From assembly GCF_002995495.1 (NCBI RefSeq), contig NZ_PVZV01000002.1:62001-126000 (forward strand): a DNA stretch of 64,000 bases, written 5' to 3'. A program made the translations under genes and the position numbers. Position 1 is the stretch's first letter, and the number at the start of each line of letters is the position of its first letter. The DNA is from Actinocorallia populi. Its GTDB lineage: Bacteria; Actinomycetota; Actinomycetes; Streptosporangiales; Streptosporangiaceae. The notes below the pieces were generated by a model, which ran no database searches, had not been told where the DNA came from, and saw only the letters and a list, made by a program, of their open reading frames with translations. Of this stretch, positions 1 to 64,000 are shown piece by piece.

Positions 1-145
1 CCCAGTGGTGCGGGAGGGGCCCGGCGGACGAAGCCCTGATCCCGGGCGAAAAGCCTGTCCGAATTGTGCATGTTAGATGGGAAACGCGAGACACGATCAC
101 CCGGATACTGGCGGCGCGGCCCGGAAAGGCGTACGTTCTGGCATC

Positions 146-511
146 GTGAGCTCCGTTCGACTCTGTTCCCGCACCGCGTGCAAGGCGCCCGCGGTGTTCA
201 CGCTCACGTACGTCTATCGTGACTCCACCGCGGTCCTGGGTCCGCTGGCCGCGTACGTCGAGCCGCACTGCTACGACCTCTGCGCCGACCACGCCGACCG
301 CCTGACCGCCCCGATGGGCTGGGAGCTGCTGCGCCTGCCCGCCGACGAGGCGTCCGAGCAGCCCAGCACCGACGACCTGGAGGCGCTGGCCGACGCCGTG
401 CGCGAGGCGGCCCGCCCCGCGGGGCCGGTGGCCGAGCCGGTCGGCCAGGGCACCGAGGTGGGCCGCAGGGGCCATCTGCGGGTGCTGAGGTCCGACCAGC
501 CGCGCCAGTAG
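146..511 (+). CDS. DUF3499 family protein
   Basis: Small conserved actinobacterial protein of unknown function, 121 aa from a GTG at 146. The frame is open from an ATG at 77, but family similarity begins at the GTG (VSSVRLCSRTACKAPA), so the first 23 codons are probably not translated. Cys7 and Cys12 near the N-terminus and the cluster His41, Cys42, Cys46, His49 suggest a small metal-binding fold (inference). The C-terminal third is Ala/Pro-rich. It lies 100 nt upstream of the phosphomannomutase gene on the same strand, its usual neighbour in actinobacteria. Confidence 0.8.
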   Translation: MSSVRLCSRTACKAPAVFTLTYVYRDSTAVLGPLAAYVEPHCYDLCADHADRLTAPMGWELLRLPADEASEQPSTDDLEALADAVREAARPAGPVAEPVGQGTEVGRRGHLRVLRSDQPRQ

Positions 512-613
512 AGGGCCGGGCCGCGAGGACCGCCGGCGGCCTCGTCATGCTCCCGTCGCCCCCCACCGGTAGGCTCGAAGCTCAAGAGAGACGAGCTGGA
601 GAGGGATGACCGA

Positions 614-1972
614 GTGGGCGATCTCGCCAAGATCTTCAAGGCCTACGACGTGCGGGGCGTCGTCCCCGACGAATTCGACGAGGAGATCGCCGAGGCCACC
701 GGGGCCGCCTTCGTCCGGGTCACCGGCGCCGCCCGGGTCGTCACCGCGCACGACATGCGCGCCTCGTCCGCACCGCTGGCCGCGGCCTTCGCCAGGGGCG
801 CCGCGGCGCAGGGCGCCGACGTGCTGGAGGCGGGTCTCGGCTCCACCGACCTGCTGTACTACGCCAGCGGCAGCCTGGACCTGCCCGGCGTGATGTTCAC
901 CGCCAGCCACAACCCGGCCCGCTACAACGGCATGAAGATGTGCCGGGAGGGCGCCAGGCCGATCGGCCAGGACACCGGGCTGCGCGAGATCCGCGACCTC
1001 GTCGGGCGGGGCGTCCCCGCCCACGACGGCCCGGCGGGCCGCGTCGAGCGGCGCGACCTCCTGCAGGGGTACGCCGACCACCTCAGGACCCTGGTCGACC
1101 TCACCGGCATCCGGCCGCTCAAGGTGGTCGTGGACGCCGGCAACGGCATGGGCGGCCACACCGTCCCCGCGGTCCTGGCGGGACTGCCGCTGCAGGTCGT
1201 CCCGCTCTACTTCGAGCTGGACGGGACCTTCCCCAACCACGAGGCCAACCCGATCGAGCCGGCGAACCTGCGCGACCTGCAGGCGGCGGTGCTGGAGCAC
1301 GGCGCCGACCTCGGCCTGGCCTTCGACGGCGACGCCGACCGCTGCTTCGCGGTGGACGAGCGCGGCGCCATCGTCTCCCCGTCCGCGATCACCGCGCTGG
1401 TGGCCGAGCGGGAGCTGGCCAAGCACCCCGGCGCCAGCATCGTGCACAACCTCATCACCTCGCGCGCGGTGCCGGAGATCATCCGCGAGAACGGCGGCGT
1501 CCCCGTCCGCACCCGCGTGGGGCACTCGTTCATCAAGAAGACCATGGCCGAGGCCGACGCCGTCTTCGGCGGCGAGCACTCGGCGCACTTCTACTTCCGC
1601 GACTTCTGGTTCGCCGACTCCGGCATGCTCGCCGCGCTGCACGTCCTGGCCGCCCTCGGCGAGCAGGACGGGACGCTGTCGGCGCTGCTGAAGTCCTACG
1701 ACCGCTACGCCGCCTCGGGGGAGATCAACAGCGAGGTCGCCGACCAGGCCGCCGCGGTGGCCCGGGTCGCCAAGGCCTTCGCCGGCCGTCCCGGGGTCGA
1801 GGTGGACGAACTCGACGGCACCACGTTCACCGGTGACGGATGGTGGTTCAACCTGCGCGCGTCCAACACCGAACCGCTGCTCCGCCTCAACGCCGAGGCG
1901 GGAGACGAGCACACGATGGCGGCGATCAGGGACGAGGTCCTGTCGATCGTGCGCCGCGAGGAGGCAAAGTGA
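614..1972 (+). CDS. manB: Phosphomannomutase/phosphoglucomutase
   Basis: Interconverts hexose-6-phosphate and hexose-1-phosphate, feeding GDP-mannose and glycan synthesis in the cytoplasm. The 452 aa length is normal for the alpha-D-phosphohexomutase superfamily. Visible landmarks: the phosphoserine loop TASHNP (Ser98), the Mg-binding loop DGDADR (Asp238, Asp240, Asp242), the sugar-specificity loop GGEHSAH (residues 319-325), and the phosphate-binding RASNTEP near residue 416. The start is GTG 614; the ATG at 606 is in another frame. The stop overlaps the next GTG by four bases, so it is translationally coupled to the Trm112-like gene and the SIS isomerase. Confidence 0.95.
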   Translation: MGDLAKIFKAYDVRGVVPDEFDEEIAEATGAAFVRVTGAARVVTAHDMRASSAPLAAAFARGAAAQGADVLEAGLGSTDLLYYASGSLDLPGVMFTASHNPARYNGMKMCREGARPIGQDTGLREIRDLVGRGVPAHDGPAGRVERRDLLQGYADHLRTLVDLTGIRPLKVVVDAGNGMGGHTVPAVLAGLPLQVVPLYFELDGTFPNHEANPIEPANLRDLQAAVLEHGADLGLAFDGDADRCFAVDERGAIVSPSAITALVAERELAKHPGASIVHNLITSRAVPEIIRENGGVPVRTRVGHSFIKKTMAEADAVFGGEHSAHFYFRDFWFADSGMLAALHVLAALGEQDGTLSALLKSYDRYAASGEINSEVADQAAAVARVAKAFAGRPGVEVDELDGTTFTGDGWWFNLRASNTEPLLRLNAEAGDEHTMAAIRDEVLSIVRREEAK

Positions 1973-2142
1973 AGATCGACGCCTGGCTGCTGGACATCCT
2001 CGCCTGCCCCGACTGCAGGGGGCGGCTGAACCCCGAGGACGGGCAACTGCGCTGCACCGGCGAGTGCGGCAGGCTCTACCCGGTGACCGCCGAGGGCGTC
2101 CCGGTCCTGCTCGTCGACGAGGCGCGGGCGCCCCAGGCATGA
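1969..2142 (+). CDS. Trm112-like zinc-ribbon small protein
   Basis: 57 aa protein starting at a GTG that overlaps the manB stop (GTGA). It has a CPDC pair (Cys13, Cys16) and a second pair at Cys29 and Cys33, followed by LYPVTAEGVPVLL, the pattern of the Trm112/YcaR family. In eukaryotes Trm112 activates methyltransferases; the role of bacterial members is not established. Its fixed position between phosphomannomutase and the SIS isomerase suggests a link with sugar-nucleotide metabolism (inference). Its own stop overlaps the following ATG (ATGA). Confidence 0.85.
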   Translation: MKIDAWLLDILACPDCRGRLNPEDGQLRCTGECGRLYPVTAEGVPVLLVDEARAPQA

Positions 2143-3188
2143 TCCCGGCGGGCTCGCTGGAGGACGTGGAGGCGCTGGAGGCCGGTGACCCCGGCGGGAT
2201 GCTGCGGCTGGTGGCGTCGGGCGCCGCCCACCTGCGCCGGTCCGCGCTGCTGGCCGAGGAGGCCGGCCTGGCCGAGGCGCTGCGCGGCGCCGGCCGCCCC
2301 CGGTCGGTGGTGGTGGCCGGGCCCGGCGAGGCGGGCGGGGTGGTGGCCGCGGTGTGCGGTCCGGGCTGCCCGGTGCCGGTGCTGAGCCTCCCCGGGCGGC
2401 GGCTGCCGGGCTGGGTGGGCGCCGCCGACCTGGTGTTCGCGCTCGGCGACGAGGCGTTCGAGGCCGCCGAGCAGGCGGTGCGGCGGGGCGCGTCGGTGGT
2501 GGGCGTGGGCCCGCCGGACGCCCGGCTGGCGCAACTGGCGGTGCAGAACAGGTCGCTGTACCTGCCGATGCCGCCCGGCGGCCCGGCGCGCGCGATGTTG
2601 TGGGCGCAGGTCGTGCCGATGCTGCTGGTGCTGCGCGGGCTGCGGCTGGTCTCGCTGCCCGACGAGGCGCTGGAGTCCACGGCGCTGCTGATGGAGGACC
2701 TCATCCACCGCTGCCGGCCGTCGGCGGAGCCGTTCCTGCATCCGGGCAAGCAGCCGGCCCTGGAGCTGGCGGGGAGCCTGCCGATGCCCTGGGGCGACAC
2801 CCCGCTGGAGCTGGCCGCCGCGTCCCGCTTCGCCGCCCAGCTGGGGGACAACGCCAAGGTCCCCAGCGCGCGGGCGCAGCTCGGCGCGCTGGACGCGCGG
2901 CGGGGCGAGGGGGATCCCGACGACTTCTTCCGGGACCGGGCGGAGGACGCCGACGGCGGGACGCATCCGGTGATCTTCGTCGAGGAGGGCACGTCGCCGG
3001 TCGCGGAGGTGGCCAGGGCGCGCGGGATACCGGTGACGGAGATCAGGTCGCAGGGCGGGCATCCACTGGAGCGCGTCGCCTCACTGATCGTGGTATGCGA
3101 CTATGTCTCCGTTTATCTGGCACTGGCTCTGGGCGTGGACCCGACACCGGTGCCTGCCCGTGCAGAGCTCACAGCAAGGATCTCCTAG
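2139..3188 (+). CDS. SIS-domain phosphosugar isomerase (bifunctional PGI/PMI family)
   Basis: 349 aa, starting at the ATG overlapping the Trm112 stop. The N-terminal half is a SIS fold (SVVVAGPGEAGGVVAA, then ADLVFALGDE). The C-terminal half carries the helical region of the bacterial phosphoglucose/phosphomannose isomerase family (PLELAAASRFAAQLGDNAKV, then HPLERVASLIVVCDYVSVYLAL). It probably interconverts mannose-6-phosphate or glucose-6-phosphate with fructose-6-phosphate, completing the route into manB. No separate ManA gene appears in this window. Specificity cannot be read from sequence. Confidence 0.8.
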   Translation: MIPAGSLEDVEALEAGDPGGMLRLVASGAAHLRRSALLAEEAGLAEALRGAGRPRSVVVAGPGEAGGVVAAVCGPGCPVPVLSLPGRRLPGWVGAADLVFALGDEAFEAAEQAVRRGASVVGVGPPDARLAQLAVQNRSLYLPMPPGGPARAMLWAQVVPMLLVLRGLRLVSLPDEALESTALLMEDLIHRCRPSAEPFLHPGKQPALELAGSLPMPWGDTPLELAAASRFAAQLGDNAKVPSARAQLGALDARRGEGDPDDFFRDRAEDADGGTHPVIFVEEGTSPVAEVARARGIPVTEIRSQGGHPLERVASLIVVCDYVSVYLALALGVDPTPVPARAELTARIS

Positions 3189-4133
3189 ATGGCAGCAGAC
3201 GGCGGTACCAAGGCGATCGTCGCCGCCTTGGCCGCGAACCTCGGGATCGCGGTCTCGAAGTTCGTGGCATATGTCTTCACCAGCTCCTCGTCGATGCTGG
3301 CCGAGTCCATCCACTCGCTGGCCGACTCGGGCAACCAGGCGCTGCTCCTGGTCGGCAAGAAGCGCTCCGAACGCGGCCGCACCCCCGAGCACCCGTTCGG
3401 CTTCGGCCGCGAGAGGTACTTCTACTCCTTCATCGTCGCCCTGGTGCTGTTCACCGTGGGCTCGATGTTCTCCCTCTACGAGGGCATCCACAAGATCCAG
3501 CACCCCGAGGACAAGATCACCTCACCCGCCTGGGCGTTCGGCGTGCTGAGCGTGGCGATCGTCCTGGAGTGCTTCTCCTTCCGGACCGCGATCGTGGAGT
3601 CCAACCGCATCCGGGGCGAGCAGTCCTGGATGCAGTTCATCCGCAAGGCCAAGTCCCCCGAGCTGCCGGTCGTGCTGCTGGAGGACCTCGGCGCGCTGGT
3701 CGGCCTGATCCTGGCGCTGGTGGGCGTCACCCTGGCCGTGGTCACCGGCGACACCGTCTGGGACGGCATCGGCACCGTGTCCATCGGCGTGCTGCTCGGC
3801 CTGATCGCGGTCGTGCTGGCGTTCGAGACCAAGAGCCTGCTGCTGGGCGAGGGCGCCGGGCCCGAGGTGGAGAAGGGCATCGCCGACGCGGTGGAGACGG
3901 TGCCCGAGGTGGACCGGGTGATCCACCTGCGCACCCAGTACATCGGCCCGGACGAGCTGCTGGTCGCCGCCAAGATCGCGGTGCACCACGACGACACCGC
4001 CGCGGAGATCGCCAAGGGCATCGACGCGGCCGAGGCCAAGATCCGGGCGATGCTGCCGGTGGCCAAGCTGATCTACCTGGAGCCCGACCTGTACCGGGAG
4101 CCCGCCGCCGAGGACGCGCCCGCCGAGAGCTGA
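3189..4133 (+). CDS. Cation diffusion facilitator transporter
   Basis: 314 aa integral membrane exporter of divalent metals. The ATG follows the SIS stop directly. The N-terminal hydrophobic segments contain SSMLAESIHSLADSGNQ, the CDF signature with the metal-binding HSLAD-type motif, then HPFGFGRERYFY, characteristic of the SLC30A9-like branch. The last ~90 residues form the cytoplasmic metallochaperone-like domain (EVDRVIHLRTQYIGPDELLVAAKI). There is no His-rich loop. Co-transcription with the sugar-phosphate genes is likely from the zero spacing; those mutases are metal dependent, but a functional link is only inference. Confidence 0.9.
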   Translation: MAADGGTKAIVAALAANLGIAVSKFVAYVFTSSSSMLAESIHSLADSGNQALLLVGKKRSERGRTPEHPFGFGRERYFYSFIVALVLFTVGSMFSLYEGIHKIQHPEDKITSPAWAFGVLSVAIVLECFSFRTAIVESNRIRGEQSWMQFIRKAKSPELPVVLLEDLGALVGLILALVGVTLAVVTGDTVWDGIGTVSIGVLLGLIAVVLAFETKSLLLGEGAGPEVEKGIADAVETVPEVDRVIHLRTQYIGPDELLVAAKIAVHHDDTAAEIAKGIDAAEAKIRAMLPVAKLIYLEPDLYREPAAEDAPAES

Positions 4134-4163
4134 CGCGGCGCGCGGACGCGCACGAGAAAAAAG

Positions 4164-4215
4164 GGAAGCCCCCCGCACTCCGGATCCCCTCATCCGGGAA
4201 GTGCGGGGGGCTTCC
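4164..4215 (-). terminator. Strong hairpin with T-tract on the minus strand
   Basis: A 16-bp perfect inverted repeat (4164-4179 with 4200-4215) enclosing an inner 6-bp stem (4180-4185 with 4192-4197). On the minus strand it is followed by CCCTTTTTTCTC, a textbook intrinsic terminator. On the plus strand no T-run follows, so it would act only as a weak or U-less terminator for the CDF operon. No annotated minus-strand gene lies upstream. Confidence 0.75.
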
Positions 4216-4439
4216 GCAAAGGAGACCCCCATCTCCAGCTCTTCCGACGACGATTCCGGAAGCGACACCCACTGCCACCTTCCGGTGCCGTCGTCATATG
4301 CATAACGCTACGCGGCGCGCATTCGTTCCCGCGTCCCCCGGGGGGACTGAACCGGCCTCATCCTCGGGTCGGAGCCGTCCCGCGGGTATCGCACCCTGAG
4401 ATGAGGCGGATTCTCCGGAACTGCGGCGAGGATGGAGCG

Positions 4440-5876
4440 ATGAGCGGCGAGAAGACCCTGGGGACCGGAGCGGCGGAACACGTGTGGCGTCTCTCCGGCC
4501 GGGCCGTGGCCGGAGTGGGCCAGCTGCTGCTGTGGGTGCTGGCGGGCGTCGGCCGGCTGCTGCGCCCCCTGCGGGACGCGGTCGTGGCACGGCTGCAGGG
4601 GTCGCGGCCGCAGGCGCAGCAGCACGGGCAGCATGCCCCGTACGCGCAGTACGGCCCGCAGGGGACGATGATCGCGCCGATGAGCGTGCAGAGCGGTCCG
4701 GCATCCCGGTGGTTGGAGCGCTGGCGGCGGTTCAGCGCGTCCTGGGTCTACGCGCCGGTGACGGGGCTGCTGCTGGCGTTGGCCGCCCTGTACGAGGTCG
4801 GCGACGCCAACCACGACCTCTTCAGCGTGCCCGCCGGGTTCGCGCTGGCCGCCACCCTGCCGATGGTGTGGCGCAAGGAGGTGCTGCGGCCCGTCGCGGC
4901 GATCGTGCTGAGCGCCACCGCCGCCGCGCTGCTGACCGGCCAGGCGATGCTGGTCACCACCCTGCTGTCGGCGCTGTGGGTGCTCTACCTGCTGGCCCAG
5001 CAGCTGCCGCGGGCCTCCGCGGGACTCCTGGCGTGCAGCTCCCTGGCGGTGATCGGCGTGGTCTACCTGGCCGGCACGGGCCTGGACGACATTCCCTGGC
5101 CCGCGGTGGTCGTCGCGGTGGTCGGCGCGATCGGGCTGGGCGACGCCCGCCGGACGGTCGCCGACACCGAGGCCGAGGCCCGCGAGCAGACCACCGAGCA
5201 CCTCGTCCGGCTGGACGCCGCCCAGCGGGAGCAGACGATCATGCGGGAGCGCGCCCGGATCGCCCGGGAGCTGCACGACGTGGTCGCCCACTCCGTCTCG
5301 ATGATCGCCGTGCAGGCCGAGACCGCCCCGTACACGATGAGCGACCTGTCGGACGAGGCCAGGCGCGGGTACGCCGAGATCGCGCACACCGCCCGCGAGG
5401 CGCTGGTCGAGATGCGCCGCCTGCTGGGCGTGCTGCGCTCGGACGCCGCGGCCGGGACCGAGGTGGCCCCGCAGCCGCGCCTGGACCGGCTGAACGAGCT
5501 GATCGACCAGCACCGCGGCGCGGGCGGCGCGGCGGGCCTGTCCGTCCGGGGCGAGGAGCACCCGCTCTCGGCCACGCTGGAGCTGTCGGCGTACCGGATC
5601 GTCCAGGAGGCCCTGACGAACGCGCGCCGCCACGCCCCCGGCGCCCCCGTCCAGGTCGAGCTCGTCTACCAGCCCGACCGCCTGAGGGTCCGCGTTCACA
5701 ACCAGCCCGCCGACCTGTCCCGCACCCGCGTCGACGGCTTCCCCGCCCCGACCTCCGGCGGCCACGGCCTCATCGGCATGCAGGAGCGCGCCGCCATGCT
5801 CGGCGGCCGCTTCCAGGCGGGCCCGGCCCCCGGCGGCGGCTTCGACGTGGAGGCCGAACTGCCCTTCAACCCCTGA
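4440..5876 (+). CDS. NarL-family sensor histidine kinase
   Basis: 478 aa membrane sensor kinase. I chose ATG 4440 (13 codons inside an open frame from 4401) because it has a purine-rich GAGGAT upstream, whereas 4401 has none. After a Gln/Pro-rich N-terminus come about five hydrophobic segments (residues ~100-230). The HisKA_3 dimerisation box ERARIARELHDVVAHS follows with phospho-acceptor His279, then a HATPase domain (ALTNARRHAPGA; GGHGLIGMQERAAMLGG). The signal is unknown. It is paired with the LuxR-type regulator 106 nt downstream. Confidence 0.9.
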   Translation: MSGEKTLGTGAAEHVWRLSGRAVAGVGQLLLWVLAGVGRLLRPLRDAVVARLQGSRPQAQQHGQHAPYAQYGPQGTMIAPMSVQSGPASRWLERWRRFSASWVYAPVTGLLLALAALYEVGDANHDLFSVPAGFALAATLPMVWRKEVLRPVAAIVLSATAAALLTGQAMLVTTLLSALWVLYLLAQQLPRASAGLLACSSLAVIGVVYLAGTGLDDIPWPAVVVAVVGAIGLGDARRTVADTEAEAREQTTEHLVRLDAAQREQTIMRERARIARELHDVVAHSVSMIAVQAETAPYTMSDLSDEARRGYAEIAHTAREALVEMRRLLGVLRSDAAAGTEVAPQPRLDRLNELIDQHRGAGGAAGLSVRGEEHPLSATLELSAYRIVQEALTNARRHAPGAPVQVELVYQPDRLRVRVHNQPADLSRTRVDGFPAPTSGGHGLIGMQERAAMLGGRFQAGPAPGGGFDVEAELPFNP

Positions 5877-5923
5877 GGGCCGCCGCGGGAGATCATCCGA
5901 TCGGCCCGCGGCCCCGGCGGCCC
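5877..5923 (+). repeat. GC-rich hairpin between kinase and regulator genes
   Basis: A 9-bp inverted repeat (5877-5885 with 5915-5923) directly follows the kinase stop, and an alternative inner pairing is possible (5883-5889 with 5905-5911). It may be a partial terminator or processing site setting different levels for kinase and regulator. The evidence is structural only. Confidence 0.4.
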
Positions 5924-5982
5924 TGTTCCCGTGCCCGCAGAACCTGAGACAATCGGCGAGGCTGTCGACGGGACGGAGCACC

Positions 5983-6660
5983 ATGATCCGGGTGATCATC
6001 GCGGATGACCAGACGATCGTGCGGGCCGGGTTCGCGGCGCTGCTGGGCGCGCAGGAGGACATCGAGGTCGTCGGGCAGGCCGGGGACGGGCTGGAGGCGC
6101 TGCACCTCGCGCAGCGGCACCGCCCGGACGTGGTCGTCATGGACATCCGGATGCCGCGGATGGACGGGATCGAGGCGAGCCGCCGGATCCTGGCCCAGCC
6201 GGGGATGGAGGGCCTGCGGGTGCTGATCCTCACCACCTTCGACGCGGACGAGCTGGTCTACGACGCGCTGGCCGCGGGGGCGTCGGGGTTCCTGCTCAAG
6301 GACGCCACGGCCGAGGACCTCGTGGCCGCCGTCCGGATCGTGGCGCGGGGCGACGCGCTGCTGGCGCCGCAGGTGACGGGGCGGCTGGTGCGGGAGTTCG
6401 CGCGCCAGCGGCAGGCCAGGGTGAACCCGCCCGCCGCGCTGGACACGCTGACGGCGCGCGAGCGCGAGGTGCTGATGCTGATCGCGGGCGGGCTGTCGAA
6501 CGCCGAGATCGCGGCGCGGCTCGTCGTCAGCGAGCACACCGTGAAGACCCACGTGGCGCGCGTCTTCACCAAGCTGGGGCTGCGCGACCGGGCGCAGGCC
6601 GTCGTGCTGTCCTACGAGTCCGGCCTCGTGGTGCCGGGGTCAGCGGCGGAGCAGGCGTAG
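5983..6660 (+). CDS. NarL/LuxR-family response regulator
   Basis: 225 aa cytoplasmic DNA-binding regulator, cognate partner of the kinase ending at 5876. The receiver domain starts MIRVIIADDQ (acidic pair Asp8/Asp9), with phospho-acceptor Asp54 in VVMDIRMP, the conserved Thr in LILTTFD and Lys in FLLKDA. The C-terminal LuxR HTH is complete (LTAREREVLMLIAGGLSNAE, then SEHTVKTHVARVF). The end overlaps the convergent MerR gene by 21 nt. Targets are unknown. Confidence 0.93.
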   Translation: MIRVIIADDQTIVRAGFAALLGAQEDIEVVGQAGDGLEALHLAQRHRPDVVVMDIRMPRMDGIEASRRILAQPGMEGLRVLILTTFDADELVYDALAAGASGFLLKDATAEDLVAAVRIVARGDALLAPQVTGRLVREFARQRQARVNPPAALDTLTAREREVLMLIAGGLSNAEIAARLVVSEHTVKTHVARVFTKLGLRDRAQAVVLSYESGLVVPGSAAEQA

Positions 6661-6969
6661 CGCCTTCTGCTTCTCGAAGTCCAGCGCCCGGGACGGCTGC
6701 GGGACGAGCCTGCCGACGCGCTCGCCCAGCTCCTGGACGCGGGCGCGGGTCTGCGGCTCGGCCAGGACGCGCAGGGCGAAGGCCAGCTCGGCCGGGCCGA
6801 TGTCGTAGCGCTGCTCGATGGCCAGCCCGAGGGCGACGGCGCGCAGCTCCGGCTCGCCGTACCGGCGGTGGGCGGCGCCCGAGCGCGGCGGCAGGAGCCC
6901 CAGCTTCTCGCGGTAGCGCAACATCCTGGGGGAGGTGCCGAGCCGCTGCGCCGCCTCGGTGATCCGCAT
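6640..6969 (-). CDS. MerR-family transcriptional regulator
   Basis: 109 aa. The frame is open from 6996, but the ATG at 6969 is preceded by GAGGAGGTCGGG, a near-ideal ribosome binding site, and gives the usual MerR N-terminus (MRITEAAQRLGTSPRMLRYR). The winged HTH occupies residues 1-70. The rest is a short coiled-coil helix with no effector domain and no metal-binding Cys, so this is a minimal MerR protein. It is divergent from ahcY, and a perfect palindrome sits between the two genes. Regulation of itself and possibly ahcY is inferred. Confidence 0.88.
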   Translation of the reverse strand: MRITEAAQRLGTSPRMLRYREKLGLLPPRSGAAHRRYGEPELRAVALGLAIEQRYDIGPAELAFALRVLAEPQTRARVQELGERVGRLVPQPSRALDFEKQKALRLLRR

Positions 6970-7000
6970 CCCGACCTCCTCGTGCCCGGTCTTCACCTTG

Positions 7001-7024
7001 AATCTGACAATTCTATGTCAGATT
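7001..7024. promoter_or_regulatory. Operator-like palindrome between MerR gene and ahcY
   Basis: A perfect 9-bp inverted repeat AATCTGACA / TGTCAGATT with the 6-nt spacer ATTCTA, in the 129-bp divergent gap. It is conspicuously AT-rich for this genome. It is the best candidate binding site for the adjacent MerR protein. Confidence 0.65.
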
Positions 7025-7098
7025 CGGCCCCCCGAGTATGACGATCGCCGTGACGTGCGCCTAGACTTCCCACCGAGCCACTCAGAGGAGACAGCCCG

Positions 7099-8529
<1,431 letters not shown>

Positions 8530-8533
8530 CCCC

Positions 8534-9793
8534 TTGACCGGACACGACATCGCGGACCCCGGCCTGTGCGAGGCCGGGGTCCGGCGTATCGGCTGGGCCG
8601 ACCGGTCGATGCCGGTGCTGCGCTCCATCCGCGAGCGGTTCGCCGCCGAGCGGCCGCTGGAGGGGTTGCGGGTCGCGGCGTGCATGCACGTCACGACCGA
8701 GACCGCCAACCTCCTGCGCACCCTCCAGGAGGGCGGCGCGTCCGTCGCCGTGGCGGCGTCCAACCCGCTGTCCACCCAGGACGACACGGCCGCCGCGCTC
8801 GTCGCCGAGTACGGGGTGTCGGTGTTCGCGCGCGCCGGAGTGGACATGGAGACCTACTACCGGCACATCCACGCGGCCCTGGACGTCTCACCCCACCTCG
8901 TGGTGGACGACGGGTGCGACCTGGTGAACATCCTGCACACCGAACGGGTGGACCTGCTGCCCTCGGTGCTGGGCGGATGCGAGGAGACGACGACGGGCGT
9001 CATCCGGCTGCACCAGATGGCACGCGAAGGGGCACTGCGCTTCCCCGTCGTGGCGGTGAACGACACCGCCACCAAGCGGCTGTTCGACAACCGGTACGGC
9101 ACCGGGCAGTCGACGCTGGACGGCATCATGCGGGCCACCAACACGCTTCTGGCCGGCAAGAGCGTCGTGATCGCGGGCTTCGGCTACTGCGGACGCGGCG
9201 TGGCCGAACGCGCGCGAGGGCTCGGCGCGCGTGTCATCGTCACGGAGATCGACCCGGTGAAGGCGCTGGAGGCGCTCCTTCAGGGCTTCCGAGTCGAGCC
9301 GATGGCGGCCGCGGCCCGCCACGGCGACGTGTTCATCACCACCACGGGCAACCGCGACGTGATCCGGGCCGCGCATTTCGAGGTCATGAAGGACGGCGCG
9401 ATCCTCGCCAACTCCGGCCACTTCGACGTGGAGGTCGACGTCCGCGCGCTGGAGGAGCTCGCCGTGGACGTCCAGCGCATCCGTCCCCAGGCAGACGAGT
9501 ACGTCCTGCCCGACGGCCGCCGCCTCGTCCTGCTGTGCGAGGGCCGCCTGGTCAACCTCGCCGCCGCCGAAGGCCACCCCGCCGCCGTCATGGACATGTC
9601 GTTCGCCGGCCAGGCGCTCACCTGCGAGTGGCTGGCCCGCACCCACGCGTCGTTGTCCCCCGGCGTCCACGACGTCCCCGCGGAGCTCGACTCGGAGATA
9701 GCACGCCTGAAACTCCACTCCATGTCCACCGAGATCGACACCCTCACCCCCGACCAGGAGGAGTACCTCTCCTCCTGGCGCTCGGGCTCCTGA
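8534..9793 (+). CDS. Second adenosylhomocysteinase paralogue (short archaeal/Thermotoga-like type)
   Basis: 419 aa from a TTG four bases after ahcY, with no clear ribosome site, so translation is probably coupled. It keeps the catalytic framework: [30 protein letters not shown], the Lys/Asp pair in [18 protein letters not shown], the NAD loop [27 protein letters not shown] and [14 protein letters not shown]. It has Asp where the long class has His after STQD, lacks the long-class insertion, and ends [12 protein letters not shown] without the DHYRY tail. These are features of the archaeal/Thermotoga class. It may hydrolyse SAH under other conditions or a related thioether such as S-inosylhomocysteine; the substrate is not decidable here. 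Confidence 0.88.
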
Positions 9794-9794
9794 C

Positions 9795-10340
9795 ATGCCA
9801 CGAGGCGCCTACCTCCACCTGTCCTCGGGCGTCGTAGAGGAGTTCCAGTGCGCCCCCGGCCCCGCCGGCTGGCGCTACGTCGCCCCCGGCGTCGACCTGA
9901 CCGTCGACAGCCGCTGGCGCCCCGCCCGCCTGGAACTGAAGACCTCCTCCTGGACCCTGCGCGGCGGCAGCGCGGGCCGCGACCTCCTGTGGGTCCGCGG
10001 CGACCGCGAGCACTCCGCCGAGGCCCTCGCCTTCCTCGGCGCCTCCCCGGCCTTCCTCATCGCCATCGCCCGCTCCCTGCGGCTGGCCCCCGGCGCCTTT
10101 GCCACCCTCCCCCTGGTCGAGATCACCGGTGAGTCCCTCGCCACGCGGACCACCACCCACCGCTGGACCCTGGTCTCGGTGGAGTCCCACCCCACCGACC
10201 TCGGCCCCCTGCCCGTGGAGACCTGGCAGACCACCGACCTGGAGACCGCCGAGACCACCGGGTTCCACCTCGCCGGCGACGTCGTCCTGGCCGCCCCCGA
10301 CCTCGAACTCACCCGCCTCGACTCCCCGCCCACTCTCTGA
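9795..10340 (+). CDS. Hypothetical protein coupled to the second AhcY
   Basis: I do not recognise this 181 aa protein. The ATG starts one base after the preceding stop, so it is in the ahcY operon. There is no signal peptide, membrane segment or Cys cluster; Cys occurs only once, near the N-terminus. Predicted character is beta-rich: alternating hydrophobic strands (YLHLSSGVVEEFQC, RLELKTSSWTLRGG, HRWTLVSVESHP) and one helix (ALAFLGASPAFLIAIARSLRL). Repeated Thr-rich stretches and ETWQTTDLETAETTGFHL suggest a small lipid- or ligand-binding barrel (weak inference). Confidence 0.75.
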   Translation: MPRGAYLHLSSGVVEEFQCAPGPAGWRYVAPGVDLTVDSRWRPARLELKTSSWTLRGGSAGRDLLWVRGDREHSAEALAFLGASPAFLIAIARSLRLAPGAFATLPLVEITGESLATRTTTHRWTLVSVESHPTDLGPLPVETWQTTDLETAETTGFHLAGDVVLAAPDLELTRLDSPPTL

Positions 10341-10367
10341 CCGGCTGAAGACGCCGCAGGGGGAGGG

Positions 10368-10397
10368 TTGACACGGGGTGGAGGGAGGCGCTGAGAT
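10368..10397 (+). promoter_or_regulatory. Promoter of the ArsR/CDF operon, probably leaderless
   Basis: TTGACA at 10368-10373 and TGAGAT at 10392-10397, 18 nt apart. The ATG of the regulator begins at 10404, where transcription would be expected to start, and there is no GGAGG at proper distance. The message is therefore probably leaderless. Confidence 0.55.
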
Positions 10398-10401
10398 TGA
10401 T

Positions 10402-10421
10402 ATATGAACAGTTCTTCAGAT
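10402..10421. promoter_or_regulatory. ArsR/SmtB-type operator over the start codon
   Basis: Imperfect dyad ATATGAACA - GT - TCTTCAGAT, 7 of 9 positions symmetrical. It matches the ATATGAACA half-site typical of SmtB/ArsR metalloregulator operators. It covers the start codon and the expected transcription start, fitting autorepression. Confidence 0.65.
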
Positions 10422-10811
10422 GAGCGGGTGGTCGGATTGGACGGGTGCGCCGTCCGGGTGGTGGACGGCGACCGGGTGGCCTCGGTGCGGGAGCGGATGC
10501 CGGCGGAGCGGGATCTCGCCGACACGGCCGAGGTGTTCGGGTTGCTGTCGGATCCGGGGAGGTTGCGGCTGCTGCTGGGGTTGCGGGAGGGGGAGCTGTG
10601 CGTCTGTGATCTGGCGGCGGTCAGCGGGATGAGCGAGTCTGCGGTCTCGCACGCGCTGCGGTTGTTGCGGGCGCACCGGGTGGTGACGGCGCGCCGGTCG
10701 GGGCGGATGGCCTACTACCGGCTGGACGACGCCCATGTGCGGATGCTGCTGGATCTGGCGGTGGCGCACATCGAGCACTGCGAGGTCATGCATCCGGAGC
10801 GGGAGGGCTGA
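10404..10811 (+). CDS. ArsR/SmtB-family metal-sensing repressor
   Basis: 135 aa winged-helix repressor. The recognition region holds ELCVCDLAAVSGMSESAVSHAL, containing the two-Cys alpha-3 ELCVCDL motif. The last helix has DAHVRMLLDLAVAHIEHCE, matching the alpha-5 zinc site pattern (Asp, His, then His and Glu about ten residues on). Both sites suggest Zn/Cd/Pb-type sensing and derepression of the CDF exporter that starts two bases after its stop. Regulation is supported by the operator over its own start codon. Confidence 0.9.
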   Translation: MNSSSDERVVGLDGCAVRVVDGDRVASVRERMPAERDLADTAEVFGLLSDPGRLRLLLGLREGELCVCDLAAVSGMSESAVSHALRLLRAHRVVTARRSGRMAYYRLDDAHVRMLLDLAVAHIEHCEVMHPEREG

Positions 10812-10812
10812 G

Positions 10813-11742
10813 ATGGGTGCGGGACACGGCCACGGGCATGGCCACGGTCACGGGCACGTGCAGGGGCACGCGGGCGGGCGGCACCGGTGGCGGCTGCAGG
10901 TGTCGTTCGTTCTGACGGCGGCCTTCTTCGTCGTCGAGCTGGTCTACGGGCTGGTGTCGGGGTCGCTGGCGCTGCTGTCGGACGCGGGGCACATGGCGGG
11001 CGACGTGCTGGCGCTGGGCGTCGCGCTGGTCGCGACGAAGATCGCCACCCGGCCCGACCTGACGGGGCGGCGGACGTACGGGTCGTACCGGGCGGAGGTG
11101 TTCGCGTCCGGGTTCGCGGTGCTGGTGATGCTGGGCACCGCCGGCTACATCGTGGTGGAGGCGCTGGGGCGGATCGGGGAGCGGGTCGAGGTGTCGGCAG
11201 GGCCGATGCTCGTGGTCGGCGCGCTGGGCCTGGCGGTCAACCTCGTCGCGCTGATGCTGCTGCGGGCGGGTGCGTCCGAGAGCATGAACGTCCGGGGCGC
11301 CTACCTGGAGGTGCTCGCCGACGCCGCGGGGTCCGTCGGCGTGATCGCGGCGGGAGCGCTGGTCGTCGCGACCGGGCAGGCGCTCTTCGACACCGTCATC
11401 GCGCTGGCCATCGCGGTGTTCGTGGTGGTCAGGGCGGTGGCGCTGGGCCGCCAGGTGCTGGCGGTGCTGGGCCAGCACGCGCCCGAGGAGGTCGACGTCA
11501 CGGCGCTGACCGGGGACCTGGCCGCCCTCGAGGGCGTGCAGGAGGTGCACGACCTGCACCTGTGGACGCTGACGTCCGGGATGCACGTGGCGACCGCGCA
11601 CCTGGTGACGGCCGAGGGCGCCGACGGGCACGCGGTGCTGGACCAGGCGAGGGACCTGCTGCGGGACGGCTATTCCATCGAGCACGCCACCCTGCAGGTC
11701 GAACCGGCCGACCACACGGGCTGCGAGGAGGTCGGCTGGTGA
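10813..11742 (+). CDS. CDF family zinc-type efflux transporter (CzcD/ZitB-like)
   Basis: 309 aa. The true ATG is at 10813, one base after the repressor stop; the frame extends upstream within arsR. It begins with a His-Gly repeat (GHGHGHGHGHGH), a cytoplasmic metal-binding tail. Six hydrophobic segments follow, containing LLSDAGHMAGDV (TM2 His/Asp) and YLEVLADAAGSVGV (TM5 Asp/Asp), the classic transport site. The C-terminal domain ends with VHDLHLWTLTSGMHVATAHL and IEHATLQVEP as in CzcD. It is the metal effector of the ArsR-controlled operon. Confidence 0.93.
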   Translation: MGAGHGHGHGHGHGHVQGHAGGRHRWRLQVSFVLTAAFFVVELVYGLVSGSLALLSDAGHMAGDVLALGVALVATKIATRPDLTGRRTYGSYRAEVFASGFAVLVMLGTAGYIVVEALGRIGERVEVSAGPMLVVGALGLAVNLVALMLLRAGASESMNVRGAYLEVLADAAGSVGVIAAGALVVATGQALFDTVIALAIAVFVVVRAVALGRQVLAVLGQHAPEEVDVTALTGDLAALEGVQEVHDLHLWTLTSGMHVATAHLVTAEGADGHAVLDQARDLLRDGYSIEHATLQVEPADHTGCEEVGW

Positions 11743-11806
11743 ACCGGAGCCGCCCGTTTAACCGTTCCGGAGCGTAGCGGGCGGGACGCCGGGGGATGTC
11801 GGCGCT

Positions 11807-14263
11807 GTGGACGAGGGCGCGGACGACGCGGAGGAGGTGCGGCTCGCCCTGGTGATGAACGGGGGAGCCGGCTTCGCGGTGTGGATGGGCGGGGTCGCCC
11901 ACGAACTCGACCTGCTGCGCCGCGCCTCACGGGGCGAGCCGGAGAAGGACGTTCGGAAGAGCGACCTGCCCGTCTTCCGGTTCTGGCGGAAGGTCACCAG
12001 GGAGGGCGCGGCGCCCCGAAGGGTGCGCATCGACATCATCGCGGGCACGTCGGCGGGCGGCCTGAACGGGCTGATGCTGGCCACCGCGATCGGCCGGAAC
12101 ACGGCGCTGACCGGGCTCAGGGAGCTGTGGCAGCGGTCGGCCGCCCTGGACCGGCTGCTGGCCGAGCCCTCCGAGCACAGCCTGTTCAGCGGGGAGTTCT
12201 TCGACGCCGAACTCCAGGAGGCCCTGGAGAGCATCCCGCAGGGGGACACGGACGTCGCCAAGCCCGAATCGGTGACGCTGTTCATGACGGCCACCGCCCT
12301 CGACGGCAGGTTCCGTTCCTACACCGACAGTTTCGGCAACCACTTCAACGTCCGGGACCGCCGGAGGCTCTACCGCTTCGAGCGCTACAGCGAAGAAGCC
12401 ATCACCTACCTCCCCGAAGACGGGACGTGGCGGATCCAGAAGAGCCGTCCCCGCAACGACTTCGTGGTCGCCAACACCGGCTCCCTCGTCCGGGTGGCGC
12501 GCGCGACCGCCGGTTTCCCGGTCGCCTTCCCGCCCGTCAGCGAACTCCCGCTGCTGGAGTACCGGGAGCTGCCCGAGAAGGTGTTCGACGATCCGGCCAG
12601 TTGCGTCATGGACGGAGGCGTCCTGAACAACGCGCCTTTCGGGCCGGTCCTGGAGACGATCACCAAACGCCCGCTGGACCGGAAGGTGCAACGTGTCGTC
12701 GTCTACGTCGTCCCGTCCGGAGGGCGGCTTCCGGAGGAGAAGGTCAAAGGCGCGGCGTGCGAGGAGGCCACCGTCGGAACCGCCGGTTTCAGCGCCCTCG
12801 GACTCCCGCAGGAGGCCGATTTCCGGATCGGCACGGAAGACCTGGCCGCACGTCTGCGCACCAGTGTCCGCTCGACGCGGGAGGAACTGTTCGCCCGCCT
12901 CCACGAGGTCAGAACGGGAACGGGCCAGGCGACCCTTCCCGACCTGCCCGCCCTGGCCCGGGGCATGTTCTCCGAGTACCGCTTCAACCGTGCCCGCGGT
13001 GTCATCCTGGAGATGCGGGAACTGCTCGCCGCCGCCGACACCGTCACGTCACTGGTCTTCCCGCCGCAGGTGGAGACCGCGGAGGTGCACGAGTTCCTGG
13101 CGCGGCGGCCGGGATTCCGCTGGATCCCCCCGGACGATCCGGACTGCCTCATCGCCTGGGACAGGACCTGGCGATGGGGCCTCCTTCCGGCGGAGAGGGT
13201 GCTCCAGACGCTCAGCGGCCATCTGCAGGAGTACGCGGACACCGAGGATCACACGCTCAGGCCCGCCGCCCAGACCAGGCTGATCGAGGGCGCGAAGGCC
13301 GTCAACGGTGAGCTGCGCAGGGTGCTGGCCGTCAAGGACGCCGTCATCCGGCAGATCCAGCGGTCGCTCCCGCGCTCCGGCCGCCTCTCCGACCGGGAGG
13401 CCGCCCAGCTGCTCGACGAGATCTTCCGGAGACTGGCGGTCCCCGAAGCCGTCGCGGCGTTCGTCCGCGACGGCGGCGACCATTACGCGCGGGCCGTCGC
13501 CGAGGCGGAGGGACGCTGGAACGGCACGTGGGACGTGGTGGCGGACTGCCTCGCCATCGAGGTCCTCACCCAGTCCTTCGTCCCGCCTTCGGGCGTCACC
13601 GAGACCCTCACCCCGCACTTCGACTTCCTGCGCCTGGGCCCCGACACCATGAGCCGCCTGTTCAACGACGACCGTTTCGGCGACCTGGGGGAGCGGAAAC
13701 TGTACGGGGTCCGCTTCCAGCATTTCGGCGCGTTCGCCGAGGCGGGCTGGCGCGATTCCGATTTCGTCTGGGGCAGGCTCGACGCCGCCCACCACCTGCT
13801 CCCGCTCTTCCTGCCCTCGGCCGAGGAGGTGCGCGCGGCGGAGACCGAGCTGCACGGGCTCATCCTCAACGCGGAACTCGGCTCCGACGGCGTCGCGTGG
13901 ATGCGGGAGCACCTGACGGTCCTGCAGCGGAGCGGCAGCGATCTGGATCTGCTGCCGACGATCCCCAGGACCTACGAGACACTGCGCACGAGGGACGCGG
14001 TGAGCCGTGCCGTCTTCCGCGTCGTCGACAAGATCGCCGGGCACAGGGTGCGCCCCCGTTTCCTGCGGGTCTGGCTGCGGCGGGAGACCGGATACGTCCT
14101 CGACGAGTTCTGGCGCGCCTCGCAGGGGCCCTCGCCCCGCACCGCCCCCCGCGCGGCCCTGGACGCCGTCCGGGCGGTCTTCGTCCGCGTCGCCGTCCGC
14201 CTGGCGGTGCTCGCCGTCGTCCTGCTGCTGGTCGGCGTCCTCGTCGGCGCCCTCTTCGGCTGA
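11807..14263 (+). CDS. Patatin-like phospholipase-related protein (TIGR03607/DUF3376 type)
   Basis: 818 aa from GTG 11807. The N-terminal ~320 residues are a patatin domain: Gly-rich oxyanion region NGGAGFAVWMGGVAHEL, nucleophile elbow GTSAGG (Ser82), and the dyad Asp269 in MDGGVLNN. The remainder matches the long helical C-terminal part of the actinobacterial patatin-related family, with HFDFLRLGPD and ERKLYGVRFQHFGAF. A single C-terminal hydrophobic helix (residues ~790-815) would anchor it to the membrane. Likely a lipid acyl hydrolase; substrate unknown. No partner gene is evident; it is 64 nt after the CDF gene. Confidence 0.85.
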   Translation: MDEGADDAEEVRLALVMNGGAGFAVWMGGVAHELDLLRRASRGEPEKDVRKSDLPVFRFWRKVTREGAAPRRVRIDIIAGTSAGGLNGLMLATAIGRNTALTGLRELWQRSAALDRLLAEPSEHSLFSGEFFDAELQEALESIPQGDTDVAKPESVTLFMTATALDGRFRSYTDSFGNHFNVRDRRRLYRFERYSEEAITYLPEDGTWRIQKSRPRNDFVVANTGSLVRVARATAGFPVAFPPVSELPLLEYRELPEKVFDDPASCVMDGGVLNNAPFGPVLETITKRPLDRKVQRVVVYVVPSGGRLPEEKVKGAACEEATVGTAGFSALGLPQEADFRIGTEDLAARLRTSVRSTREELFARLHEVRTGTGQATLPDLPALARGMFSEYRFNRARGVILEMRELLAAADTVTSLVFPPQVETAEVHEFLARRPGFRWIPPDDPDCLIAWDRTWRWGLLPAERVLQTLSGHLQEYADTEDHTLRPAAQTRLIEGAKAVNGELRRVLAVKDAVIRQIQRSLPRSGRLSDREAAQLLDEIFRRLAVPEAVAAFVRDGGDHYARAVAEAEGRWNGTWDVVADCLAIEVLTQSFVPPSGVTETLTPHFDFLRLGPDTMSRLFNDDRFGDLGERKLYGVRFQHFGAFAEAGWRDSDFVWGRLDAAHHLLPLFLPSAEEVRAAETELHGLILNAELGSDGVAWMREHLTVLQRSGSDLDLLPTIPRTYETLRTRDAVSRAVFRVVDKIAGHRVRPRFLRVWLRRETGYVLDEFWRASQGPSPRTAPRAALDAVRAVFVRVAVRLAVLAVVLLLVGVLVGALFG

Positions 14264-14284
14264 CCCGCGGGCGGGCGCGGGCCG

Positions 14285-14743
14285 TCAGAGGGGGTCGAGG
14301 CCGTCCTGGATCAGTTCGCAGATCTCCTTGAGCTGGGTGACCTGTTCGGGGGTGAGCCGGTCGAAGACGCGGGAGCGCACCTCCTCGACGTGGCCGGGGG
14401 CGGTCTCGACCAGGGTGCGCATGCCTTCGGCGGTGAGCGCGGCCAGCAGGCCGCGCCCGTCGGACGGGCAGCGGTCGCGGGTCACCCAGCCGCGGCGCTC
14501 CATGCTGGTGACGGCGTGGGTGAGGCGGCTCTGGGAGTAGCGCAGGCGGCGCGCGAGGTCGCTCATGCGCATCGTGCGGTCGGGGGCCTCGGAGAGGGCG
14601 ACGAGGATCCAGTAGTAGGCGTGGGGCATGCCCGCGTCCCGCTGGAGCTGGCGGTCGAGGGCCTCGTCGAGCAACTGGTTGGAGAGCAGGTACGCGCGCC
14701 AGGCGGCCTGCTCCTCCGGGTTCAGCCAGCGGGGGGTGGACAT
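14285..14743 (-). CDS. MarR-family transcriptional regulator
   Basis: 152 aa winged-helix regulator, N-terminus MSTPRWLNPEEQAAWRAYLL. The central HTH is MRMSDLARRLRYSQSRLTHAV followed by the wing WVTRDRCPSDGRGLLAALT, with the DxR motif typical of MarR. It is divergent from a VOC-family gene 79 nt away, with a TTGA-N4-TCAA dyad between them, so it probably controls that gene and itself. It ends 21 nt from the convergent patatin-like gene. Confidence 0.92.
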   Translation of the reverse strand: MSTPRWLNPEEQAAWRAYLLSNQLLDEALDRQLQRDAGMPHAYYWILVALSEAPDRTMRMSDLARRLRYSQSRLTHAVTSMERRGWVTRDRCPSDGRGLLAALTAEGMRTLVETAPGHVEEVRSRVFDRLTPEQVTQLKEICELIQDGLDPL

Positions 14744-14759
14744 GCGACCATTCTACGGA

Positions 14760-14777
14760 TAGTTGAGAGTTCAAGTA
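14760..14777. promoter_or_regulatory. MarR operator candidate
   Basis: TAGTTGA - GAGT - TCAAGTA, 6 of 7 arm positions symmetrical, in the divergent MarR/VOC gap. Spacing and the TTGA/TCAA core are those of many MarR-family operators. Confidence 0.65.
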
Positions 14778-14822
14778 AGCTCGGTTACCGTAGGGTACAC
14801 CTCTTCAACCCGGGAGCCCGGC

Positions 14823-15365
14823 ATGTCGATCACCCGCCTCAACCACGCCGTCCTCTACGTCCGCGACGTGCAGCGCAGCCGCGAGTTCTACGAGGACGTC
14901 CTGGGTTTTCGCACGCTGATCTTCCTTCCCGGGCAGGCCGCCTTCTTCCGGGCGTCCGGCTCCACCAACGACCACGACCTCGGCCTGTTCCAGATCGGCT
15001 CCGCCGCCGCGCCGTCGCCGGCGGGCCGCACCAGCGTCGGCCTCTACCACCTGGCCTGGGAGGTCGACACCCTCACCGAACTCGAGCGCATGCGCACCGT
15101 GCTCGCCGGCGCCGGCGCCCTCGTCGGGGCGTCCGACCACGTCCTGACCAAGTCCCTGTACGCCCAGGACCCCGACGGGCTGGAGTTCGAGGTCTGCTGG
15201 ATCGTCCCCGCCGCCCTCATCACCGAGGCCGACCGCGAGCGGGCCGCCTCCGACCTGCGCCCCCGGCCGCTGGACCTCGCCGGCGAGATCGCCCGCTACG
15301 GCGCGGACACGCCCGGCGGCATCGGCGTCTCGATCCCGGCCTTCCCGGCGGTGAGCCCCGAGTAG
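14823..15365 (+). CDS. VOC-family (glyoxalase/extradiol dioxygenase fold) protein
   Basis: 180 aa from ATG 14823, preceded by GGGAG. Two paired beta-alpha-beta-beta-beta modules. His8 (LNHAVLYVRD), His76 (LYHLAWEV) and Glu123 (GLEFEV) form the 2-His-1-carboxylate metal triad of extradiol dioxygenases and related enzymes. The DPDGLEFEVCW end motif is characteristic. It may act on an aromatic or electrophilic compound sensed by the divergent MarR protein (inference). The substrate is unknown. Confidence 0.88.
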   Translation: MSITRLNHAVLYVRDVQRSREFYEDVLGFRTLIFLPGQAAFFRASGSTNDHDLGLFQIGSAAAPSPAGRTSVGLYHLAWEVDTLTELERMRTVLAGAGALVGASDHVLTKSLYAQDPDGLEFEVCWIVPAALITEADRERAASDLRPRPLDLAGEIARYGADTPGGIGVSIPAFPAVSPE

Positions 15366-15420
15366 TCCACCTTTCGCCAGTACCATCGGTCGACCTGGTA
15401 CACGGCGGGAGGAGACGGTA

Positions 15421-16764
15421 GTGGGCGCCGGACACCACCACGGGCGGGACGAACCGGCACCCCGGGGCGTGCTGCTGGGAACGCTCGCGGTGCTCGTCCC
15501 GCTGGCCGTCGCGACGCTGGCCGGACTGGTCTGGTTGTGGCCGTCGGGCTCCGGCGCGGGCGGCGAGGAGGGCGTGCGGGTCGAGCGCATCGCCGGGACG
15601 ATCATCTCCGTCGAGCTCAGGCCCTGCCCGAAGGGCGGCGCGCCGGGCGAGGCCCCGCTGGACATGGGCGCCGAGGCCGCCGCCACCGACCCCCGGCGGT
15701 GCGGGACGGCCACCGTGCAGCTGCCCGCCGGGCAGGTCGCCCAGGTGGAGCTGCCCAGCGGCCCCGGCAGCCAGATCTTCGGCGCCGGGGACGACGTGCT
15801 GCTGCTGGCGGTCCCGGGCGGCAGCCCCAACGGCGACCGCTACCAGCTGTCGGACCACGACCGCTCGAACCCGTTGTGGATCATGGTCGCCGCCTTCGCG
15901 CTGGCCATCGTCGCGTTCGGGCGCCTGCGCGGGCTGACGGCGCTGCTCGGACTGGTGATCACGTTCGCGCTGCTGACGCTGTTCCTGCTCCCGGCGATCC
16001 TGGAGGGCCACCCGCCCCTGCTCGCGGCGATCGTCTGCGCCGCCGCGATCATCCTGGCCGTGCTGTACCTGACGCACGGCTTCACCACGACGACCTCGCT
16101 GGCGGTCATCGGCACCCTGGCGAGCCTGAGCCTCACCGGGCTGCTGGCCGTCCTCGCCCTGGACCTCGCCCACCTCTACGGCATCACGGACGAGAGCTCC
16201 CTCTACCTGGACGTCAGCTACCAGATCAACACGCAGGGCCTGCTGCTGGCGAGCATCATCATCGGCTCCCTCGGCGTGCTCGACGACGTCACCGTCACGC
16301 AGGCCGCGACCGTCCGGGAACTGGCCCGCGCCAATCCGCACTACGGGTTCGCGGCGCTCTACCGGGCGGCCGCCCGCGTGGGGCGCGCGCACATCGCGTC
16401 GGTCGTCAACACGATCGTCCTGGCCTACGCGGGTGCTTCGCTGCCGCTGCTGCTGCTGTTCCAGCTCGGCGACCAGGGGACGCAGCAGGCCCTCACCAAC
16501 CCGGTGGTCGCCCAGGAGATCGTCCGCAGCGTCGTCGGGACGCTCGGGCTCATCGCGGCGGTCCCGCTCACCACGGCTCTGGCGGCCTTCGCCGCCGCGC
16601 GCTCCCGGGACGCCTCAACCGTCGCGGCGCACGGGGGACCAGACGGAGGGGAGCGGGGGATGGACCATGCGCGTGCAATGGTCGCGCACCCTGCCGAGGG
16701 CAGGCCCGGCGGCCCTGTCATGCCACAGGAACGACCAGGGGTAGACCGGGGTCGGTTCGATTAG
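15421..16764 (+). CDS. YibE/F-family membrane protein
   Basis: 447 aa from GTG 15421. A His-rich N-terminus (AGHHHGRD), TM1 (VLLGTLAVLVPLAVATLAGLV) and an extracytoplasmic beta-rich domain (~50-155) precede about seven membrane helices. Conserved TTTTSLAVIGTLASL and IIIGSLGVLDDVTVTQAATV identify the YibE/F family, whose function is unsettled. The membrane part ends near residue 395. The last ~50 residues are low-complexity and lie antisense to the end of the LysR gene (150-nt overlap), so this tail may be a late-stop artefact of evolution rather than a functional domain. Confidence 0.88.
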   Translation: MGAGHHHGRDEPAPRGVLLGTLAVLVPLAVATLAGLVWLWPSGSGAGGEEGVRVERIAGTIISVELRPCPKGGAPGEAPLDMGAEAAATDPRRCGTATVQLPAGQVAQVELPSGPGSQIFGAGDDVLLLAVPGGSPNGDRYQLSDHDRSNPLWIMVAAFALAIVAFGRLRGLTALLGLVITFALLTLFLLPAILEGHPPLLAAIVCAAAIILAVLYLTHGFTTTTSLAVIGTLASLSLTGLLAVLALDLAHLYGITDESSLYLDVSYQINTQGLLLASIIIGSLGVLDDVTVTQAATVRELARANPHYGFAALYRAAARVGRAHIASVVNTIVLAYAGASLPLLLLFQLGDQGTQQALTNPVVAQEIVRSVVGTLGLIAAVPLTTALAAFAAARSRDASTVAAHGGPDGGERGMDHARAMVAHPAEGRPGGPVMPQERPGVDRGRFD

Positions 16765-17541
16765 CCGGAGGCGGCGCAGCTCGTGCCGCGCGGGCCAGAC
16801 GATACGTGTTCTTGCGCCGACGAACGTCGCCACGGTACGGGAGTCGGCGATGACGTCCAGGAGGTGCTCGACACCGAAATCCGGGCCGGTGGAGTCGATT
16901 TCGACGTCGAAGGCCGTAGCCAGCGACGCGTAGTAGGCCGCCCACTCTGTGCCGGGGACGATGCCCGGCACCCACAGACGGTACGTCGCCAGGTCGGTCA
17001 TGCGGATGTTCTTGGCGTGCGCCAGCGGATGGCGGGGGCCGACGAGTACTTCCAGAGGCTCGTCGTAGACGTGGACGTGCTGGATTCCCGGAGGAAGCGC
17101 CCCGGGGTCCTGGAGGTAGGTGAATGCGGCGTCGATCGAGCCGTCCCGCAACGCCGAGACCGCGGCCTCTCCGTCGGAGAGGGTGACCACGTCGAGTTGG
17201 ACGTCCGGGTGGGACGCGTGGAAGTCGTAGAGCAGGTCGGCCGCGGCCAGCCGCCTGCCCCGAACGTCGACGCGGAGAGGGCGGACACCCGGCCGGACCG
17301 ACTGGACGGCCCGGTCCACGGCGGCTAGCAGCGTCTTCGCGTGGGGAAGCAGGACCCGGCCGTCGACGGTCAGCTCGGCGCGGCGGGGGCCGCGGCGGAA
17401 CAAGACGACGTCCAAGGACTTCTCCAGGGACGCGATCCGCTTCGACACGGCCTGCTGGGAGACGCCCAGAGACAGCGCCGCGTCCTGGAAGCCGCCCTCC
17501 TCCACGACGCTCACGAAAGCACGTACGGCTTCGGTGTTCAT
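16615..17541 (-). CDS. LysR-family transcriptional regulator
   Basis: 308 aa. The N-terminal HTH (MNTEAVRAFVSVVEEGGFQ, then SLGVSQQAVSKRIASLEKSL) is followed by a periplasmic-binding-type effector domain (RPLRVDVRGRRLAAADLLYDFH to WSFLWHDRA). It is divergent from an MFS exporter gene, with a LysR-type dyad between them, suggesting that it activates the transporter in response to a small ligand. The coding end runs 150 nt into the convergent YibE/F gene. Confidence 0.9.
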   Translation of the reverse strand: MNTEAVRAFVSVVEEGGFQDAALSLGVSQQAVSKRIASLEKSLDVVLFRRGPRRAELTVDGRVLLPHAKTLLAAVDRAVQSVRPGVRPLRVDVRGRRLAAADLLYDFHASHPDVQLDVVTLSDGEAAVSALRDGSIDAAFTYLQDPGALPPGIQHVHVYDEPLEVLVGPRHPLAHAKNIRMTDLATYRLWVPGIVPGTEWAAYYASLATAFDVEIDSTGPDFGVEHLLDVIADSRTVATFVGARTRIVWPARHELRRLRLIEPTPVYPWSFLWHDRAAGPALGRVRDHCTRMVHPPLPSVWSPVRRDG

Positions 17542-17552
17542 GGCGGCAACTT

Positions 17553-17567
17553 ACAACTTCTGGTTGT
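17553..17567. promoter_or_regulatory. LysR-type binding site candidate
   Basis: ACAAC - TTCTG - GTTGT, a 15-bp dyad fitting the T-N11-A architecture, 12 nt upstream of the LysR start codon and ~90 nt upstream of the MFS start. GGCAACC and CAACTT repeats nearby may be secondary half-sites. Confidence 0.55.
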
Positions 17568-17656
17568 GGCAACCGCCTTCGGTTGTTTGCCTTCCAAGGT
17601 CTTTCCCCTGTTTTCTGGCTGGCCTGTCAACGTCTGGTTGTTCTGGAGGTGCGTGG

Positions 17657-18913
17657 TTGGACCGTCTCGGAGCGGACTTCAACCGGCTCTGGCTGGCTTA
17701 CACGGCCAGCACGGCCGGGAGCGCGGTCGCCACGCACGCCTTCTCCCTCATCGCGGTGCTCGTGCTCTCCAGCAGCGCGTTGCAGGTGTCACTGCTCTCC
17801 GCGCTCGGCGGGATGCTGGGGGCGTTTCTCGCACTCCCGCTCGGGCCGTGGATCGAGTTCCGGCGGAAACGGCCCGTGATGATCGGGGCGGACGTGCTGC
17901 GCTGCGCGGCCCTGCTGACGATTCCACTCGCCTACGCCTGCCACGCGTTGACGTACGCGCACCTGCTGGCGGTCTGCGTCCTCGTCGCGGTGGGGCAGAT
18001 CGCGTTCGCCGGGGCTTCGGGAGCCCACCTGAAGGCGCTCGTCCCCCCGGGGCGGCTGATGGAGGCGAACGCCCGCTTCGAGAGCGTCATGTGGACGTCC
18101 TCCGCAGCGGGGCCACCGGCCGGGGGACTGCTCATCGCCCTGACCGGCCCGGCCGTGACCATGCTCGTCGACGCCGTCGGCTACCTGCTCTCCGCGCTGG
18201 GCATCCGCGCGATCGCCGCACCCGAGCCGCCCCCGCCCACACGGCCGCCGGAACGCCGCCGGTGGCGGGAGATCGGCTCCGGCTGGCGGATCATCCGGGG
18301 CGACGACGTGCTGCGGCCCCTGTTCGTCAACACCGTGGCGTTCGGCGCCCTCAACGTCGCGATAACGCCCGTCCTGGCCGTGCTGATGCTGCGCGACCTG
18401 CACTTCACGGCGTTCCAGTACGGGCTGTCCGTGGGCATCCCGTGCGTCGCCGGCGTCCTGGGGGCCCGCCTCAGCCGCCGCCTGGCCCACCGCGACCCCG
18501 GTGAGATCCTGCTCGTCACGGGGGTCGCGAGGGTCCTGTGGCTGCCGTGGCTGCCCTTCGTCGGCACGGGCTGGACGGGCTTGGCCGCGATCGTCGCGAT
18601 CCACACCGGCACGGTCTTCTTCACCAGCGCCTTCACGCCCGTCTTCGCGACCCGCCGCCTGGAGCGAACCCCCCGGGAACACCTCTCCCGCGTCCTCACC
18701 GCCTGGACGATCACCGGTAACGCCGCCCGCGCCGCCTGCACCCTGCTCTGGGGCCTCCTGGCGACCCTGACGACCCCCCGCCTGGCCCTGGCCGCAGGAG
18801 CGCTCCTGCTCCTGGCCTCCTGCGCATCGCTGCCCTGGCGCGCCGTCCGGAGCCGGCGGGTCAGGCGGGACCGGGATCCGCTCCCGCCTCGCCGCGAGCG
18901 AATCCGGCCGTGA
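17657..18913 (+). CDS. MFS transporter
   Basis: 418 aa polytopic transporter. The frame is open from 17534, but hydrophobic family similarity begins at a TTG at 17657 that has GGAGG seven bases upstream, so this start is preferred. About twelve membrane helices; the loop after TM2-3 reads GPWIEFRRKRPVMIGADVLR, as in DHA-type drug/metabolite exporters. The N-terminus MDRLGADFNRLWLAYTASTAGS is typical of actinobacterial MFS exporters. The end overlaps the convergent AfsR-like gene by 53 nt. Confidence 0.88.
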   Translation: MDRLGADFNRLWLAYTASTAGSAVATHAFSLIAVLVLSSSALQVSLLSALGGMLGAFLALPLGPWIEFRRKRPVMIGADVLRCAALLTIPLAYACHALTYAHLLAVCVLVAVGQIAFAGASGAHLKALVPPGRLMEANARFESVMWTSSAAGPPAGGLLIALTGPAVTMLVDAVGYLLSALGIRAIAAPEPPPPTRPPERRRWREIGSGWRIIRGDDVLRPLFVNTVAFGALNVAITPVLAVLMLRDLHFTAFQYGLSVGIPCVAGVLGARLSRRLAHRDPGEILLVTGVARVLWLPWLPFVGTGWTGLAAIVAIHTGTVFFTSAFTPVFATRRLERTPREHLSRVLTAWTITGNAARAACTLLWGLLATLTTPRLALAAGALLLLASCASLPWRAVRSRRVRRDRDPLPPRRERIRP

Positions 18914-21900
18914 AGGCCTGCTCTCCCAGAGCGTCCCGCACCCGGCCGGCGACACGGTCCACGTCACCTCGTTCGGCCTCGGGCAGGGGGGCGCCGACCG
19001 AGGCGCGCAGGGCGGCGGCCGCGCCCAGCAGCCGGGCCGCGGCCTCCGGCTCGCCCGCGAGCGAGCGAGCCCCGGCGAGGCCCTCGAAGGCGAGTGCGAC
19101 GGCGCGCGGGTCGCCGACCCGGCGGGCGGCGGCGAGCCCGTCCCGGTGACGGGCGAGCGCGGTCTCGGCGTCACCGCGCGCCTCGGCGGCGAAACCGAGT
19201 TCGGCCAGGACGAGCGCCAGACCCGGCTCTCCGTCGACCTCGCGGACCCAGTCGACCCACGGCAGCAGCAGCGCCTCGGCGGCGCCGGGATCGCCCTGCC
19301 GCCGGGCGGACAGGGCCAGGCCGACCGCGGCGAAGTGCTCGGCGACCTTGTCGGCCTGCTCGGCGGCGAGCTTCAGCGCCCGCCGGTGCAGGTCGTCCGC
19401 CGCGGCGAAGTCCCGGGTGAGCAGGGAGATCCGGCCGAGCCCGGACAACCGGAACGACGCCTCCGACCAGAGCCCGAGCTCCTCGGCCATCCGCAGGCCC
19501 TCGCGGTGCAGCCGCGCGGCGCGTTCGTAGTCACCGGCGATCTCGGCCAGCTCGCCGAGGGTGTTGGTCGCCTTCATCCGGCCCCACCGGTCGCCGATCT
19601 CGCCGAAGAGCGCCTCGCTCTCCTCGGCGTCCCGCCGCGCCGCCGCGAGCTCGCCGCGGGCCCGGTGGACGGTCGCCCGCACGCTCAGCGACGCGGCGAC
19701 CCCCCAGCGCTCCCCGAGGGCGCGGGACTCCTCCAGCGCGCGTTCCACCAGACCGGCCGTCACGTCGAGGTGGCCGAAGCCGCGGTGGGTGAAGGCGAGG
19801 AACCACCGCGCCCAGGCCCGCCCCTCCGGATCGGCGATCGCCTCGTACACGGCCGGCCCCACGTCCCCGGCCTCGGCACCGTTCAGCATCGTGAGGCCGG
19901 CCAGCCAGACCGACGCCTCCGCGCGTTCCGCCGGCGGTCCGCCCGCGGCGGCCAGCGCCAAGCCCAGGCACCGGCACGCCTCGGTGATCCGGCCGCGCAG
20001 GTACCGGTGCCAGGCCAGGGCGTTCGTCAGCCGCAACGTCTCCGCCACCAGGCCCGACCGCGCCGCCTCCTCCAGCGCCGCACGCTGGTTGGCGGCCTCG
20101 GCGTCGAGCAGCCGCAACCACCGCCGCTGGTCGTGCTCGTAGAGCCGCGGCGCGGCACGGACGGCCAGCCCGACGTGGTACCGGACGTAGCGTTCGCGGA
20201 TCGCCGCGGACTCCCCGGCCTCGTCCAGCCGGTCCAGGCAGTAGGCCTTGACCGATTCGAGCAGCCGGTAGCGGAGGCCGCCGTCGGCTCCCTCCACCCG
20301 TACGACGAGCGACCGGTCGACCAGCCGCGCCAGGAGGTCGAGCACGTCGAGGCCGTCCTCGGCGCACACCTCCTCGGCGGCCTCCAGCGTGCAGCCGTCA
20401 GCGTGGACCGCGAGCCGGCGCAGCACGACGCGCTCGGGGTCCGTCAGCAGCTCCCAGGACCAGTCGATCATCGCGCGCAGCGTCTGCTGCCGGGCGGGCG
20501 CGTCCCGGCTGCCGGAGACCAGCAGGCGGAACCGGTCGTCGAGCCGTGCGGCCAGCTCCGCCACGCCCAGGGCACGTACGCGGGTGGCGGCCAGCTCCAG
20601 GGCGAGCGGGATCCCGTCCAGCCGGCGGCAGACGGCGGAGACCTCCGCCGTGTTGCCGGCGGTCAGGGCGAAGCCCGGGGACGCGGCGGCCGCCCGGTCC
20701 GCGAAGAGCCGGACGGCGTCCGTCTCTTCGAGCGGCGGCACGCTCCACAACCGTTCACCGGACAACCCCAGGGGCTCCTGGCTGGTGGCGAGCACGTGCA
20801 GGCCGGGCGCGGCACGCAGCAGGGCGCCGGCCTGCGCGGCCACCAGGTCGACCACATGCTCGCAGTTGTCCAGGAGCAGCAGCGTCCGCCTGGCGGCGAG
20901 CGCGTCGACGAGCAGCTCCATGGGGGCGCGCCGTCCGGCGTCCACCGGGAGGGAGTCGTCGCGCAGGCCGAGGGCCAGCGCGATCGCGTCGGCCGGGGTC
21001 ACGCCGGAACCGCGGTCGAGCCCGGCCAGCTCCACCAGCCAGACCCCGTCCGCGAACCGCCCGTCCGCGTCACCGGCCGCCGAACGCGCGGCCTCCAGGG
21101 CGAGCCGGGTCTTGCCGACCCCGCCGGGGCCGGTCAGCGTGACGAGCCGACCGGCGTCCAGCAGCTCCCGCACCTCCGCCACCGCCTTCGCGCGGCCGAC
21201 GAGGCCGGTCAGGGGCGAAGGGAGATTAGTGCGGGCAGGTCGCCGCGGCGCGGTCTTCGCGTCCAGGTCGGGATCCCGCCTGAGGATCGCCTCGTGCAGC
21301 GCGGCCAGCTCCCGGCTCGGGTCCTGGCCCAGCTCCTCGGCCAGGCGCTCCCGCAGTTCCGCGTAACCGGACAGCGCCTCGCTCTGCCTTCCGGCCCGGT
21401 AGAGGGCGCGCAGGTGAACGGCCCGCAGCCTCTCCCGCAGCGGGTGCCGCTCCACCGGGCCGCCCAGCTCGTCGGCGAGCGTGCCGTGCTCGCCGAGCGC
21501 CAGCCGGACCTCCGCGTGCTCCTCCAGCACGGTGAGCCGTTCGTCCTCCAGACGGGCGGCCTCCGGGCGGGCGAACTCCTCGTCGGCGAAGTCGGCGTAC
21601 GCCTGGCCCCGCCACAACGCCAGGGCGTCGGACAGCAGGGACGCCTTGACGCGGAGGTCCTCCGCGGCGCGGGCACGTGCGACCAGCGCGTGGAAACGAC
21701 CGGCGTCCACCGCCTCCGGCTCGACGCGCAGCAGATAACCCGGGGCCTGCGACACCACGAGGGCGCGTCCGCCCGGCTCGGCGGCCTCCAGAGCCCGGCG
21801 CAGCTGCGACACCCTCGTCTGCAGGGCGTTGGCGGGATGGCGCGGCAGGCGTCCGGAACCGCCCCACAGGTCGTCGATCAGCCGGTCGGCCGAGACCGTG

Positions 21901-22022
21901 CGCCCCGCGTGGACGAGGAGGTCGGCCAGCAGCGCGCGGACCTTGAGCTCCGGAACGTGTACGGGAGCCTCCTCGCCGGTCCACACCGCGAGCGGACCGA
22001 GCACCCCGAAACGCATGATCAC
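18861..22022 (-). CDS. AfsR/SARP-type regulator with BTAD, NB-ARC and TPR domains
   Basis: 1053 aa from GTG 22022 (an ATG two codons on is equally possible). Order: OmpR-type DNA-binding domain (1-95, MRFGVLGPLAVW), bacterial activation domain (~100-245, ending EELGQDPSRELAALHEAIL), STAND ATPase (Walker A GPGGVGKT at 298-305, Walker B TLLLLDNCEH, then LATSQEPLGLSGERLW), and a C-terminal TPR-like solenoid (~690-1010). SARPs of this size integrate nucleotide binding and ligand or phosphorylation signals to activate secondary metabolism or redox genes. It is divergent from an oxidoreductase pair 80 nt away, the likely target. Confidence 0.93.
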   Translation of the reverse strand: MIMRFGVLGPLAVWTGEEAPVHVPELKVRALLADLLVHAGRTVSADRLIDDLWGGSGRLPRHPANALQTRVSQLRRALEAAEPGGRALVVSQAPGYLLRVEPEAVDAGRFHALVARARAAEDLRVKASLLSDALALWRGQAYADFADEEFARPEAARLEDERLTVLEEHAEVRLALGEHGTLADELGGPVERHPLRERLRAVHLRALYRAGRQSEALSGYAELRERLAEELGQDPSRELAALHEAILRRDPDLDAKTAPRRPARTNLPSPLTGLVGRAKAVAEVRELLDAGRLVTLTGPGGVGKTRLALEAARSAAGDADGRFADGVWLVELAGLDRGSGVTPADAIALALGLRDDSLPVDAGRRAPMELLVDALAARRTLLLLDNCEHVVDLVAAQAGALLRAAPGLHVLATSQEPLGLSGERLWSVPPLEETDAVRLFADRAAAASPGFALTAGNTAEVSAVCRRLDGIPLALELAATRVRALGVAELAARLDDRFRLLVSGSRDAPARQQTLRAMIDWSWELLTDPERVVLRRLAVHADGCTLEAAEEVCAEDGLDVLDLLARLVDRSLVVRVEGADGGLRYRLLESVKAYCLDRLDEAGESAAIRERYVRYHVGLAVRAAPRLYEHDQRRWLRLLDAEAANQRAALEEAARSGLVAETLRLTNALAWHRYLRGRITEACRCLGLALAAAGGPPAERAEASVWLAGLTMLNGAEAGDVGPAVYEAIADPEGRAWARWFLAFTHRGFGHLDVTAGLVERALEESRALGERWGVAASLSVRATVHRARGELAAARRDAEESEALFGEIGDRWGRMKATNTLGELAEIAGDYERAARLHREGLRMAEELGLWSEASFRLSGLGRISLLTRDFAAADDLHRRALKLAAEQADKVAEHFAAVGLALSARRQGDPGAAEALLLPWVDWVREVDGEPGLALVLAELGFAAEARGDAETALARHRDGLAAARRVGDPRAVALAFEGLAGARSLAGEPEAAARLLGAAAALRASVGAPLPEAERGDVDRVAGRVRDALGEQAFTAGFARGEAGADPGPA

Positions 22023-22102
22023 AGCCTATCCACAGCAGACCTACAGAAGACCTGAAGTGCCGGTCGGCAGAGTGAAGCCAACGACATCGAAGGGAACCTC
22101 TG

Positions 22103-23128
22103 ATGACCTCGCACACCGCTCTCACCGGCCTTGAGATCCGCCTCGCCGCCCGTCCGGTCGGCGAACCCGCCCTGGACGACTTCACGACGGCCGAGGTGTC
22201 CGTGCCGCAGCCGGAGGACGGCCAGATCCTGGTCCGCAACACGTGGATGTCGGTGGACCCCTACATGAGGGGCCGCATGGACGACGTCCCCTCGCCCGTC
22301 CTCCCGCCGTTCGAGCTCGGCGCCGTGCTGGAGGGGGCGGCGGTCGGCAGGGTGGTCGCCTCCCGCTCCGCGGACATCCCGGTCGGCGCGACCGTCTCGC
22401 ACTTCCTGGGATGGCGGGAGTACGCGGTGCTGGACGCGGCCGCCGCGACCGTCGTCGACACCGGGCTCGCCCCCGCGCAGGCCTACCTGGGCGTGCTGGG
22501 CACCACGGGCCTGACCGCCTACGCCGCCCTCACCGACGCGGCCCCGGTGAAGGAGGGCGACGTCGTCTTCATCTCCGCGGCGGCGGGCGCGGTCGGCAGC
22601 GTCGCAGGGCAGATCGCCCGCAGGCTGGGCGCCGCCAAGGTGATCGGCTCGGCCGGCGGACCGGAGAAGGCCAAGCGGCTGCTGACCGACTTCGGCTTCG
22701 ACGCGGCCCTCGACCACCGCGCCGGACCGATCGCCGCGCAGCTCGCGGAAGCCGCACCCGACGGCATCGACGTCTACCTGGACAGCGTCGGAGGCGACCA
22801 CCTGGCGGCCGCGATCGACGCCCTGCGCGTCGGAGGAAGCGCCGCGCTGGTCGGAGCCATCAGCGGCTACAACGCCACCGAACCGATCCCCGGCCCCGCC
22901 AACCTCGCGCAGATCGTCTACAAGCAGCTCACCTTGCGGGGCGTCCAGGTCGGCGCGTACTTCCACCGCTTCCCCGAGTACATCGCCGAGGCCGCGGCAT
23001 GGCTCGCCGACGGCACCCTGCACACGGAGGAGACCGTCTTCGAGGGCCTGGAGCAGGCACCCGCCGCACTGCTCGGCAACCTGCGCGGCGCCAACACGGG
23101 CAAGACGCTCGTCCGTCTCGCCGACTGA
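22103..23128 (+). CDS. NADP-dependent MDR-family oxidoreductase (CurA/leukotriene B4 dehydrogenase type)
   Basis: 341 aa zinc-free medium-chain reductase that reduces alpha,beta-unsaturated carbonyls with NADPH. ISMDR signatures: RNTWMSVDPYMRGRMDD, LGVLGTTGLTAYAALTD, the dinucleotide motif AAAGAVGSVAGQIAR and YLDSVGGDHL. The ATG at 22103 has GGGAACC upstream. First gene of a pair with the flavodoxin-fold quinone reductase 31 nt downstream. Both are divergent from the AfsR-like regulator, suggesting a controlled electrophile/quinone response. Confidence 0.93.
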   Translation: MTSHTALTGLEIRLAARPVGEPALDDFTTAEVSVPQPEDGQILVRNTWMSVDPYMRGRMDDVPSPVLPPFELGAVLEGAAVGRVVASRSADIPVGATVSHFLGWREYAVLDAAAATVVDTGLAPAQAYLGVLGTTGLTAYAALTDAAPVKEGDVVFISAAAGAVGSVAGQIARRLGAAKVIGSAGGPEKAKRLLTDFGFDAALDHRAGPIAAQLAEAAPDGIDVYLDSVGGDHLAAAIDALRVGGSAALVGAISGYNATEPIPGPANLAQIVYKQLTLRGVQVGAYFHRFPEYIAEAAAWLADGTLHTEETVFEGLEQAPAALLGNLRGANTGKTLVRLAD

Positions 23129-23159
23129 CCCCCCGCACCGGACCGGAAGGCCGACCGCC

Positions 23160-23771
23160 ATGACCACCGCACTGCTGGTCGTCGCCCACCACCGCGGCGA
23201 CTCCCTCACCGCCCACATCGCCGACCGGGCACGCCTGAGCCTGGAGAAGGACGGCCGCACCGTCGACCTGCTCGACCTGCACGCCGAGGGCTTCGACCCG
23301 CGCATGACGCCCGAGGACGAGCCCGACTGGGGCGACCGCGACAAGGAGTACTCGGCGGAGGTCCGCGCCCACATGCGGCGGATCGACGCGGCGGACCTCA
23401 TCGTCGTCGTCTTCCCGGTCTGGTGGTACGGGCCGCCCGCCCTCCTCAAGGGGTGGATCGACCGGGTATGGAACTACGGCTTCGCGTACGGCCGCAGCAC
23501 GTCACGCCTCGCCGGAAAGCGGATGTTGTGGCTCGCGCTGGCCGGGGAGTCCCGCGAGGCGTATGCCGAACACGGGCTGGACGCCGCTCTCACCCGCCAG
23601 CTGCAGACGGGGATCTCCCGTTACTGCGGCATCGAGGACACCGCCGTCCGGTTCGTCTACGACACCGTCCCCGACGACTCGGCGGCCGAAGGCCTTCTCA
23701 CCACCGCGGACGGGATCCTGGCCGACTTCCTCGAACATCCTCTCGCCGTGAGCGGGGAAGCCGGCCGGTGA
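23160..23771 (+). CDS. Flavodoxin-fold NAD(P)H oxidoreductase (MdaB/NQO1-like)
   Basis: 203 aa FMN/FAD-binding quinone reductase. N-terminal LLVVAHHRGDSLTAHIADRA is the flavin phosphate loop variant of this family. VVVFPVWWYGPPALLKGWIDRVW with FAYG is diagnostic of the NQO1/MdaB/KefF group. Carries out two-electron reduction of quinones or related electrophiles. Follows the CurA-like reductase in an apparent operon and is followed by a strong terminator. Confidence 0.92.
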   Translation: MTTALLVVAHHRGDSLTAHIADRARLSLEKDGRTVDLLDLHAEGFDPRMTPEDEPDWGDRDKEYSAEVRAHMRRIDAADLIVVVFPVWWYGPPALLKGWIDRVWNYGFAYGRSTSRLAGKRMLWLALAGESREAYAEHGLDAALTRQLQTGISRYCGIEDTAVRFVYDTVPDDSAAEGLLTTADGILADFLEHPLAVSGEAGR

Positions 23772-23774
23772 GGA

Positions 23775-23804
23775 GCGGGGCGGGGCGCGAAGGCCCCGCC
23801 CCGC
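23775..23804. terminator. Bidirectional GC hairpin terminator
   Basis: Perfect 12-bp arms 23775-23786 and 23793-23804 with a 6-nt loop, between the converging quinone reductase and TIGR03086 genes. No T-run, as is usual in these genomes. Confidence 0.75.
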
Positions 23805-23813
23805 CTTCCCGCA

Positions 23814-24398
23814 TCAGGACCCGGGCGTCCAGGAGGGGTCGCGCCCCGCCAGCCCCAGCGCGCGGTCGAGGACCGGAGCGTCCGCCGGGACGGGCACCTC
23901 GGGCCCGAACACCTTGTGCTGCCGGGCCATGTCGGCCTTGGCGGCGATGCTCTCGTACAGCGCCGCCGCGACCTCGTCGTCCACGTCCAGCTTCTGCCCG
24001 GTCGCCGCGGCCAGGTCCCACCCGTGCAGCAGCCACTCGCCCAGCACGATCCCGCCGACGAACGCGGCGGGCATCGCCGCGCCCCCCGTCAGCGAGGCCT
24101 CGCCCTCCCACGCCTCCGGCGCGCTCCACACGTCGGCCGTCGCCTTCGCCCGAGCGGCATAGGCCTCGACCCACCCGGCATCCGCGGTGAAGTCGCGCCC
24201 TTCGGTGATCTCTTCCGGCGCCTGCCGCGCCCCCGCGGCGTACCCCTGCACCCCCGTCCAGAAGACCAGGTGGTTCACCAGCCCCCTGACGTCCAGCTCC
24301 GGACACGGCGTGGGCAGCCCGAACTGCTCCGCCCCGACTCCCCGCACCACCGCGACGGCCGCCTCAGCGGCCCGCCCCATCACAGAATTCAGCTCCAT
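23814..24398 (-). CDS. TIGR03086-family protein (mycothiol-dependent/DinB-like fold)
   Basis: 194 aa from the ATG at 24398, chosen for GGGAAGGGAG just upstream (the frame is open to 24422). The four-helix DinB/maleylpyruvate-isomerase-like fold is recognisable from FGLPTPCPELDVRGLVNHLVFW, with the metal-ligand His, and GGIVLGEWLLHGWDLAAATGQ with the second His. Members of this actinobacterial family bind a divalent metal and are often mycothiol-dependent; the specific role is unknown. It stands alone, convergent with the reductase pair. Confidence 0.85.
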   Translation of the reverse strand: MELNSVMGRAAEAAVAVVRGVGAEQFGLPTPCPELDVRGLVNHLVFWTGVQGYAAGARQAPEEITEGRDFTADAGWVEAYAARAKATADVWSAPEAWEGEASLTGGAAMPAAFVGGIVLGEWLLHGWDLAAATGQKLDVDDEVAAALYESIAAKADMARQHKVFGPEVPVPADAPVLDRALGLAGRDPSWTPGS

Positions 24399-24648
24399 GC
24401 CTGCTCCCTTCCCTTTCTCCAACAGACCAAGGTAAGGCGGACGGCGGCTGCGGGTATTGAAGAAAGACGACCGGCCCCGGCACAGGGGAAGAACGCCTCT
24501 CCGGACGCCGGGAGCGGCGAGGCCCGTCCGGAAGCGTGCGCCCCCGCACGCGCGAGCCGGTCGGCGACTGCCGGAAGGACGCCGGAGCAGAGGCTCGAAC
24601 GGCGCCGGAAGAACCGGTGGCCGACGTCATCACTTCACGATGGGGGCC

Positions 24649-24846
24649 TTATCGTCCGGCGGAGCGGATTTCCCGGGTGAGAGCGCGGAAGGCCGTGCGG
24701 GCGAACACGAGCCGGGGGCCGTTCGGGTTCTTGGAGTCCCGGACGGCTATGGCGGTGCCCGAGCGGCGCAACTCGATGCAGTTTCCGCCTTGGTGGTCGC
24801 TGTGGCTGCTCTTACGCCATTCGGTCCGTCCCGGGCCGCTCATCAT
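24649..24846 (-). CDS. DUF397 protein
   Basis: 65 aa. Unmistakable DUF397 pattern: WRKSSHSDHQGGNCIEL, then IAVRDSKNPNGPRLVF and a final helix. These small acidic actinobacterial proteins are always near XRE/DUF5753 regulators, as here, where the start overlaps the end of the XRE gene by 35 nt. In Streptomyces such WhiJ/AbaA-type loci affect sporulation and antibiotic production. The exact molecular role of DUF397 proteins is not settled. Confidence 0.93.
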   Translation of the reverse strand: MMSGPGRTEWRKSSHSDHQGGNCIELRRSGTAIAVRDSKNPNGPRLVFARTAFRALTREIRSAGR

Positions 24847-25657
24847 TCTCCACCGCTTCCTTGAGGATCATCTGTGACTCGTGTACCGGTAGCGCGTGAC
24901 CTCGGAGCAGGTCATATCTTATCGCCAGGTCCGAGACTCCGGACGGCTGCTCGATCAGCACTCCCACTCCGGCGGACTCCGTGTACCCGATATGCGAGCC
25001 GTCCGCGAAACCGAGAACGGTGAGGTCGCCGCCGAGTCCCTCGTGGTAACCGACGCGGTAGGGAATGATCTGCACCATGCACGTGGGGCGCTGGGACAGC
25101 TCGTACAGATAGCGGAGCTGCTCGCCCATGACCTGCGGGCCGCCTATCGTGCGTCGGATGACCCCTTCGTCCAGGACGAGCCAGACGCGGGGCGGGTCTT
25201 CGCGTTCCAGGATCGACTTCCGTTCCAGCCGCTTCGCGACGAGGTCCCGGGTGTCACCGACGCCGAAGCCTTCGATAATGGTCTTCGCATAACCCTCGGT
25301 TTGAAAGAGGCCTACGACGAGCAGTGCGGAATAGATGCGGATTTCGGTGGCCTGGGATTCACGGGTGAGGTAGTCGGCGAAGCCCGGCGGGAGGGCGGCC
25401 ACGTTCTTGGTGTCGTTGATGTTCTCCCACAGGCGCGGGAACACGCCGTCGGTCCGGAAGAACGTCTCCAGGTCCTCCGCGACCCTGCGGGACGGCACGT
25501 TCTTGCAGGCTTCGAGTTGGCCGATGAACTGCGGGGTGTAGCCGAGGAGTTCGGCGAGTTCGACTTTGGTGTGCCCGGCCATTTCGCGGCGGGCCGTGAG
25601 TTCGTTGGCGAAGGCCCGGATCGCGGGAGAGGTGTGCGGGTCTCGTTGTGCGGGCAT
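24812..25657 (-). CDS. XRE-family regulator with DUF5753 domain (WhiJ/AbaA-like)
   Basis: 281 aa. The N-terminal lambda-repressor-type HTH (LTARREMAGHTKVELAELLG, then YTPQFIGQLEACKN) occupies residues ~18-75. DUF5753 follows from ~95 (LTRESQATEIRIYSALLVVG to GHALPVHESQMILKE). The gene uses codons rare here (ATA and AGA in AIRYD) and looks less GC-biased than its neighbours, hinting at transfer. Overlap with the DUF397 gene couples the two; the ATP-binding protein gene is divergent. Probably one of many paralogous loci controlling development. Confidence 0.93.
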   Translation of the reverse strand: MPAQRDPHTSPAIRAFANELTARREMAGHTKVELAELLGYTPQFIGQLEACKNVPSRRVAEDLETFFRTDGVFPRLWENINDTKNVAALPPGFADYLTRESQATEIRIYSALLVVGLFQTEGYAKTIIEGFGVGDTRDLVAKRLERKSILEREDPPRVWLVLDEGVIRRTIGGPQVMGEQLRYLYELSQRPTCMVQIIPYRVGYHEGLGGDLTVLGFADGSHIGYTESAGVGVLIEQPSGVSDLAIRYDLLRGHALPVHESQMILKEAVENDERPGTDRMA

Positions 25658-25800
25658 GGGAACGCTCCAGGACGAAACCCCGAAGGGTTTGGCAGACCTG
25701 ACCAGGGGTGGGGCAAGGGGGCTCTGAAGGTTTGTAGCACACGGTGACGGCCGGTGTGAGTGTGGTCACCGGAAACGGTGGCGAACCAGAGGGGGCCGAC

Positions 25801-26328
25801 ATGGGTGAGCGAACATTCGGTGGAACGCGGGGAACGGTTTCCGACCGGTCCGGCGGCGGGTGGGAGAGCGGGCGCACGGCGACTCCGGACCTCGCGGGTG
25901 CGCGGGAACTGCGGTTCCCGATGGCGGCTTCGGCCGCGAGCGCCGGGCTGGCGTGGACGCTGGTGGAGCAGCGGCTGATGATGTGGGGGCTGGGGGAGGA
26001 CGCGCGTTATGACGCGCATCTGATCCTGGCGGAGCTGGTGGCCAACGCCGTCGCGGTCACCCCGCTCGGAGAACGCATCGTCGTGCACTGCCGCCGCGAC
26101 GAGGCGGGGGTGGTGATCGGGGCGGCCGATCCCTGCCCGGGGCTTCCGATGCATCCGCCGCCGGTCGTCGAGGTGGAGCCGGAGGAGCTGGATCTGGACG
26201 AGAAGGGCTTCGACGACAACGGCGGGTGGGGGCTGACGCTCGTCGCGGCGCTTTCCGCCGACTGCGGGGTCACGCCGCTGGCCTCGGGAGGCAAGGTCGT
26301 CTGGGCGCGGCTTCGGGGAGAGGGGTGA
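25801..26328 (+). CDS. HATPase_c anti-sigma-factor-like ATP-binding protein
   Basis: 175 aa from ATG 25801, which has GAGGGGG upstream (a GTG at 25744 is also in frame). It carries a SpoIIAB/RsbW-type kinase fold: N-box ILAELVANAVAV, G1-like AADPCPGLP and G2-like GGWGLTLVAALSADCG. Such proteins are the third member of DUF397/XRE loci in Streptomyces and relatives, presumed to bind a sigma or partner protein. A Gly/Ser-rich N-terminal ~35 residues precede the domain. Confidence 0.88.
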   Translation: MGERTFGGTRGTVSDRSGGGWESGRTATPDLAGARELRFPMAASAASAGLAWTLVEQRLMMWGLGEDARYDAHLILAELVANAVAVTPLGERIVVHCRRDEAGVVIGAADPCPGLPMHPPPVVEVEPEELDLDEKGFDDNGGWGLTLVAALSADCGVTPLASGGKVVWARLRGEG

Positions 26329-26499
26329 GCGCGGCCCGCTGAGGGAGAGGCCGCGCGGGAAGTGAGCGGGGATCCCTGAGGATTTGGCAGGGGCTCATTG
26401 TGATGCGAGTCACCGGGATTTACCTTCCTTGTAAAGGGCATTCCGGATGGTTCTGTCCCGGGTCCGGAGTGACGCCTCCTCACCCCCCAGGGAGCTCCC

Positions 26500-27627
26500 A
26501 TGCGTCGCAGATCCCTCTCGCTGACCCTCGCCGCCGTCCTCACCGCGGGCCTCGCCTTCCCGGGGCCCGCTCCCGTGTCCGCGCGGGACTCGGCGCCCGC
26601 CGCGGACGCCGGCGTCTGGCCGTACTCGGTGCTGCCGGGCTTCGACCCGCTCCAGCCGTCGGCCGACCCGGTCGTGCTCACGGACGCGCAACGCGAACTG
26701 GACGTCACCTACACCTACGAGGGCGAGACCCGCACGCTGCGCGACTACCTGCGGCGCACCGCCCAGGGGTTCGTCGTCCTGGACGGTGACCGGGTCGTGA
26801 ACGAGTGGTACGCGCCCGGCTACCACAGGGACTCGCTGTTCCAGTCGTGGTCCGCGGGCAAGTCGTTCACCTCCGACGCCGTGGGCATCGCGCTCGGCGA
26901 GGGGAGGATCCGGTCGCTGGACGACACCGTCGGCGACTACGTGCCCGAGCTGGCCGGGACGGACTACGGGAAGGTGAGGCTGTACAACCTGCTGCGCATG
27001 TCCTCCGGCATGAAGTGGGAGGAGACCCCCGACGACGCGCCCCTGCACGTGTCCGTCAGCATGGGCTGGCGCTCGACCCTGCAGTGGGCCGCCACCCGCA
27101 AGAAGGTGTGGGAGCAGGGCACCCGGTTCAACTACAGCAGCATGGACTCCGCCGTCCTCGCGCTCGTCGTGCAGCGCGCCACCGGCGTGCCCTTCCACCG
27201 GTACATGGCGGAGCGGATCTGGGGTCCGTCCGGCATGGCCGGGACCGCCTACCTCGGCAACGACTCCAACGGCAACAGCCTCGGATACTGCTGCGTCTAC
27301 GCCACCGTCCGCGACTTCGCCCGCTTCGGCAGGATGATGCTCGACGGCGGCACCGTGAAGGGCCGCCAGGTCGTCCCCGCCTCCTGGGTCGCCCAGGCCA
27401 CCACCCCCTCTGGCGTCAACTCCCGCTACGGCCTCCACTGGTGGATCGACTCCGGCGAAGGCTTCCAGGCCAGCGGCCTCGGCGACCAGAAGATCTACGT
27501 CTCCACCCGCCACAACGTCGTCATAGCCCGCAACACCTTCCTCAACCTCGAAAGCGGCGACACCCTCCCCGCCCTCCGCGCCGTCGCCGCCGAAGTGGCC
27601 CGCACCCGCACCGGCGCGGGCCGCTAG
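26500..27627 (+). CDS. Secreted serine hydrolase of the beta-lactamase (class C/NylB) family
   Basis: 375 aa. N-terminal signal peptide (MRRRSLSLTLAAVLTAGLAF, predicted cleavage after PVSA near residue 28). Catalytic SxxK is Ser118-Ala-Gly-Lys121 in QSWSAGKSFTS; Tyr212 in FNYSSMDS is the general base of the second motif. GLHWWIDSGEGFQASGLGDQ near the C-terminus corresponds to the third motif, as in 6-aminohexanoate-dimer hydrolases. Likely an extracellular esterase, amidase or D-aminopeptidase. Monocistronic, with a terminator directly downstream. Confidence 0.9.
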   Translation: MRRRSLSLTLAAVLTAGLAFPGPAPVSARDSAPAADAGVWPYSVLPGFDPLQPSADPVVLTDAQRELDVTYTYEGETRTLRDYLRRTAQGFVVLDGDRVVNEWYAPGYHRDSLFQSWSAGKSFTSDAVGIALGEGRIRSLDDTVGDYVPELAGTDYGKVRLYNLLRMSSGMKWEETPDDAPLHVSVSMGWRSTLQWAATRKKVWEQGTRFNYSSMDSAVLALVVQRATGVPFHRYMAERIWGPSGMAGTAYLGNDSNGNSLGYCCVYATVRDFARFGRMMLDGGTVKGRQVVPASWVAQATTPSGVNSRYGLHWWIDSGEGFQASGLGDQKIYVSTRHNVVIARNTFLNLESGDTLPALRAVAAEVARTRTGAGR

Positions 27628-27651
27628 CCTCCGCATTCGTTCTCGCGCTCT

Positions 27652-27685
27652 GACGTCCCGCGTGCCGGGTCGCACGCGGGACGTC
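27652..27685. terminator. Bidirectional hairpin terminator
   Basis: Perfect 14-bp arms (27652-27665, 27672-27685) with a 6-nt loop between the converging serine hydrolase and phnE genes. Confidence 0.8.
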
Positions 27686-27693
27686 GGGGCGGG

Positions 27694-28506
27694 TCAGGGG
27701 GAGATGCGGCGGCGGACCAGGGCGGAGAGCTGGTCGACGGCGATGACCAGGATCAGGACGACGAAGATGTGCGTCGCCATCTGGTCGAAGCGAAAGAGCT
27801 TGATGGACTGGTTGATGAGGAAGCCGATCCCTCCGGCGCCCACCAGGCCCAGGACCAGGGAGGCGCGGACGTTCACGTCGAAGCGGTACAGCAGCAGGCC
27901 GACGAGCTGGGGGAGCACCGTGGGAAGGACGGCGTGCAGCGCGGTCTGCGCGCGGGAGGCGCCCAGGACGCGCAGCGCCTCACGCGGCCCGGGATCGCTC
28001 TCCTCCATGGCCTCGGCCCACAGCTTGCCCATGACACCGGTGTTGTGGACGACCAGGGCGAGCACTCCGGCGAACGGCCCGAGCCCGACGGCCGTCACGA
28101 AGATCAGGGCGAACACCACGTCGGGTACCGAGCGCAGGAACGACAGGAGCGAGCGCGCGGCCTGGTAGGGCACCGTCCCGTAGGACGTGACACGGGCCGC
28201 GAGCACCGCCAGCACCAGCGCGAACGGCACCGACAGCGTCGTGCCGAGCAGTCCGATATAGAGGGTGACCGCCGCGGCCCGCAGGCTCGGTCCCAGGGTG
28301 CCCGTCCAGTCGAGGTCGGGGGGCAGCGCGTCACCGACGAAGGCGGCCATCCCCTGCCAGCCCTGGGCGAGTGTGGTGAGGGAGAACCCCGTGCCCTCCA
28401 GGGCCAGGGCGTGCACGACGGCCAGCAGCGCCGCCGCCGTCCACGCCGCCGCGGACGGGCCGCGACGGCGCGGGGGTGCGGGTGCCGTCTTCAGAGAAAG
28501 GCTCAT
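27694..28506 (-). CDS. phnE: Phosphonate ABC transporter permease PhnE
   Basis: 270 aa, about six membrane helices. The binding-protein-dependent permease EAA region is EAMEESDPGPREALRVLGASRAQ, and RSLLSFLRSVPDVVFALIFV is typical of PhnE. Last gene of the phnD-phnC-phnE operon, 6 nt after phnC. Imports phosphonate, phosphite or related phosphorus compounds together with PhnC and PhnD. Normal length for the family, so one permease probably acts as a homodimer. Confidence 0.92.
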   Translation of the reverse strand: MSLSLKTAPAPPRRRGPSAAAWTAAALLAVVHALALEGTGFSLTTLAQGWQGMAAFVGDALPPDLDWTGTLGPSLRAAAVTLYIGLLGTTLSVPFALVLAVLAARVTSYGTVPYQAARSLLSFLRSVPDVVFALIFVTAVGLGPFAGVLALVVHNTGVMGKLWAEAMEESDPGPREALRVLGASRAQTALHAVLPTVLPQLVGLLLYRFDVNVRASLVLGLVGAGGIGFLINQSIKLFRFDQMATHIFVVLILVIAVDQLSALVRRRISP

Positions 28507-28512
28507 GGGTTC

Positions 28513-29229
28513 TCACTCCGCGGGCACGGAGGCCCGGTCGGGGACGTAGAGGCGGTCGATCTCGGAGTCGGTGACGGCCGAAGGCACCGCGTCGAAGCGC
28601 ACGCGCCCGTCGAGGAGGCCGACGATCCGGTCGGCGTACCGGCGGGCCAGCGACGGCTGGTGCAGGACGGCCGCCACCGCGAGCCCGTCACCGGCCAGTT
28701 CGGCGAGCAGCGCCACGACCTGTTCGGCCGCCCTGGGGTCCAGCGCGGAGACCGGTTCGTCGGCCAGGAGCACACCGGCCTGGGTGCAGAGCGCCCGCGC
28801 GATGGCGACGCGCTGCTGCTGGCCGCCGGACAGGCGGCCCGCCCGTTCTCCGGCGCGGTCGGCGAGGCCCACCCGGTGCAGGCAGTCCATCGCCTCCTCG
28901 CGGAGCGTTCGGGGGAACAGCGCGGGGGTGAGCGAGCGGCGCAGCGGCAGCCGGCCGAGGGCTCCGGCGCACACGTTGTCGAGCACGCTGCGCCGGGGGA
29001 CCAGGTGGATCTTCTGGAAGACCATGGAGGCGCGGCCGTTGCCGCCGATCGTGATCTCTCCGGCGGTCGGCGCCTCCAGACCCACGACGCAGCGCAGCGC
29101 CGTCGACTTGCCCGAGCCGTTGGCGCCGAGCACGGCGACGAACCCGCCGCTCGGCACGTCCAGGTCGATCCCGTCGAGCACGGTGCGCGCGCCGTACTCC
29201 TTGTGCAGTCCTCGAACGCGCAGGGACAT
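28513..29229 (-). CDS. phnC: Phosphonate ABC transporter ATPase PhnC
   Basis: 238 aa ABC ATPase: Walker A GANGSGKST, Q-loop MVFQKIHLVPRRSVLDN, signature LSGGQQQRVAIARAL, Walker B VLLADEPVSALD and the switch His in VLHQPSLARRYADRI. The VPRRSVLDNVCAGALG region is characteristic of PhnC. It lies 4 nt downstream of phnD in the operon. Confidence 0.94.
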   Translation of the reverse strand: MSLRVRGLHKEYGARTVLDGIDLDVPSGGFVAVLGANGSGKSTALRCVVGLEAPTAGEITIGGNGRASMVFQKIHLVPRRSVLDNVCAGALGRLPLRRSLTPALFPRTLREEAMDCLHRVGLADRAGERAGRLSGGQQQRVAIARALCTQAGVLLADEPVSALDPRAAEQVVALLAELAGDGLAVAAVLHQPSLARRYADRIVGLLDGRVRFDAVPSAVTDSEIDRLYVPDRASVPAE

Positions 29230-29233
29230 CGGG

Positions 29234-30148
29234 TCAGACGTCCTTCTCGGTCAGGCCGAGCGACGCGGCGAGGTCGAACAGCGGCCGGTAGGTGTCCTCG
29301 GTGACGGCGACGAGCGGACCGGGCGGGTTCACGTCGAGGAACGCGCCGACCTTCTCGACGGCGTCCGCGTCGAGCCGGAGGAGGGCGTCGGCGACGCGCT
29401 TCTTGAACGCCGGGTCGAGGGACGAGGCGATGGTGATGGGGTCGTTGGGGATCGGCGAGGACTTCCAGACCTGCCGGTACTTCGTCTCGTCGAACTGGCC
29501 GGCGGCCTTGGCGGTGGCGAGCTGCTGGCTGTTGATCTCGGCGGCGTCGACCTTGCCGTTGGTCAGCGCGAGCAGCGCCTCGGGGTGGCCGCCCGCGTAG
29601 TTGATCTTCACTTCGGACTCGGCGACGCCGGCCTCGGTGAGCGCGTACCGGGGGAGGGCGTCGCCGGAGGTGGAGCCGACGCTGCTCAGGGCCAGGGACC
29701 TGCCCTTGAGGTCGGTGAGCGACCGGACGGGGGAGCCGGCCGGAACCCAGATGCCCGCGGTGTAGGTGGTGAGCGCGCCCGTGCCGTCGGCGAACGACGC
29801 CAGCGGCTCCGCGCCGGCCTTGGTGCTGGCGAAGACGAATCCGAGCGGCCCGAACTGGGCGAGCTCCAGCTGCCCGTTGCGCATGGCGAGCACCTCCGCC
29901 GAGTAGTCCTCGACGATCTGGAGCTCGACGGGGCAGCCGAGCTTCTCCTCCAGCGCTCCGGCCAGCGTCTGGTAGGCGGGCTTGAGCTTGGCGGGGTCCT
30001 CGTAGGGCTCGACGCCGAAGCGCACCTTCCCGTTCGGGCAGGCGCCGGCCGAGGCCGAGGGCCCGTCGTCTCCGCCTCCGCAGGCGGACAAGGAGAGGGC
30101 GAGGATCGGCAGGGCCATCAGGGCCGTGAGCCGGGTGAACGTTTTCAT
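29234..30148 (-). CDS. phnD: Phosphonate-binding lipoprotein PhnD
   Basis: 304 aa. Lipoprotein signal with lipobox LSAC (Cys23) followed by GGGDDG. The mature part is a PhnD-type binding protein: RFGVEPYEDPAKLKPAYQTL, VLAMRNGQLELAQFGPLGFV, LALSSVGSTSGDALPR and VDAAEINSQQL. Anchored outside the membrane, it captures the phosphorus compound for PhnC/PhnE. First of the three transporter genes, 24 nt after the FAD oxidoreductase gene, so probably transcribed from the promoter upstream of that gene. Confidence 0.93.
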   Translation of the reverse strand: MKTFTRLTALMALPILALSLSACGGGDDGPSASAGACPNGKVRFGVEPYEDPAKLKPAYQTLAGALEEKLGCPVELQIVEDYSAEVLAMRNGQLELAQFGPLGFVFASTKAGAEPLASFADGTGALTTYTAGIWVPAGSPVRSLTDLKGRSLALSSVGSTSGDALPRYALTEAGVAESEVKINYAGGHPEALLALTNGKVDAAEINSQQLATAKAAGQFDETKYRQVWKSSPIPNDPITIASSLDPAFKKRVADALLRLDADAVEKVGAFLDVNPPGPLVAVTEDTYRPLFDLAASLGLTEKDV

Positions 30149-30172
30149 GGGTTCTCCTGTGGTGGGGTCGGT

Positions 30173-31297
30173 TCAGCCGAGCAGGTCGTCGAGGACCTCG
30201 GGCGCGAGCCCGAGCGCGGTCGTCATGCCGACACCGGACGTGACCGCGACCAGGCGGACGTCCCGTGCCGGGGCGGCGACCAGGAAGGGGTCGGGAGCCG
30301 AGGCGTAGACGCCGCGCCAGCGCTCGCGGACGTGCAGCTCCGGCACGCCCAGCAGGCGTGCGGTCTCGGCGAGCACCAGCTCGTCGAGTTCCTCGGCCCG
30401 GTAGGGCTCGACGGCCGGGGCGTAGGCGTGGGTGTCGCCGATGGTCAGGTCGCCGCCGGGGAGCTGGGTGAACATGAGGTTCAGCCCGCAGGCGACCGCC
30501 CGGGGATGGTCGCGCTCCATCCGGCTCCGCACGTCGGCGAGGGCGGGGCAGGCGGCGAAGCCGCCGTAGCGCAGCAGCGAGAGGCCGGTCAGCACGGCCG
30601 GTTCGACCGGCCTGGCGTGCGGGTCGCGGACCCTGAGCATGTGCAGCGAGCACCGTTGCACGCCCGCGCCCTCGGCCAGTTCGGGGAAGTGCCGGTCCGC
30701 GTCGTGACCCACCGCGACGACGACGCGCCGTGCCCGCACGGTGCCGCGTGAGGTGCCCACCTCGCCGGTCTCCACGGTGTGCGCGGTGGTCGACCAGTGG
30801 AACCGGACGCCGCGGGCGGCGAGCGCCTCCGCGAGGGCCGGCGCGGCCTGCCGGGGGTCGACCCGGAGGTCCAGGGGGAGGAGGGCGCCGCCGAGGACGC
30901 CTTCGCCGAGCGTCACCCTGGCCCGCGTCTCCGGCCCGTCCAGCAGCCTCACCTGCTCTTCGCCGCGCAGCGCGGCGAACTCGCGGAGTACCTGCAGTTC
31001 GTCTTCCGCGCGGGCCACCACGACGGTGCCGCTCCGCCGTACCCGGACACCGGCCTCGGCCAGCTCCAGCCACTGTTCGCGCGCCGCCATCGCGTACCGC
31101 AGGGCGTCACCGTCCTGGGCGGTCGCACAGCCGTGGCCGAAGTTGCGCACGGACGCGCCGAGCGGGCGGGGGTCCCGGTCGAGGACGACGACCGACAGAC
31201 CGCGCCGGGCGGCGGCGTGGGCGTGGGCGAGCCCGACGATGCCCGCTCCGACGACGGCGAGATCAGCGGTGTCCAGCGTGGTGCGCAAACTTGTCAT
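30173..31297 (-). CDS. TIGR03364-type FAD-dependent oxidoreductase (aminophosphonate-associated)
   Basis: 374 aa. N-terminal dinucleotide motif GAGIVGLAHAHAAARRG and FGHGCATAQDGD place it in the DAO/glycine-oxidase superfamily. The C-terminal VTSGVGMTTALGLAPEVLDDLL closes the FAD site. This subgroup is known for synteny with phosphonatase-like HAD enzymes and phosphonate transporters, as here, and is proposed to oxidatively deaminate an aminoethylphosphonate-like substrate to an aldehyde. First gene of the minus-strand operon with phnDCE; divergent from the UTRA regulator. Confidence 0.88.
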   Translation of the reverse strand: MTSLRTTLDTADLAVVGAGIVGLAHAHAAARRGLSVVVLDRDPRPLGASVRNFGHGCATAQDGDALRYAMAAREQWLELAEAGVRVRRSGTVVVARAEDELQVLREFAALRGEEQVRLLDGPETRARVTLGEGVLGGALLPLDLRVDPRQAAPALAEALAARGVRFHWSTTAHTVETGEVGTSRGTVRARRVVVAVGHDADRHFPELAEGAGVQRCSLHMLRVRDPHARPVEPAVLTGLSLLRYGGFAACPALADVRSRMERDHPRAVACGLNLMFTQLPGGDLTIGDTHAYAPAVEPYRAEELDELVLAETARLLGVPELHVRERWRGVYASAPDPFLVAAPARDVRLVAVTSGVGMTTALGLAPEVLDDLLG

Positions 31298-31345
31298 GAC
31301 AAGAAGGTTCGTAAGTGTGCGCCCGCCCCGTCAACCGCTGGAGAT

Positions 31346-31359
31346 GAAATACGTATTTC
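31346..31359. promoter_or_regulatory. AT-rich perfect palindrome in the phosphonate divergent promoter
   Basis: GAAATACGTATTTC, a 14-bp perfect palindrome in the 153-bp gap between the FAD oxidoreductase (minus) and UTRA regulator (plus) genes. It lies 49 nt upstream of the minus-strand start, in promoter position. Candidate operator for the uptake/oxidase operon. Confidence 0.55.
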
Positions 31360-31428
31360 GTTCACCTTGTGTTAATTGCGCTGGTGAACGTGGGGAAAAC
31401 TCTCCCGGGACCGCTGGCGCGAGAAAAG

Positions 31429-31450
31429 ATGACATGTATAGTCAAGTCAT
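31429..31450 (+). promoter_or_regulatory. GntR operator overlapping a leaderless promoter
   Basis: A 22-bp imperfect dyad (16 of 22 positions symmetrical, outer arms ATGAC/GTCAT) ending directly at the ATG of the regulator. Within it TATAGT (31437-31442) is a good -10 placed 8 nt before the start codon, so the mRNA is probably leaderless and repressor binding would block its own promoter. Confidence 0.65.
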
Positions 31451-32197
31451 ATGGAGCTGCCCCTGCACGAACGGATCGCCGCCGAGCTGCGGCGCCGGAT
31501 CACCTCCGGTGAGCTGGGAGTCGACGAACCCGTGCCGTCCGAGGCGCAGCTGTGCGCGCAGTGGAACGCCTCCCGCGGTCCGGTGCGCCAGGCGCTGGCG
31601 GCCCTGCGCGCCGAGGGGATGATCGGCGGCGGGCGGGGCAAGCCGCCCGTGGTGCGGCGGCAGGCGCTCAGCCAGCCGTTCGAGACCTTCCTGTCGTTCT
31701 CCCGCTGGGTCGAGAACCTCGGCCGCACCCCGGGGCAGCGCACCCAGGAGATCGCGCTCCGCCCGGCCGCCGCCGACGTCGCCGACGCCCTCGACCTGGA
31801 GGAGGGCACCCCGGTGGTCCAGCTCGTCCGGCTGCGGCTCATCGACGGCTCGCCGACGATGCTGGAGCGCACGACGTTCGTCGAGCGCGCGGGCCGCCTG
31901 CTGTTCGACTTCGACTGCGACTCCGGCTCGCTGTACGCGCATCTGGCCGGGCAGGGCGTGGACATGTCCCTCGCCCGGCACCTCATCGACGCGGTGGCGG
32001 CCGACGCGACCGACAGCCGGCTGCTCGACGTCCCCGAGGGGTTCCCGCTGCTGCGGGAGAGCCGCATCGCCCGGGGCGCGGACGGGCGTCCGGTCGAGTA
32101 CTCCGACGACCGCTACCGCCCGGACAGGGTCGGCTTCACCATCGAGAACTCCCAGCAGGCGCAGCCCGCTCTGCTGCGGAGCTGGCAGGCGTCCTGA
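31451..32197 (+). CDS. GntR/HutC (UTRA) regulator, PhnF-like
   Basis: 248 aa. N-terminal winged HTH (LHERIAAELRRRITSGELGV, PSEAQLCAQWNASRGPVRQAL), then a UTRA ligand domain from ~80 (FETFLSFSRWVENLGRTPGQ to VEYSDDRYRPDRVGFTI). Position at the head of the phosphonatase-like gene and divergent from phosphonate uptake genes suggests that it senses an aminophosphonate or its breakdown product. It starts without a leader inside its presumed operator. Confidence 0.9.
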   Translation: MELPLHERIAAELRRRITSGELGVDEPVPSEAQLCAQWNASRGPVRQALAALRAEGMIGGGRGKPPVVRRQALSQPFETFLSFSRWVENLGRTPGQRTQEIALRPAAADVADALDLEEGTPVVQLVRLRLIDGSPTMLERTTFVERAGRLLFDFDCDSGSLYAHLAGQGVDMSLARHLIDAVAADATDSRLLDVPEGFPLLRESRIARGADGRPVEYSDDRYRPDRVGFTIENSQQAQPALLRSWQAS

Positions 32198-32216
32198 CGC
32201 CGGAACGGAGACCCCC

Positions 32217-32879
32217 ATGATCGAACTCGTCGCCCTGGACATCGCGGGCACGACCGTCCAGGAGAACGGCGCCGTCTACGTCGCACTGCGCGAGGCCGTC
32301 GAGGCGGCCGGAGGGACCCCCGGCGATGAGGACGTCCGGCGCTGGATGGGCGCGGACAAACGCGAGGCGATCGCCCGCCTGCTCGGCTCTCCGTCGCCCG
32401 CCGCCGTCGAGGCGGCCTTCTCCGACTTCCACCGCAGGCTGACGGCCGCCTACGCGGCGCACCGCCCCGAGCCCCTGCCCGGCGTGGAGAAGGCGCTGGC
32501 AGCGCTGCGCGCCGCGGGGATCAAGGTCGCGCTCACCACGGGCTTCGACCGCCGGATCACCGACTCCCTGCTCGACCTCCTCGGCTGGGACTCGTCGGTC
32601 GTCGACGCCGTGGTCTGCGTCGACGACGTCCCGGCCGGGCGCCCCGCGCCCTACATGGTCTTCCGTGCGATGGAGGCCACCGGCGTCCGCGACGTCGCGT
32701 CCGTCCTCACCGCGGGCGACACCGTCCTCGACCTCCGCGCGGGCACGAACGCCGGCGCCGCGATGGTCGTCGGCGTCCTCACCGGCGGCATGACCGCCGC
32801 CCAGCTCGGCGCCGAGCGCCACACCCACCTCCTCCCCGGCGTCGCGGACCTCCCCGCGCACCTCGGCCTCACCGCCTGA
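32217..32879 (+). CDS. Phosphonatase-like HAD hydrolase (TIGR03351)
   Basis: 220 aa HAD enzyme starting 19 nt after the regulator. The DxAGT nucleophile motif (Asp8, Ala10) is the form used by phosphonoacetaldehyde hydrolase instead of the usual DxDGT. In the cap, RWMGADK retains Lys48, which aligns with the Schiff-base Lys of PhnX (MGxxK), but the His usually three residues on is Ala51. Motifs LTTGFDRR and AGDTVLDLRAG complete the fold. Predicted to cleave the C-P bond of a phosphonoaldehyde made by the TIGR03364 oxidase. Confidence 0.88.
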   Translation: MIELVALDIAGTTVQENGAVYVALREAVEAAGGTPGDEDVRRWMGADKREAIARLLGSPSPAAVEAAFSDFHRRLTAAYAAHRPEPLPGVEKALAALRAAGIKVALTTGFDRRITDSLLDLLGWDSSVVDAVVCVDDVPAGRPAPYMVFRAMEATGVRDVASVLTAGDTVLDLRAGTNAGAAMVVGVLTGGMTAAQLGAERHTHLLPGVADLPAHLGLTA

Positions 32880-32942
32880 CATCGGGTCCCGGACCGCGGC
32901 CGCGGGCCGTCGGCCCGCCGCCGGGCGCGGAGCGACGGCAGG

Positions 32943-33647
32943 TCAGGTGAGGACGGCTCGGGCGAAGGCGCCGGGTTCGGGGCCGGAGCGGGCCAGGACC
33001 TCGCCGGTGCGGGACCAGATGCCCGAACGGCCCGCGGAGCGGGTGTAGCCCTGGCCGGTGGGACCGGCGAAGCTGGAGACGGCGACCGGGACGCCGTACG
33101 TGACGGCCGTACGGCGGGCGCGCTCGGCGGGGACGTGGGCGTCCTTCTCGAAGTCGAGGACGGAGGCCACGTAGACGTCCATGCCCAGGGCGGCGGTGTC
33201 CGCCTGGTGCTGAGGGACGCCCGTGTCCTTGCAGACGGCCAGGCCGAGCCGCCACCCGTCGACCTCGAGGACGGCGGGGGCGGGGCCAGGGGAGAAACGT
33301 TCGGGCTCCCGGCCGCCGATCCACTGTTTGCGGTAGGCGATGGTGGCGCCGGTGCCGTCGACGGCCAGCAGCGCGATGTGGAGGAGTTCTCCTTCGCCCT
33401 GCACCGGGGCGCCTGCCAGGGCCAGGGCACCCGTCTCGGCGCACGCTTCGACGACCGCCGCAAGCCAGGGATCGTCCGGCGAGAGCGCGGGGGCGTCGAA
33501 CTCGTAACCGGTCAGGGAGAGTTCGGGGAAGACGACGACCCGGGCGTGTGCCTCCCGGATCGCGGCCGCGTGGGCCGCCGCGTTCTTCTCCACGTCGAGG
33601 GCGGTGCAGGGCGGTTGGGCGACGGCGATGACGAGCGGTTCTCGCAT
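32943..33647 (-). CDS. Carbon-nitrogen hydrolase (nitrilase superfamily)
   Basis: 234 aa from the ATG at 33647, with GGAG upstream (a GTG at 33665 is in frame). The catalytic triad is intact: Glu42 (VVFPELSLTGYEF), Lys107 (AYRKQWIGG) and Cys139 (GLAVCKDTGV). Likely an amidase or omega-amidase-type enzyme in the cytoplasm; substrate unknown. Convergent with the phosphonatase-like gene and not obviously part of that cluster. It is shorter than typical nitrilases but standard for the small amidase branch. Confidence 0.9.
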   Translation of the reverse strand: MREPLVIAVAQPPCTALDVEKNAAAHAAAIREAHARVVVFPELSLTGYEFDAPALSPDDPWLAAVVEACAETGALALAGAPVQGEGELLHIALLAVDGTGATIAYRKQWIGGREPERFSPGPAPAVLEVDGWRLGLAVCKDTGVPQHQADTAALGMDVYVASVLDFEKDAHVPAERARRTAVTYGVPVAVSSFAGPTGQGYTRSAGRSGIWSRTGEVLARSGPEPGAFARAVLT

Positions 33648-33741
33648 GGGGCTCCATGACCTCACGGAGTGCGGACGGGGGACGGACCCAGGATGTCAGG
33701 GACCATGCGCTGCTCGTGCCCGGCCTGCCTTTCGACGGTCG

Positions 33742-36165
33742 TCAGCCGTGGAGGGTGAGGGTGCGCAGGTGCGGGTAGGCGGTGATCTCGGCCTCGGTGA
33801 AGCGCTCGGTGACCCACCGGCCGCGGGAGAACAGGGACGTCTGGTCGGCGTGGTGCGGGGAGGAGGGGTCGGCGGACTGGGAGTAGGTGAGGACGGTGCG
33901 GGTGCGGGGGCCGTCCGGTGTCAGCTCGACGGCCATCATGAAGCTGGATCCCTCGGACACTTCCGAAGAGTCGCTGTCGAGCACGCCGGGGGCGCTGACG
34001 CGGTCGAAGCAGCCTTCATCGTCGGTGCAGCCCGGCAGCGGGATCGAGGCGCGGCGCTGGACCTCGCCAGGGGTGAGGGCCAGGGAGACGCCGTTGTCCT
34101 GGAAGCGCTGCACGGTGTCGGCCAGGGCGCGCCGCACCGCCGGGTCCTCCCGGTCGAGTCCGCGCGGGGTGGTGAGCGGGTCGGCGGGATCGAACGGCAC
34201 CCGCCACGGGCTCTTCTCCGGTTCCGCCGGGCCACTCGGCGCGGCCGGGGGAGAACCTTCCGGCGAGGCGGCCCGGCCCGGCCGCTTCAGCCGCGTGAAG
34301 AGCTCGCGCCACAGGAGGGCGCCGCGGCTGTCGAGGCGGGCGCGGCCGTCCCAGGCCGAGAGCGTGTCGCAGGCCTGGCGCACGTCGGTCCGCCGTCCGT
34401 CGGTGGCGGTCATGACGGGATGGGCGCGGCACACCGCCAGCAGGTCGGGGCGGGCGAGCTCCGCGCTGTGGTTGCGTTTGCCGGTCGCCGCGGCCTGCAG
34501 GTTCTCCAGCGTGAAGCCGGGCGGGCCGAGGCCGTCGGTGCCGTTCAGGCGCTGGGAGATCATGTCCAGGCCGAGCCGGGCACGCAGCCTGAGTTCGGTG
34601 CGGGTCTCGCCGTAGGCGCGGGGAAAGCCCGTGAGGGGGGCCGCGGGGTTGGCCAGCCAGGGGCCGTCGTTGGAGTTGGCCACGTAGTCGGTGCGGGTCA
34701 GCGTCGGGTGGCGGCCCGGTCCGAAGACGCCGGGCTCGACCGCGTCGGGGTCCTCGCCCCAGCCGCAGGCCGACGTGGAGCCGTCCAGGATGAGCTCCTC
34801 GGAGCGTCGTTCGCCGCCTTCCGGAGCGACGGCGCACCGTTCGGCAAGGTCATCGGTGACGTGCGGGACCACTGAGGCGTCGGCGAAGTACGCCGTCCCG
34901 CTCACATCGGTGGCGAGCGTGTAGTAGGTGGGTATGCCTTGGTAGGTCCGCTGGGCCGCGCGCAGTTGGGCGAGGTTCTGCGCTGAGCCCATCGCCAGCC
35001 ACTCGTTCGCCGAGCGCAGGTTCGCGGCGTTGGCGTCGGCGAGGGCGAACGCGGTGCCGGACGTCCAGCCGGCGGCGAGCACCGGGCCGTAGCGCGAGGT
35101 GTACAGGGTGCGCGTAGTGGTGACCGTTCCGCCGACGGGGTCGCGCAGGGTGATCTCCACCTCCTGGCGGCCCATCGGCTCCGTCTTGCCGTCGACCAGG
35201 TAGCCGGTGGGGTCGCCCGGCGCGAGAGTGAGCCGGTAGAGGGTGTGGCGACGCGCGTGCGAGGTCGTGTGGGTCCAGGCCACACCCGCGGTGTGGCCGA
35301 TCTGGACCACCGGGGTGCCGTAGAGGCCGGCGCCCGACACGTCGAGCACGCCGGGAATGGTCAGGTGCACCTGGTAGAGCCGCCAGCCGCCGTGCCACGG
35401 GAGGTGCGGGTCGGCGAGCAGCATGCCGTGGCCGCCGCGGGTCGCCTTCCGGCCCAGGGCCCACGCGTTGCTGCCGGGCTCCGGCACCGCCGTGGCCGGT
35501 GCGGCTCGCGGCCGGCCGGTGTCCCCGGCCGGGGCCGCGGTGGCGACGGCCTCCCGGAAACCCGCGGTCCCGACCCGGTTGGCGTCGAGGATGACGCTCC
35601 AGACGTCCAGGGCGGTGATCGGGCGCACCCATTCCTCGCCCCGGCAGGCCGGATCCGGGAGCCGCTCCACTCCGGTGTCGCGCAGGTAGCGGTTGTACCC
35701 GGCGGCGTAGCCGTCGACCAGCCGGCGCAGTTCCGGGGCGGGGCCGAGCGGCGCGGCGCGGGCCAGCGTCCGCTGCAGGACGCCCGACGCCCGGACGCCC
35801 TTGTAGTAGACGTCGCTCACGGGATTGGCGAGCGGTTCGATCGGATCGTCGGAGACCTCCCGCGAACCGAAGTACTCGGACCGCTCCCCTCGCAGCGTCA
35901 CCACCCGTGAGGCCATGACGCACAGGTCGTCCTGGGCGAACGCGTACCCGTACCCGTATCCGAGGCCTCCGTGGTCCTTCGCCGTGACATGCGGGACGCC
36001 GTATTCGGTCCGCCGGATCTGGGCGGAGTACCGCTCGTCACGGGTCTCCGGCATCGCGTACATCCGCCCGGCCACCACGGCGGTGACGGCCGCGGCCAGC
36101 ACGGTCGCGACCGCCGCGGCCCGCCTGCCGGAACGTCCGCGCAACTCAATGATCTTGATGCTCAT
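33742..36165 (-). CDS. Penicillin acylase-family Ntn hydrolase (secreted)
   Basis: 807 aa from the ATG at 36165 preceded by GGGGGGA; the frame stays open further upstream inside the permease gene. An N-terminal hydrophobic segment (residues ~14-33) is a signal peptide or anchor. Alpha-chain motif RRTEYGVPHVTAKDHGGLGYGYG, then the self-cleavage site with nucleophile Ser232 in EPGSNAWALG, then beta-chain motifs LLADPHLPW and VAWTHTTSHARR. Members deacylate penicillins, acyl-homoserine lactones or echinocandin-type lipopeptides. It is the last gene of the YtrA-ABC operon. Confidence 0.9.
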   Translation of the reverse strand: MSIKIIELRGRSGRRAAAVATVLAAAVTAVVAGRMYAMPETRDERYSAQIRRTEYGVPHVTAKDHGGLGYGYGYAFAQDDLCVMASRVVTLRGERSEYFGSREVSDDPIEPLANPVSDVYYKGVRASGVLQRTLARAAPLGPAPELRRLVDGYAAGYNRYLRDTGVERLPDPACRGEEWVRPITALDVWSVILDANRVGTAGFREAVATAAPAGDTGRPRAAPATAVPEPGSNAWALGRKATRGGHGMLLADPHLPWHGGWRLYQVHLTIPGVLDVSGAGLYGTPVVQIGHTAGVAWTHTTSHARRHTLYRLTLAPGDPTGYLVDGKTEPMGRQEVEITLRDPVGGTVTTTRTLYTSRYGPVLAAGWTSGTAFALADANAANLRSANEWLAMGSAQNLAQLRAAQRTYQGIPTYYTLATDVSGTAYFADASVVPHVTDDLAERCAVAPEGGERRSEELILDGSTSACGWGEDPDAVEPGVFGPGRHPTLTRTDYVANSNDGPWLANPAAPLTGFPRAYGETRTELRLRARLGLDMISQRLNGTDGLGPPGFTLENLQAAATGKRNHSAELARPDLLAVCRAHPVMTATDGRRTDVRQACDTLSAWDGRARLDSRGALLWRELFTRLKRPGRAASPEGSPPAAPSGPAEPEKSPWRVPFDPADPLTTPRGLDREDPAVRRALADTVQRFQDNGVSLALTPGEVQRRASIPLPGCTDDEGCFDRVSAPGVLDSDSSEVSEGSSFMMAVELTPDGPRTRTVLTYSQSADPSSPHHADQTSLFSRGRWVTERFTEAEITAYPHLRTLTLHG

Positions 36166-36182
36166 GCGGTCCCCCCCACGGG

Positions 36183-37244
36183 TCAGGACAGGCGGCGGCG
36201 GACCCACCAGAGGCAGAACCCCGCCAGGCCGAGGGTGAGGGCGGCGTAGCCGCCCGTCTCGATCCACTGGAAGGTCCAGAAGCGGTCGGAGGGGTGGTAG
36301 ACCAGCCGGTGGCGGTAGCCGAGCCGCTCGAGCTCGGCGAAGCACGGGGCGGCTCCCCGCCGCTCGGCCTGCTCCCTGTGCTCGGGCGGTGCGCAGGGCC
36401 CCGAGGAGGTGGACACGGAAATGCCTCCGGAGACCTCCTCCCCGGAGGCGTCGACGATCCGGCTGGACAGGACCCAGGCGGCAGGGTCGCCGGGGACCCG
36501 CGGCTTCACGACCAGGTGGAGGGAACCGCCGCCGCGCGGGAAGAGGAGGTCCTCCACGTCGGTCTCGGCGATCGCCGGAGCCGCATGGACCGGGGTGTCC
36601 AGATGGGGCCGGACCAGCAGCGGCACGGCGGCCTGGACGGCGGCGAAGACGGCCAGGGTGACGGCCATGGCGGGCAGGGTGCGGCGGACCAGCATCCCGA
36701 CGGCCACGCCCAGGACGAAGGCGAAGGCCGCGTATCCGAGGGGGACGACGCCGCGGGCGTCGAACAGCAGCGGCCCCATCCGCGGGAAACCCGGGTGGTT
36801 GCCCGCGGCGGCCTGGTCGACGGGGCCGGACCACCAGGTCACCGCGAGGCTGCCCAGTCCCGCGGCCGCCAGGGCGGCCAGGCCGGTGAGACCGAGTCTG
36901 ACCGCCAGCCAGCGGGTGCGGGTGATGCTCTGGTTCCACACCAGCCGGTGCGTGCCGGCCTCCAGCTCGCGGGTGATCAGCGGCGCTCCCCAGAACAGCC
37001 CGATGAGGGCGGGCAGCACCAGCATGATGGCGGTGAGGGCGAAGAAGGGCACCTGGTGGGCGTGGAAGAACTGCTGGACGTAGGCGGAGCAGCCGCCGCC
37101 GCGGACGGTGCAGGCCGCGATCCCGGCGGCGTAGTCGTCGGCCAGCCCCCGGCCGGTGAACGCCAGGACGGCGGCGAGCGCGGCGAGGGCGGCGAACATC
37201 GCCGCGGCCGCGGCGCGGAACTGGCGCCAGGCCAACCAGATCAT
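36183..37244 (-). CDS. ABC-2-type transporter permease
   Basis: 353 aa, about six membrane helices (MIWLAWRQFRAAAAAMFAAL at the N-terminus; ITRELEAGTHRLVWNQSITR between TM2 and TM3 is typical of actinobacterial ABC-2 permeases). A large extracytoplasmic loop (~210-325) with Cys residues precedes the last helix. The start ATG, preceded by GGAGGTCG, overlaps the ATPase stop (ATGA). Partner of the upstream ATPase; exports an unknown substrate, perhaps an antimicrobial or lipid. Confidence 0.88.
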   Translation of the reverse strand: MIWLAWRQFRAAAAAMFAALAALAAVLAFTGRGLADDYAAGIAACTVRGGGCSAYVQQFFHAHQVPFFALTAIMLVLPALIGLFWGAPLITRELEAGTHRLVWNQSITRTRWLAVRLGLTGLAALAAAGLGSLAVTWWSGPVDQAAAGNHPGFPRMGPLLFDARGVVPLGYAAFAFVLGVAVGMLVRRTLPAMAVTLAVFAAVQAAVPLLVRPHLDTPVHAAPAIAETDVEDLLFPRGGGSLHLVVKPRVPGDPAAWVLSSRIVDASGEEVSGGISVSTSSGPCAPPEHREQAERRGAAPCFAELERLGYRHRLVYHPSDRFWTFQWIETGGYAALTLGLAGFCLWWVRRRLS

Positions 37245-38131
37245 CGCTCGACCTCCAGAACGGGCCACCGGCCGGTTTCGGGGCGCCTGTCCAGGTAGGC
37301 CAGGACGAGGTCCTCCAGGCCGGGCCGGCTGACGGTCCAGGCGGGATCGTGGATCGGGGCGTCGGTGCGGACGATGAAGGTGCTCTGCCGGTCGGTGTGG
37401 CTGGCGGAGACGACGTGCTGGTCCGCGGGCAGCCGGCGGGGGTCGCGGCGCGGCCCGGTGAGCCGGTGGTGGGTGGCCAGCAGCTCCTCGACCTCCCCGG
37501 CCACCTGGACGCGGGAGTCCACCAGCACGACCAGGTGGTCGCAGGTGCGCTCCACGTCGGACACCAGGTGGGAGGAGAGCACGACGCTGAGCTCGTGTTC
37601 GACCGCGGCCTCCATCAGGCTCTGCAGGAACTCGCGGCGGGCGAGCGGGTCGAGCGCGGCGACCGGCTCGTCCAGGAGCAGCAGTTCCGGCCGTTTGGCC
37701 AGGCCCAGGGTGAGGGCGAGCTGGGCGCGCTGGCCGCCCGACAGCCTTCCGGCCCGGCGGGCGGGATCGAGCCCGAGCCGCTCGACGCGCTCGCGTGCCA
37801 GCGCGTCGTCCCACCGGGGGTTGAGCCGGGCGCCCAGCTTCAGATGCTCGGCGACGCTCAGCCCTGCGTAGGTGGGGGTGTCCTGGGCGACGAACCCGAC
37901 CCTGGCCAGCTGCGCGGGTCCCTCTCCCGCCCGGCCGCCGAGCACCTCGACGGAGCCCGCCGACGGCGTCAGCTGGCCGCAGGCCAGGCTCAGCAGCGTG
38001 GTCTTGCCCGCCCCGTTGGGGCCGACCAGGCCCACCACATGCCCGGCCGGGATGTCCAGGGTGCAGTCCCTGAGCGCCCAGCGCTTCCCGTATCTCTTGC
38101 CGAGCCCCTCGGCCCGCAGCACGGCGGTCAC
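37241..38131 (-). CDS. ABC transporter ATP-binding protein
   Basis: 296 aa from a GTG overlapping the GntR stop. Walker A GLVGPNGAGKTTLL, Q-loop FVAQDTPTYAGLSV, signature LSGGQRAQLALTLGLA, Walker B LLLLDEPVAALDP, switch His in SSHLVSDVERTCDHL. The ~75-residue C-terminal extension (STFIVRTDAPIHDPAWTVSR) resembles that of drug- or bacitracin-type ABC-2 exporters. Translationally coupled to both neighbours. Confidence 0.93.
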   Translation of the reverse strand: MTAVLRAEGLGKRYGKRWALRDCTLDIPAGHVVGLVGPNGAGKTTLLSLACGQLTPSAGSVEVLGGRAGEGPAQLARVGFVAQDTPTYAGLSVAEHLKLGARLNPRWDDALARERVERLGLDPARRAGRLSGGQRAQLALTLGLAKRPELLLLDEPVAALDPLARREFLQSLMEAAVEHELSVVLSSHLVSDVERTCDHLVVLVDSRVQVAGEVEELLATHHRLTGPRRDPRRLPADQHVVSASHTDRQSTFIVRTDAPIHDPAWTVSRPGLEDLVLAYLDRRPETGRWPVLEVER

Positions 38132-38520
38132 GCTATGTCCTCCCGGGCGGCGGCCTGAAAGGTCGTCATGAACAGGGCCTCGATGCTCTCCTCGTCGAGC
38201 CCGGCCCGGCGGGCCGCGGCCAGCCAGCGCCGCAGGTCGCGGCGCAGCGGCTCGTGCGCGGCCAGCGAGGCGTCGGTGAGCGTCGCCGTCACGAACGTCC
38301 CCACCCCGGGCCGCGCCGCCACCAGGCCCGCGCGCTCCAGCTCCCGGTAGGCCTTCAGCACCGTGTTCGGGTTGATCGCCAGCCTCGCCACGACCTCCTT
38401 GACCGTTGGGAGCTGGTCGCCCTCGCGCAGCAGCCCCAGTCGCAGGGCCTGCCGCACCTGGCGGACCAGCTGCAGGTACGGCGAGACGCCCGAGTGGTCG
38501 TCCAGATGGAACTCGATCAT
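38128..38520 (-). CDS. GntR-family regulator, YtrA subfamily
   Basis: 130 aa: N-terminal winged HTH (PYLQLVRQVRQALRLGLLRE, LPTVKEVVARLAINPNTVLKAY) and a short C-terminal helical dimer domain without effector pocket, which defines YtrA-type regulators. First gene of the operon with the ABC exporter and penicillin acylase. YtrA proteins repress such exporters and respond to envelope stress. The operator-like palindrome lies 21-40 nt upstream. Confidence 0.92.
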   Translation of the reverse strand: MIEFHLDDHSGVSPYLQLVRQVRQALRLGLLREGDQLPTVKEVVARLAINPNTVLKAYRELERAGLVAARPGVGTFVTATLTDASLAAHEPLRRDLRRWLAAARRAGLDEESIEALFMTTFQAAAREDIA

Positions 38521-38540
38521 CCATACCCCTATATATCTAG

Positions 38541-38580
38541 TTACCTAGCACTATAGGTAAATGCCGAGAGAGGCTGTCAA
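38541..38580 (-). promoter_or_regulatory. YtrA operon promoter with palindromic operator
   Basis: On the minus strand: -35 TTGACA (38575-38580), 19-nt spacer, -10 TATAGT (38550-38555). A perfect 7-bp inverted repeat TTACCTA/TAGGTAA with 6-nt spacer (38541-38560) covers the -10 and expected start, fitting repression by the GntR protein encoded next to it. Confidence 0.7.
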
Positions 38581-38650
38581 TACCGGCCGTCACGGGTGGC
38601 GGCGCCGATGCGCGGGCGGGCGATCACGGTCTCCGGCGGCGTCGCCACGA

Positions 38651-38692
38651 CGCGAAGGGCTCCCTCACCAGCAGGTGAGGGAGCCCTTCGCG
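38651..38692 (-). terminator. Long perfect hairpin terminator
   Basis: 19-bp perfect arms (38651-38669, 38674-38692) with a 4-nt AGCA loop, 73 nt after the stop of the minus-strand RDD gene and before the YtrA promoter. No T-tract. Confidence 0.8.
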
Positions 38693-38764
38693 TGCGTTCC
38701 GAAGAGGGAGAACCGTCGCGGCCATCCGGCCCGCCCGGTCACGGGGCGGCCGGAACCGGACAGG

Positions 38765-39802
38765 TCAAGGCGCCGGAGGCGGGCCGTCCTGCCGCGCGGG
38801 CGGGGCCGGAGCGTACGGCTGCCGAAGGCCGGACGGAAATGCGGCGGGGTGGAGGCCGGGGACGGGAACGGCCTGCTGGAGGTGGGGGCCGGGCGCCGCG
38901 AAGTGGGGGCCCCCGGCCGGGAAGGGCGCGGCCGGGGGCTGGTAGGCGGTGCTCCCCGGGGGGTGGAAGACGGGGGAGGGCGGGGGGTCGACGGGGACGT
39001 GCTGGCCGGTCCTGCGGAGCTGGGCCTCGCGGCGGGCGCGGCGGGCGGCGAGGCGGTGCTCCTCGCGGCGGCGGCGCTCGGCCAGGACGGCCATGAGGAG
39101 GAGTTCCGCCGGGACGCCGGGGGGCGGGGGCGGGGAGAGGAGCGCGGCGAACTCGGCGGCCAGGCGGGCGCCGAGGCGGTGGCGGACGTCGGGGAGGAGC
39201 TCGTGGTAGCGGTGCAGGTACTGGCGGGCGCTGAGGGCCTGGTCGTCGGTGATCTGGGAGAGCTCCAGGGTGGCCGCCCAGGGCGCCAGCGCGGGCGGCA
39301 TCCGGGTGATGGGGGCGCGGACGGTCTCGGCGGCGAGGCGGTCCTGGATGACCATGGTCCCGGCGAAGACGTCGCCCAGGCGGCGGCCCCGGTGGTCGAA
39401 CAGGGAGCACAGCAGGGCGGGCGCGCCGGCGAACATGAAGAACTCCACGAAACCCGTCAGGGCGCGCATCAGCGCCTGGCGGAAGCGCACCACGCCGCCG
39501 TCCACGGAGACCGTGCGCAGCCCGAGCGCCATCTTCCCCACGGTCTTGCCGCGCGTGGCGGTCTCCATGACGGCGGGGTAGCCGACGATGGAGCCGACGG
39601 AGACCAGGATGGCCAGCCCCACCGCCACGGCCTCGTCGGCGAAGAGCACCGTGAACTGCACCGCCTGGCCGAGCGTGGCCATCAGCGAGAGCATGATCGC
39701 CAGATCCAGCAGGAGGGCGAGGGCCCGGCTCGCCAGCCGGGCGGGCCGGATGTCCAGCGCGACCGCCTCGCCCGTCACCAGCTCGCCGGAAGTGACCGTC
39801 AT
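38765..39802 (-). CDS. RDD-family membrane protein
   Basis: 345 aa. Three to four membrane helices in residues ~20-165. RDD motifs include ASRALALLLDLAIMLSLMA, ATRGKTVGKMALGLRTVSVD, and RRLGDVFAGTMVIQDR. The cytoplasmic C-terminal half ends in a long Pro-rich region. RDD proteins are proposed transporters (some carry Na+/H+ antiport); the role here is unknown. Divergent from the SpoIIM gene, its usual neighbour in actinobacteria. Confidence 0.9.
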   Translation of the reverse strand: MTVTSGELVTGEAVALDIRPARLASRALALLLDLAIMLSLMATLGQAVQFTVLFADEAVAVGLAILVSVGSIVGYPAVMETATRGKTVGKMALGLRTVSVDGGVVRFRQALMRALTGFVEFFMFAGAPALLCSLFDHRGRRLGDVFAGTMVIQDRLAAETVRAPITRMPPALAPWAATLELSQITDDQALSARQYLHRYHELLPDVRHRLGARLAAEFAALLSPPPPPGVPAELLLMAVLAERRRREEHRLAARRARREAQLRRTGQHVPVDPPPSPVFHPPGSTAYQPPAAPFPAGGPHFAAPGPHLQQAVPVPGLHPAAFPSGLRQPYAPAPPARQDGPPPAP

Positions 39803-39830
39803 GCGGCCCAGTATGCCCCCCGCCGGACGG

Positions 39831-39942
39831 CCGCGGCGAAGCGATGACGGGCCGCGGGGTCCGGGCGGCCCCGGGTCCGTGCCGTGCCGCGGCGAAGCGA
39901 GGACCGGCCCGCGGGTCCGGCGCGCCCCCGGATTCGTGCGGC
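39831..39942. repeat. Two tandem ~56-bp GC-rich repeats
   Basis: Unit 1 at 39831-39886 and unit 2 at 39887-39942, both beginning GCCGCGGCGAAGCGA and then diverging to roughly three-quarters identity. A third partial GGCCGCGGGTCCGG core is at 39945. Lies in the divergent RDD/SpoIIM gap. Confidence 0.6.
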
Positions 39943-39990
39943 GGGCCGCGGGTCCGGTGCCGTCTCCCGGTTCCCGCCCGGGAAGCCCGG

Positions 39991-39996
39991 TAGATT
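39991..39996 (+). promoter_or_regulatory. -10 element for a leaderless SpoIIM transcript
   Basis: TAGATT ends 6 nt before the GTG at 40003, and no ribosome binding site is present, so translation probably starts at the 5' end of the mRNA. A -35 is not clear. Confidence 0.45.
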
Positions 39997-40002
39997 CCTG
40001 TT

Positions 40003-40998
40003 GTGGATGTCGACGCCTACGTTTCCGCGCACAACGCCGAATGGCTACGCCTGGAGTACCTGATCAACCGCTCCGGGAAGTTGGACGGGGCGGAGATCGA
40101 CGAGCTGGTCGAGCTCTACCAGCGGGCCGCCACGCACCTGTCGGTGGTGCGTTCGGCCTCGCCGGACCCGCTGGTCATCGGGCGGCTGTCGTCGCTGGTG
40201 GCGCGCGGCAGGGCGGCGGTGTCCGGGGCCAGCGCCCCGATGTGGCGGGACGCGGCCCGGCTGATCACGGTGTCGTTCCCCGGCGTCGTCTACCGGCAGC
40301 GCTGGTGGTGGCTGGGCTGCGCGCTGCTGGGCAACCTGCTGGCGCTGGCCGTCGCGTTCTGGGTGGCGGGCGACCCCGAGGTCCAGGCGGCCGTCGGCAC
40401 CCCGCACGAGATCAGGAAGCTGGTCGAGGAGGACTTCGCCAACTACTACACCGAGCACGAGGCCGGCGCGTTCGCCTTCCAGGTGTGGGTGAACAACGCC
40501 TGGGTCTCGGCGCAGGCCATCGCCTTCGGCATCCTGCTGGGCGTCCCGACGCTGTACGTCCTGGTGCTCAACCAGCTCAACCTCGGCCTGACCGGCGGGC
40601 TCATGGCCGCCCACGGCAAGACCGACATCTTCTTCGGCCTGATCCTGCCGCACGGCCTGCTGGAGCTGACCGCGGTGTACGTGGCGTGCGGCGTCGGCCT
40701 CAAACTCGGCTGGACGATCATCGACCCGGGCCGCCGCCCGCGCGGCCGCGCCCTGGCCGAGGAGGGCCGCGCGGCGATGAGCGTGGTGCTCGGCCTCATC
40801 GGGGTGCTGCTGATCTCGGGCGCGATCGAGGGCTTCGTGACCGGCTGGGTGCACACCACCTGGCTGCGCATCGGCATCGGCGTGGTCGCCGAGGCGGCGT
40901 TCCTGGCCTACGTGTGGTTCTTCGGCCGCCGCGCGGTGGCGGCGGGGGACACCGGGGACGCGGCCGAGACCCCCGACCTCGCCCCGGTGTCCGCCTGA
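40003..40998 (+). CDS. Stage II sporulation protein M (SpoIIM/DUF95) family
   Basis: 331 aa from GTG 40003. An N-terminal soluble helical region (VDAYVSAHNAEWLRLEYLIN) leads into about five to six membrane helices (ARLITVSFPGVVYRQRWWWL to RIGIGVVAEAAFLAYVWFF). NNAWVSAQAIAFGILLGVPT and ILPHGLLELTAVYVACGVG are family hallmarks. In Bacillus SpoIIM acts in peptidoglycan remodelling; in actinobacteria it accompanies moxR/DUF58 genes. Convergent with the LuxR-type regulator, with 13 nt between them. Confidence 0.92.
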   Translation: MDVDAYVSAHNAEWLRLEYLINRSGKLDGAEIDELVELYQRAATHLSVVRSASPDPLVIGRLSSLVARGRAAVSGASAPMWRDAARLITVSFPGVVYRQRWWWLGCALLGNLLALAVAFWVAGDPEVQAAVGTPHEIRKLVEEDFANYYTEHEAGAFAFQVWVNNAWVSAQAIAFGILLGVPTLYVLVLNQLNLGLTGGLMAAHGKTDIFFGLILPHGLLELTAVYVACGVGLKLGWTIIDPGRRPRGRALAEEGRAAMSVVLGLIGVLLISGAIEGFVTGWVHTTWLRIGIGVVAEAAFLAYVWFFGRRAVAAGDTGDAAETPDLAPVSA

Positions 40999-41011
40999 GA
41001 ACCCGTGCGGG

Positions 41012-41701
41012 TCAGGTGATCTCCAGCAGCTTCTCGCGGACGGCGTAGACGACGGCCTCCATGCGGGAGTGCAGCTGGAGCTTCTCCAGGATGTTGCGGA
41101 TGTGGTTCTTGACCGTGTTCTCGGAGATGAACAGCTCCCGGGCGATCTCCCGGTTGCCCAGGCCCCGCGCCACCAGGCGCAGCACCTCCATCTCGCGGTC
41201 GGTCAGCCGGGGCGCGGGCACCTGCTGCTGCCGCTCCTCGGACCGCTTGGCCAGCGCGGTGAACTCGGAGATGAGCTTGGACGCCATCGACGGGCTGATC
41301 AGCGACTGCCCGCCGTGCACCGCCCGTACCGCGTGCGGCACCTCGTCGATGGCTATCTCCTTGAGGAGGTAGCCGGTGGCGCCCGCCTTGAGCGCCTCGA
41401 AGAGGTCCTCCTCCTCGTCGCTGATCGTCAACATGACGATCTTCGCGCTGGGCACGGCCTCCTTGATGGCCGCGCAGGCCTCGATGCCGCCACGGCGCGG
41501 CATCCGGATGTCCATCAGGATCACGTCCGGTGTCAGGTCGCGTGCCTTCTGGACGGCCTCCAGCCCGTCACCGCCCTCGCCGATCACTTCAATGCCGGGC
41601 TCGCCGGACAGGACCATCTCCAGCCCCCTCCGGAAGAGGGCATGGTCGTCCACGATCAGGACTCGGATCGGATCGGTGCGAGCTTCGGGGATCTCGCTCA
41701 C
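41012..41701 (-). CDS. Orphan LuxR/NarL-family response regulator
   Basis: 229 aa. Receiver domain with Asp18/Asp19, phospho-acceptor Asp64 (VILMDIRMP), Thr in MLTISD and Lys in YLLKE; LuxR HTH ([40 protein letters not shown]). No kinase gene is adjacent. This conserved actinobacterial gene typically sits between hpf and secA, so regulation of envelope or secretion genes is plausible. 69 nt upstream is hpf on the same strand. Confidence 0.93.
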
Positions 41702-41770
41702 TCTTCCTCCCCCATATGGGTCGCCTAGATCATGGCACGGCGAGGGCGATTACGGGTTGCTCACGTCGGA

Positions 41771-42469
41771 TTACTCCTCGATGAGGCGGATGACTCCGTA
41801 GTCCCACCCGCGCCGCCGGTAGACGACGCTGGGCCGGCCACTCTCCCTGTCACGGAACAGGAAGAAGTCGTGTCCGACAAGTTCCATTTCGTAGAGGGCC
41901 TGCTGGATGTCCATCGGACCGGCCTCGTGGCACTTCTCGCGGACCACGACGGGACCGTTCCCGTCCATCGGGATCGGCAGGAGGGTCTCCTCCAGGTCGG
42001 GCCGGTCGAAGACCCTCTCCTCCGCCTCGGCGACCCCCGTGGAGCCGGCGCGCCCGGCCCCGGAGACGGGCTCGACCGAGGGCTCGCGGGCGGTCAGCGC
42101 AGAGGGCTCCAGGGGAGTGGGCATCGGTTCGACGCCGCTGTACTTGGCGGGCGTGCGCGTGCCGTGGTGGATCTTGCGCCGGTCCGCGGCCCGGCGCATG
42201 CGGGTGTCGAGCTTGTCGAGGGCGACGTCGAGCGCGCCGTAGCGGTCGTCGGCGGCGGCCTCGGCGCGGATCACCGGCCCCTTGGAGCGCACGGTGAGCT
42301 CGACCCGCTCCCGCTGGCCGGCCTGCCGGGGGTTGCGCTCCTCACTCACCTCCACGTCCACCTGGATGATCTTGGAGTCGAGTTTCTCGAACTTGGCGAG
42401 CTTGCTGTCGACGTGCTGCCGGAAGCGGTCGTTCACGTCCGTCCGACGGCCCCTCACGATGATGTCCAA
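41771..42469 (-). CDS. hpf: Long-form ribosome hibernation promoting factor
   Basis: 232 aa from a TTG at 42469 with GGGGGG upstream. N-terminal RaiA/YfiA-like domain (MDIIVRGRRTDVNDRFRQHV, DDRYGALDVALDKLDTRMRR) and C-terminal dimerisation domain (MELVGHDFFLFRDRESGRPS to YGVIRLIEE), joined by an Ala/Glu-rich linker. It dimerises 70S ribosomes into inactive 100S particles in stationary phase or stress. A long upstream gap with alternative hairpins suggests leader control. Confidence 0.95.
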   Translation of the reverse strand: MDIIVRGRRTDVNDRFRQHVDSKLAKFEKLDSKIIQVDVEVSEERNPRQAGQRERVELTVRSKGPVIRAEAAADDRYGALDVALDKLDTRMRRAADRRKIHHGTRTPAKYSGVEPMPTPLEPSALTAREPSVEPVSGAGRAGSTGVAEAEERVFDRPDLEETLLPIPMDGNGPVVVREKCHEAGPMDIQQALYEMELVGHDFFLFRDRESGRPSVVYRRRGWDYGVIRLIEE

Positions 42470-42973
42470 CGCTTGGACCCCCCTTCTCTATGGAGAGAAC
42501 GGACAGTCTGGATTCAAGAGTTCCAGATGTTTCCGTCAATGGAGGAGCACCCACCCGGCCGACCTGGTCTTCGACCCCACAATCGCCTGCTGAGAGGTTC
42601 GCAGCCCATGCCACTACTGCTCTTCTCCCGTGACGGCGGATATCTGATCCACCGGCGGGGCAGGGCTTACTTCTAAGCCGCACCGTGATCACTCGACAAA
42701 AAGTCGGCTTACGTGGACCGTTTCGCCTGCGACTGGCATCGGCTAGCTCGGCACGAGGTCTCCCAGCGGAGAACCCCGAACCGGCGCAACCACGGACCCG
42801 GGCGGGTGCCATGTCAGAACGCTAGCCTCTCGCGACCCGAATGTCATCGGTGACAAGTGCGGCAAATCTCACTTACCATGATCATGATGGCGGAGAAAAC
42901 CCTTCACCCTCCGGCCTGCGCCGTTCTCTGGGTGTTCTGGGGGTATAAGTTTGTTTCCGGAAAATTGGTTTGT
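42470..42973 (-). other. 504-bp intergenic region upstream of hpf
   Basis: No convincing gene. It contains the hpf leader hairpins (42664-42711), a CATGATCATG palindrome near 42878, and an AT-rich tract next to comF (TTATAC on the minus strand near 42942; palindrome TTTCCGGAAA at 42954-42963), the likeliest promoter area. A transcript from there would have a leader of over 400 nt. Confidence 0.5.
42664..42711 (-). promoter_or_regulatory. Mutually exclusive hairpins in the hpf leader
   Basis: On the minus strand TAAGCCG (42711-42705) can pair with CGGCTTA (42680-42674), or the GGCTTA part of that same segment can pair with TAAGCC (42669-42664). A small CGAC-N5-GTCG hairpin lies inside (42694-42706). 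The competition for one segment resembles an attenuator or riboswitch expression platform. Confidence 0.45.
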
Positions 42974-43624
42974 TTATAGATAGTCGCGAGATTTACCAGG
43001 TTCTGTACGAGCGAGGACCGCCGCCCCCTCCAGCACCGCCCCCGCCGCCCGCAGCGCCCGGCCCGCCTCCGCCAGCGACGCGCCCGTCGTCACCACGTCG
43101 TCCACCAGGAGCACGGACGCCCCCGCCACCGGACGCGCCACCCGCAACCCGTCCGCGAGATTGGCCCGCCGCTCCGCCGCGCCCAGCCCCACCTGCTCGG
43201 CGACCCCCCGCCGCTGCCGCAGCACCGGGACGCACCGCGCCGCCCACCCCGCCTCCCGCAGCGCGGCCGCGGCCGCGCCGGCCATCAGGAGCGTGGCGTC
43301 GCGCCCCCGCCGCCGCACGGTCCGCCGGGCGGACGGCACCGGGACGAGCAGCACCGGCCCCGGCGCCCAGCGCGACGCCACCAGCCCCGCCAGGGCGCGC
43401 CCCAGCGGGCCGGAGAGCGCCGTACGCCCTTTCTCCTTGTGGGCGAGCACCAAAGACCGCAGCGCCCCTTCATAGGCGCCCACGGCCCACACGGGAGGCC
43501 TGGCGGCCACCGCCAGGCCCGGCCCCGCCAACCGGGCGGCGCACCGGGCGCACACCGGGGGACCCGGCACCCGGCAACCCGCGCACCGTGCGGGCAGCAG
43601 CAACTCCGCGAGCGCTCCGAACAC
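42974..43624 (-). CDS. ComF-family phosphoribosyltransferase-like protein
   Basis: 216 aa. The N-terminal zinc ribbon (PARCAGCRVPGPPVCARCAAR) and C-terminal PRPP motif VLLVDDVVTTGASLAEAGRA are those of ComF/GntX proteins, involved in DNA uptake or salvage in other bacteria. Conserved position between lpqB and hpf in actinobacteria; function there is unproven. 160 nt downstream of lpqB. Confidence 0.92.
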   Translation of the reverse strand: MFGALAELLLPARCAGCRVPGPPVCARCAARLAGPGLAVAARPPVWAVGAYEGALRSLVLAHKEKGRTALSGPLGRALAGLVASRWAPGPVLLVPVPSARRTVRRRGRDATLLMAGAAAAALREAGWAARCVPVLRQRRGVAEQVGLGAAERRANLADGLRVARPVAGASVLLVDDVVTTGASLAEAGRALRAAGAVLEGAAVLARTEPGKSRDYL

Positions 43625-43784
43625 GTCACCATCCTCCCCGGAGGGGGTGACGAAACCGCAGCCCCCGCGCGGGCGCCGCAGACGGCCCTGACCGGGCGGC
43701 CGCCGCGTTGATCTCCGCGCGGGCGCGGACGCCTCGGCTCGGCCGGCTCGGCGGCCAGCCGCGCGGACGCCTCAGGACCGGGGG

Positions 43785-45556
43785 TCAGCCCGGGTAGACG
43801 GGGGAGAAGCCGACGATGCCGCAGTCCCAGGTGCTGAAGCGGGGATCCTCGTTGAACGACTGCAGGCAGGTGGCGGACGCCTGGCTCTCCTTGCCCGGGG
43901 CGATGCCCAGCAGGATCTCCTTGCCCGGCGCCGCGGTGATGCTCACCGGCGTGCCCTCGAAGCTGCCGCCGATCGCCCGGATCGCGCCGCCGCTGATCGG
44001 GACCTCGTAGGGCAGGATGCTCGTCGAGGCGCCGACGGTGCCCAGCACGGCCAGCGTGTCGGCGTCGCGCCAGGCCAGGTCGACCACCGAGCCGAGTTCG
44101 GCGTTGATGGAGTGGAAGCCCAGCGAGTAGACGTCGTCGGAGGAGTCGTCCGGCGCGATCCGGCCGATCTGGATCTCGGTCTGGGAGCCGTCGCCGATCA
44201 GCGCGGCCACCCGCACCCCGTCCCGCGCCACGCGCAGCGCCTTGATCTGCTGGCCGGGGCGCAGCTCCGACAGCGGTGGCAGCCTCGTGGCCTCGGCCCG
44301 GCCCGGGGACAGCAGCCACAACGTGGAGGAGCGGCCCTTGTTCTGCACGATCCACAGGTTCCCCGAGCGGTCCCAGGACGGCCGGAGCAGCGTCGCGCCC
44401 CGCTCGGCCTTGAGCACCCGCCGGACCTGGCCGCCGCTCAGGTCCCCCACGTACAGGGCCTGGCCGGAGATCCCGGCGAACTGCTGGCCGTTGAGCGCCA
44501 CCGCGGCGTCCCGGAACGTGTGGTCGCGCAGGGACGGCACGGACACCGCGGCGCTGCCCTGCAGCAGCGCGACCTGGCCCGTCTCGGTCAGCAGGTACTG
44601 GGACTCGCCGGTGACCTTGCTGGGCGCGTCCGGGCCGAGGTCCTCCCAGCGCTTCTTCTCCTGGACGTCCAGGCCGTCGCTGGTCCGCCGGGTGCGGCCG
44701 TCGATCTGCAGCCGCATCGCGCGGATCTCGGTGAGCTGCCCCAGCGTCCACAGCAGCTGCGCCGACATGTGGTCGACGTTGCCCGCCGCCGCCTCCTTGC
44801 TGAGGTTGACGGTGGCGACGTCCTCGTCCAGCCGCACCTTGCCCAGCAGGCCGGTGCCCTCGGGGAAGGAGGAGACCACCGCGCCGTTCAGCCACGGCAC
44901 GGTCTTGCTCAGCAGCGACTCCACCAGCTGGCTGGGCAGGTCCGAGCGGTTGAGCAGCGGCAGGAACACCGAGTCGGGCACCAGGGACTGCCGGTCGGGC
45001 GCGAAGTGGTACAGGTTGGTGGTGCGGAACACCCGGTCGACGTCGCTGCGGAAGAGCACCAGCTCGTCGGGGTTGCCGACGAGCCGCCAGCGGTTCGGCG
45101 TGATGCGCCGCAGGAGGAACGTCACCTCGTGGTTGGGCTCGTTGAGCGCCTCGTACTGGCCCGAGGAGCTGATCTGGCCGAGCCTGGTGCCGTACAGCCG
45201 CACCGTGGCCTCGTCGCCCTCCTCGGGGTCGGACATCAAGGTGGGCTCGGAGAACTCCGGGTCGTCCAGGACCGTCACCTTCGGACGCCCGTCGGGCCGC
45301 CAGGTCTGGCCCTCGGCGAGGTAGGCGCGCACGGACTCGCGGTCGTTGTCGAAGTTGGCCATCGCCACGAGGTAGCCGCGCACCACCTCCTCGGGGGACC
45401 AGCCGTCCTGGGGCCGGGTGGGGACCACCCGGACGTAGGGCTCGTCGAACGGCTCGGTGCGCTCGCCGTTGTCCTGCGCCGTCACCCAGCCGCCGGCCGG
45501 GATGCCCGCGCAGCCCGTGACGCAGGACAGGGCCAGGAGCACGGCGATGATGCGCT

Positions 45557-45560
<4 letters not shown>
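43785..45560 (-). CDS. lpqB: MtrAB-associated lipoprotein LpqB
   Basis: 591 aa from a GTG overlapping the mtrB stop (GTGA). Signal peptide with lipobox ending at Cys17 (VTGCAG). Then the N-terminal GerMN-like domain (VVRGYLVAMANFDNDRESVR, FPEGTGLLGKVRLDEDVATV) and a C-terminal beta-propeller region. LpqB binds the extracellular sensor part of MtrB and modulates MtrA phosphorylation, affecting cell division and envelope homeostasis. Third gene of mtrA-mtrB-lpqB. Confidence 0.95.
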
Positions 45561-47134
<1,574 letters not shown>

Positions 47135-47151
47135 GGGGGGTCGGTTTCCTT

Positions 47152-47829
47152 CTAGGCCGGGCCGGCCTTGTAACCCACGCCTCGCACGGTGACGACGATC
47201 TCCGGGCGCTCCGGGTCCTTCTCGATCTTGGCGCGGAGGCGCTGGACGTGCACGTTGACCAGGCGGGTGTCGGCGGCGTGCCGGTAGCCCCACACCTGCT
47301 CGAGCAGGACCTCGCGGGTGAAGACCTGGCGCGGCTTGCGGGCCAGGGCGACCAGCAGGTCGAACTCCAGGGGGGTCAGCGGGATGTGCTTGTCGCCGCG
47401 CTTGACCGAGTGCCCCGCCACGTCGATCGAGATGTCGCCGATCTGCAGGGTCTCGGGGGCGGGCTCGTCGGTGCGGCGCAGCCGGGCGCGCACCCGGGCG
47501 ACCAGCTCCTTGGGCTTGAAGGGCTTGACCACGTAGTCGTCCGCGCCCGACTCCAGACCGAGCACCACGTCCACGGTGTCGCTCTTGGCGGTCAGCATGA
47601 CGATCGGCACGCCCGACTCGGCCCGGATCTGGCGGCACACGTCGATGCCGTCCGCGCCGGGCAGCATCAGGTCCAGCAGCACGAGGTCGGGCCGGGTCTC
47701 CCGGAACGCCTCGAGCGCCTTGTCGCCGTCGTGCACGAACGACGGCTCGAAGCCCTCGCCGCGCAGCACGATGCCGAGCATCTCAGCGAGTGCCAGGTCG
47801 TCGTCGACGACCAGTACACGTCCTCTCAT
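47152..47829 (-). CDS. mtrA: Response regulator MtrA
   Basis: 225 aa OmpR-family regulator. Receiver with Asp9/Asp10, phospho-acceptor Asp53 (LVLLDLMLPGADG), Thr in MLTAKSD and Lys in YVVKPFKPKEL. Winged HTH at the C-terminus (ITPLEFDLLVALARKPRQVF-like segment, then HVQRLRAKIEKDPERPEIV). Essential cell-cycle and development regulator in many actinobacteria. Divergent from the membrane-protein operon, with MtrA-like repeats in the gap. Confidence 0.97.
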   Translation of the reverse strand: MRGRVLVVDDDLALAEMLGIVLRGEGFEPSFVHDGDKALEAFRETRPDLVLLDLMLPGADGIDVCRQIRAESGVPIVMLTAKSDTVDVVLGLESGADDYVVKPFKPKELVARVRARLRRTDEPAPETLQIGDISIDVAGHSVKRGDKHIPLTPLEFDLLVALARKPRQVFTREVLLEQVWGYRHAADTRLVNVHVQRLRAKIEKDPERPEIVVTVRGVGYKAGPA

Positions 47830-47843
47830 GCGCCCTCATCGCC

Positions 47844-47906
47844 GTTCTCTCGAAGTTCTCTCGGGAGGCCGTCATCTCCAGTCGAGTCAGGTTACCCACG
47901 TTTTAC
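47844..47906. promoter_or_regulatory. Direct repeats upstream of mtrA
   Basis: GTTCTCTCG occurs twice 11 bp apart (47844-47852, 47855-47863). GTTAC (47891-47895) and TTTAC (47902-47906) are also 11 bp apart, like the two direct repeats spaced one helical turn that OmpR-type dimers such as MtrA bind. Possible autoregulation. Confidence 0.4.
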
Positions 47907-48065
47907 CAGTGCCGGGGCCTCTAATCGGGGAAACCGCGGCGATCTCTCCGTGGTGCCATGTACGCTGCGTTCCGATTCGCTTACGACACGCTATATTTGC
48001 ACCACCTGGGGAGGGGCGGGCGTTGGGAATCACCTGGATATAAGGACACATGGCAGGATGGCCCC

Positions 48066-49028
48066 GTGCGAGTCGACCGGGCCGAACTGCTCGGCGGGGA
48101 GATCCCGCTGCGGCCGCTCAGTGTGGCCGAGACACTGGACGCGGCACTGGCCGTGCTGCGCCGGTCGCCCCGCGCGGTGCTGGGCCCGGCCGCGGCGATG
48201 GTGGCGGTCCTGCAGGTCCTGGTGACCGTCACTGGCTACTTCTTCGTCGGGGGGACCGACGAGTACACCCCCGGCTTCCTGCTCCGGTCGGTGGGCGAGC
48301 AGGCGACGCTGGCGGCCTTCTCCGGCCTGGCGTCCGCGCTGGTCGTCCTGGTGCTGGCCGGGCTGCTCGCGCCCGTGATCGCCCGCTCCTTCTTCGGGCA
48401 GCCGGTCTCCCTGCGCGGCGTGTGGCGGGACGCGCGGCCGCGGCTGCCCGGCCTGGCCGCGGTGGCCGCGGCGCTGGGCCTCGGCGTGCCGCTGCTGGGC
48501 GCGCTGCCGCTGGCGCCCTTCGTCGCGGTCGCCGGCACCGGCGGCTCGGTGGGGCTCGCCGTGCTGCTCGGCCTGCTCGGCCTGGCGTCGGCGCTGGCGC
48601 TCGGCGTCTGGCTCTACACCCGGTACGTGCTGGCCGCGCCCGCCGTCGTCCTGGAGCGCCAGGGGGCGCGCGCGGCGTTCTCGGCGTCCGCGCGGCTGGT
48701 CGGCGGGCAGTGGTGGAAGACGTTCGGGGTCCTGGTGCTCACCACGGTCCTCACCACGTTCATGGGGCTGATCCTCCAGGTGCCCTTCCTCGCGGGCGGC
48801 CTGCTGTTCTTCGGCGCCGACCCGCAGGGCTGGCAGGCGGTGGCCGCGCTGGCCGCCGAGACCCTCGGGCAGATCGCCTCCTGGACGGTCACCGCCCCCT
48901 TCGAGGCCGCGGTGATCGCGCTGCTCTACCTGGACCGCCGCAACCGGCGGGAGGGCCTGGACCTGGAGCTCCAGCAGCGCGCCGAGGTGCCCGACGAGGA
49001 CTTCCCCGCCCTGTGGGCGCGCCCGTGA
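48066..49028 (+). CDS. Polytopic membrane protein (GDPD-membrane-domain-like)
   Basis: 320 aa from GTG 48066 (GGCAGGATGG upstream). About six hydrophobic segments with long Ala/Leu/Val-rich stretches. The N-terminus LLGGEIPLRPLSVAETLDAALAVLRR and AAFSASARLVGGQWWKTFGV resemble the membrane domain found in glycerophosphodiester phosphodiesterase-type proteins. No catalytic motif is seen. It heads the DUF4129-DUF4350-moxR-DUF58 operon, so a role in the same envelope system is inferred. Confidence 0.85.
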   Translation: MRVDRAELLGGEIPLRPLSVAETLDAALAVLRRSPRAVLGPAAAMVAVLQVLVTVTGYFFVGGTDEYTPGFLLRSVGEQATLAAFSGLASALVVLVLAGLLAPVIARSFFGQPVSLRGVWRDARPRLPGLAAVAAALGLGVPLLGALPLAPFVAVAGTGGSVGLAVLLGLLGLASALALGVWLYTRYVLAAPAVVLERQGARAAFSASARLVGGQWWKTFGVLVLTTVLTTFMGLILQVPFLAGGLLFFGADPQGWQAVAALAAETLGQIASWTVTAPFEAAVIALLYLDRRNRREGLDLELQQRAEVPDEDFPALWARP

Positions 49029-49041
49029 CGCGAGGAGCCCG

Positions 49042-49671
49042 ATGAGCCCGATGAACCCCGCCGAGCCGGTCGACAGGGAGACGGCGCGCGAGCTGGCCGA
49101 GAAGGAGCTGGACAAGCCCGTCTACCACCGGGACCGGCCCTCCTTCGTCGACGAGGCGCTCGACCAGGTCGAGGAGTGGCTGAAGAAGATCATGCCGGAC
49201 GCCCCCGGTGCCGGGCCCGGCACCGGCGGCGGCTCGTTCACCCTGGTCGTGCTGCTCCTGCTGGCGGCCCTGCTGGTCGCCGCGGTGTGGTGGTGGATGC
49301 GCGGGCGCGGCAACGTCAGGTCCCGCAAGGCGCTGCTGGAGGACGTGCCCAGCCGGTCGCTGGACCACCGGGCCGCGGCCGAGGCGCACGCCGCGGAGGG
49401 CCGCTGGGCCGAGGCGATACGGGAGCGGCTGCGGGCGGTCGCCCGGGAGCTGGAGGAACGCGCGATCCTCGACCCCCGGCCCGGCCGCACCGCGCAGGAG
49501 CTGGCCGCCGAGGCCGCCGCGGTCCTGCCGGTGGACTTCGCGCCGGGCGTGGGAGTGTTCTACGACGTCTGGTTCGGCGACAGGCCGGGGACCCCGGAGG
49601 GCTACCGGCTGCTGGCCGACCTGGACCAGGCGGTGCAGGCCGCCAGGCCCCGGCCGTTGGAGGCGGTGTGA
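49042..49671 (+). CDS. DUF4129-domain membrane protein
   Basis: 209 aa; ATG 49042 with GAGGAG upstream. The N-terminal amphipathic region ends at WLKKIMPD. One membrane helix (FTLVVLLLLAALLVAAVWWW, ~69-90) precedes a cytoplasmic DUF4129 domain (AEAHAAEGRWAEAIRERLRA, RTAQELAAEAA, FYDVWFG). Such proteins accompany MoxR/DUF58 modules and transglutaminase-like proteins. The stop overlaps the DUF4350 GTG. Confidence 0.9.
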   Translation: MSPMNPAEPVDRETARELAEKELDKPVYHRDRPSFVDEALDQVEEWLKKIMPDAPGAGPGTGGGSFTLVVLLLLAALLVAAVWWWMRGRGNVRSRKALLEDVPSRSLDHRAAAEAHAAEGRWAEAIRERLRAVARELEERAILDPRPGRTAQELAAEAAAVLPVDFAPGVGVFYDVWFGDRPGTPEGYRLLADLDQAVQAARPRPLEAV

Positions 49672-50840
49672 CGCAGACGGCAGCACACGCGGAGAGCGCC
49701 GCGCAGGTCGCCGGCCGGCGGGTGCGGCGCTGGCGCGGCATCGTCCTCCCGGTCCTGGCCCTGGCCGTGATCGCGGTCCTGCTGGCCGCGCTCCGGCCCG
49801 AGGCGACCGGCGGCTACCTCGACCCCGAGTCCCCCGGCGGCAACGGCTCGCGCGCCCTGGCCGAGATCGTGCGCCAGAACGGCACGCCCGTGACCGTGGC
49901 CCGTACGGCCCGCGCGGCGGCGTCGGAGGCCACGCGGACCACGGTGGTGGTGGTCGTGCGGTCCGAGAGGCTCACCAGGGCCGAGCTGAGGCAGCTGGCG
50001 GCGGCACCCGGCACGCTGCTGCTGGTCGAGCCGACGGACGCGGCCCTGAAGCGGCTCGCGCCGGGCGTCTCCAGGGCCACGACGGCGGCCGCGGGCTTCG
50101 CCGTTCCCGGCTGCCCGCTGATGGAGGGCACCGGGACGGTGACCTTCGGGGACTCCCAGCTGTACACCGCGCCCTCCCATGCGCTCACCTGCTACCCGGA
50201 CCCGGAGGAGAACCTGGCCCGGATGGTCGTGCTGGGGGAGGGCGCGCCCAAACCCGTCACGGTGCTGGGGTCGGGGACGCCCCTCACCAACGACGAACTG
50301 GCCGAGGACGGCAACGCGGCGTTCGGGATGGACCTCCTCGGAGGGGCGCACGACAAGGCCGTGTGGCTGATGCCGGACCTGCCCACCGAGGCGGAGGCCG
50401 GGGACGAGAGCCTGGCGGAGCTGATCCCGCCGGGCGTCACCCTCTTCTTCTGGCAGGTGCTCATCGCGGTCGGCCTGCTGGCCCTGTGGCGGGTGCGCAG
50501 GCTGGGCCCCGTGGTGGTCGAGCGCCTGCCGGTGGCCGTCCGCTCCGCCGAGACCGTCGAGGGCAGGGCCCGCCTCTACCGCGCGGCACGGGCGCGCGAC
50601 CGGGCGGCGCTGGCCCTGCGCGAGTCGGCGCGCGAACGTTTCGTGCCGCTGCTCGGCCTCCCGCGCAGCGCCGCCGCCGACCCCGGCAAAGCCGAACAGG
50701 TCACCATCCTGGTGACATCACGTACAGGATGGGACCGGCAGACCGCCGGCTGGGCGCTGTACGGTCCCGCCCCCGGGGACGACGCGGAGCTCGTCCGCCT
50801 GACCGACCTGCTGGACGACCTGGAGAAACGACTTCTTTGA
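49668..50840 (+). CDS. DUF4350-domain membrane protein
   Basis: 390 aa from a GTG overlapping the DUF4129 stop. TM1 at ~25-43 (GIVLPVLALAVIAVLLAAL), then an extracytoplasmic DUF4350 domain (SRALAEIVRQNGTPVTVART, GTLLLVEPTDAAL), then TM2 (~258-275, FFWQVLIAVGLLALW) and a cytoplasmic tail ending EKRLL. The final stop codon lies within the right-end TTGA of the adjacent IS element. Reconstruction of the uninterrupted site gives the same C-terminus, so the protein is unaltered. Confidence 0.9.
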   Translation: MTQTAAHAESAAQVAGRRVRRWRGIVLPVLALAVIAVLLAALRPEATGGYLDPESPGGNGSRALAEIVRQNGTPVTVARTARAAASEATRTTVVVVVRSERLTRAELRQLAAAPGTLLLVEPTDAALKRLAPGVSRATTAAAGFAVPGCPLMEGTGTVTFGDSQLYTAPSHALTCYPDPEENLARMVVLGEGAPKPVTVLGSGTPLTNDELAEDGNAAFGMDLLGGAHDKAVWLMPDLPTEAEAGDESLAELIPPGVTLFFWQVLIAVGLLALWRVRRLGPVVVERLPVAVRSAETVEGRARLYRAARARDRAALALRESARERFVPLLGLPRSAAADPGKAEQVTILVTSRTGWDRQTAGWALYGPAPGDDAELVRLTDLLDDLEKRLL

Positions 50841-50960
50841 CCTCCTCCGCCGCCTTGAAGGGCGGGGATTCCAGCGGTCGCCCGCCGGGATTCCTGCTTC
50901 GTCGGGCCGTGCCCTCACCGCTTTCGCGGGTCAGGACCCACCGGCCCTCCACAGGCGTTT
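50837..50960 (-). ncRNA. Predicted omegaRNA 3' part / IS right end
   Basis: Immediately 3' of tnpB. Contains the GGAATCCCCGCCC / GGCGGCGG hairpin (CCGCC at 50850-50854 region pairing with GGCGG) typical of actinobacterial IS605 right ends. TnpB omegaRNAs span the end of tnpB and the right end and read into flanking DNA as guide. Here the guide would start AGAAGTCGTTTCTCCAGG (50836 leftwards). The exact 5' end cannot be seen. Confidence 0.55.
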
Positions 50961-52069
50961 CAGCTCTCCGCCAGCCCGGCGGCGAGAATGTTCTTCGCGG
51001 CGTTGACGTCTCGATCGTGGACGATCCCGCAGCTGCCGCAGACCCAGTCACGGACGTGCAGCGGCATCGCGGCGGCCCGGTGCCCGCATGTCGAGCACGG
51101 CTTGCTGGAGGGGAACCAGCGGTTCACCACGATCAGGGTGCGGCCGTACCAGTCGGCCTTGTACTCCAGCATCGACCGCAACTCCCGCCAGGCCGCGTCC
51201 GAGACGGCGCGGGCCAGAGTGCGGTTCTTGATCATGTTGCGGACGGCGAGGTCCTCGATCACGACCGTTTGGTTCTCACGGACGAGCCGAGTGGTGAGCT
51301 TGTGCAGGAAGTCCCGCCTGCGGTCGGTGACCCGCGCATGGACGCGGGCCAGGCGCAGACGGGCCTTCTCCCGGTTCCTACCGCCTTTGGCCTTGCGGGA
51401 ATGTTCCCGCTGGGCCCTGGTCAGACGGCGGCGATCGCGCCGCTCGTGCTTCGGGTCGGCGACCTTCTCTCCGGTCGAGAGTGTCACCAAAGCCGTCAGG
51501 CCCGCGTCGATGCCCACCGACGATTCGACGGGGTCCAGGTGGGGGATGCGGTCTTCGCACAGAAGGGATACGAACCAGCGCCCGGCCGCGTCTCGCGACA
51601 CCGTCACCGTCGTCGGCTCCGCCCCTTCTGGCAGGGGCCGGGACCACACGACGTTCAGCGGCTCCTTCATTTTCGCGAGGGTGAGTCGCCCGTCGCGGTA
51701 CTTGAAGGCGGAACGGGTGTACTCGGCCGAGGCACGGGACTTTTTCTTGGATTTGAACGCCGGATGCCTGGCGCGCTTGTTCCAGAAGTTCACGAACGCG
51801 CCTTGCAGGTGCCGCAAAGCCTGCTGGAGCGGCACGGAGGACACCTCGCCCAGGAAGGCGAGTTCCTCGGTGCGCTTCCACCGGGTCAGGAGCGCGGAGG
51901 ACTCCGCATAGGAGACACGGCGTCCCTCGCCGGCGTAGGCGCGGGTGCGTTCCGCCAGCATCCGGTTGTAGACCAGGCGGACGCAGCCGAACGTGCGCGA
52001 CAGTTCCGCCGCTTGCGCCTCCGTCGGATGGAAGCGGTACCGGAAAGCCCGTTTCACCTGCCGTCCCAT
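50960..52069 (-). CDS. tnpB: TnpB, IS605-family RNA-guided nuclease
   Basis: 369 aa from the ATG at 52069. N-terminal OrfB HTH (RAFRYRFHPTEAQAAELSRT, FGCVRLVYNRMLAERTRAY), RuvC-like triad Asp188 (GIDAGL), Glu272 (VIEDLAV), Asp354 (DRDVNAAKN), and a zinc ribbon CSTCGH...CGSCG between the last two. All catalytic residues are present and the length is full, so it is probably active. TnpB proteins cut DNA guided by omegaRNA and promote element retention. Without tnpA it depends on another transposase to move. Confidence 0.95.
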   Translation of the reverse strand: MGRQVKRAFRYRFHPTEAQAAELSRTFGCVRLVYNRMLAERTRAYAGEGRRVSYAESSALLTRWKRTEELAFLGEVSSVPLQQALRHLQGAFVNFWNKRARHPAFKSKKKSRASAEYTRSAFKYRDGRLTLAKMKEPLNVVWSRPLPEGAEPTTVTVSRDAAGRWFVSLLCEDRIPHLDPVESSVGIDAGLTALVTLSTGEKVADPKHERRDRRRLTRAQREHSRKAKGGRNREKARLRLARVHARVTDRRRDFLHKLTTRLVRENQTVVIEDLAVRNMIKNRTLARAVSDAAWRELRSMLEYKADWYGRTLIVVNRWFPSSKPCSTCGHRAAAMPLHVRDWVCGSCGIVHDRDVNAAKNILAAGLAES

Positions 52070-52117
52070 GCCCCGCACTTTACTAAGAGAACAGCTGAGA
52101 ACACTCACTGTGAAGGG

Positions 52118-52163
52118 AGGGAGCGGCGTGTCCTCCCCGTCTGAAGGCAGGAGACTCCACGCC
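52118..52163 (-). repeat. IS left-end imperfect hairpin supplying the moxR ribosome site
   Basis: CCTCCCCGTCTGAAGGCAGG and the following GAGACTCC can fold imperfectly and resemble the right-end sequence, consistent with paired TnpA-recognition ends. AGGAG (52149-52153) lies 10 nt before the moxR GTG and is inside the element. Confidence 0.5.
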
Positions 52164-53152
<989 letters not shown>

Positions 53153-53153
<1 letters not shown>

Positions 53154-54445
53154 TGGCGATCACCGGACGGGTCGGGCTGCTGGCGCTGCTGGCCGCGGCG
53201 CTGCCGCTGCTGTTCCCGTATGGCTGGGTGATCGCCGCGGTCGCGGGGGTGCTCGCCGTGGCCGTGGCCGCGGACTTCGCGCTGGCGGGCAACGTCCGCA
53301 GGCTGGTGCTGCACCGCTCCGGCGACACCAGCGTGCGGCTGGGGGAGTCGGCCTCGGTCGGGCTGATCGTGGAGAACCCCGGGACGCGGCGGGTGCGCGC
53401 CGTCGTGCGCGACGCCTGGCCGCCGAGCGCGGGCGCGGCCCCCCGCACCGCCGAGATCTCCCTGCCCCCCGGCGAGCGCAGGCGGATCGACCTGACGCTG
53501 ACCCCCACCCGGCGCGGCGACAGGTCGTCGGTGTCGGTGACCGTGCGCTCCACCGGCCCGCTGGGGCTGGCGGCCCGGCAGCTGACGCGGACCTCGCCGT
53601 GGACGGTGCGGGTCCTGCCCGCCTTCCCGTCGCGCCGGCACCTGCCCGCCAAGCTCCGCAAGCTCAGGGAGCTGACGGGGCAGCACGTCGCGCTCATCCG
53701 CGGCCAGGGCACGGAGTTCGACTCCCTGCGCGAGTACGTCCCGGGCGACGACGTGCGGTCGATCGACTGGCGGGCCACCGCGCGGCGCGGCGACGTGGTC
53801 GTGCGGACCTGGCGGCCGGAACGGGACAGGCGGATCTTCCTCGTCCTGGACACCGGCCGCACCTCGGCCGGGCGGGTCGGCGACGTGCCCCGCCTGGACT
53901 GCTCGATGGACGCGGCGCTGCTGCTGGGCGCCCTGGCCTCGCGGGCCGGGGACCGGGTGGACCTGCTCGCCTACGACCGCCGGGTGCGGGCCAGGGTCGA
54001 GGGGGCGCCGCGCACCGAGCTGCTGCCCGCCATGGTGCGGGCGATGGCGCCGCTGGAGCCGGAGCTGATCGAGTCGGACGCGGCCGGGATGGTCTCGGCG
54101 CTGCTGGCGCGCGCCCGGCGGCGCAGCCTGGTGGTGCTGCTGACCGAGCTGAACGCCGCGGCGCTGGAGGAGGGGCTGATCCCGCTGCTGCCGCGGCTCA
54201 CCGCCCGCCACCTGGTGATGATCGCCGCGGTCGCGGACCCGCGGGTGGCCGAGATGGCGGCCTCGCGCGGCGACCTGGCCGCCGTCTACGACGCGGCGGC
54301 GGCCGAGCGGGCGCGCGGCGAGCGGCGCAGGCTCACGGCCGAGCTGCGCCGGTACGGTGTCGAGGTGGTGGACGCCACGCCGGAGTCCCTGGCCCCGGCG
54401 CTGGCCGACGCCTACCTGGCGCTGAAGGCCGCCGGACGGCTGTGA
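53153..54445 (+). CDS. DUF58-domain protein
   Basis: 430 aa; ATG overlaps the moxR stop by one base. Two N-terminal membrane helices (VGLLALLAAALPLLFPYGWV to VAVAADFAL), then a beta-sandwich region, and the DUF58 core GTEFDSLREYVPGDDVRSID followed by WRATARRGDVVVRTWRPERD. A vWA-like C-terminal fold (RIFLVLDTGRTSAG) follows. Partner of MoxR; supposed to assemble or protect envelope complexes. Its natural neighbour SpoIIM is 12 kb away here. Confidence 0.92.
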
Positions 54446-54657
54446 CGGCGCCCGCCGGCCTGGCCGTAACCGGTCAAGACGGCGGACAGGGGAGGGAACC
54501 GGTCACGACGCCGGTCCGTTGGGCTCAGGAACGAATTGCGCGCGAGGGTGACCTGCACCATCCTGGACCTCACCTAGGATGGACAGGCTAAGAGTGGTAT
54601 GCGCGACAAGGGTTCCCACCCGCGTGCGGCTATCCGATCTGCAAGGAGCTTCCGAGA

Positions 54658-57411
<2,754 letters not shown>

Positions 57412-57431
57412 GCCCGCCCGGCACCCGCGAA

Positions 57432-57461
57432 CGCCGCCCGTCCCTCCAGGGACGGGCGGCG
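57432..57461 (+). terminator. secA terminator
   Basis: Perfect 13-bp arms (57432-57444, 57449-57461) with TCCA loop, 20 nt after the stop, followed by CCTTTCC. Confidence 0.85.
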
Positions 57462-57625
57462 TCCGCCTTTCCCGGCCCCTTCCGCGGGACCGCCCCGGCC
57501 ACCGCACGGGCGGCGGAGCACCCCCGGCGAGGGCCGCTCCGCGTCCACGGCGGTCCGCACCCGGCCCTGGCGGACCGGGCCGAGCGCGGCGGTCCCGCCT
57601 TCCGCGCCGGTTCTCCCGGCGGGGC

Positions 57626-58096
57626 TCAGGAGGGGATGACGGTCTCCAGGGCCGCGCACTTCCAGCGGCCGCGCAGGAGGACCAGGCGCAGGGCGATGGG
57701 CTGGATGCGGCCGCCGATCACGACGGTGGCGGTGATCTCGGCGACGCCGTCGCGCGGCTCCTGGATGCGGCGGTTGCGGATGCGGGGGGCGCCGGGGCGG
57801 ATCGGGAGGCGGTCGCGGGGGCGGGACGCCTGGCGGGTGAGGGCCCCGGCCAGCTCGGCGGTGGCCAGGGACGCCAGCTGCTGGAAGGGGCGGCGGCCGG
57901 CGAAGACCTCGGCGGCGACCCAGATCACCCGGTCGGCGGCGGGCCCGAGCGCCTCGACGCCGCCGGGGGCGCCCCTGGCCTGCTCCTCGCACGGATACGG
58001 CTTGAAGGCCAGGCTCCCCCCGGTCTCGGGCGTCCAGTCCTCCCTGGCCGTGACGTCCATGACCGACACCAGCCGGACCACGCGCGGACGCGGCAT
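57626..58096 (-). CDS. Rv3235-family protein
   Basis: 156 aa from the ATG at 58096, preceded by GAGGAGGTCGC (the open frame extends to 58189). C-terminal domain: ADRVIWVAAEVFAGRRPFQQ, LATAELAGALTRQA, and IQPIALRLVLLRGRWKCAAL. Conserved actinobacterial family found near secA (Rv3235 in Mycobacterium tuberculosis); function unknown. No signal peptide or membrane helix. Confidence 0.88.
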   Translation of the reverse strand: MPRPRVVRLVSVMDVTAREDWTPETGGSLAFKPYPCEEQARGAPGGVEALGPAADRVIWVAAEVFAGRRPFQQLASLATAELAGALTRQASRPRDRLPIRPGAPRIRNRRIQEPRDGVAEITATVVIGGRIQPIALRLVLLRGRWKCAALETVIPS

Positions 58097-58219
58097 GCGA
58101 CCTCCTCTCGACGCGCGCCCTGTGCGCGCATCTGACAGAGGCCCCGAGGCGGCCCCGTGATACGGGGCGCTCGGTAAATTCCGCGTCATGCCGGGGCCGC
58201 GGGCCGTCCGGCGGCCGGG

Positions 58220-58993
58220 TCAGCGGGAGCGGACGAGGCTGGTGTGGAGCCGGTAGCGGTCGGCGCGGTAGGCGGACTCGGTGAGCTCGGCGCAGGTGGA
58301 GTTCTGGTAGGAGCGCCGGCGCAGGAGCAGGACCGGGCTGCCGTGGGGGAGGTGGAGGAGGTCGGCGTCGCCGGGGGTGGCGATGCCGGCCTCGACGGTC
58401 TGGTCGCCGGAGTCGAAGACGACGCCGTAGCGGTGCTCCAGCAGGTCGTAGAGGGACTGGCCGGGGGAGCGGACCGCCAGGAGGTCGGGGGCCAGGGCCG
58501 CGGGGATGTGGCAGCGCTCCAGGGCCATGGGGGTGCCGTCGGCGGTGCGCAGCCGCTCGATGATGTGCACGGGGGCGCCGGGCGCGAGGCCGAGGCCCTT
58601 GGCGACGTGCCCCGCGGCGGGGAGGGTGCGCTGGTCCAGGTCCACGGAGCCGGGCACCATGCCGCGCGCCTTCATCTCCTCGGTGAAGGAGGAGCTCAGC
58701 CGCAGCGGCATGTCGATCTTGGGACGGGCGACGAAGGTGCCCTTGCCCGGCACCCGGTACAGCCTGCCCTCGGCGACCAGCTGGTCCACCGCCTGGCGGA
58801 CGGTCATCCGGGACAGGCCGTAGCTGTGGCACAGCTCGCGTTCGGACGGCATGGGGGCGTCGACCCCGAGTTCCGACTCCTCGATCAGGTCGAGGAGGAG
58901 ACCGCGGAGCTGGACGTACTTCGGCACCGGGCTGGAGGCGTCGATGGCGGCCAAGTCTTTACCACCTCGTGAGAGAAGGGCCTTTGAGGTCAT
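58220..58993 (-). CDS. dasR: GntR/UTRA regulator, DasR-like
   Basis: 257 aa. Winged HTH (PKYVQLRGLLLDLIEESELG, PSERELCHSYGLSRMTVRQA) and UTRA ligand domain (SSFTEEMKARGMVPGSVDLD, GTPMALERCHIPAALAPDLL, LTESAYRADRYRLHTSLVR). Length and sequence match DasR/NagR, which sense glucosamine-6-phosphate and repress amino-sugar and PTS genes. Divergent from an amino-sugar SIS gene followed by ptsH-ptsI. DasR-like operators lie in the shared promoter. Assignment as the true DasR orthologue is probable, not certain. Confidence 0.85.
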   Translation of the reverse strand: MTSKALLSRGGKDLAAIDASSPVPKYVQLRGLLLDLIEESELGVDAPMPSERELCHSYGLSRMTVRQAVDQLVAEGRLYRVPGKGTFVARPKIDMPLRLSSSFTEEMKARGMVPGSVDLDQRTLPAAGHVAKGLGLAPGAPVHIIERLRTADGTPMALERCHIPAALAPDLLAVRSPGQSLYDLLEHRYGVVFDSGDQTVEAGIATPGDADLLHLPHGSPVLLLRRRSYQNSTCAELTESAYRADRYRLHTSLVRSR

Positions 58994-59012
58994 GTTTCCA
59001 TAACGGTAGAGT

Positions 59013-59053
59013 CCATACTGGTATGGTCCGGACTAGACCGGCTAAATCCGGTC
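59013..59053. promoter_or_regulatory. Overlapping DasR-type operators
   Basis: Two 16-bp candidates, 59017-59032 and 59027-59042, each match the dre consensus ACTGGTCTAGACCAGT at 11 of 16 positions and are offset by one helical turn. Additional dyads are CCATAC-TG-GTATGG (59013-59026) and GACCGG-N6-CCGGTC (59036-59053). All lie in the 85-bp divergent promoter of dasR and the SIS gene. Confidence 0.65.
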
Positions 59054-59078
59054 AAAGAAGTTCAAGGGAAGGGACCCC

Positions 59079-60122
59079 ATGCCCAGTCGGATGAGGCACG
59101 AGATCGGCGAGCAGCCGGAGGCGCTGCGCGCGACCATCGGCTCCCTGCTCCCGCGGATCGCGGAACTGGAGAAGCTGGCCGCCGGCACCCGCCAGGTGCT
59201 GTTCGTGGCCCGGGGCTCCTCCGACAACGCGGCCGTCTACGGGCGCTACCTGGTGGAGTCGCGGACCGGGCGGCTGGCGTCCCTCGCCGCGCCGTCCATC
59301 GCCACCACCTACCGCAGCCGGATCGACCTGGACGGCGTGCTCGCGGTGGCGATCAGCCAGTCGGGCAGGACCGAGGAGATCGTCGAGACCATGGCCTGGG
59401 CGCGCGACTGCGGCGCCAGGACCGTGGCGGTGACCAACGGGCACGGCTCCCCGCTGGCCGAGGCCGCGGACGTGGCGCTGCTCACCGAGGCGGGCGACGA
59501 GCTGGCGGTCCCGGCGACCAAGACCTACACCACCCAGCTGGCCGCGCTGGCGGTGCTGGGCGCGGGCCTGGGCGCCGACGTGGACCCGGCCGACCTGGCG
59601 CGGGTGCCCGACGAGATCGAGCGGTTGATCGAGGCCACGGAGGCGGCCGAGGAGCTGCCCCTGATCGTCGAGGAGCTGGCCCGGGTGCAGGGCGTCGTCG
59701 TCTCGGCGCGCGGCCTGGCCTTCGGCACCGCGCTGGAGCTGGCGCTCAAGCTCAAGGAGGCCTGCTACCTGCACGCCATGGGCCTGTCGTACGCCGACCT
59801 CCTGCACGGCCCCATCGCGGTCGTGGACGAGAACACCCCGGCGATCGTGCTGGGCGCGGCAGGCAGCCCGGTCATGGCGGGCACGGCGGCGCTGGCGGCC
59901 CGGGTGGCCGAGGCCGGGGCGCGCGCCTACGGGATCGGCGGCGGCCCCGCGCTGGCGGGGGCGTCCTCGCTGGCGCTGCCGGGCCCGGCGCTGCCGGAGT
60001 GGACGGCGCCCCTGGGTCTGATCGTCCCGGGTCAACTGGTGGTAGAGCGATTGGCACGCAGGCTTGGGATTAATCCGGACGTACCCCGTGGTTTGAATAA
60101 AGTGACCCAAACCGGTGTATAG
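59079..60122 (+). CDS. SIS-domain amino-sugar phosphate enzyme (GlmS-C/NagB-II type)
   Basis: 347 aa with two SIS domains and no glutaminase domain. Motifs: FVARGSSDNAAVYGRYLVES, ISQSGRTEEIVETMAWARDC, PATKTYTTQLAAL, LELALKLKEACYLHAMGLSY, DLLHGPIAVVD, and the C-terminal NPDVPRGLNKVTQT of the GlmS isomerase family. Stand-alone proteins of this kind are glucosamine-6-phosphate deaminases (NagB-II) or related isomerases. Control by the divergent DasR-like protein fits a GlcN6P-consuming step. Confidence 0.88.
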   Translation: MPSRMRHEIGEQPEALRATIGSLLPRIAELEKLAAGTRQVLFVARGSSDNAAVYGRYLVESRTGRLASLAAPSIATTYRSRIDLDGVLAVAISQSGRTEEIVETMAWARDCGARTVAVTNGHGSPLAEAADVALLTEAGDELAVPATKTYTTQLAALAVLGAGLGADVDPADLARVPDEIERLIEATEAAEELPLIVEELARVQGVVVSARGLAFGTALELALKLKEACYLHAMGLSYADLLHGPIAVVDENTPAIVLGAAGSPVMAGTAALAARVAEAGARAYGIGGGPALAGASSLALPGPALPEWTAPLGLIVPGQLVVERLARRLGINPDVPRGLNKVTQTGV

Positions 60123-60123
60123 C

Positions 60124-60135
60124 CTGGTTTACCAG
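60124..60135. promoter_or_regulatory. CTGGT-TT-ACCAG palindrome upstream of ptsH
   Basis: A perfect 12-bp palindrome sharing CTGGT/ACCAG arms with the DasR consensus but with a 2-nt rather than 4-nt centre. It lies 73 nt before ptsH. Possible degenerate DasR site. Confidence 0.35.
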
Positions 60136-60207
60136 TAAGCAAGATTTCCCGCTGTTCCGGCCGGGAGCGGACCGGCTCTCTGGAACAATCCACCTTGAAG
60201 GAGGATC

Positions 60208-60480
60208 ATGGCTGAGCGTCTGGTGAGAGTCGAGTCGATGGTCGGCCTGCACTCCCGGCCGGCGGCGGAGTTCGTGAAGGCCGCCGCCCAGTGTCCGGTC
60301 GAGGTGAGTGTGGGGCGTCACACGGGAGAGCTGGTCAACGCCAAGAGCATCCTGGCCGTGCTGGCCCTGGACGCGCGTCCGGGCGAGCACCTGCGGCTGT
60401 GCGCCGAAGGCGAGGGCGCGGAGGAGGTCCTGGACCGTCTGGCGAGCCTGTTCACGCAGTTCTCGGAGACGAATGCGTGA
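60208..60480 (+). CDS. ptsH: Phosphocarrier protein HPr
   Basis: 90 aa; ATG with GAAGGAGGATC upstream. Active-site His15 in VGLHSRPAAEFVKAA and the regulatory Ser47 in NAKSILAVLAL are present. Transfers phosphate from enzyme I to sugar-specific EIIA proteins. The last eight bases overlap the ptsI start region. Confidence 0.96.
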   Translation: MAERLVRVESMVGLHSRPAAEFVKAAAQCPVEVSVGRHTGELVNAKSILAVLALDARPGEHLRLCAEGEGAEEVLDRLASLFTQFSETNA

Positions 60481-62146
60481 GCTCCTCGGAACGGGAGTCA
60501 GCTCCGGCGTAGGAGTCGGTCCCGTCCGCGTCGTGAGCGGCACGGTGCCCGAGCCGCCCGCCGACCCCTTCTCCGGCGACCCCGTCGCCGAGACGGCCCG
60601 CGCCCTGGAGGCGCTGGAGGCGGTCGGACGCGAGCTGGAGTCCCGGGCGCAGGCCGCCGGCGGCGAGGCCAAGGACATGCTGGCCGCCCAGGCCCTGATG
60701 GCCCGCGACCCCGACCTGGCCGGCGAGATCAGGATCGGCATCTCCGCGGGGCTCACCGCCGCCCGCGCCGTCTACGAGTCCTTCGGCTTCTACCGGGAGC
60801 TCCTGTCCGGGGCGAGCGACTACATGTCCGCCCGGGTGAGCGACCTGGACGACGTGCGCGACCGCGCCGTGGCCCGGCTGATGTCGCTCGCCGTCCCCGG
60901 GGCGCCCGAGTCCGACGAACCGTACGTGCTCATCACCCAGGACCTCGCCCCCGCCGACCTCGCGCTGCTCGACCCGCGGCAGGTCGTGGCGTTCGTGACC
61001 GAGGAGGGCGGCCCGATCGGGCACACCGCGATCCTCGCCCGCGCCATGGGCATCCCCGCCATCGTCTCCTGCCCCGGCGTGCTGGAGCTGAAGGACGGCG
61101 AGCGCGTCCTGGTCGACGGGGCCTCCGGCCGGCTGACCGTCGACCCGGAGGACGAGCAGATCCGCCGGGCCAAGGCGGCCGAACGCGCCCGCGCCGAGGC
61201 CGTCGGCAGCGCCACCGGCCCCGGCCGCACCAAGGACGGCCACCCGGTCCCGCTGCTGGCCAACATCGGCGGCCCCAAGGACGTCGACCGCGCCCTGGCC
61301 AGCGGAGCCGAGGGCGTCGGCCTCTTCCGCAGCGAGTACCTCTTCCTCGACCGCGAGGTCCCCCTCACCGAGGAGCAGCAGATCGCCGCCTACCGCGAGG
61401 TGCTGGAGGCCTTCCCGCGCGTCGTGGTGCGGGTCCTGGACGCGGGGGCGGACAAGCCGCTGCCGTTCCTGCCCCCGGCCGCGGTCGAGCCCAACCCCGC
61501 GCTGGGCGAACGCGGCCTGCGCCTGCTGCGCCGCCACCCGCACGTGCTGCGCGGCCAGCTGCGCGCCCTGGCCAAGGCGGCCGAGGGGCTGCCCGCCGAC
61601 CGCCTGCGCGTGATGGCGCCGATGGTCACCGACGCCGAGGAGGCGCGGGTGTTCACCGCCGCCTGCCGGGAGGCCGGGCTCACCCAGGCGGGCATCATGA
61701 TCGAGGTCCCCGCCGCCGCCATCCGCGCCCGCGACATCGCCGAGGAGGTCGACTTCTTCAGCCTCGGCACCAACGACCTGGCCCAGTACGTCTTCGCGGT
61801 GGACCGCCAGGTCACCAGCCTCACCCGGCTGCAGGACCCGTGGCGCCCCGCCCTGCTGGACCTCATGGCCTTCGCGGCCGAGGCGGCCGTCGGCGCCGGC
61901 AAGGGCTGCGGGGTGTGCGGCGAGGCCGCGGCCGACCCGATCATGGCCTGCGTGCTGGCCGGACTCGGCGTCACCAGCCTGTCGATGAGCGCGCCGTCCC
62001 TGCCCCTGGTCCGCGCCGCCCTGGCCGCCCACACCCTGGACGAGTGCCGCGCCGCGGCCGCCGCGGCCCGCGCCGCCCGCACCGAGACCCAGGCCCGCCG
62101 GGCCGCCCGCGCCGCCCTCCCCGCACTGGAGACCCTCGGCCTGTGA
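60473..62146 (+). CDS. ptsI: Phosphoenolpyruvate-protein phosphotransferase (enzyme I)
   Basis: 557 aa from ATG 60473, overlapping ptsH by 8 nt. HPr-binding N-domain, phosphohistidine domain with His184 in EGGPIGHTAILARAMG, and PEP-binding C-domain: GVGLFRSEYLFLDREVPLTE, FRVLDAGADKPLPFL-like segment (VVRVLDAGADK), MIEVPAAAIRARDIAEEVDF, FSLGTNDLAQYVFAVDR and catalytic Cys region GKGCGVCGEAAADP. First step of PTS sugar uptake, e.g. GlcNAc. Full length. Confidence 0.96.
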   Translation: MRELLGTGVSSGVGVGPVRVVSGTVPEPPADPFSGDPVAETARALEALEAVGRELESRAQAAGGEAKDMLAAQALMARDPDLAGEIRIGISAGLTAARAVYESFGFYRELLSGASDYMSARVSDLDDVRDRAVARLMSLAVPGAPESDEPYVLITQDLAPADLALLDPRQVVAFVTEEGGPIGHTAILARAMGIPAIVSCPGVLELKDGERVLVDGASGRLTVDPEDEQIRRAKAAERARAEAVGSATGPGRTKDGHPVPLLANIGGPKDVDRALASGAEGVGLFRSEYLFLDREVPLTEEQQIAAYREVLEAFPRVVVRVLDAGADKPLPFLPPAAVEPNPALGERGLRLLRRHPHVLRGQLRALAKAAEGLPADRLRVMAPMVTDAEEARVFTAACREAGLTQAGIMIEVPAAAIRARDIAEEVDFFSLGTNDLAQYVFAVDRQVTSLTRLQDPWRPALLDLMAFAAEAAVGAGKGCGVCGEAAADPIMACVLAGLGVTSLSMSAPSLPLVRAALAAHTLDECRAAAAAARAARTETQARRAARAALPALETLGL

Positions 62147-62294
62147 CCGCGGGACGCGTCCACGCGCACGTCCTGCGGTGATCAGGGCCGGGCCCGTGTC
62201 GATTCCTGCGCAGCCGCCGGCTCGGCGGTGTGCGGGCCGCCGCCCCGATGAAGCCCGCGGGACGCGTCCGCGCGCACGTCCCGCGGTGATCGGG
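62147..62294. terminator. Duplicated hairpin terminator between ptsI and convergent gene
   Basis: Two near-identical ~40-bp copies (62147-62187 and 62255-62294), each beginning CCGCGGGACGCGTCC and each forming a hairpin: CGCGGGACG with CGTCCTGCG (one mismatch) in the first, CGCGGGACG with CGTCCCGCG (perfect, 62256-62264 / 62277-62285) in the second. Probably bidirectional termination. Confidence 0.65.
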
Positions 62295-62299
62295 GGCGG

Positions 62300-63346
62300 T
62301 CAGGCCTGGTCGATCCATCGTGTCGCCAGTGACCAGATCCAGCCCGCGTAGGAGTGCAGGCCCTCGCCCATGCGGCGGTCCATCCGTCCGTTGAGGGCGC
62401 GGAAGTAGCTGCCCTCCAGGAGGGCGGCCAGGCGGAAGCACGCCAGGACCTGGAACCAGGGGAAGTACGAGACGTCCCTGCCGGTCAGCCCGGCGTAATG
62501 GGCGACGAGCTCGGCACGGGTGGGCATGTCCTCCCACGGCTGCATCTGGGGTGCGCTGCCGGGAGGGTCGCCCTCCTCGCGCCAGGCGGTGAGGATCCAG
62601 GCGAGGTCCAGAAGAGGGTCGCCCAGGGAGGCCATCTCCCAGTCCACGATCCCCGCGACCCTCGGGGCGTCGTGGGCGTACATCACGTTCGCGAACTGCA
62701 GGTCGCCGTGGACGACGCCGATGTGCGTGGTGGGCGGCGGGTTCTTCTGGAGCCACTCGCCCACCCGGGCGACGGCGGGAGCCTCGTTCTCACGGTATTC
62801 GGCGTTCTCCCGGTAGCCCTCGAGCATCCTCAGGTAACGGGGGGTCTGGCGCTGCGTCCAGCCCTCGGTGCGGCTGAGACCGGTGAGCCTTATTGCGTCC
62901 GGGTCGACCGAGCCCAGCCTGGCGGCCGAGGCGACCAGGTCGAACGACACCGCGCGCCGCCAGGAGGCGTCGGTGGCGTACCGTCCGGGCAGGTCGCCCC
63001 TGGGCATGAAGCCGTTGATCTTCTCCAGGACGGAGAACGGCGCCCCGATGACGGAGTCGTCCAGGCAGCTCGCGTACAGCCGGGGATGGGGGACGTCCGT
63101 GCCGGCCAGCGCGGTCAGGACGCGGCTCTCCCGTTCGAAGGAGGAGGCCGGGCTCTCGGCGGAGTACCGGCCCGGACGGCGCAGCACCAGCTCGGCGCCG
63201 TCGGCGCGGCGCATCGTGAAGAGCAGGTTCTGCGCGCCGCCCTTCAGCGGGGTGAGGGACTCGACCGGGCCGTCGCCGGGCAGCCCGGCGAGGCCGGGCC
63301 ACCGGTTGAGGCGGTCGAGGTCGACGATCGGCTCGGCGGGGCTCAT
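62300..63346 (-). CDS. Phosphotransferase (APH/ACAD10-like kinase fold)
   Basis: 348 aa from the ATG overlapping the upstream stop (ATGA). Kinase-like fold: GGAQNLLFTMRRADGAELVLRRP at the N-lobe, catalytic loop VVHGDLQFANVM, metal-binding VDWEMASLGDPLLDLAWIL. This is the family that in actinobacteria pairs with acyl-CoA dehydrogenases, and in ACAD10/11 is fused to one. It probably phosphorylates 4-hydroxyacyl-CoA or a related substrate before removal or oxidation. Coupled to the acyl-CoA dehydrogenase gene. Confidence 0.88.
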   Translation of the reverse strand: MSPAEPIVDLDRLNRWPGLAGLPGDGPVESLTPLKGGAQNLLFTMRRADGAELVLRRPGRYSAESPASSFERESRVLTALAGTDVPHPRLYASCLDDSVIGAPFSVLEKINGFMPRGDLPGRYATDASWRRAVSFDLVASAARLGSVDPDAIRLTGLSRTEGWTQRQTPRYLRMLEGYRENAEYRENEAPAVARVGEWLQKNPPPTTHIGVVHGDLQFANVMYAHDAPRVAGIVDWEMASLGDPLLDLAWILTAWREEGDPPGSAPQMQPWEDMPTRAELVAHYAGLTGRDVSYFPWFQVLACFRLAALLEGSYFRALNGRMDRRMGEGLHSYAGWIWSLATRWIDQA

Positions 63347-64000
63347 GCCTTCTCCTCGATCTTCTTCAGCTGGTCGGCGTACTTCTCGCGGGCCGCCTCC
63401 AGGCGGGTGGGAACGTGGTGGGAGCCGAAGAGCCGGTCCTCGGCGGGTTCGGCCTCTTGGAGCAGGAGCCGGGCGACGACGTCCTTGTGGGTCTCGGTGG
63501 GGCCGTCCGCGATGCCGAGCGTGGGGCCGCTCTGCCACAGGCGCATCAGCGGGAGCTCGTTGGAGACGCCGAGGGCGCCGTGGAGGTGGATGGTGCGGTA
63601 GGAGATGTCGACGAGCGTCTTGGGCGTGGCCGCCTTGACCGCGGAGATGTGCAGGCGCGCGGCCCTGGCGTGCTCGCGCTCGCCGGTGGCGTTGGCCCGG
63701 TCGACCTGCCAGGCCGCGTGCAGCACCTGGAGCCGGAACTGCTCCAGCTGGATCCAGGAGTCGGCGAGCTGCTGCCGGACGGCCTGCTGGTCCGACAGGG
63801 GGCCGCCGCGGGTGCGGCGGCTGACGATGCGCTCGCTCATCATCTCCAGGGCGCGCCGGCACTGGGCGACGGCGCGCATCGCGTGGTGCAGGCGCCCGCC
63901 GCCGAGGCGCGTCTGGGCGATGGCGAAGCCCCGGCCGGGTTCGCCGAGCAGGTTCTCGGCCGGCACCCGGCAGCCGGTGAAGCGCAGGTAGCCGTGCCCG
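63343..64000 (-). CDS. Acyl-CoA dehydrogenase, C-terminal part (runs off the window)
   Basis: The last ~219 codons are present; the frame is open to the window edge (a GTG at 63966 is internal, reading RVPAENLLGEPG). Typical C-terminal domain: GEPGRGFAIAQTRLGGGRLH, DQQAVRQQLADSWIQLEQFR, IHLHGALGVSNELPLMRLWQ. Oxidises an acyl-CoA with FAD. Length and sequence fit the ACAD10/11-like group partnered with the adjacent kinase-like protein. Confidence 0.92.
   Translation of the reverse strand, partial: GHGYLRFTGCRVPAENLLGEPGRGFAIAQTRLGGGRLHHAMRAVAQCRRALEMMSERIVSRRTRGGPLSDQQAVRQQLADSWIQLEQFRLQVLHAAWQVDRANATGEREHARAARLHISAVKAATPKTLVDISYRTIHLHGALGVSNELPLMRLWQSGPTLGIADGPTETHKDVVARLLLQEAEPAEDRLFGSHHVPTRLEAAREKYADQLKKIEEKA

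Follow-up and report, generated by a model that had tools for sequence, protein, structure and literature searches.

A tnpB-only insertion sequence on a stop/start overlap in Actinocorallia populi and the start-codon seating of its relatives

A tnpB-only insertion sequence occupies positions 50837-52172 of the window (the whole 64,000-nucleotide stretch of Actinocorallia populi DNA analysed here), and its target is the ATGA at which a DUF4350 gene and a moxR-family gene overlap. Seating at start codons is a trait of the group to which this element belongs, above the TAM-matched background. We explain it by insertion at TCAT with the neighbouring start and stop kept, survival of copies at gene starts, and a retention in which TnpB would take part, and we give this explanation as a whole a probability of roughly 0.87. 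We judge it about as likely as not that a fuller description of the group holds, as a translation-transparent actinomycete TnpB lineage: one with the complement of ATGA as its target, a spare in-frame stop in its right end and a correctly spaced spare Shine-Dalgarno (SD) sequence in its left end, which could enter an operon at such an overlap with both proteins unchanged and would be retained by TnpB.

Results

The element and its neighbours

The locus comprises the following features, numbered on the window.

49668-50840, + strand: DUF4350 gene, 390 aa, whose last T and stop codon come from the element.
50821-50836, - strand: host flank expected to act as a 16-nt reRNA guide, by analogy with ISDra2 (PMC8612924).
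50837-52172, - strand: whole element, 1336 bp, a tnpB-only IS200/IS605 (IS1341-type) element, delimited by ungapped fit to two same-genus empty sites.
50837 and 52172: right end (RE) border and left end (LE) border, which resemble the ends of 145 other copies.
50837-50959, - strand: RE, presumed omega/reRNA scaffold, ending ...GGAGGTCAA.
50960-52069, - strand: tnpB, 369 aa, with its ATG at 52069 and its stop at 50960-50962 (Pfam and open reading frame).
52070-52172, - strand: LE with a subterminal hairpin.
52164-52172, + strand: GTGAACCCG, the LE tip, taken in an earlier reading for the beginning of moxR; missing from two same-genus empty sites and like the LE tips of L178 and L027.
52173-52176, + strand (TCAT on the - strand): ATGA target site, the conserved moxR start and, in the empty allele, the DUF4350 stop.
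52173-53153, + strand: moxR-family AAA ATPase gene, whose ATG start is common to two same-genus orthologues.

The original prediction had placed an insertion sequence between DUF4350 and moxR, and the tnpB gene, its Pfam domains and the sequence bear this out. TnpB contains HTH_OrfB_IS605, OrfB_IS605 (E 1.4e-31) and Cas12f1-like_TNB (E 1.4e-25), domains that place it in the IS200/IS605 family, and its translation includes GIDAG, VIED and HDRD, which look like RuvC motifs. IS1341-type elements consist of one tnpB with an LE and an RE and no tnpA, and the tnpB-only subgroup is defined without a Y1 TnpA. The window element has this layout, with tnpB alone between LE and RE as the one conserved gene in 1336 bp and no room beside it for a tnpA (Y1/HUH). 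We also found no Y1 transposase in the window's genome; the same search was positive for this family in 5 of 14 genomes used as controls. Surveyed copies with both ends measure 1272-1415 bp, and relatives are annotated 'IS891/IS1136/IS1341 transposase'.

Hairpins are visible in both ends of the window element; the LE hairpin is no stronger than those of shuffled sequences (z -0.64), and the RE folds with z -2.3 when 7 nt of tnpB are included. Among the 16 inverted-repeat pairs listed, none was a terminal repeat of the element, and we found no sigma-70-type promoter or intrinsic terminator within 50700-52400. Rfam returned sub-threshold matches only, one of which, to HgcC, lies over the RE (window 50825-50949; 24.3 bits vs a gathering score of 50). 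A second copy of the element was not found in the window's genome. The only other TnpB there at E 1e-60 or better (L019; G000 contig C4, 428344-432444) is 48% identical, and its LE was not recognised.

Empty sites fix the border and the overlap

Two element-free loci of the same genus, L025 (G002) and L026 (G001), allowed us to reconstruct the junction. When 50836 is joined to 52173, the upstream side is identical to both G002 and G001 at 48/66 positions with no gap, and the downstream side at 40/60 (G002) and 36/60 (G001). Joining 50836 to 52164 instead leaves a 9-nt excess, and ungapped downstream identity drops to 23/60 (G002) and 17/60 (G001). The flank at 50821-50836 matches the empty site beside TCAT. 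The joined window encodes PGDDAELVRLTDLLDDLEKRLL followed by a stop and MSDETVIDTGV, and G002 encodes PGDDGELLRLTDLLDELERRVR followed by a stop and MSDETVLDKRV; the DUF4350 C terminus ...DLLDDLEKRLL-stop of the window thus aligns with ...DLLDELERRVR-stop, and the moxR start MSDETVID with MSDETVLD. Because the empty sites fit without a gap at 52173, and because GTGAACCCG continues the LE, the element ends at 52172. Comparable LE tips occur in L178 (TCAT followed by CGGACACTCACAGCGTGG) and L027 (TCAT followed by CGGACATCTACAGCGTGG). Relative to the same-genus empty sites, insertion took place beside a short motif, and the target was neither duplicated nor lost.

These comparisons revise the original prediction in several respects. 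Its central idea, that the element entered a 4-nt stop/start overlap seamlessly, holds in that both frames are intact, but the overlap is ATGA rather than GTGA. The right border, which had been put at 52163, is 9 nt off, since the empty sites demand 52172; the codon said to have been split, CTG, was CTA in the empty-site join; and the proposed original moxR start, GTG, gives way to the ATG at 52173, whose MSDETV is the start in both same-genus empty sites. Likewise, in place of the predicted junction CTTCT/GTGAACC the comparison shows ATGA at MSDETV, and a different junction in empty-site homologues was the very outcome named in advance as counting against the prediction. Two other claims stand. 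The element does supply the DUF4350 stop with Leu-Leu-stop kept: the frame ends CTT CTT TGA, in which the final T and the stop codon belong to the element; its four terminal RE bases read TTGA on the + strand (stop at 50838-50840), and CTA TGA has become CTT TGA, both last codons encoding Leu. The GTGA overlap described between DUF4129 and DUF4350 is also present, at 49668-49671.

A survey of related copies

We searched for TnpB relatives in 200 genomes of the family, at least 81 of which had a match at E 1e-110, and in a class sample of 296 genomes, 29 of which had a match at E 1e-130 (14 of the 29 belonged to the same family and were already included); named contigs added 9 loci. Flanks were retrieved and 181 loci examined, among the matches listed. 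An LE was recognised in 146 of the 181. In the other 35 none was recognised or accepted, and these include eight loci whose script-picked LE was removed by eye (L155, L158, L159, L160, L203, L021, L010 and L016). The LE was placed by eye at 18 loci, and L111 (TCAATC) was left out. Subtracting 3 duplicates at orthologous sites and 6 copies without a recognised RE left 137 distinct sites.

The motif at the 146 LEs was TCAT, or ATGA on the gene strand, in 142 cases (TCAC in 2, CCAT in 1 and TTAT in 1), a count that is partly circular, as TCA[TC] helped to pick the LEs. Because motifs helped pick the ends, the unbiased support for TCAT consists of the window's empty site and seven near-identical copies in G157, which resemble one another from TCAT inward and differ on its outer side. 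A TAM of TTCAC for the window element was rejected; the nearest-TCA[TC] pick had set a wrong border, and L018 was reset likewise. None of the six bases before TCAT is strongly conserved, with a mild excess of G at -2 (80/146) and -1 (71/146). An RE was found in 140 copies and ended in TCAA in 128 and CCAA in 12; the search pattern was G[TC]CAA, which would miss REs that end otherwise.

Most copies sit at gene starts

The original prediction implied a one-off event, whereas the 137-site survey shows the seating to be a group trait. Sites were classified on the joined empty allele by a codon model trained on the flanks. We found 67 sites at starts, 33 at starts within a stop/start overlap, 8 at stops only and 22 in non-coding DNA; the remainder lay in genes in another frame (5) or in frame within a gene (2). 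Gene starts therefore account for 100 of the 137 element sites; among ATGA sites taken from these flanks as controls the figure is 173 of 2064, made up of 147 starts and a further 26 at overlaps (Fisher odds 29.5, p 3e-67). The calls come from the codon model; Pfam served as a check for 20 of the 100, and gene annotation was compared only for 6 copies outside that set. Measured against non-coding sites only, the ratio is 100:22 vs 173:465 (odds 12.2). When one site was taken per genome, 77% of the sites in 69 genomes were starts, and beyond the window's family 13 of 15 sites with this LE were starts. A smaller survey of 88 sites, run with the wrong window border, gave 55 starts vs 150 of 1282 control ATGA sites (55:28 vs 150:307 against non-coding sites only), and 59/88 vs 104/1213 under a stricter model.

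Two lines of evidence bear on whether the called starts are real. Sequence before the ATG in the empty alleles pairs as a host SD would, with a median of -8.2 kcal/mol, compared with -7.5 at control starts and -5.0 kcal/mol at control non-coding sites; this retained host SD gives independent support for true starts. Pfam families were found in 18 of 20 randomly drawn downstream genes, and in ten the domain begins within 20 residues of the ATG.

Plasmid copies provided annotated borders. Eight were fetched, and six, all from Streptomyces, had this LE; L240 has a different LE. An annotated gene start falls exactly on the LE border in 5 of the 6, with ATGA there in four and TTGA, hence the motif TCAA, in L235. 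At the border of the sixth copy, L238, no gene is annotated in a gene table that is incomplete. The annotated stop of another gene falls on the RE's TCA in 4 of the 6. In three Streptomyces plasmids (L233, L235 and L236) an element of this kind lies at the same junction of glucose-1-phosphate thymidylyltransferase and dTDP-glucose 4,6-dehydratase genes. In the remaining copy, on an E. coli plasmid (L239), a TnpB 54% identical also lies between two genes of the opposite strand, and a GGAGG core precedes the ATGA of a start there. At L156-L162 and L172-L177 (13 of the 15 loci listed), TnpB copies about 60% identical have a different LE, which on the tnpB strand reads [AG]TGACC and then ...G(C)GCGCAGGC.... 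Here too the presumed TAM includes a start/stop overlap, RTGA, this time in the orientation of tnpB.

Element ends restore split stops

Wherever insertion split an upstream TGA, the RE supplied an in-frame TGA (41/41 sites). This count follows largely from the fact that REs end in TCAA, and the frame is correct because TCAT and TCAA set TGA equally far from the host codon. The last residue was unchanged at 36 of the 41 split stops vs 39 of 42 synonymous at control overlaps, so a milder change of the last residue than at control overlaps was not supported. Copies at overlaps or stops were found among TCAA-ended elements (41/125) and not among the CCAA-ended ones, which provide no stop (0/12; p 0.018). 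The absence of CCAA-ended copies from these sites could reflect selection, or decay of ends that do not have to provide a stop.

The left tip carries a Shine-Dalgarno-like core

The gene-side tip of the LE contains an AGGA, GGAG or GAGG core in 119 of 143 copies, and in 116 of 143 this core ends 4-7 nt before the ATG. The tips pair with the anti-SD sequence at a median of -9.6 kcal/mol vs -4.5 for shuffled tips. Values at or below -6 are reached by 86% of start copies and 86% of non-start copies alike, and the core therefore belongs to the element and not to the host.

We considered the alternative that this core is a coincidence of LE structure, with the seating produced by the TCAT target plus purging and no adaptation to translation, and we rate it as a serious but somewhat improbable contender. 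In its favour, the CTCC of the LE tip could pair with the GGAG at the foot of the hairpin, a pairing read from the bases that may serve transposition; recent copies land anywhere; and the window's own tip, at -4.0 kcal/mol, has no canonical SD, and neither do the seven copies found in G174's genus, every one of them called a start. Against it, the SD core is kept across tips that otherwise differ (GGAGGTATCTG, AAGGAGATTCG, AAGGAAACAGG, AAGGAGGTTGGG and GGAGGAGCCGG), and in 116 of 143 copies it has the 4-7 nt spacing noted above. Lower use of host SDs as the cause of the SD-less tips in G174's genus was not supported: values at or below -6 are reached by 56% of 66 start-like sites in that host and by 53% of 1228 in the others.

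Age and mobility of the copies

Starts made up 4/13 of the copies at least 97% identical to their nearest copy, 35/43 of those at 90-97%, 49/67 of those at 80-90% and 12/14 of those below 80%. The youngest class is dominated by the G157 family, with 0/7 called starts (one of these, L086, is probably a missed start); since the class without G157 gives 4/6, the age trend depends mainly on one genome. That near-identical copies are less biased towards starts fits TAM-limited insertion plus survival better than strict targeting.

The same evidence bears on a second alternative, in which insertion itself prefers start codons, for example because translated or replicating single-stranded DNA offers some cue in addition to the 4-nt TAM. 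The excess over non-coding ATGA sites is what such a preference would produce, as is the share of overlaps among starts (33/100 vs 26/173 in the controls, p 0.0007). The flank beyond TCAT has no strongly conserved base, however, and 6 or 7 of the seven near-identical G157 copies lie away from starts, so we consider this preference unlikely.

Mobilisation in trans is possible. Y1 transposases were found in 7 of 8 relatives searched and not in G002; the many-copy genomes G157, G156 and G138 have 5-20 Y1 matches each. Ends common to tnpA loci and these copies were sought and rejected, as L226 and L232 lack the G157 tip and L228 has the same RE style only; at the other tnpA loci examined, no clear ends were found.

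Discussion

We propose the following course of events. A Y1 transposase acting in trans would insert the element at any TCAT. At the locus studied here the element entered 3' of TCAT on the - strand, the complement of the ATGA shared by the DUF4350 stop and the moxR start; the ATGA is kept on the LE side for the downstream gene, and TTGA on the RE side gives the upstream gene the same in-frame TGA. Copies within genes would be lost, and copies at starts and at stop/start overlaps, being nearly harmless, would persist. By analogy with known TnpB proteins, TnpB may cut the empty allele, after which the element would be copied back. An RE cleavage site similar to the target motif would account for the TCA common to TCAT and TCAA, and with it for the restoration of split stops. 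For most members of the group, the tip of the LE would re-supply a ribosome-binding site, with the gene's own site pushed to the far side of the element.

Precedents exist for these steps. In both IS608 and ISDra2 the form that inserts is a circle of single-stranded DNA, and it enters 3' of a short motif that in ISDra2 doubles as the TnpB TAM (PMC8612924). IS608 recognises its site through a guide sequence at the foot of a hairpin (PMC7290912), and cutting of the empty allele by TnpB has been demonstrated with plasmids (PMC11870625).

Because the window's branch has no canonical SD, translation of moxR probably relies on a weak site or begins at the in-frame GTG at 52164, which is new to moxR. 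The original version, a GTGA overlap with an element of 50837-52163 and moxR read from that GTG, is very improbable: the GTG is in frame with an AGGAG 10 nt upstream, and GTGA overlaps at moxR are frequent in more distant relatives, at their own start codons, but nine bases are surplus to two same-genus empty sites with the MSDETV start and related LE tips of similar length precede TCAT, so that this version could stand only if GTGAACCCG had been gained in the window's lineage ahead of the insertion.

If correct, our reading of TCAT insertion followed by survival at starts would explain how TnpB elements without a transposase of their own persist in gene-dense genomes, and would give their target motifs a biological reason, the mimicry of start/stop overlaps. 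It would also point to natural start-codon-directed nucleases, and would warn gene callers that a mobile element may be the source of a stop or a ribosome-binding site. The evolution of element ends that keep neighbours expressed would become testable by reporters.

The element resembles ISDra2 and IS608 (PMC8612924) in insertion 3' of a motif that is kept without duplication and in the TnpB family of its protein, and what look like subterminal hairpins at both its ends recall the subterminal palindromes of those systems. It differs from them in its target, TCAT, the complement of a start codon, in place of TTGAT or TTAC, and further in that it has no tnpA, that its RE restores a stop through TCAA, and that many copies have an outward SD-like core in the LE. 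In the literature searched, which covers a minority of subscription-journal papers, no description was found of TnpB elements at start codons or with a ribosome-binding site. With IS1341-type elements it shares the tnpB-only layout, and it departs from them in its recurrent start-codon seating, undescribed in that literature. Homing elements, such as group I introns and homing endonucleases, sit in conserved sites. Like them, the elements described here occupy the least harmful site and may, by analogy, be kept there by a site-specific nuclease; unlike them, they lie between genes, do without splicing, and have their junction repaired by the base identity of the element's own ends.
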